Below, piece after piece: positions 1 through 23,832 of a DNA stretch of 23,832 nt. A program made the translations under genes and the position numbers. The notes under the pieces are model-generated. The model saw only the letters and a program-made list of their open reading frames with translations. It did no database searches and had not been told where the DNA came from. Origin of the DNA: a virus; the IMG/VR virus record IMGVR_UViG_3300031673_011527, positions 1 through 23,832 of that record. One strand, given 5' to 3'. Every line of letters starts with the position of its first letter. The stretch's first letter is position 1.

Positions 1-1432
1 GCTGTAGTGCCTCTTCTTTAATTCTTCCAGACTCTTTGTCGAGGTCGATATTATTAAGCTCTGCAATCGTAGACGTAGAAATAGTCGGACTTCCCGATTG
101 CTGTCCTACCATCCATAGCTGAGTGACGGCGTTCCTACGGTCAGTATCATCCACCATTCTGGACGGAATTAACCCAACTTCTACATTATCCCAACCAAGA
201 AACTTGCTACAAGAATCATCCACCCACTGGAGAAGGTCCGTTAGATCACTCGTGTGTACTGACAACTGATTGTCAATCATCCTTAAAGTAGCTTCCATCC
301 CTTGTCCTGTTAGACCACCATACAAGAACTCAAGAGGAATCCCTAAAGCAGCTACCAGAGACTTTTCTGCTTCCTGTACCTCCCCTAAAGTGAGGAGAGC
401 TCGTCCCTGCCCGTTTAGTTGTGAAACCTGCAGCGGAATAGGTGCGTACATAATGTGTAGCGGGTCCTTACGCCAAGCCTGTACGTTGTCCCGCATTTGC
501 TCAACCCACCGATTCAAGTTAATGGATTGAATAGGGTCACCATTATTAGAACCTGCGGCAGGGGAAACAATCCTAAAAGGAACAAGATGTTCGAGAGCAA
601 TAGCTTCGTTAGCTTTACGTAACACTTGCGTATAAAAAAAGCGATCTAAAGCTGGAAGAAGTGGGGGAAGACCCCACTGTGGATTAACCCCCGCAGGTGC
701 GCTAAATTTCATATGAAAAATAGCCTCAGGTTTAAACTTAAACGGACGGTGCTCCTTAACAGCTTTTAAAAAACCAAAAGGAGTAGAGTTGATAATATGC
801 TTTTCTCCCCGTCGAACTTGAGCAGCCGTATCCGCAGGAATTGTGTAATAATATAGGGATTCACCTGTGAATTGATTATGCTCAATATCCATACATTTAG
901 GGTCCCACCGAATAAAGTTAATGTCTTTTACAAGCATTAGCTTTCGGTCTTCGACGTTCTTTTCGCCCGCTATTACTGACTGAGAACAATTCAGACATTT
1001 ATACGAAAACGTTAAATTCTGTATATTAAACGAATAGTCTGTATGTTGTATATTCGTAGGGCTTTTGCACTTCGGACAAATCAAATTCCGAACAAAAGGT
1101 TGGTACATAGAAGTAAAGGAGTTTCCGTAGATATATTTATCCAACGTAGCCTTGAGCAAAAACTCTTTAGCCCGGATAATTTTTTCGAGAAGATTCTTAT
1201 GTTTTCCTTTAAGGGCTTTATTATCTGTATTATAAGTCAGCTCTGTAATTGGATATTCTCCAAATTTCCGTAAAGTAGCAAAAATATGTGGGCTGTTATA
1301 AAACAGAAACTCACACATTTTAAACAACTCTTTAAGTCGTTTAGGTGTAAAAATCTGACTATAAGTATAGTATGGATTTGTGTGACCTAAGCCACCAGTG
1401 GCCATATACGTAGATTCAGGAGTTGTCGTCAT
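1..1432 (-). CDS. phage portal protein (C-terminus cut by window edge)
   Basis: The minus strand is open from an ATG at 1432 to the left edge: 477 codons with no stop. The portal forms the dodecameric ring at one capsid vertex through which DNA is packaged and to which terminase and tail attach. Support comes from the overall pattern: an N-terminal YGNSF-type segment near residues 102-106, a middle region rich in aromatic and basic residues, and a late helical segment containing GIPLEFLYGG followed by GQGMEATLRMIDNQL, typical of portal clip/stem regions. Residues 119-149 carry two CxxC pairs (C119/C122 and C146/C149), an inserted zinc ribbon that is unusual for portals. The gene is divergent from the SNF2 helicase gene, with 59 bases between the starts. 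Only a weak purine-rich stretch precedes the ATG. The terminase partner lies 16 kb away on the same strand. The portal assignment is from pattern recognition without a database search. Confidence 0.8.
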   Translation of the reverse strand, partial: MTTTPESTYMATGGLGHTNPYYTYSQIFTPKRLKELFKMCEFLFYNSPHIFATLRKFGEYPITELTYNTDNKALKGKHKNLLEKIIRAKEFLLKATLDKYIYGNSFTSMYQPFVRNLICPKCKSPTNIQHTDYSFNIQNLTFSYKCLNCSQSVIAGEKNVEDRKLMLVKDINFIRWDPKCMDIEHNQFTGESLYYYTIPADTAAQVRRGEKHIINSTPFGFLKAVKEHRPFKFKPEAIFHMKFSAPAGVNPQWGLPPLLPALDRFFYTQVLRKANEAIALEHLVPFRIVSPAAGSNNGDPIQSINLNRWVEQMRDNVQAWRKDPLHIMYAPIPLQVSQLNGQGRALLTLGEVQEAEKSLVAALGIPLEFLYGGLTGQGMEATLRMIDNQLSVHTSDLTDLLQWVDDSCSKFLGWDNVEVGLIPSRMVDDTDRRNAVTQLWMVGQQSGSPTISTSTIAELNNIDLDKESGRIKEEALQ

Positions 1433-1491
1433 GGGTTCTCTTTCTTTTTTTCTTACCAGACTGAACAAATTCTAACTCAAGGAGCAGCAGA

Positions 1492-3537
1492 ATGAAAGCT
1501 ACGTTCACACACTCTTTAGGTTCCCCTGTATTCGTCGTACAAGGGGATAACAATGACTTAGCGAGGATTTTTGGTGGGACGTACCTGAAACAACACAATG
1601 TCTGGATGTACCCAGCATATCCCCCATCTCTAGAAAACGTATGTAATGACTTTCAAGTTCTAGGAATCGAGTACGATGAAAGAGCCCAGAACTACCTCGA
1701 TCAGCTACATACCCTAAAACACTACCAGCAAATTGTGGAACAAGAACCAGTTCTTGGACCATTCCCCAACTATGGTCACCAAAACAAGGGCATCGCCGAG
1801 CTCCTTTACAATTATCGCTGGGTCCTTCGTTGGGATATGGGTACCGGGAAGACAAAGATTGCAGTTGAAGCTCTCATCAAATTACGACTTAAAACGCTAA
1901 TAATTGGTCCGAAAATCTCTGTAGATAACTGGGTTGAGGAAATTAATACGCATTCAAATAATACTCTGCGACCACTTATCCTAAGAGAGACTACTCGAAA
2001 AAGAAAATTAAAAACCCTAGAGAAAGCCATCAACGAAAAATATGACATCCTTCTCGCTTCATACGATACTGCTCGGTTATACGGTAATATGATGCTTTCC
2101 CCCAAGGTTTTAAAAGTGATAAACCACAGTAGATTACCCATTCCAAAAATGATACAAAAACTACTTCTAGGATTATCCGCGAAAGATGCTCTTGAAATTA
2201 TCGAAGAGTATCAAAGACTAACTCCGCTAGTTTCGATTAAAAAACGAATACAATCTATGCCAAAAGACCTGTGTATACAGGATTTTCCGTATGAAATCAT
2301 TATTTTAGATGAGTCTCATCGGGTTAAAAATATCCGAGCTAAGCAGACTAAAGTAGTGTCGGAATTGTGTAAAAAAGCTTCACGGAGGTACTTATTAACA
2401 GGTACTATCAGTATGGGTAATCCCCTAGACCTTTACCCCCAACTAAATGCCTTAGCTAAATACATCTGCCCGGAAAGCTACTTTTCCTTCAAGAAAAAAT
2501 TTTGCGATATTTCTCCTCTCAATGAACACATTGTTACTGGGTATAAAAATCTTCATATTTTGAATCAAAGACTCCAGTTGTTCTCCAGCGAAAGACGTAT
2601 TGAAGACTGTGTAGACCTCCCCGGGATACATGATATAAATATTTCCTACAAGCTAACCCCGGAACAACTTGGAGATTATAACGCTCTTATTGAACGTAAA
2701 ACTTTAGATTTTGGAGAATTGGGTATACTAGAAGATCTTAACGGAGCTGTTCGTAATAACAAACTTTTACAAATTTGCAGTGGTTTTTTATATGTTCGTA
2801 ATACCCTAGCAAATCAAATTTGCGATACTTGTACACATGTTATGGATTGTGTAGTTGAAGATATACAACCCGGAACTAAACGCTGTACTCGGTATGAAGA
2901 GTTAAAAAACCTAATTAAAACAAATACTTTACGCTACCCTAAAAATCCAAAATTATCCACTCTCGAAGATTTACTAAAAGACTTACTCGCCAGTCCTGAA
3001 GAAAAAGTGGTAATCTGGGCTAATATGGATGCGGAAATGGAAGACATAGCGCAGTTGTTAAAAACACAAGGACTTCCCTTTGTTCAAGTGGACGGGTCTA
3101 CGACTTCTCGAATAAAAACACTTGCTAAAGAATTTGACGAGAACCCCCATTGTCGTGTGTATTTAGGGCAGGAGTCCACGGGTATTTCTATTAACCTAGT
3201 CGCAGCAAGATATGCCATTTATTACAGCCGCTCTTGGTCTCTAGAGCACTGGTTACAATCCCGAGCTCGAGAGTATCGTATAGGACAAACCCGCAAGGCC
3301 GTAGTGTATCGCCTTTGTGCATCCCAAAGTATTGAAATACAACAATTAATCGCTCTAGATAACCGGCAAGATATCGCATCGATGCTTACGGACAAAGTGG
3401 ACTGTGCCGTCTGCGTATGCTACATAAATTGTGTAAAAAATAAGGTCGTGCCTTGGTCGAAAGGTTGTGTTTACAAATCAAAAATCGACAGGGAAACCGT
3501 CACTCCGGAGGTAATAAAACGTGGAAATAGTTATTAG
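1492..3537 (+). CDS. SNF2/HARP-like DEAD-family DNA helicase (translocase)
   Basis: This 681-residue superfamily 2 ATPase of the SNF2 group probably translocates on or remodels DNA during phage replication, recombination or repair. Motif I is WDMGTGKT at residues 114-121, motif II is DESH at 273-276, and motif III is YLLTGT followed by NPLDLYPQLN. Motif IV lies around VVIWANMDAE, motif V is QESTGISINL, and motif VI reads QSRAREYRIGQ. The N-terminal 90 residues resemble the substrate-recognition region found before the motor in HARP/SMARCAL1-like proteins. Two Cys-rich patches are present: one between the helicase lobes (CDTC...C...C) and one near the C-terminus (CAVCVC...C...C). They may bind zinc. 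The start is supported by AAGGAG eight bases upstream of the ATG. The 3' end overlaps the next gene by 17 bases, so translation is probably coupled. Confidence 0.9.
   Translation: MKATFTHSLGSPVFVVQGDNNDLARIFGGTYLKQHNVWMYPAYPPSLENVCNDFQVLGIEYDERAQNYLDQLHTLKHYQQIVEQEPVLGPFPNYGHQNKGIAELLYNYRWVLRWDMGTGKTKIAVEALIKLRLKTLIIGPKISVDNWVEEINTHSNNTLRPLILRETTRKRKLKTLEKAINEKYDILLASYDTARLYGNMMLSPKVLKVINHSRLPIPKMIQKLLLGLSAKDALEIIEEYQRLTPLVSIKKRIQSMPKDLCIQDFPYEIIILDESHRVKNIRAKQTKVVSELCKKASRRYLLTGTISMGNPLDLYPQLNALAKYICPESYFSFKKKFCDISPLNEHIVTGYKNLHILNQRLQLFSSERRIEDCVDLPGIHDINISYKLTPEQLGDYNALIERKTLDFGELGILEDLNGAVRNNKLLQICSGFLYVRNTLANQICDTCTHVMDCVVEDIQPGTKRCTRYEELKNLIKTNTLRYPKNPKLSTLEDLLKDLLASPEEKVVIWANMDAEMEDIAQLLKTQGLPFVQVDGSTTSRIKTLAKEFDENPHCRVYLGQESTGISINLVAARYAIYYSRSWSLEHWLQSRAREYRIGQTRKAVVYRLCASQSIEIQQLIALDNRQDIASMLTDKVDCAVCVCYINCVKNKVVPWSKGCVYKSKIDRETVTPEVIKRGNSY
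3507..3512 (+). promoter_or_regulatory. Shine-Dalgarno site fixing a GTG start
   Basis: GGAGGT lies eight bases upstream of the GTG at 3521, inside the end of the SNF2 gene. It supports the non-ATG start of the following gene. Confidence 0.7.
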
Positions 3538-3913
3538 CCAGGATGAATTAATCGCGCTCGTTTCGCGTGCGTTAGGGGGGACTTCAGTTACGGCTATTAG
3601 TTTTGACCCTAACACGGAAAAAGTAACAATTAGTACATCTTTAAATCTCTTGGGATTAAACCAGGACCAACCATCGCGCACCATCCCAACAGTAAGTCCT
3701 AGCATACCTACTGTAACGTACGACGAATACCCTGAAGCTACCCCCGAAGAAATGGCTAAAATCCTAAGCGAGAGCCAGAAACTCACTAATACTTCCGGCA
3801 AAGTCTTTGAATACACTGCGGATGGAGACCTAATTACCCGAGAAAGAAACGCGGATGAAACTAATCTACCCGACGGGGAAGACATTATTTGGGTAAGGAA
3901 TAATCATGACTAA
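3521..3913 (+). CDS. small acidic protein of unknown function
   Basis: This 130-residue protein is not recognised. It starts at GTG with a full GGAGGT Shine-Dalgarno eight bases upstream, overlaps the SNF2 gene by 17 bases, and overlaps the following Cas4-like nuclease gene by 8. It has a predicted folded N-terminal part (residues 1-45), a Pro/Ser/Thr-rich linker (about 50-68) and an acidic C-terminal part. No signal peptide, membrane segment or Cys cluster is visible. Its position between a helicase and a nuclease suggests an accessory role in DNA metabolism, by context only. Confidence 0.75.
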   Translation: MEIVISQDELIALVSRALGGTSVTAISFDPNTEKVTISTSLNLLGLNQDQPSRTIPTVSPSIPTVTYDEYPEATPEEMAKILSESQKLTNTSGKVFEYTADGDLITRERNADETNLPDGEDIIWVRNNHD

Positions 3914-4772
3914 AGGGATAATAGGATACACAGAGGAAAACGAAGATGAATTTGGAGAAAGTTGGCTAGACCCGGAACTCCCGAAAGGATATATTTCACC
4001 GTCTCAATTTAATACCTATCTTCGCTGCTCAAAACAATACGAGTATGCGTACATTCAACAATTGAAAAAACCCCCTGGAATCGCCCAAATACGAGGGTCA
4101 GCAGTACATAAAGGTGTTGAAGTTACACATCTTCATACTATCGCGCACGGGACACCCGCATCCGCAGAAGAAGGCGCTGCAGTAGTGTCCGATAAATTCG
4201 ACGCACAAGCACCGGAAATTGAAAATTGGGAAAAAGAAAGTCAAGGTGAAGCTAAAGATAAAGCCATCAGAATGTTTAAAGTTTATTACCGGGATGCTGT
4301 TCCGTATATCCGGCCTGTTCGAGTTGAACACACATTTCACTGGTCCCTCGATTTATGTGGAGTGCCCGTTTTAGGAATTATTGATTTAGTCGATTCGATT
4401 GAGGACCCCGCTATGAGCCTGGAAAATGACCCAGAAAATCCTCAACAGGTTGAAGTAGTAAGTGACCTAAAAACGGTAAAAAGTCTTTGGCCAAAATCAC
4501 GTGTCCATAATAACGCTCAATTAACTTTTTATTCTATTGCAGAAGATACTAATAGAGTTAGAATTGACTTTCTGGCGGCAAAAAAGAAGGGGACAGAATA
4601 TAAACCTGTCCCTAGTCTCAGGAGTAGACAGGACAAACAAATTCTTTTAGAAGATGTTGCAACCATGGCCCGGAATGTAAAAAAGGGAATTTTTTATCGC
4701 TGCTCAGCCGAGGGGTGGAACTGTTCTCCAGAATTCTGTGGTTATTATCAGCGTTGTAGAGGAAAGAGGTAA
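3906..4772 (+). CDS. Cas4/RecB-like PD-(D/E)XK nuclease with Fe-S cysteines (copy 1)
   Basis: This 288-residue nuclease is of the RecB/Cas4 type, which usually degrades or resects DNA ends from single-stranded tails. The motifs appear in family order: C41 in a LRCSKQYEY context, GSAVHKG with H68, GIIDLVD with D160, VSDLKT with D187 and K189, and AQLTFYS with Q205. A C-terminal cluster C273, C278, C284 together with C41 is the four-cysteine arrangement that holds a 4Fe-4S cluster in Cas4 and AddB proteins. The start has AAGGA six bases upstream. It follows the small protein with an 8-base overlap and precedes the endolysin gene by 9 bases. No cas1, cas2 or repeat array is nearby, so a recombination or replication role fits better than CRISPR adaptation. 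A second, divergent relative lies at 9962-10798. Confidence 0.88.
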   Translation: MTKGIIGYTEENEDEFGESWLDPELPKGYISPSQFNTYLRCSKQYEYAYIQQLKKPPGIAQIRGSAVHKGVEVTHLHTIAHGTPASAEEGAAVVSDKFDAQAPEIENWEKESQGEAKDKAIRMFKVYYRDAVPYIRPVRVEHTFHWSLDLCGVPVLGIIDLVDSIEDPAMSLENDPENPQQVEVVSDLKTVKSLWPKSRVHNNAQLTFYSIAEDTNRVRIDFLAAKKKGTEYKPVPSLRSRQDKQILLEDVATMARNVKKGIFYRCSAEGWNCSPEFCGYYQRCRGKR

Positions 4773-4781
4773 AAATAAAAA

Positions 4782-5921
4782 ATGGATGTTTTCAGTGATC
4801 CAACAAAAGAAAAACACTTCTGGTCGATGATTGACAGTGAGTCTCCTGCCGCAAAAGAAACATTCACGAAGTTGTGGAAGAAAATAGAAACTACTACGCT
4901 AGAAAAGGACGATGCTTGCGCTTGTTTGGATGCTCTTTTTATCGACTCTCACGCACGCATTCTTCAAGCTCTAGGTAAATCGGCAAAAAGTCTTTACCCC
5001 ACCACGAAACGCAGTCTTAACCGACTTCAAGAGGTAGAACATATGTGGTGGGTAGACCATTTTACTGCCGGTATTTCACATACATCTACTTTAAATTGGT
5101 TCGGGGCAACCTCCGAAGGCCGAGCCTCGACACATTTCATCATCGGCTATCACACAGACCCTTTTTACATTATCCCTCTCAGACACAAAGCTTGGCATAC
5201 CCCTCGCCGAAATGCAGATAGCTGGAGTGTGGAGATGGTAAATGCAGGACCGGTCCAAAGTACGGGGAGTCGCCAAAGTGATTGGGCTATGTGGAATGAT
5301 CGAATACTCCCTATAAAATTGGTAAAAGAACTACCTCCCCAACCAGTGTCGCCTCCTTATAAGGGAGCGCATTATTTTCAACCGTTCACGGCTGACCAAG
5401 TAATCGCAAATATGAAACTAAAGCGCCTTATTCGCTGGGCTACAGAAGATAAACTTCTCTCCGAAGCGCGTATGTCTCAACATTCTCAGTGGCAAGAAGG
5501 TAAATTCGACATGGGTCCCCTCTGGCCTTTCGACGAGATTAACACAGCTGTGTTCGAGAACTACCCCTTAGAGGAGCTGGCCTCATATCAGCAAGCCATC
5601 GAAGCTGTCTACCTTCCGTCTAACGATAATGTCTGTGATGCCATATTCGACGACAGTGATACTTGTCCCAATAATCCTGAATATGGGGTCGACGCTAATC
5701 CGGACAAAGAATCCGACCCAAAAACAGTGATCTCAACGAAAGACATACAGCTACTCCTATCCAACCGAGGCCACATCATCCAAATTGATGGAATCTATGG
5801 ACCGGAAACAAAGAAAGCGGTGAAAAATTTTCAACGACGTTTTAACAACACTAATCCTTCCGAGCTACTTATTGTAGACGGTATTGCTGGACCACGAACC
5901 CTAGAAAAACTAACGAGGTAA
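4782..5921 (+). CDS. endolysin: N-acetylmuramoyl-L-alanine amidase with peptidoglycan-binding domain
   Basis: This 379-residue lysis enzyme probably cleaves the amide bond between N-acetylmuramic acid and L-alanine to release progeny. Residues 88-250 match an Amidase_2 (PGRP/AmpD-like) fold: VDHFTAG with H93, ASTHFIIG, AWHTP, SVEMVNAG with E151, and a final QHSQWQEGKFDMGP segment with H234 and D243. By analogy with AmpD, H93, H234 and D243 are the likely zinc ligands and E151 a catalytic residue. Residues 319-379 form a PG_binding_1 domain with two IDGIYGPET/VDGIAGPRT-type repeats. An acidic linker with two cysteines joins the domains, and the first 85 residues are an unassigned extension. 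No signal peptide is visible, so a holin should be needed, but none was found next to it. The Shine-Dalgarno AGAGG merges with the stop of the preceding gene. Confidence 0.88.
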   Translation: MDVFSDPTKEKHFWSMIDSESPAAKETFTKLWKKIETTTLEKDDACACLDALFIDSHARILQALGKSAKSLYPTTKRSLNRLQEVEHMWWVDHFTAGISHTSTLNWFGATSEGRASTHFIIGYHTDPFYIIPLRHKAWHTPRRNADSWSVEMVNAGPVQSTGSRQSDWAMWNDRILPIKLVKELPPQPVSPPYKGAHYFQPFTADQVIANMKLKRLIRWATEDKLLSEARMSQHSQWQEGKFDMGPLWPFDEINTAVFENYPLEELASYQQAIEAVYLPSNDNVCDAIFDDSDTCPNNPEYGVDANPDKESDPKTVISTKDIQLLLSNRGHIIQIDGIYGPETKKAVKNFQRRFNNTNPSELLIVDGIAGPRTLEKLTR

Positions 5922-5929
5922 AAACAACA

Positions 5930-6346
5930 ATGGAAATGCAACTCAAAATTACAAAACAATGTGGCCGTTGTGGAAAAGTAGAAGAGTATATTGGGGACCT
6001 TGAGGATGCCCAAATGCGCAACGACCAAGTTCAAACACGAAAAAACACAGCTAAACATCTGGACGGAGTAGTGCAAGAGCTGGCACGCATCGATGAGCCG
6101 CCCCCGATTGTGGTCATGCTCCTTGACCCTGAAACCAGAACGTACGTATACAAAACTCTCTATGACCTCTGTGATAAAAAGAACACAAAGGAAGGACAGC
6201 GTCGAGGCTGTGCCGCACGAGTGGCTGATTTGGTCGCGGACATCTTCAACACTAAAAAGGAAACCGTGAAGCCAAAAAAACGAAAGTCTTCCGAAGTCGA
6301 CAAGAATCAAACCTCATTGCCGCTGGATCCTGAAGTGGCCATCTGA
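5930..6346 (+). CDS. small Cys4 (putative zinc-binding) protein of unknown function
   Basis: This 138-residue protein has a CxxC knuckle near the N-terminus (C11, C14 in KQCGRCGK) and two more cysteines at 81 and 94 (LCD...RRGC). The four could bind one zinc, as in treble-clef or split zinc fingers. The C-terminal 30 residues are Lys-rich (VKPKKRKSS) and could contact nucleic acid. The Shine-Dalgarno GAGGTAA contains the stop codon of the endolysin gene, and the gene's TGA shares a base with the next ATG (TGATG), so the run is translationally coupled. Function unknown. Confidence 0.75.
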   Translation: MEMQLKITKQCGRCGKVEEYIGDLEDAQMRNDQVQTRKNTAKHLDGVVQELARIDEPPPIVVMLLDPETRTYVYKTLYDLCDKKNTKEGQRRGCAARVADLVADIFNTKKETVKPKKRKSSEVDKNQTSLPLDPEVAI

Positions 6347-6513
6347 TGGATAAATATGGCGTGGAAGAGTCCACCGATGAATTACGCAAGAGTGCGGCCG
6401 ACGGTGTTATACGTTGCCCCATTTGCGGAAAAGAGGTTCTGGATGCCGAAAGCCCAACACCGCGCTGCCCGGAACACGGGAGCGCCCCGTTCGAAACGAA
6501 TTCGCGGGACTGA
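6346..6513 (+). CDS. 55-residue zinc-ribbon protein (short gene)
   Basis: An ATG at 6346 overlaps the TGA of the preceding gene (TGATG) and opens a 55-codon frame ending at TGA 6511-6513. The product contains RCPICGKEV and, fifteen residues on, RCPEHGSAPFE, giving C-x2-C...C-x2-H. This is the shape of a small zinc ribbon common in tailed-phage genomes. Composition and motif make this frame much more protein-like than the overlapping +1 frame that starts at 6356, which is Arg-rich and motif-free over the same stretch. Role unknown; such proteins often bind nucleic acid or partner proteins. Confidence 0.72.
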   Translation: MDKYGVEESTDELRKSAADGVIRCPICGKEVLDAESPTPRCPEHGSAPFETNSRD

Positions 6514-6553
6514 TCGGGAAGTCGTACAGAAGGTTAGGGCGTTATACCAGGTC

Positions 6554-6712
6554 GTGTATAACAGCGAAGCTAGCCTTATACCCCTTGCGGTGGAGCTCTT
6601 TCATGCCCTCGGTTCTATTTTAGAAGGAACTCCTATGCGACATATTGATTTACGCTTGGTCGACAAGGATTCCATTTTACGAGAACTCAAAGAACAAGGA
6701 GAGCGCGTATGA
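6554..6712 (+). CDS. small helical protein, start uncertain
   Basis: The frame ending at TGA 6710-6712 overlaps the ATG of the ParB-like gene (ATGA), which argues that its 3' part is translated. It is open from 6356, but its first half lies over the zinc-ribbon gene in another frame and looks like a shadow. The first in-frame start outside that gene is the GTG at 6554 (52 residues), which has no clear Shine-Dalgarno. An ATG at 6635 has a clean AAGGA six bases upstream and would give only 25 residues (MRHIDLRLVDKD...). The C-terminal part looks helical and charged. Function unknown. The coordinates chosen are a compromise among the 6356, 6554 and 6635 starts. Confidence 0.45.
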   Translation: MYNSEASLIPLAVELFHALGSILEGTPMRHIDLRLVDKDSILRELKEQGERV

Positions 6713-7755
6713 GTGAGGAGAACCAAAACGGATTACCCGAGACGTTAAGTCGAAAAGAAGTAAATGAGGCTGCACTGGATAGTCTCATATCAGACATCGA
6801 TGAAATCATCCCGGCGGTTGATCTCCCGAAGGACAACCCTAAAATGAATGTTGTAAAACCAGGAAAACCTGTAACCGACCAAAAAACCCCGATAAAAATG
6901 AAATTAAAAGACTTGTCACTGGCTGAGTCTTGGAATCGAGATACGCTTCGAGATGTCGATAAATTGGCCCAAGCTCTTCTCGCAGAAGGGCAGCTCGTTC
7001 CGCTTTTAGTTCATCAACAAAAAGACGGGAAAATGGAGGTCATTGACGGGCGTCGGCGCTATGCGGCTATGAAAGAAGCAGGTATCACTGACGCCCTCGT
7101 CACTGTCGTCAATTGTCCAGACGATGGTACCTTCGAACGAATAAGCGCCGCCGCCAACCTAGCGCGTGCTGAACACACGACCATGGAGCTTTGCCACATC
7201 TTTACCCGCCTCCGAGATCGCGGAAATAAAATAAAAACAATAGCTCAGACGATGGGTTTCTCCGAGGCTAAAATCGGGCAGTATATGAAATTGGAAGTAC
7301 TACCCGAAGACGTAAAGAAACTTCTTGATTCGGGAAAGTTAGATTTTACCGCAGCCCAAGCTCTTACTCGTCTTGACTACGACGACTCCCGAGACCTGAA
7401 GTATTTCGACCGTATCATGTTGCAGCTACAAACTGGAGTACTCACGGCTACTACGATTATTGCTGCTATCGAAAAATACACCTCACGCCGTGCCGCAGCC
7501 GACAAAGCTGCTGGTAAAGTAGCTAAGAAGAAACGCGGACGGAAGTTTGGCCAAAAGACCGAAAATTACGATTACTTAGACACAACATACCTCAAACAAG
7601 TCAAGCCCATTACCGTCGCTAAAAGATTCGGAGAGATCTTAATGGCGTTACAAGATGAGCGAAACAACGCCCGCACCGCAGTAAAGAAAGCTTTTATTGA
7701 TGGAAAAATGCTCCAGGCTAAACAAATCGCTGGATTAGAGCCCTTCGATGATTAG
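6709..7755 (+). CDS. ParB/Srx-domain DNA-binding protein
   Basis: This 348-residue protein has a ParB-type N-terminal nucleotide-binding domain at about residues 62-150. It includes QLVPLLVHQ, VIDGRRRYAAMKEAG (GRRR at 114-117, corresponding to the ParB CTP-binding GxRRxxA motif) and AANLARAEHTTMEL, equivalent to the ENxQRxxL segment. A helix-turn-helix follows at about 174-200 (IKTIAQTMGFSEAKIGQYM). The first 60 residues look disordered and acidic. A basic stretch (KKKRGRK, near 274) precedes a C-terminal domain. AAGGAG seven bases before the ATG and an ATGA overlap with the previous gene support the start. No ParA ATPase or palindromic parS-like site was seen. The protein may segregate or organise phage DNA, or act as a transcription regulator. 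It converges on the sigma gene with a 4-base overlap of the stop codons. Confidence 0.85.
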   Translation: MSEENQNGLPETLSRKEVNEAALDSLISDIDEIIPAVDLPKDNPKMNVVKPGKPVTDQKTPIKMKLKDLSLAESWNRDTLRDVDKLAQALLAEGQLVPLLVHQQKDGKMEVIDGRRRYAAMKEAGITDALVTVVNCPDDGTFERISAAANLARAEHTTMELCHIFTRLRDRGNKIKTIAQTMGFSEAKIGQYMKLEVLPEDVKKLLDSGKLDFTAAQALTRLDYDDSRDLKYFDRIMLQLQTGVLTATTIIAAIEKYTSRRAAADKAAGKVAKKKRGRKFGQKTENYDYLDTTYLKQVKPITVAKRFGEILMALQDERNNARTAVKKAFIDGKMLQAKQIAGLEPFDD

Positions 7756-8696
7756 TATAATTCAGTCAAATCTTTGATTGAATAAGACCTCTGCAATTTT
7801 GTTTTTAACTTTATTAAAATGACATCCCGTATCTGGCGTACTCTTTCCGATGTAATTCCAGCAGCTGACGCTATTTGCATTAACGTCTTTTCTTCGGTCC
7901 TCCGAGTTTCTTCCGCAACATCATAGTGCTGAAGAATAATAAATTTATCTCGAGGCCGTAAATCAAGACTATCTACAATTTTTCGAAGTAGGGCCGCACT
8001 ATCGGCGTCAATTACAGAATCTTCTATTTCTTTTTCACGAATGCCTAAAGCATGAGAAGGAGTACTTTCTAGCGGTATAAGGGAGTGGTAGGCAAGGTCT
8101 TTTTCAACAAGAGTTTCAAAACTATCGTACTCGGGCATCGATTTCTTATTACGCTGACGGTGAAGAGGTATGTGTACTAAACTCGTCTTGTGTAATTCAT
8201 CCAGCATTTCTTTTCTAATCCACCAAGCCGCATATGTAAGAAATCGAGTTCCATGTTTAAAATCGTATTTATCTATTGCCAAGACTAACCCCACGTTTCC
8301 GGCCGAGATTAAACGCTGAATAGACTGGGGCGTCTTGGCGAATTTTTTCGCAATCTTCACAACGAAACGTAAATTAGCTTGTAAAAGTTTTTCACGCGCA
8401 ACCAAGTCTCTCTCAGAGCCGCAATGAGGACAATAAATAGGAGGATGAAATGGGTTGAAACGGGCAGTACAATTTGTGCAAATTACAGGACGCCCTTTTT
8501 GAACACGTTCTGTAACGGGGTGACGACAAGTGGGACATAATATTTGCTTTACTAAATTAGGAATACGTTTCTCGCATTTAGGACACGTCTTATACCGCGT
8601 AAGATATGCGCGTTCTTCCGTTGCGGTAATTATTCCATGCCTTCCAACGTCATTATAGTAGGCTTGAAATGTCCTATCACTGTAACTATCACTCAT
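7752..8696 (-). CDS. phage sigma-70-family RNA polymerase sigma factor with two zinc ribbons
   Basis: This 314-residue factor should redirect host RNA polymerase to phage promoters. Region 1.2-like sequence occupies residues 9-35. Regions 2.1-2.4 occupy about 102-172, with LLQANLRFVVKIAKK, SAGNVGLVLAIDKYDF and GTRFLTYAAWWIRKE, the core-binding and -10-recognising helices. Region 4 spans about 243-301 and includes the HTH IASAAGITSERVRQIR. Region 1.1 is absent and region 3 is short. Between regions 1.2 and 2.1 lie four CxxC pairs (C38/41, C54/57, C73/76, C89/92), consistent with two zinc ribbons. The ATG at 8696 is chosen over an upstream in-frame ATG at 8744 because GGAGGTG lies six bases before it. 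It is a lone minus-strand gene between two plus-strand operons. Confidence 0.9.
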   Translation of the reverse strand: MSDSYSDRTFQAYYNDVGRHGIITATEERAYLTRYKTCPKCEKRIPNLVKQILCPTCRHPVTERVQKGRPVICTNCTARFNPFHPPIYCPHCGSERDLVAREKLLQANLRFVVKIAKKFAKTPQSIQRLISAGNVGLVLAIDKYDFKHGTRFLTYAAWWIRKEMLDELHKTSLVHIPLHRQRNKKSMPEYDSFETLVEKDLAYHSLIPLESTPSHALGIREKEIEDSVIDADSAALLRKIVDSLDLRPRDKFIILQHYDVAEETRRTEEKTLMQIASAAGITSERVRQIRDVILIKLKTKLQRSYSIKDLTELY

Positions 8697-8702
8697 CTTA
8701 TT

Positions 8703-8709
8703 CACCTCC
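8703..8709 (-). promoter_or_regulatory. strong Shine-Dalgarno of the sigma gene
   Basis: On the minus strand GGAGGTG ends six bases before the ATG at 8696. It decides the start of the sigma factor and is among the strongest sites in the window. Confidence 0.75.
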
Positions 8710-8766
8710 CAATAATTACTTATTAGAACACATGAAGCTTGCATCAGACAACACTCGGATGGTAGT

Positions 8767-8785
8767 ATTCTTCACAAGGAAGAAT
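8767..8785. repeat. inverted repeat in the sigma / SSB-like intergenic region (possible operator)
   Basis: ATTCTTC (8767-8773) and GAAGAAT (8779-8785) form a perfect 7-base inverted repeat around a 5-base centre. It sits in the 128-base divergent intergenic region between the sigma gene and the gene at 8825. It could be a regulator-binding site for either gene, but no U-tract follows it, so it is not a terminator. A repeat this short can occur by chance. No convincing -35/-10 pair was found in this region. Confidence 0.35.
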
Positions 8786-8824
8786 CAAACAAAAGAAAGC
8801 GTAGAAGAAAGGTAATTTACACAA

Positions 8825-9871
8825 ATGAACCAAGACCAAAAAGTAGAAACACCAACAGAAGAAACAGCTATTGTAGCCGCAAAACCAGATGCAATTGCTC
8901 CCGTATCTTTCGATTCATTACTCGAAAGATACAAAGAAGTCCCTACATTTATTAAAACGTATGGACAACGAATCCTGGGCGCTGAACGTGATTACAAAGA
9001 CCCAGACGAAATCCTAGATATGATTGACACTTTGTCCGATGACCTCCCCCAAAAAGAGGCCTTATATGATGTGTTGAAAAGACTACAGCCAGAGAAAAAA
9101 GGCATCATTTCAGACCGAGCGCAATCCTTTCATACGGACCTCCGTATATTCCAAGGTATCGGAAATGACCCCAATATCCCTCAAGGTCTCCCTCCAGGGA
9201 ATATGTATCTCAGCTCAGGAGAAAAAGTTGGGGCAGAGTTCATTGGAACACCCATCGCTCTTTGGGCGGGGCAGGAGCTTGTCGAAAAAACAGACGGCGG
9301 AGCTACGTCCACGACTCTCTGTTATTCAAATGACCGTAAATTTGGTAACTACTATGGGGAATGCGCTGCATGCCAATACTTCCCCGTTTGGCGTCCCAAC
9401 GCCCCTAAAACTCCTCTTTACTGCCAAAAGTTTGTTCACGCTTTTTTGCTAGCAAAAAGTGGAAAAGAAATTGTCTTAATTCGTTTTAACCGGTCATCAA
9501 GTAGTGCTGGACATCAGCTTCTTAAATTTGCAAGCCGGACTTCACAACCTTGGTCCAGGTGGTATTCGATAAAAACTGTTGTCAAAGTTCACCCCAAAAA
9601 GCCAACGCAACGTTGGTACGTCTATGAGGCTACAGTATCCTCTGAAGAAGACCGGAATGTTTCCAAAGAATTATTTCCAATTTGTGACGCGCTTTGTACC
9701 GCTGCTAGCCGGGACTACGTGTTACCTATAATCGGGCGCTGTTATGCCGACGCCATAAATGACGCGGCTACTGGCGGTTCAAGCGCCGCAGACATTGAAG
9801 TTGTTACCCCAGAAACTGACACAGGCTTCGGGTACGGCGAACTTAATTCAGATCTTGCAGAAGACGCTTAA
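8825..9871 (+). CDS. putative phage single-stranded DNA-binding protein with Cys4 motif
   Basis: This 348-residue protein opens the replication operon. Residues 105-275 look like one beta-rich domain (possible OB fold). It carries a Cys4 motif at C166, C180, C183 and C200 (LCYSND...GECAACQYF...LYC), then alternating hydrophobic strands (KEIVLIRFNR, RWYVYEATV). The last 25 residues form an acidic tail (ELNSDLAEDA), as in many SSB proteins, where it recruits replication partners. The first 30 residues are low-complexity and probably disordered. The order SSB-like, Cas4-like, primase, polymerase fits a replication cluster. The ssDNA-binding call rests on architecture and context, not a recognised signature. 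A rho-independent terminator follows immediately. Confidence 0.6.
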   Translation: MNQDQKVETPTEETAIVAAKPDAIAPVSFDSLLERYKEVPTFIKTYGQRILGAERDYKDPDEILDMIDTLSDDLPQKEALYDVLKRLQPEKKGIISDRAQSFHTDLRIFQGIGNDPNIPQGLPPGNMYLSSGEKVGAEFIGTPIALWAGQELVEKTDGGATSTTLCYSNDRKFGNYYGECAACQYFPVWRPNAPKTPLYCQKFVHAFLLAKSGKEIVLIRFNRSSSSAGHQLLKFASRTSQPWSRWYSIKTVVKVHPKKPTQRWYVYEATVSSEEDRNVSKELFPICDALCTAASRDYVLPIIGRCYADAINDAATGGSSAADIEVVTPETDTGFGYGELNSDLAEDA

Positions 9872-9888
9872 TTAATAGTCCAAGTTCG

Positions 9889-9943
9889 GGCCACAAGAGC
9901 GTAAGTACCCCCAAGGAAAACTGCGCTCTTGTGGTCTTTTTTT
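9889..9943 (+). terminator. rho-independent terminator after the SSB-like gene
   Basis: CCACAAGAGCG (9891-9901) pairs perfectly with CGCTCTTGTGG (9924-9934). A G-T wobble and a G-C pair outside extend the stem to about 13 pairs. A 22-base loop closes it, and TCTTTTTTT (9935-9943) follows. It probably trims transcription after the abundant SSB-like gene while read-through reaches the downstream nuclease, primase and polymerase genes. Confidence 0.8.
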
Positions 9944-9961
9944 CCCGGAAGGAATTATGCC

Positions 9962-10798
9962 ATGCCTGTCGAAATAACACCTTTTGTTAAAAAATACACC
10001 CCTTGGTCCGCAAGCAAGTCTGACATTGCAGAACAATGTCCCCTCAAATTCAAACACACGTATGTGCATAAGACCCAAAAAGGAAGGCCTAAAACAGAAG
10101 CTCTAGTAGGGATTGCCTTACACAGAATACTCGAGCTAAGCCTAGCAGGAAAACCTCTTGAAGACGCCCGGAAGCAAACAGTCTCAGACCCTAAAGCTCG
10201 ACTTCTTACTGTTGAGCGTGAACAAGTAGACGCCGGTATACCAGCCGTATCGACCTTTCTCCGACGGACTACTGCTTTCATAGAAAAAATGGGCGGAGCA
10301 GACCTTCTTATTGAAGGGAGACTTGCGTCTTCATTCGCAGGAAAAACACTAAAATTCTTCGATAATAAGGGTTTCTTCCGTGGTGTACTCGACCTAGGCA
10401 TCCTATTTAAAAACAGACCTCATATGATGGTCATCGACCATAAAACAGGTAAAAACCGAGGAATTAATTATTACAACTGGCAATTCCTAACTTACACCCT
10501 TCTTGCAAAAGTAAATTACCCGCATATCACTCATGTGGTACCGGCTATTCATTGGGTGCAAGATACAATCACCGAAATAGGTAACCCCATTAAAGTTCCA
10601 AGCGTTCCTGACCTGCTAGATAAGGTGGTGGAGCACCTAAATCAAGCAACAGGAAACGCGGCTATCAATCTAGACGTTGGACAACCGAGCAAACTATGTG
10701 GATGGTGTGATTACCAAATACTCTGTCCACTCAGTCCCCAAGTGATAGGAGCAGCCGAAAATGAGTGCGAAAGCGACAAAGGCAGCAAATACTGCTAA
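9962..10798 (+). CDS. Cas4/RecB-like PD-(D/E)XK nuclease with Fe-S cysteines (copy 2)
   Basis: This 278-residue nuclease lies directly upstream of the primase. Motifs: C26 in EQCPLKFKHTY, GIALHRILE with H54, RGVLDLG with D144, MVIDHKTGK with D159 and K161, and WQFLTYTLLA with Q174 and Y178. The C-terminal CGWCDYQILCP (C246, C249, C255) with C26 gives the Cas4/AddB-like 4Fe-4S set. All catalytic residues of the PD-(D/E)XK core are present. ATG 9962 is preferred to the in-frame TTG at 9929, which lies inside the terminator stem, because AAGGA sits eight bases before it. The 3' end overlaps the primase gene by 38 bases. Beyond the shared motifs it is quite different from copy 1, so the two are probably not a recent duplication. 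Confidence 0.88.
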   Translation: MPVEITPFVKKYTPWSASKSDIAEQCPLKFKHTYVHKTQKGRPKTEALVGIALHRILELSLAGKPLEDARKQTVSDPKARLLTVEREQVDAGIPAVSTFLRRTTAFIEKMGGADLLIEGRLASSFAGKTLKFFDNKGFFRGVLDLGILFKNRPHMMVIDHKTGKNRGINYYNWQFLTYTLLAKVNYPHITHVVPAIHWVQDTITEIGNPIKVPSVPDLLDKVVEHLNQATGNAAINLDVGQPSKLCGWCDYQILCPLSPQVIGAAENECESDKGSKYC

Positions 10799-13700
10799 AC
10801 TCTCCCGCGCACAATTAAAGAAAGTCTGGGATGCTATGGCATCCAGTGATTGGCTGAACCTACCAAATATGGGTTCTTTAGCCGCCCGGACATATAAACA
10901 AAACGACCTCGTGTGTTTGTGCCCCCATCCAGACCACCCCGACACAACCCCCTCGTTTCACATCTATACTCGGCAACACCATGGACATTGCTTTGGATGT
11001 GGATATAACCCTACAGACCCGATTGAACTTGTTGCCAACATTACGCAGAACTCATACTTAGATTCCTTAAATTACATCTCCAGCGTTATCCCCGGAGCTT
11101 CTACCTTAAAAATTGGAGCTAACCTAGCTCTATTAGGTCAGCAACAATTAATACAAGAAGCTAAAAATTTATTTATGTATGTCTGTCACGAGCAATTAGT
11201 CTTAGCAGCACAGACCTATAAAAGTGGGCTTACTCACCGAAGCACAGTTAGTAATTTCGATACCCTTCGGGACGATGACTTGGCCAATTGCAGCTTAGAA
11301 CAATTACCTACTGAACCAGATTACCCTGGAGAAAACGAAAACGATACTGAATCGACTTCCATCGTTGTAGCAAAAGCGCTTCCTAGTAATGTTATCCCTA
11401 TCACAGGATTTGAAACAGATGGAATAGGACTTAAAGATTTTGACTATGCTATGGCTACAATAAGATGGCTTGTAGAAGTTAGAAAAATACCCCTAGACCT
11501 TTTGCCGCAGTTACCAATTGGAATTATGCCACCTCTTTCGGCTATACTAATATTAGCCCGGCAATACCCCATAAAAAATCAAATGTCTAAAATGGGGAAT
11601 GTAGAATACGAAATCGTAGAACTCCTACAATCCTTACAGAACTTCCTCTCCGCAGACCAAAATAAAGGTGCCGTCGCTATCGGAACAGGCTCCGTGGTTT
11701 TCCCTCTATGTACTACCGATTCGCATATAACCTCTTTCAGAATTCGACAACCTAACGAACCTGGAGAATCCAAAAGAATTAATTTATTCCAAGATAACTT
11801 CGAACCTGGAGCGGGGTTTTTCGGAGTCAATTTTCAACCGTATAAACAATACCACCGGACAGCATCCCCGGGGAATTTGAAATCTTACATTGTCGTGGAG
11901 GGGGAATTCGACGCCCTCCAACCAATGATCCGGGTATTACAAACAGATAAGGTAGAGTGTCCTGTAATCAGTGCTGGTGGAAATAGCTCGTTAGCCTTGT
12001 TCGATGACTTCATCGAAGCTAACGACGTACACAATATGTTATTGATGGGGGACTCCCCCACTAAAGCTGCTAACGATACCGGGTCTACAATTATTTCACA
12101 GTGGACTCGACACATCTCCAAAGCAAATATATCAATTTTCTCTGGTGAATCCTGGGAGAAACTAACTCCGGCTAACGACCTAGACCATGCCTATACGGAA
12201 TCCGGATTATCCTCAGAAACTATCGAAACTGCACTATATGGTGTTAGAAATTATATCCCTGCCTGGCGCTGGGCATTCGACCGAGCGCAACCTACCCTGG
12301 AAACCTACCACGAAGACAACGTGGCTGCCCTTATCGCTAGTGCCGCCTCTTTTGGACAGGGACTAAACAACCGGTCTGACATCGACGCCTACGTGCTCTA
12401 CGTACACGACATGTACCCTATCGTTAAACCTGGACCCCTGAAAAGAGCACTAACCTCCCAGGGTGACGGAGAAACCGGTTTCATATCTCGAATTGCAGAT
12501 ACCATTATTGACCATTACGACGTCATAGGTGTCAAAAATAGTGACCGCGGTGGAAAAGACCTTCTTCTTTATCACCGCGAAGACTGTAGATTCACAACCT
12601 TAAAACTCGACAGCGAACAAAGTATCGTTCAAGAAATTGCTCAACTTGCGGGAACTCTACATACATTCATCGTCGATAGCGTTGGATTTCCTGATTTTTT
12701 AATTGGCGAGGATACTACCGCATCAAAGCTAGTCTCAATCCTTCAGTCCCAAGATAGAAAACTTCGATATTACGTAAAAGAAGCAGTGCTCACATTGGCA
12801 TCCGGAGCACCGGACATGGACGGCCTACGAAAACTAAGAAATGGATATCACTACTTAACTGACCGGGAGATGCTTGTTCACGGAGCGAAATCGTATGAGT
12901 TTAACCGCAACGAAGACAGTTTACTCTTTAAAGAAGGTAAAACTGCGCGAATTGACAACTACCTTATTGATGTTTATGGCGAAGACTCCTACCAAAGAGA
13001 ATGCTGGTATACCCCCGAGCCTGTGACACCACAACTACTTCTCGACTCTCAAAATTACGATATGCTCGATGTTTATAACGAATTAATACGATACTTTGAC
13101 ACGGGGTTCTCCTTCGACAACCAATTATCTACTTGTAAACTCCTAGCTGGTCTAATATTAACCTTCCCAATTATGTCCAGTTTCGACCGGCAAATTGTCA
13201 CACATTTCACGGGAGATACAGGGTCTGGAAAATCAACACTTATATCCGTATTTAGCCAAGTAGATAAAGACTCAAGTAACATGTCTATTCAACTTCTATA
13301 CGCCTCTCGGTACTTCCTTAAAATTACAGCTTCAGCCTTCACGCGTTTAGCTTCGCATAGTACAGTATTACATTGTATCGACGAGCTGGAATTTGATTCT
13401 TCTACCCAACGAAAACACAGTGAAGGCGTTATGGAATCCTTACGAGGTATTACATCTGGGGGTGGAAGCCGTACCGTCTCTAAAATGGATGGGGAAGGAA
13501 CAACTACCCATAAGTATAACGTCCCAGTTGTTTTCGCCAGTATTACAGGAACCGAAAAACCCCAAGACTTAAATCGATTAATTACGGTAAACATGAAAAA
13601 AATAGACGGGAGAGAGGATCCAAATTCAGCCATATACCGTACGTATGGCGAAAGAGAGTTTACGAAATTACGGAGGGCTATCAATTTCGGTATGTACAAG

Positions 13701-14468
13701 TATATCCCCACTATTCGTAAGACGTATGACTCACTCCGACATAGCTACGCCGCGATTAATGCCACCCTCCCTATCAAAGTTGAATTTCGTTATATGTCGG
13801 CTTTTTTCCCAATATTCGCAGTCATGGATGCTATCGGAGTAGACTACAAATCATTCTTTCAAGATTATATCGCTAGCAACGAAATTCTTATAAAGAGGAA
13901 CACCGGCGTTAGTGAATCTGAAAGTTTCATGTCCAAAATCTTTCATTGTAAAACAATAAAACTAGGGGAGTCAAAAGACGATACCCATTTGCACACGTTA
14001 GCCACCGTCCTCGTAAATAAACTCTGGCTCCGTCAACTCAACGACGCGGAAGTTGGAGTATTCTATGACGAGAAAGATAAACTCCTGCTTTTCAATCTAG
14101 AACAAGTTATTAATACCTTAATGCCCTTTCAAGTCAGATTAAAATCCGGTATCACAGCTATGGGTTTACGTAACCTTCTAGAACGACATAAAGCCGCACT
14201 GACACCCTCTGAAATATTAAACTCGGGAGTCATCAATAGAGCTTCTGTTAATATGGGGGTTGGCTTACGCCTACACGACGTTGCGGTATTTCATCTCCAA
14301 TATTGGCTAGAAGAGTATGCAGAAACAACTGGTCCAGTACATACCCCTAATAAACACCCTGCAACAAAAACTCCATCAACATCCATACAAACTACTACAG
14401 CCGAAACAAAAGACAAAGAAAAAGAAGAGGTACCTAAAATTGTTACCGCAACCAGCGAATGGCTCTAG
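10761..14468 (+). CDS. primase-helicase: zinc finger, TOPRIM-like and AAA+/SF3-like ATPase domains
   Basis: This 1235-residue protein appears to combine primase and replicative helicase functions. A DnaG/gp4-type zinc finger lies at 54-80: CPHPDHPDTTPSF, then HCFGCG with C77 and C80. A TOPRIM-like region spans about 374-470, with IVVEGEFDAL (E380) and LLMGDSPTK (D431). The usual DxD is not intact; a later NDTG at 438-441 may supply one acid. A long region of unknown fold follows. The ATPase has Walker A GDTGSGKS at 818-825 and Walker B CIDELEF with D874 and E875. A TGTEKP segment may be sensor I, and this part resembles SF3/DUF927-type phage helicases more than DnaB. The last 40 residues are Thr/Lys/Glu-rich and disordered. 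AGGAG precedes the ATG by nine bases. It overlaps the nuclease gene upstream and the polymerase downstream. Confidence 0.85.
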   Translation: MSAKATKAANTAKLSRAQLKKVWDAMASSDWLNLPNMGSLAARTYKQNDLVCLCPHPDHPDTTPSFHIYTRQHHGHCFGCGYNPTDPIELVANITQNSYLDSLNYISSVIPGASTLKIGANLALLGQQQLIQEAKNLFMYVCHEQLVLAAQTYKSGLTHRSTVSNFDTLRDDDLANCSLEQLPTEPDYPGENENDTESTSIVVAKALPSNVIPITGFETDGIGLKDFDYAMATIRWLVEVRKIPLDLLPQLPIGIMPPLSAILILARQYPIKNQMSKMGNVEYEIVELLQSLQNFLSADQNKGAVAIGTGSVVFPLCTTDSHITSFRIRQPNEPGESKRINLFQDNFEPGAGFFGVNFQPYKQYHRTASPGNLKSYIVVEGEFDALQPMIRVLQTDKVECPVISAGGNSSLALFDDFIEANDVHNMLLMGDSPTKAANDTGSTIISQWTRHISKANISIFSGESWEKLTPANDLDHAYTESGLSSETIETALYGVRNYIPAWRWAFDRAQPTLETYHEDNVAALIASAASFGQGLNNRSDIDAYVLYVHDMYPIVKPGPLKRALTSQGDGETGFISRIADTIIDHYDVIGVKNSDRGGKDLLLYHREDCRFTTLKLDSEQSIVQEIAQLAGTLHTFIVDSVGFPDFLIGEDTTASKLVSILQSQDRKLRYYVKEAVLTLASGAPDMDGLRKLRNGYHYLTDREMLVHGAKSYEFNRNEDSLLFKEGKTARIDNYLIDVYGEDSYQRECWYTPEPVTPQLLLDSQNYDMLDVYNELIRYFDTGFSFDNQLSTCKLLAGLILTFPIMSSFDRQIVTHFTGDTGSGKSTLISVFSQVDKDSSNMSIQLLYASRYFLKITASAFTRLASHSTVLHCIDELEFDSSTQRKHSEGVMESLRGITSGGGSRTVSKMDGEGTTTHKYNVPVVFASITGTEKPQDLNRLITVNMKKIDGREDPNSAIYRTYGEREFTKLRRAINFGMYKYIPTIRKTYDSLRHSYAAINATLPIKVEFRYMSAFFPIFAVMDAIGVDYKSFFQDYIASNEILIKRNTGVSESESFMSKIFHCKTIKLGESKDDTHLHTLATVLVNKLWLRQLNDAEVGVFYDEKDKLLLFNLEQVINTLMPFQVRLKSGITAMGLRNLLERHKAALTPSEILNSGVINRASVNMGVGLRLHDVAVFHLQYWLEEYAETTGPVHTPNKHPATKTPSTSIQTTTAETKDKEKEEVPKIVTATSEWL
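14425..14431 (+). promoter_or_regulatory. Shine-Dalgarno supporting a TTG start for the polymerase
   Basis: AAGAGGT lies eight bases before the TTG at 14440, within the last codons of the primase gene. The alternative in-frame ATG at 14317 has no properly spaced site. This is the main reason for choosing TTG. Confidence 0.5.
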
Positions 14469-17400
14469 CGATTGTTATATCTGCCGTATTTCAAATGCCT
14501 GGAGTCACGAACACTGCCCTGAATGTCCTAGCTACCAAACCAATCATTATACAATTAGTAAAGGAGGCGAGATCGGCAACACTGACTTCTTCTGCGTAGC
14601 AGAATCTCCTCACTTAAGTAGCCTTGTACATAAAGAAAATCATTCCGGTTGGGTATTTGACATCGAAAGAACCATAGTTTCATTCTTCGATATCGCGGAA
14701 AAAAAATACAACCAATCCGTAGGTCGATTTACTTATGCAGTAAAATGCCAAGTCGAAAAACCTAACGCAAAAGAAATAAAGGCCTGTGCCCCCAACCTCG
14801 TAGACGAAATACTCCAGTACAGTAATCCAAAAAACCCTATTTGTATTTTCGTTATGGGAGCTACAGGTCTAAGGTCCCTCGGTATCAAATTCGGAAAATA
14901 TACCGATGTTATTAGTAAAACAATAGAAACTAAAATAGGCGGAAGAAAAGCTTACGTATTCGTCTCTATGTCTAAACGTCAACTCTCAGCCAAAGCAGGT
15001 TATTCACAAGTACTTATAAGACAAATAGAAATTTTCTTAGAAATGGTGCAAAAGAACCAGGAAGGTAAACTCGAAGAAAGGCATAAGATCCTTTCTCGTC
15101 TATCCAAAAATTACCGTTACCCAAAGACGATACAAGAGCTTGCTCTGTTAACTGAAGAAATTCTAAATTACGCAGTACCGGGAGAAACTGCAGCATCCTC
15201 CCCATTATCAATAGACACCGAAACTAATACCCTATATCCACACCGAGAAAAGTTAAAAATATTAATGGTATCGCTAGGTTGGGATGTGGGGAAAGCCGCG
15301 GCAATACAACTCGAACACCCTGAATCCGATATTAAATTAGAAGACGCTCGTCCCTACCTCGAGAAGCTTTTTCAATGTAATAAACCTAAAATCTTCGCTA
15401 ATGCTAAATACGATATCAAAGTAGTACAACGTAAAGACTTTAAAATTAACCGTTTATCTTGGGACGTCATCCTCGGAGAACATCTAATCGAAGAAGACAA
15501 AAAAGGCTTCTACGGTTTAAAGCATCTCGCCCGATTGCGCCTACCGGAGTTTGCATCATACGAAGATGAACTAAAAGAAATCTATGCAGGACGTGTAGAC
15601 CGAGAAAACCTTGAATTACCAGACATCAAGCAGGAAACAATCGAAGAACAACTACTGAAAAAACCCAAAGCAACTCGGAAAAAGAAAATAAAAATTGAAG
15701 AAGAAGAAGAAGGACCCAAAAAATCACGTTTGGAAAAGAAACTAGAGGCGGATGATGGGTATGCATTAATACCCCTACGGGACCTCTTAGTATATGCCGC
15801 TTTCGACGCCGATGTTACATTCAGAAGCGCTATGCAACAACGAAAAGAACTAACCGATGAGTGTAACGCACTAAATCACGAAAGACTCGCACATAAAAGA
15901 GCCCCTACCCTGCGTGCCCGGAAGGTAGGAGAAACACTTTGTAATATACCTAACCCACCTCTTTTCAACATGAAAAATAGAATTCTCCCTACCACCCGCG
16001 TCCTCGCCAAAATGGAATTGACGGGAATACCGGTAAATCGAGAATATGTCATGAGATTAAAGAAGGAAATGGATAGCTATATTGCAAGCTCGGAATCAAT
16101 ATTCCAGGATATGTTGCCTGTAGGACATACCAATTTCAACCCCGCGAGTACTCAGCACGTCGCCAACGTACTCTTTTCTACGGGATATTTAGACCCGGAA
16201 ACACAACAAGTCACTTGCTACGCAGGGAAAATAGAGCCTGAAAGAACTGAGAAAGGCGCCATATCAACCGGCGCTAAGTTCTTAAAGTTATTGACGTTGA
16301 CTCATAAGTGCAAATTCAGCGAAGCTGTTTTAGAGTTCCGTGCAATCAGTAAAGCCAGAACAACTTTCATCGAGAATATCGAAGTCTTAAGTCGCGAAGA
16401 CGGAAGACTGCATACCAACTTCCATCAACATTCTACTGCAACGGCTAGACTTTCATCCTCAGAAGAAAATATGCAAAACATCCCCTCCAAGATGGGACGA
16501 CCGCCTTTTCAATACAACATCAAACGGATCTTTGTCCCATCTCAAGAAGATTTCGTAATTGTTAATTGTGACGCCAAAGCCGCGGAAGTTCGTATCTACG
16601 CCGCGTATAGTAAAGACAAAGCGCTCATAGCCGCTCTGAATGACGGGATGGACCCGCACAGCTTCTTCTCATCTACCGTATACTGCCCCGAAAACATTCT
16701 ACGGGGTATCCCTAGAGCACAACACAAGTCCGTACTTGCTACCGTAGGCATCGATGAAAACCATGCGTGGAATTATGAAGATTTTGAAGCTCGAGATTCC
16801 TTAAAAATAACAAATAAAGATTATGGAACGCAGCTAAATACTCTACGTAAAAACATGAAGCGTGTTGTGTTCGGAATTATTTATGGTGCCGCTCAGACGA
16901 AAATTGCAGGAATTGTTGGGATACCTGAAGAACAAGCTGCAGCTATTATTCGCACACTATTTCGCATGTTCCCCTCTCTTGTAGATTACATCAATACTAC
17001 TAAAGAACAAGTCCGCCGTCTTGGCCTCGTAGAAACCTTCTTGGGTAGACGAAGGCATCTTAGCCTACAAAACCTACCAAACCACCTAAGAAGCAGAGCC
17101 GAGCGTCAAGCAGTCAATTTCAGAATTCAAAGTACAAGTGCTGAACTTGTACTGGAAGTACTCGGTGAAACTGAACCTGTTATATACCATGACTTTGATG
17201 GAAACATGCTAAACACCGTACATGACTCATTAGTGTTCGAACTGCACCAGAAGTACGTCAATCAAATGCCTGACTTCATACAGGATTATGGATTAAAACA
17301 AATAGCAAAAAAGTATCCTTGGCTCCCCGTACCGTTTGCCTGGGATACCAGTGTGGGTCCAACCTACGGAGATTTAATGTCTGTTGAGACATATCTCTCA

Positions 17401-17505
17401 AATAACCCTACCCCAAAAGACGAAGAAGACGATTATATCGATTTAGAAATACGCAATGAACTCTCGGAAGAAGCAATTTCAGGCACCCGGCGGCAAGCTA
17501 GTTAA
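14440..17505 (+). CDS. family A DNA polymerase with N-terminal uracil-DNA-glycosylase-like module
   Basis: This is the probable replicative polymerase, 1021 residues from the TTG. Residues 10-200 resemble a family 4-type UDG. The cysteines C12, C15, C103 and C116 are spaced as for its 4Fe-4S cluster, with VAESPH where GEAPG is expected and SMSKRQLS where HPSPL is expected. The 3'-5' exonuclease has SIDTETN (D259, E261), ANAKYD (N321, D325) and YAAFD (Y452, D456), interrupted by a charged insertion at about 394-440. The polymerase has motif A (D711, E716), motif B RKNMKRVVFGIIYG (R803, K807, F811, Y815) and motif C VHDSLVFE (H928, D929). All polymerase and proofreading residues are present. 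There is no 5'-3' FEN domain. The frame is open from ATG 14317, which would add 41 Gln/Lys-rich residues that look like a shadow of the primase tail. A fusion of UDG with phage PolA is, as I recall, known from SPO1-like phages. Confidence 0.9.
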   Translation: MLPQPANGSSDCYICRISNAWSHEHCPECPSYQTNHYTISKGGEIGNTDFFCVAESPHLSSLVHKENHSGWVFDIERTIVSFFDIAEKKYNQSVGRFTYAVKCQVEKPNAKEIKACAPNLVDEILQYSNPKNPICIFVMGATGLRSLGIKFGKYTDVISKTIETKIGGRKAYVFVSMSKRQLSAKAGYSQVLIRQIEIFLEMVQKNQEGKLEERHKILSRLSKNYRYPKTIQELALLTEEILNYAVPGETAASSPLSIDTETNTLYPHREKLKILMVSLGWDVGKAAAIQLEHPESDIKLEDARPYLEKLFQCNKPKIFANAKYDIKVVQRKDFKINRLSWDVILGEHLIEEDKKGFYGLKHLARLRLPEFASYEDELKEIYAGRVDRENLELPDIKQETIEEQLLKKPKATRKKKIKIEEEEEGPKKSRLEKKLEADDGYALIPLRDLLVYAAFDADVTFRSAMQQRKELTDECNALNHERLAHKRAPTLRARKVGETLCNIPNPPLFNMKNRILPTTRVLAKMELTGIPVNREYVMRLKKEMDSYIASSESIFQDMLPVGHTNFNPASTQHVANVLFSTGYLDPETQQVTCYAGKIEPERTEKGAISTGAKFLKLLTLTHKCKFSEAVLEFRAISKARTTFIENIEVLSREDGRLHTNFHQHSTATARLSSSEENMQNIPSKMGRPPFQYNIKRIFVPSQEDFVIVNCDAKAAEVRIYAAYSKDKALIAALNDGMDPHSFFSSTVYCPENILRGIPRAQHKSVLATVGIDENHAWNYEDFEARDSLKITNKDYGTQLNTLRKNMKRVVFGIIYGAAQTKIAGIVGIPEEQAAAIIRTLFRMFPSLVDYINTTKEQVRRLGLVETFLGRRRHLSLQNLPNHLRSRAERQAVNFRIQSTSAELVLEVLGETEPVIYHDFDGNMLNTVHDSLVFELHQKYVNQMPDFIQDYGLKQIAKKYPWLPVPFAWDTSVGPTYGDLMSVETYLSNNPTPKDEEDDYIDLEIRNELSEEAISGTRRQAS

Positions 17506-17506
17506 T

Positions 17507-19132
17507 TCATTCCTGCCAAAATTTAAGGTCATTCGTTATAATCTTCGCGGCTATCCAACCAAATAAACCCGCGTGGAGACAGTCATCTGGTCGCTGAGGT
17601 GAGTGTCTCCACACTTTTCTTCCTAGCATAGTTACATCTTCGTACTCGTTCAGAATATCTGCCATAGCCGTAGCCATCTCTGCAGCGGGGCCAAACTGCA
17701 CCTGTTTCTTTTTCAAAAGCATCACGTAGTTATCAATAACCGTCGTACGGTCCAGAAGATACCTATCTTGCCCGTTCCAATGCATTGCCTTTGAGGATGC
17801 ACCATACTGAACTTGTGTAACCCTGTTCGGGCCTAGAGCATTACGTATGATATCATTAGGAACACTACCTTCCCCCGCATCACCGACTACATATGACACC
17901 CTGTACAGATTACACACACGTACAATCTCTTCTACTGAATTCACTGGATTCTCACTTGGGTAAATACGGTAATACATACAACGCAATAACTTATCAAAAT
18001 TTCTAACTCCCCATACCCAAAGAACCGTCCGTGATACACCTCGCGTCCCACCTCCAGACCAATCCACTCCCGCAACGACTATGGACATGCCTTCCATATT
18101 TTCTGTAGTCGGGGACATAGCCAAGCTTGGTCCCGAACACAACTCCTCAAGCTCTTCCTTCGAAATCATGCGCGTACCGATTGAATCCGACACGCCCAAA
18201 ACTTCATTCTTAAATTTAGTGGGAGGTAGATTTTCGTGTTTATAAAGAACATCCTTCCACTGTTTTTCCGCAAATAATACGAGCTCTTGGTTATACCCCG
18301 CCCTCTCTACCGCTACGGGGCTACAATCAGGCATCGAAGGCTGACAAATATGAAAACCCTTTATACGGTCGTCCTCGTCAATTAGGGAATTAGTAGATAA
18401 TGGATCCGCAGTATCAATCCATTGACCTGCAAAGGTATTAAGGTAACCCCCACACTTAATACAAATCATTCCCCTTAGACCTAGACATTTTTCGGAGTCC
18501 GCAAACTGATGAGACCCGCAACTTTCACACTTTATCACCCACTCCGTTTGAGTACTTTGCTCCCATAAGTACTGGATAGTATTCTCCATTGTCTTAGGGG
18601 TACCCGCATAAGTCTCATACGCATATTTAGACCTAGTTAGACATTCATTGCCGATCACGATTACTGGGTCATAAAGGAGGTCTTGTACCTCATCGTATAC
18701 ATTCCGGTCTGTAGAAAGCCCTCGAAGCCGGTCAGCATCATCCAACGCATAAGCAAAAGCCATCTCTGAGCCATTCGTAAATTGCTTGTGAAGAACACGA
18801 TCAGAAAGTTCTGGGCTCAAAAACTTACGGTTAATAATCGGGGAATAACGCATGACCTTTGTAACGCGAGAATTAGAAAATCTCATCGTCTGCTCCTTCG
18901 ACGGCGTTACAAACAAAACAGAAAAATGTGGTATAAGAGAGCACTCAGCGATACCAAAATTCGCTAAGGTCGTAGACTTAGCAACCTGACGGCTTGTCTT
19001 CAATAGGGTACGGCGCCAGCGACCATCATAAAAAGCTCGATGCGCAGGCCACATATCCAAACGAAAAGGCTTCCCGTTTAAGTGCAACCAGGCTTCACAA
19101 ACATCTGAAAACGTGGCAGAAATAGACCTCAT
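17507..19132 (-). CDS. terL: terminase large subunit (DNA-packaging ATPase and nuclease)
   Basis: This 541-residue motor docks on the portal, pumps DNA into the procapsid and cuts it at the ends. The N-terminal ATPase has Walker A-like KTSRQVAKST (45-54) and Walker B NVYDEVQD with D147 and E148. The segment after it (TYAGTPKT, 175-181) fits coupling motif C. Residues 202-227 form an inserted zinc ribbon (C202, C205, C224, C227). The C-terminal RNase H-like nuclease has AGVDWSGG (D357), VVGDAGEG (D418) and RPDDCLHAG (D516/D517), the expected metal-binding acids. It converges on the polymerase gene with one base between stop codons and diverges from the MoxR gene with 21 bases between starts. 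No Shine-Dalgarno is visible before the ATG. No small terminase subunit was recognised here. Confidence 0.92.
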   Translation of the reverse strand: MRSISATFSDVCEAWLHLNGKPFRLDMWPAHRAFYDGRWRRTLLKTSRQVAKSTTLANFGIAECSLIPHFSVLFVTPSKEQTMRFSNSRVTKVMRYSPIINRKFLSPELSDRVLHKQFTNGSEMAFAYALDDADRLRGLSTDRNVYDEVQDLLYDPVIVIGNECLTRSKYAYETYAGTPKTMENTIQYLWEQSTQTEWVIKCESCGSHQFADSEKCLGLRGMICIKCGGYLNTFAGQWIDTADPLSTNSLIDEDDRIKGFHICQPSMPDCSPVAVERAGYNQELVLFAEKQWKDVLYKHENLPPTKFKNEVLGVSDSIGTRMISKEELEELCSGPSLAMSPTTENMEGMSIVVAGVDWSGGGTRGVSRTVLWVWGVRNFDKLLRCMYYRIYPSENPVNSVEEIVRVCNLYRVSYVVGDAGEGSVPNDIIRNALGPNRVTQVQYGASSKAMHWNGQDRYLLDRTTVIDNYVMLLKKKQVQFGPAAEMATAMADILNEYEDVTMLGRKVWRHSPQRPDDCLHAGLFGWIAAKIITNDLKFWQE

Positions 19133-19153
19133 ACAATAAAAGGATAACAGAAA

Positions 19154-20473
19154 ATGAGCGAAAACGATAACAAATCTACCGACATGTCATACGCAGAACT
19201 CTACAACATTCCACAAATGACAATAGGACAAATAAAAGACGAACTAGAACTAAGCTTCAAACAACGTCTTTTTCGAGGCGTATACTGTATCGTAGGCGAA
19301 GCGGGGCTTGGAAAGTCTCAAGCTGTACACCAAGCAGCTCGATCTTTGGGAGCTAGGGTTTGTGACATTAGAACCGCTCAATTTGGACTATTAGGTACCG
19401 GTGTCCCCTCAGTAAAAGATACCGACGAAAACTTCTTCACAATTAAAGTCCCTAAAATTTTCCCTCAAGCAGGTGAAAAAAGTATCGTTCTTTTTGATGA
19501 AATCAACCAAGGTCTGCAGCATGCTATTGCGATGTTCTTTAGCGTGATCGAAGACCGGCAAATTTATGACTACAAGCTACCCGATGACTGCCTTGTTGTA
19601 GCCTGTATGAACCCTTCAACCGCTTCTTACTCTGTTAATCAGATTGAAAATAATGCTGCCCTACGCCGAAGACTAAAATTTGTTTACGCGATACATTCTC
19701 CAGAAGAATGGCTATCACACGCTCGTACGCGAGAATTTCACTACAGTGACCGAAAATCTCCAGTAGTTCAAACAAAACAAGTACAAGAACTCTACAAAAC
19801 CAACCTAGAAAAAGCAGAACAACTTAACCTGGGTATGGCATGTCATGACCACGTACGCGCATTTATCAGTACAGCTCGTACCATGCTCTACGACGAAAAA
19901 ACTAAAAACGCCAACAAACCCTTTGCTTGTCCCGCTTCGTGGCAAACAATTTCTCTTGAATGCTACGCGATGGAAGCCGCCGGGATTAACCTAACTGGAA
20001 GCCGTGCGGAAAATCGATTCGGCGCAACCTTAAATATGACAACGGCGACTCAATTTTGTTCTTTCATCGAAGATAACCAAATAATCCTTTCCCCTATAGA
20101 ATTCCTCACCAATACGGATAATTTTATGAAGAAATTCGCCCTAGTAGAGGAATCCGGAAAGCAACCGCGTCTTATTGAATTTATTTATAATTTCTTAAAC
20201 TACATCTTCGAAACCGAATACGATACTGAGAAGGTATATACCGCTATCTCACGGTTATTTGATGATACCGCGGCTGAATACACGTCTCTGCTTACTGATA
20301 ATATCGCACCCACCGCAAAAAGCTTCAACAAAGAGGCCTATCGAGTTAAAGTGCTGAACTCACTAGTCGACGCGGACAAAGACCCGGATCGGCCTAACAA
20401 ATTCCGCCAATATATGAACCATATTGGGAAAGCGCACGACGACGTACAGAAAGCACTACAAAAAAGTAAATAA
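19154..20473 (+). CDS. MoxR-type AAA+ ATPase
   Basis: This 439-residue AAA+ ATPase is of the MoxR/RavA group, which usually acts as a chaperone with a VWA-domain partner. Walker A is GEAGLGKS (48-55), Walker B is SIVLFDEIN with D115 and E116, sensor I is in ACMNPST, and AALRRRLKF supplies the arginine-finger region. The C-terminal 200 residues are helical and unassigned. AGGA sits nine bases before the ATG. The likely partner is the VWA-like protein at 22333-23781, on the same strand but separated by two opposed genes. The substrate could be a virion assembly intermediate, by analogy only. Confidence 0.85.
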   Translation: MSENDNKSTDMSYAELYNIPQMTIGQIKDELELSFKQRLFRGVYCIVGEAGLGKSQAVHQAARSLGARVCDIRTAQFGLLGTGVPSVKDTDENFFTIKVPKIFPQAGEKSIVLFDEINQGLQHAIAMFFSVIEDRQIYDYKLPDDCLVVACMNPSTASYSVNQIENNAALRRRLKFVYAIHSPEEWLSHARTREFHYSDRKSPVVQTKQVQELYKTNLEKAEQLNLGMACHDHVRAFISTARTMLYDEKTKNANKPFACPASWQTISLECYAMEAAGINLTGSRAENRFGATLNMTTATQFCSFIEDNQIILSPIEFLTNTDNFMKKFALVEESGKQPRLIEFIYNFLNYIFETEYDTEKVYTAISRLFDDTAAEYTSLLTDNIAPTAKSFNKEAYRVKVLNSLVDADKDPDRPNKFRQYMNHIGKAHDDVQKALQKSK

Positions 20474-20477
20474 CGGA

Positions 20478-21257
20478 TTACTTATTGCGTAGAGAAGATA
20501 TATCTTCCGCAATCTGATCAGCACCCTGTTTAATGTAAAGATAGCAAGCCGATAACTGGGAAAGTTGGACACCAAGTTCGTTCTCAAAAAATTCTGTATG
20601 ATCGAGTGCCGACTTGTCCAACTTATCCCAGCTATCCGCTACCTCTTTCTTTAAAGAAAATGCGGTAGAACCCTTTGGAAAAAGAGTCTCTAAATTATCA
20701 TCAACAATCTCATGCAGAGGCTCTGGTGGATACACATACCCTTCTCGAAAAAGACACACTGCCATATACTGCTGAACATCCTCGTCAAAATCGGGGATCA
20801 CGGTCTTATCATTATCCAACCCACGAATAACCCCCGCCTCGTACACCGCCCAGGCCATATGTGCCGCATGACATTCCTGCAGAGATTCGGGATCAAAGAG
20901 TTCTCCATTTAAAGCCTGTGTCGTACGTTGAAATACAAGATTATCCCAATAGAAAGCGGGGTGCACAATCAAAGCGATCGCCGCTTGCAACTTATTGCGC
21001 TCTTCCGCATCTAGATTAACCCCGTCTTTACTGAAGGTTAACCACATTGTCTCTGGTTCCCACTTTAAGAGGTCTTCACCGTACATTGTACGCGCAGCTA
21101 AATATAAACCAGCAGCTGTATTCGAACGCGGATCTTTCAATATCCGTAAGGCGTCATGTTGTGTTGTTTCTGACGCTACTTTTGACAGCATTCCCGCATT
21201 CAATTCCGGAACAAGCTGCCAAAAAGCTTTCAGTCCTTCATGTAACTCAGTAGTCAT
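20478..21257 (-). CDS. unknown acidic protein, probably virion or assembly related
   Basis: This 259-residue, largely helical and acidic protein is not recognised. It has no Cys cluster, signal peptide or membrane segment. It lies seven bases after the stop of the gene at 21265-22272 in the same direction, with AT-rich sequence and no Shine-Dalgarno before its ATG, so it may be translated by reinitiation. It converges on the MoxR gene with four bases between. Sharing a strand with portal and terminase genes suggests a structural or assembly role, but only by context. Confidence 0.75.
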   Translation of the reverse strand: MTTELHEGLKAFWQLVPELNAGMLSKVASETTQHDALRILKDPRSNTAAGLYLAARTMYGEDLLKWEPETMWLTFSKDGVNLDAEERNKLQAAIALIVHPAFYWDNLVFQRTTQALNGELFDPESLQECHAAHMAWAVYEAGVIRGLDNDKTVIPDFDEDVQQYMAVCLFREGYVYPPEPLHEIVDDNLETLFPKGSTAFSLKKEVADSWDKLDKSALDHTEFFENELGVQLSQLSACYLYIKQGADQIAEDISSLRNK

Positions 21258-21264
21258 TTTATTT

Positions 21265-22272
21265 TTATCTGGCGTAAGCCGAGAGCTGCGTAACCAACGT
21301 CGCCTTCATATCCGCGGGAAGAGTCTGTAAAACCTGCTCGAGTAAAGAAGGGTTTATCTCTCCGCCAGGCGCAAATTCCGCTACAAAATCAGGGCCTAAA
21401 GCATCCTCCCAAAAAGTGAGAGGTAATGAAGCTAGCATATTTTTATCAAAGTACATGCCATTTATTGCAAGTTGTTGCGCGGCAATCTTGTCCGTATTCC
21501 AAACAGTTAAAATTGGATTCGGGATGCTCTTACCAACGAACGGCTCAAGCCCCGCTAGTCGGTCTAGCTCCGCAATCGACTGAGCCAGCTTAACTTGGTC
21601 ATCCCGTAATGCAATGTGTTGCCCTAGATTTCGATATGTCTTACCCATACTTTCAAAAACAACAGCGACCTTATCACTACCGATACCGTGAGCAGCAGCT
21701 GCACGCGCATCCAACCAATCCGCTAGAATATCCGTATTCGTCAACGTGTTTCCCGCAAACTTATGTAACTCAGGCTGTACAGAAACCCCGTAGACCTCTG
21801 CGGCCTTGGCTAGGTTAAGGTAGGCCTCCGCTCGCTGTTCCTCCGTCAGAATGTATGCTCTCTTTTCCAGGGCCTCATACGCATACGAAACATCCTCCGC
21901 AGATGCCACACGAAAACGCTTGCTCTCCGACAGAAGCCAGCACTCCTCAGACGCGGTCTTAACCTCTTCCTCTACAAAAATATCCTCCGGTATGGAATAC
22001 GCTTCACAAGCAAATTTCAAGTTATCCTGTACATAATTAGGAAGACCATCCGCATGCCGCGCATACACAGTTGAAATCGCCGCGTGCTCTTTGGTATGGA
22101 CAGGGAAAGCCCTCTTTTCCGGCCAAGCAAACGCGTCTCCCGGGAGATGATCAAATTCTTCAGGGGAAAGCTCTGCAGTCTTCGCAAATTCAGCCAACCT
22201 AGGGTACCGTGAAGACAATACACAAAGATTTGAAAATGCCGGGTCGTTTGTAATATTAATAAAATCCATCAT
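21265..22272 (-). CDS. putative phage structural/assembly protein with LPxxxFAxPxxRxFPV motif
   Basis: This protein of about 335 residues has an N-terminal segment LPGDAFAWPEKRAFPVHTKEH. The pattern (L)P-x3-FA-x-P-x2-R-x-FPV-x-T-x2-HA recurs in phage virion-associated proteins, in my recollection grouped under a domain of unknown function. A second recognisable stretch is KRFRVASAEDV followed by helical, Ala-rich sequence (EQRAEAYLNLAKAAEVYGV). The C-terminal third is also helical. ATG 22272 or the adjacent ATG 22269 is preferred to the in-frame TTG at 22284, because AGAGGA overlaps that TTG and lies three to six bases before the ATGs. It forms a two-gene unit with the gene at 20478. Its role in head, tail or maturation cannot be told from sequence. 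Confidence 0.75.
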   Translation of the reverse strand: MMDFINITNDPAFSNLCVLSSRYPRLAEFAKTAELSPEEFDHLPGDAFAWPEKRAFPVHTKEHAAISTVYARHADGLPNYVQDNLKFACEAYSIPEDIFVEEEVKTASEECWLLSESKRFRVASAEDVSYAYEALEKRAYILTEEQRAEAYLNLAKAAEVYGVSVQPELHKFAGNTLTNTDILADWLDARAAAAHGIGSDKVAVVFESMGKTYRNLGQHIALRDDQVKLAQSIAELDRLAGLEPFVGKSIPNPILTVWNTDKIAAQQLAINGMYFDKNMLASLPLTFWEDALGPDFVAEFAPGGEINPSLLEQVLQTLPADMKATLVTQLSAYAR

Positions 22273-22309
22273 TGGTCCTCTCAATCGTGCGAGTTACTCG
22301 TACACAGCA

Positions 22310-22317
22310 ATTATAAT
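22310..22317. promoter_or_regulatory. palindromic ATTATAAT: possible divergent -10 element
   Basis: ATTATAAT is its own reverse complement, so it presents TATAAT to both strands. It lies in the 60-base region between the divergent genes starting at 22272 (minus) and 22333 (plus). The minus-strand leader would be about 30 bases. The plus-strand leader would be only about 9 bases, so the minus direction is the more plausible use. No good TTGACA-like -35 was seen on either side, so this remains a weak promoter call. Confidence 0.35.
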
Positions 22318-22332
22318 CGAAAAGGAAACCAA

Positions 22333-23781
22333 ATGACACCCCTAGACAAAAGACCAATACAAAATGCATTTTATTGGCTATGCAGTTATCGTGGAAATAA
22401 TAACTTTTTCGGAAGAGTTCTCAACAGCTGTCGACGTGAATTTACCGACAACGGCCCTATCGCTGGTGTACGAGTAGACAATGAAGGCCGCTACGTACTC
22501 CAAGCAAACATTCCCGAATTCAATAAACAATCGGTACTCCTACGTATTTGCATTATGGTTCACGAAGCCGGGCACCTCGCTCTTCGGCATTATGAACGAA
22601 TGTTGCGTATTGTAGGGGGCAAAATAAACCTTCACAAAGAAGACATGCTGCAAGAGATATGGAAACTTCTCAATATTGCAGGAGATTTAGCCGTAAATGA
22701 CCTTGCTATTCGCCCTCTAGTTATTGAAATAAGCCAACAAGCTTTCGAAGAAATCTCAGCACACGCTCTATTTCCTGAAAAATATGACCTGCCTTGTAAA
22801 CTAAGCCTCGAAGATTATTTCCTAAGGCTTATGAAAGATAAAACATTACGTGACAAAATCTTAAAAGATATTTCAGATTCAGAAATCGAAGTTAACTGCG
22901 AAATATTCGCTAATAGTCCGGGAGAAGGTTCAGAGGGCGAGGAATGTTCGAAAGGCGACTCCAACAATAACCAGGATACAATCATACGAATAAAAAATCT
23001 TTCTGGGGCAGAGCTCGAACGCTTGTCCAACAGTATCCAACGCAACACTGGAGGTATTATCAAAACAGCCGTCGAACAGACACAAAAATGCCAAGGAAAA
23101 ATCCCTGGATGTATGCAAGCGGTTATAGAAGAACTATTCTCGGAACCAAAAGTACCTTGGCCAATAATCCTTCGGAATCAAATTAAAAGCGTTATAAGTA
23201 ATAAAATAATATCCGCCATGACCATGCCGAACATCTCCCTCTTCCCCCTGATAGAAGAAGGCATTGAACCGTATCCTGGATACAACAACGATTTTACTTT
23301 CCGCATTACTTGCGCTACCGACACCAGCGGTTCTGTTTCCGACGAAGACTTCAAAATATTCATGGGTGAAATCGTGGCTATTATGCGGCAGTACCAAGGT
23401 ATTGAATTACGTTATATTTTATTCGACCATGGAATCCAACTGGAAAAAGTATTTACACGGACATCAAATGATTGCGAAATAGCCGAAATATCAAAACAAA
23501 TTCATACCCGGCACGGTTACGGAGGAACTGAATTTTGTGCTCCATTTAGACGTGTACTAGGAAGAGACACAGACCGGGATTGGGCCTCCGAAAAACCAAA
23601 TACTACTCTTACCCCTACAGATTTACTGGTAATATTTACTGATGGTTACGCTCCGGTCTCAGACGCACAAGCTGGTCCTATGCCCTCCCTAAAACCTCCC
23701 TGCCACGTTATTTGGGTAATCTGTAAAAACGGAACAATCGACCGGGCTATGCAGGATACAGTAGTTCAACTGGAGGATTAA
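22333..23781 (+). CDS. zincin-like (HEAGH) and VWA-like domain protein, probable MoxR partner
   Basis: This 482-residue protein combines two domains. The N-terminal part has MVHEAGHLALRHY (H77, E78, H81), the HExxH signature of zinc metallopeptidases, followed by helical sequence. The C-terminal part is VWA-like with a MIDAS-type set: DTSGSVS (D330, S332, S334), YGGTEF (T399) and IFTDGYAP (D437). A charged, Gly/Ser/Asn-rich linker lies at about 197-217. The architecture matches the putative metallopeptidase plus VWA-like family (DUF2201) often found with MoxR ATPases. AAAGGA six bases before the ATG supports the start. Whether it cleaves peptides or only uses the fold as an adaptor is unknown. 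Confidence 0.85.
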   Translation: MTPLDKRPIQNAFYWLCSYRGNNNFFGRVLNSCRREFTDNGPIAGVRVDNEGRYVLQANIPEFNKQSVLLRICIMVHEAGHLALRHYERMLRIVGGKINLHKEDMLQEIWKLLNIAGDLAVNDLAIRPLVIEISQQAFEEISAHALFPEKYDLPCKLSLEDYFLRLMKDKTLRDKILKDISDSEIEVNCEIFANSPGEGSEGEECSKGDSNNNQDTIIRIKNLSGAELERLSNSIQRNTGGIIKTAVEQTQKCQGKIPGCMQAVIEELFSEPKVPWPIILRNQIKSVISNKIISAMTMPNISLFPLIEEGIEPYPGYNNDFTFRITCATDTSGSVSDEDFKIFMGEIVAIMRQYQGIELRYILFDHGIQLEKVFTRTSNDCEIAEISKQIHTRHGYGGTEFCAPFRRVLGRDTDRDWASEKPNTTLTPTDLLVIFTDGYAPVSDAQAGPMPSLKPPCHVIWVICKNGTIDRAMQDTVVQLED

Positions 23782-23783
23782 TT

Positions 23784-23832
23784 ATGGACCAAATATTAAA
23801 AATACGTCGTCCAGATACTCTGCATCCGTTTA
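23784..23832 (+). CDS. start of a gene cut by the right edge
   Basis: An ATG at 23784, two bases after the stop of the VWA gene, has GGAGG seven bases upstream and stays open for 16 codons to the window end (MDQILKIRRPDTLHPF). It is probably co-transcribed with the VWA gene. Too short to assign. Confidence 0.6.
   Translation, partial: MDQILKIRRPDTLHPF

Follow-up and report, generated by a model that had tools for sequence, protein, structure and literature searches.

Fusions of a uracil-DNA glycosylase (UDG) fold to a family-A DNA polymerase are already known from phages, with glycosylase modules that are intact or degenerate (SPO1 gp31, PaBG gp205, phiLo/9qhs); they also occur in herelleviruses and others, and degenerate motifs are common among the fused modules. 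The UDG-fold domain of Bacillus phage SPO1 gp31, which precedes an exonuclease and a family-A polymerase, matches the family 4 UDG of Thermus thermophilus (1ui0) with an E-value of 2.8e-27, and family 4 UDGs are often annotated as 'phage SPO1 DNA polymerase-related protein'. Its motifs are degenerate (QENPF, TSIVKY), it has none of the cysteines that bind the Fe-S cluster in family 4, it keeps the HP of motif B, and SPO1 itself carries a dUMP hydroxymethylase. Pseudomonas phage PaBG gp205 has an N-terminal UDG domain on a phage Pol I, assumed by its authors to remove uracil (PMC7412058). In the PolA proteins of Bacillus phage BSTP12 and Weizmannia phage Youna2, which lie beside 7-deazaguanine-type genes, the four cysteines are present, the uracil-recognising Asn is replaced by Tyr (FTYS/FTYA), motif A reads GDSPI and motif B retains FHP. 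The polymerase of Thermus phage phiLo (9qhs) carries a UDG module whose motifs look intact (GEAPG, LTN, NHPS and four Cys), and to judge from these motifs it is possibly a uracil-excising polymerase; our literature search found no paper on its structure. In vaccinia virus a separate UDG protein, D4, forms with A20 the processivity factor of the polymerase (PMC5682278).

The window analysed here is an entire IMG/VR virus record of 23,832 bases, and its polymerase gene (Table 1) codes for a genuine UDG-polymerase fusion, with a UDG fold N-terminal to an exonuclease and a family-A polymerase in a single chain, the arrangement that defines phage UDG-PolA proteins of the SPO1 gp31 and PaBG gp205 type. 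The TTG start at 14440 is preceded, nine bases upstream, by GAAGAGG (14424-14430). When the full fusion protein is compared with Pfam, the E-values are 7e-72 for DNA_pol_A, 5e-12 for the exonuclease and 1e-4 for UDG; the UDG match spans residues 97-185, that of the Pol I-type 3′-5′ exonuclease residues 232-365, and the family-A polymerase follows. These are the only three domains that Pfam reports, and the 5′-nuclease domain of Pol I is absent. In a full-length model, residues 217-980 superpose on Klenow-type fragments (Z 29-31), so that the UDG module occupies the place of the Pol I 5′-nuclease; the matches listed for this model are other polymerase chains, 9qhs not being among them. The polymerase and proofreading sites, described as intact in the original prediction, are so both in the window gene and in its relatives, with DTETN, NxKYD and YxAxD in the exonuclease and DAKAAE, R-x3-K-x3-F-x3-Y and VHDS in the polymerase.

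Table 1. Positions of the fusion gene, its domains and the residues discussed in the text; coordinates are those of the window unless a locus is given.
Feature	Position	Strand	Details
UDG-fold/3′-5′ exonuclease/family-A DNA polymerase fusion	14440..17505	+	1021 aa, TTG start; translation and Pfam
Family 4 UDG-type fold (predicted)	14491..15078	+	residues 18-213; AlphaFold2 model and VIA-align
3′-5′ exonuclease domain	15202..15849	+	about residues 255-470; PF01612; motifs intact
Family-A polymerase domain	15937..17379	+	about residues 500-980; PF00476; motifs A, B and C intact
C12-x2-C15, extra cysteine pair before the UDG fold	14473..14484	+	invariant, 31/31; outside the structural match
C26-x2-C29, equivalent of first Fe-S ligand pair (Tth C13/C16)	14515..14526	+	three agreeing alignments; invariant, 31/31
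Motif A position A54-E55-S56-P57-H58 (family 4 GE[AG]PG)	14599..14613	+	P57 invariant, 31/31
H68 and W71	14641..14652	+	H68 31/31; W71 aligned with the uracil-stacking Phe of GRPF
Y99 at the uracil-recognising Asn position (TNxVKC/TNVVKC)	14734..14736	+	alignments and residue table
C103 and C116, at the positions of the second Fe-S ligand pair (Tth C85/C101)	14746..14787	+	C103 31/31, C116 30/31
VMGATGLRSLG	14851..14883	+	residues 138-148; matches the family 4 VxLGATAxxxL strand-helix
Motif B position S176-M-S178-K-R180, replacing F-H-P	14965..14979	+	S178 at the catalytic His site
Primase/helicase-like gene	10761..14468	+	CHC2 zinc finger PF01807 and weak P-loop match; overlaps the polymerase gene start by 29 bases
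phiLo polymerase gene	L055:16090-19617	minus	family 4 UDG module with apparently intact catalytic motifs

The claim that the module is of the family 4 UDG type had been made from the letters of the sequence, with structure prediction and profile comparison against UDG families proposed as checks, and both bear it out. An AlphaFold2 model of the module, for which 15 sequences were aligned (pLDDT 82, pTM 0.83), shows a UDG fold and superposes (VIA-align) on the family 4 enzymes of Sulfolobus tokodaii (4zbx; Z 18.6, 2.5 Å over 172 residues, 19% identity) and T. thermophilus (1ui0; Z 18.2); the next structural neighbours by Z are UdgX (about 16-18), 2d3y (15) and TDG (13). The first 232 residues alone score 26.4 bits against the Pfam UDG family PF03167 (curated cut-off 24.3), which 12 of the 15 aligned module sequences match, and the profile-profile comparison of the module with family 4 UDG gives an E-value of 1.6e-9. 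The structural Z-score, the PF03167 score and the profile-profile comparison rule out a chance likeness. The module is not identified as a UdgX, since it reaches only 11.8 bits against the NCBIfam UdgX model (cut-off 190) and the segment between C103 and C116 is shorter and lacks the extra UdgX loop, located between the last two Fe-S cysteines, on which the crosslinking His109 lies. A query of cellular genome contigs with the module found no relative. Descent of the N-terminal 210 residues from a family 4-type glycosylase is the best explanation of these results.

Residue equivalences were taken from a profile-profile alignment and from a joint MAFFT alignment with bridging phage modules, the first cysteine pair also from HMMER, and conservation was read from a table of 31 related polymerases. 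All features originally named, C12-x2-C15, C103-x12-C116, AESPH (residues 54-58), VMGATGLRSLG and SMSKR (residues 176-180), are present. Their assignment as four Fe-S cysteines stands for C103 and C116 but not for C12 and C15: all three alignments place C26/C29 at the first ligand pair, and the structural match to family 4 starts at residue 18. Six cysteines rather than four are kept across the lineage, and in L097, the one exception at C116, a Cys lies nearby in an offset alignment. The four family 4 positions are thus all present (C26, C29, C103 and C116), as would suit an Fe-S cluster, and the extra pair C12/C15 is possibly a zinc or second metal site.

The catalytic motifs are altered throughout the lineage, as had been proposed. 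The reading of AESPH as a changed GEAPG stands; a complete loss of motif A does not, as E55 matches the Glu of GEGPG/GEAPG in the alignments and P57 is also retained. Position 55 is nevertheless variable (E in 23 sequences, D in four, N in three and I in one). An aromatic residue is found at position 71 in every sequence (W in 29, F in two). At position 99, 25 sequences have Tyr and the rest Ser, Phe or Ala, with Asn in none of the 31, and the motif-B His (HPSPL/HPAYLL), already reported as replaced, is Ser in all 31. A different alignment that restored the catalytic residues had been foreseen as an argument against altered motifs; however, the profile-profile and the joint MAFFT alignments place the same residues at the His and Asn positions, and the SKRQ segment of relatives contains no His. 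With the recognition Asn and the motif-B His gone lineage-wide and the motif-A acid not fixed, we strongly infer from these sequences that the module is most likely incapable of normal uracil excision, in agreement with the original prediction. The change of the Asn to Tyr99, which the original prediction does not mention, is at least as telling as the loss of the His.

Compared with the systems described above, the window module resembles the family 4 enzymes in its fold, in the four Fe-S-type Cys positions, in the Glu and Pro of motif A and in the aromatic residue at the Phe position, and differs from them in the Asn-to-Tyr and motif-B His-to-Ser changes, in its AESPH motif A, in the extra CxxC in front and in the fusion to a polymerase. 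With SPO1 gp31 it shares the domain order and degenerate motifs, but not the absence of cysteines or the retained HP. The BSTP12 and Youna2 modules are the nearest described (profile E 2e-10 to the window family) and also have the Tyr and four cysteines, but lack the extra CxxC and keep the motif-B His. The motifs of PaBG gp205 (LDYVP, HVPT) are more degenerate still than those of the window module. phiLo has the same UDG-exonuclease-polymerase order and its polymerase matches the module in Foldseek (E 1.9e-5), but differs in its apparently intact UDG motifs. What is distinct in the window lineage, to judge from the aligned residues, is therefore that six fixed cysteines are combined with Ser for His in all members and Tyr for Asn in most.

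A search with the whole protein identified 11 viral loci; more relatives were found with module profiles, and further ones with a profile of the polymerase alone, in which the module was not part of the query. All ten of the new close, full-length relatives found in this last search carry the module, while nothing matching it is seen in the three remote hits of that search, L106-L108 (22-25% identity). A separate second UDG was found in one record only (G004). Retention of the domain, together with the conservation of positions on the pocket side, indicates that the module still does something.

Six of the relatives (L020, L023, L025, L027, L034 and L043) have in-frame inserts of 130-427 aa in their polymerase genes, all at one point, after window residue 671 and before SSSEENMQNIP; the inserts start with Cys and end with HN. 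The three that were scanned match Pfam Intein_splicing, which points to inteins in the six relatives, and the window gene is without an insert. Another polymerase relative, L109 (QMZE01000001.1), lies on a contig of 78,677 bases, equal in length to that of L035, deposited in an Archaeoglobales genome bin; this may reflect an archaeal host of that relative or misbinning.

The reading that we favor, with a probability of about 0.55 for the whole, is that the module descends from a family 4-type glycosylase and is now a non-excising, basic DNA-binding part that helps the polymerase to hold DNA. Recognition of uracil would have been lost with the change of Asn to Tyr and stabilisation of the leaving group with that of His to Ser; the acid of motif A has become variable, and the fold, the four Fe-S-type cysteines with the extra CxxC, a pocket with its own conserved residues (P57, H68, W/F71 and S178) and a positive net charge are kept. 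Placed ahead of a family-A polymerase with ordinary proofreading, at the site of the Pol I 5′-nuclease, such a module would most likely act as a built-in binding and positioning device that holds the primer-template or the incoming template near the exonuclease and polymerase. By analogy with vaccinia D4 in the D4/A20 complex, where a UDG fold is likewise part of the processivity apparatus, this may raise processivity, and the role of the metal centre would lie chiefly in folding; the vaccinia case differs in that D4 is a separate protein, which A20 links to a family B polymerase. DNA binding would, on this analogy, be the most economical role for the module. Its net charge is positive in all 31 sequences (+2 to +17), but charge does not discriminate, as most of the family 4 UDGs used for comparison are just as basic. 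Two points count against the favored reading: E55 is retained in 23 of the 31 sequences, that of the window included, and enzymes of family 2 (MUG/TDG) work without the motif-B His, so that the module may retain some glycosylase activity or have an altered one. The 'structural' role offered as an alternative in the original prediction comes close to the DNA-holding role.

The most interesting rival is that the module reads template bases: a rebuilt pocket (W71, Y99, S178 and H68) would bind a particular template base, whether modified, a uracil or a lesion, leave it uncut and stall or license the polymerase. Archaeal family B polymerases, which have a uracil pocket, provide the model. That the pocket positions are re-specialised yet conserved, rather than drifting, speaks for such a function, as does 9qhs, a phage polymerase with a UDG domain whose entry is titled 'with modified template'. 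Elsewhere, UDG-fused polymerases often adjoin genes of the thymidylate-synthase type (SPO1, Serbin, Almagne and LysYB2) or of the 7-deazaguanine type (BSTP12, Youna2 and StAshley), an apparent association, seen in these named isolates. This support comes from outside the window lineage. Within it, thymidylate synthase/hydroxymethylase, dUTPase (two families), dCMP deaminase and QueD gave no match in the records searched, and ThyX gave one clear match in 20; the search covered six Pfam families and up to 26 records, mostly fragments, so that absence is unproven. Moreover, Y99 varies to S, A or F and E55 to N, D or I. We consider base reading in this general form unlikely, and somewhat more doubtful its narrower version, in which a metal-bound, non-excising UDG-fold reader (W/F71, Y99, S178, H68) would inspect template bases during synthesis, for example for a base modification or lesion specific to these phages. 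The earlier suggestion of non-standard bases in the phage of the window finds no support in these gene searches; in general, a link of UDG-fused polymerases to such bases may exist, in view of the neighbour genes in other phages.

A purely structural or protein-docking module with no role at the DNA, serving as a scaffold for the exonuclease or contacting the neighbouring primase-helicase, is improbable. It would fit with the faster evolution of the module (mean pairwise identity 45%, against 55% and 60% for the exonuclease and polymerase), with six fixed cysteines suited to a stabilising metal site, and with the overlap of the primase-helicase gene with the polymerase gene, the polymerase being immediately preceded in relatives, too, by a long open frame as large as a primase gene. 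However, P57, H68, W/F71 and S178, on the pocket side, are among the most conserved positions, and a pure scaffold has no need of them. Less probable again is an active glycosylase with a changed chemistry or substrate, in which E55 would activate water, Ser/Lys or H68 would replace the His, and a base other than uracil would be excised ahead of synthesis. E55 and P57 are kept in the window, the superfamily has active members that lack the His (MUG/TDG), and the phiLo module looks catalytically intact; yet eight of the 31 sequences have N, D or I at position 55, the Asn is lost in all, and an excising domain on a polymerase would make abasic sites in its own template. Decay of an unused domain is rejected, because all close full-length relatives found keep the module with its six fixed cysteines.

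In this lineage the residues of uracil removal have changed throughout, and the domain is nonetheless retained in every close full-length relative found, which argues that the polymerase needs the domain for its fold rather than for the removal of uracil. With the intact module of phiLo and the half-changed ones of BSTP12 and SPO1, the window lineage makes up a series on which simple assays can probe what the domain does.

Other genes of the window were noted in passing. The terminase large subunit (17507-19132, minus strand) lies directly downstream of the polymerase gene and is convergent with it. An endolysin-like amidase with a peptidoglycan-binding domain (4782-5921, plus strand) is found within the replication gene cluster. 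A sigma-70-like factor (7752-8744, minus strand) has a CxxC-rich stretch resembling a double zinc ribbon (residues about 54-111) just before region 2. An AAA ATPase (19154-20473) and a DUF2201 metallopeptidase/VWA protein (22333-23781), both on the plus strand, form a MoxR-VWA-like pair that flanks two minus-strand genes of unknown family.
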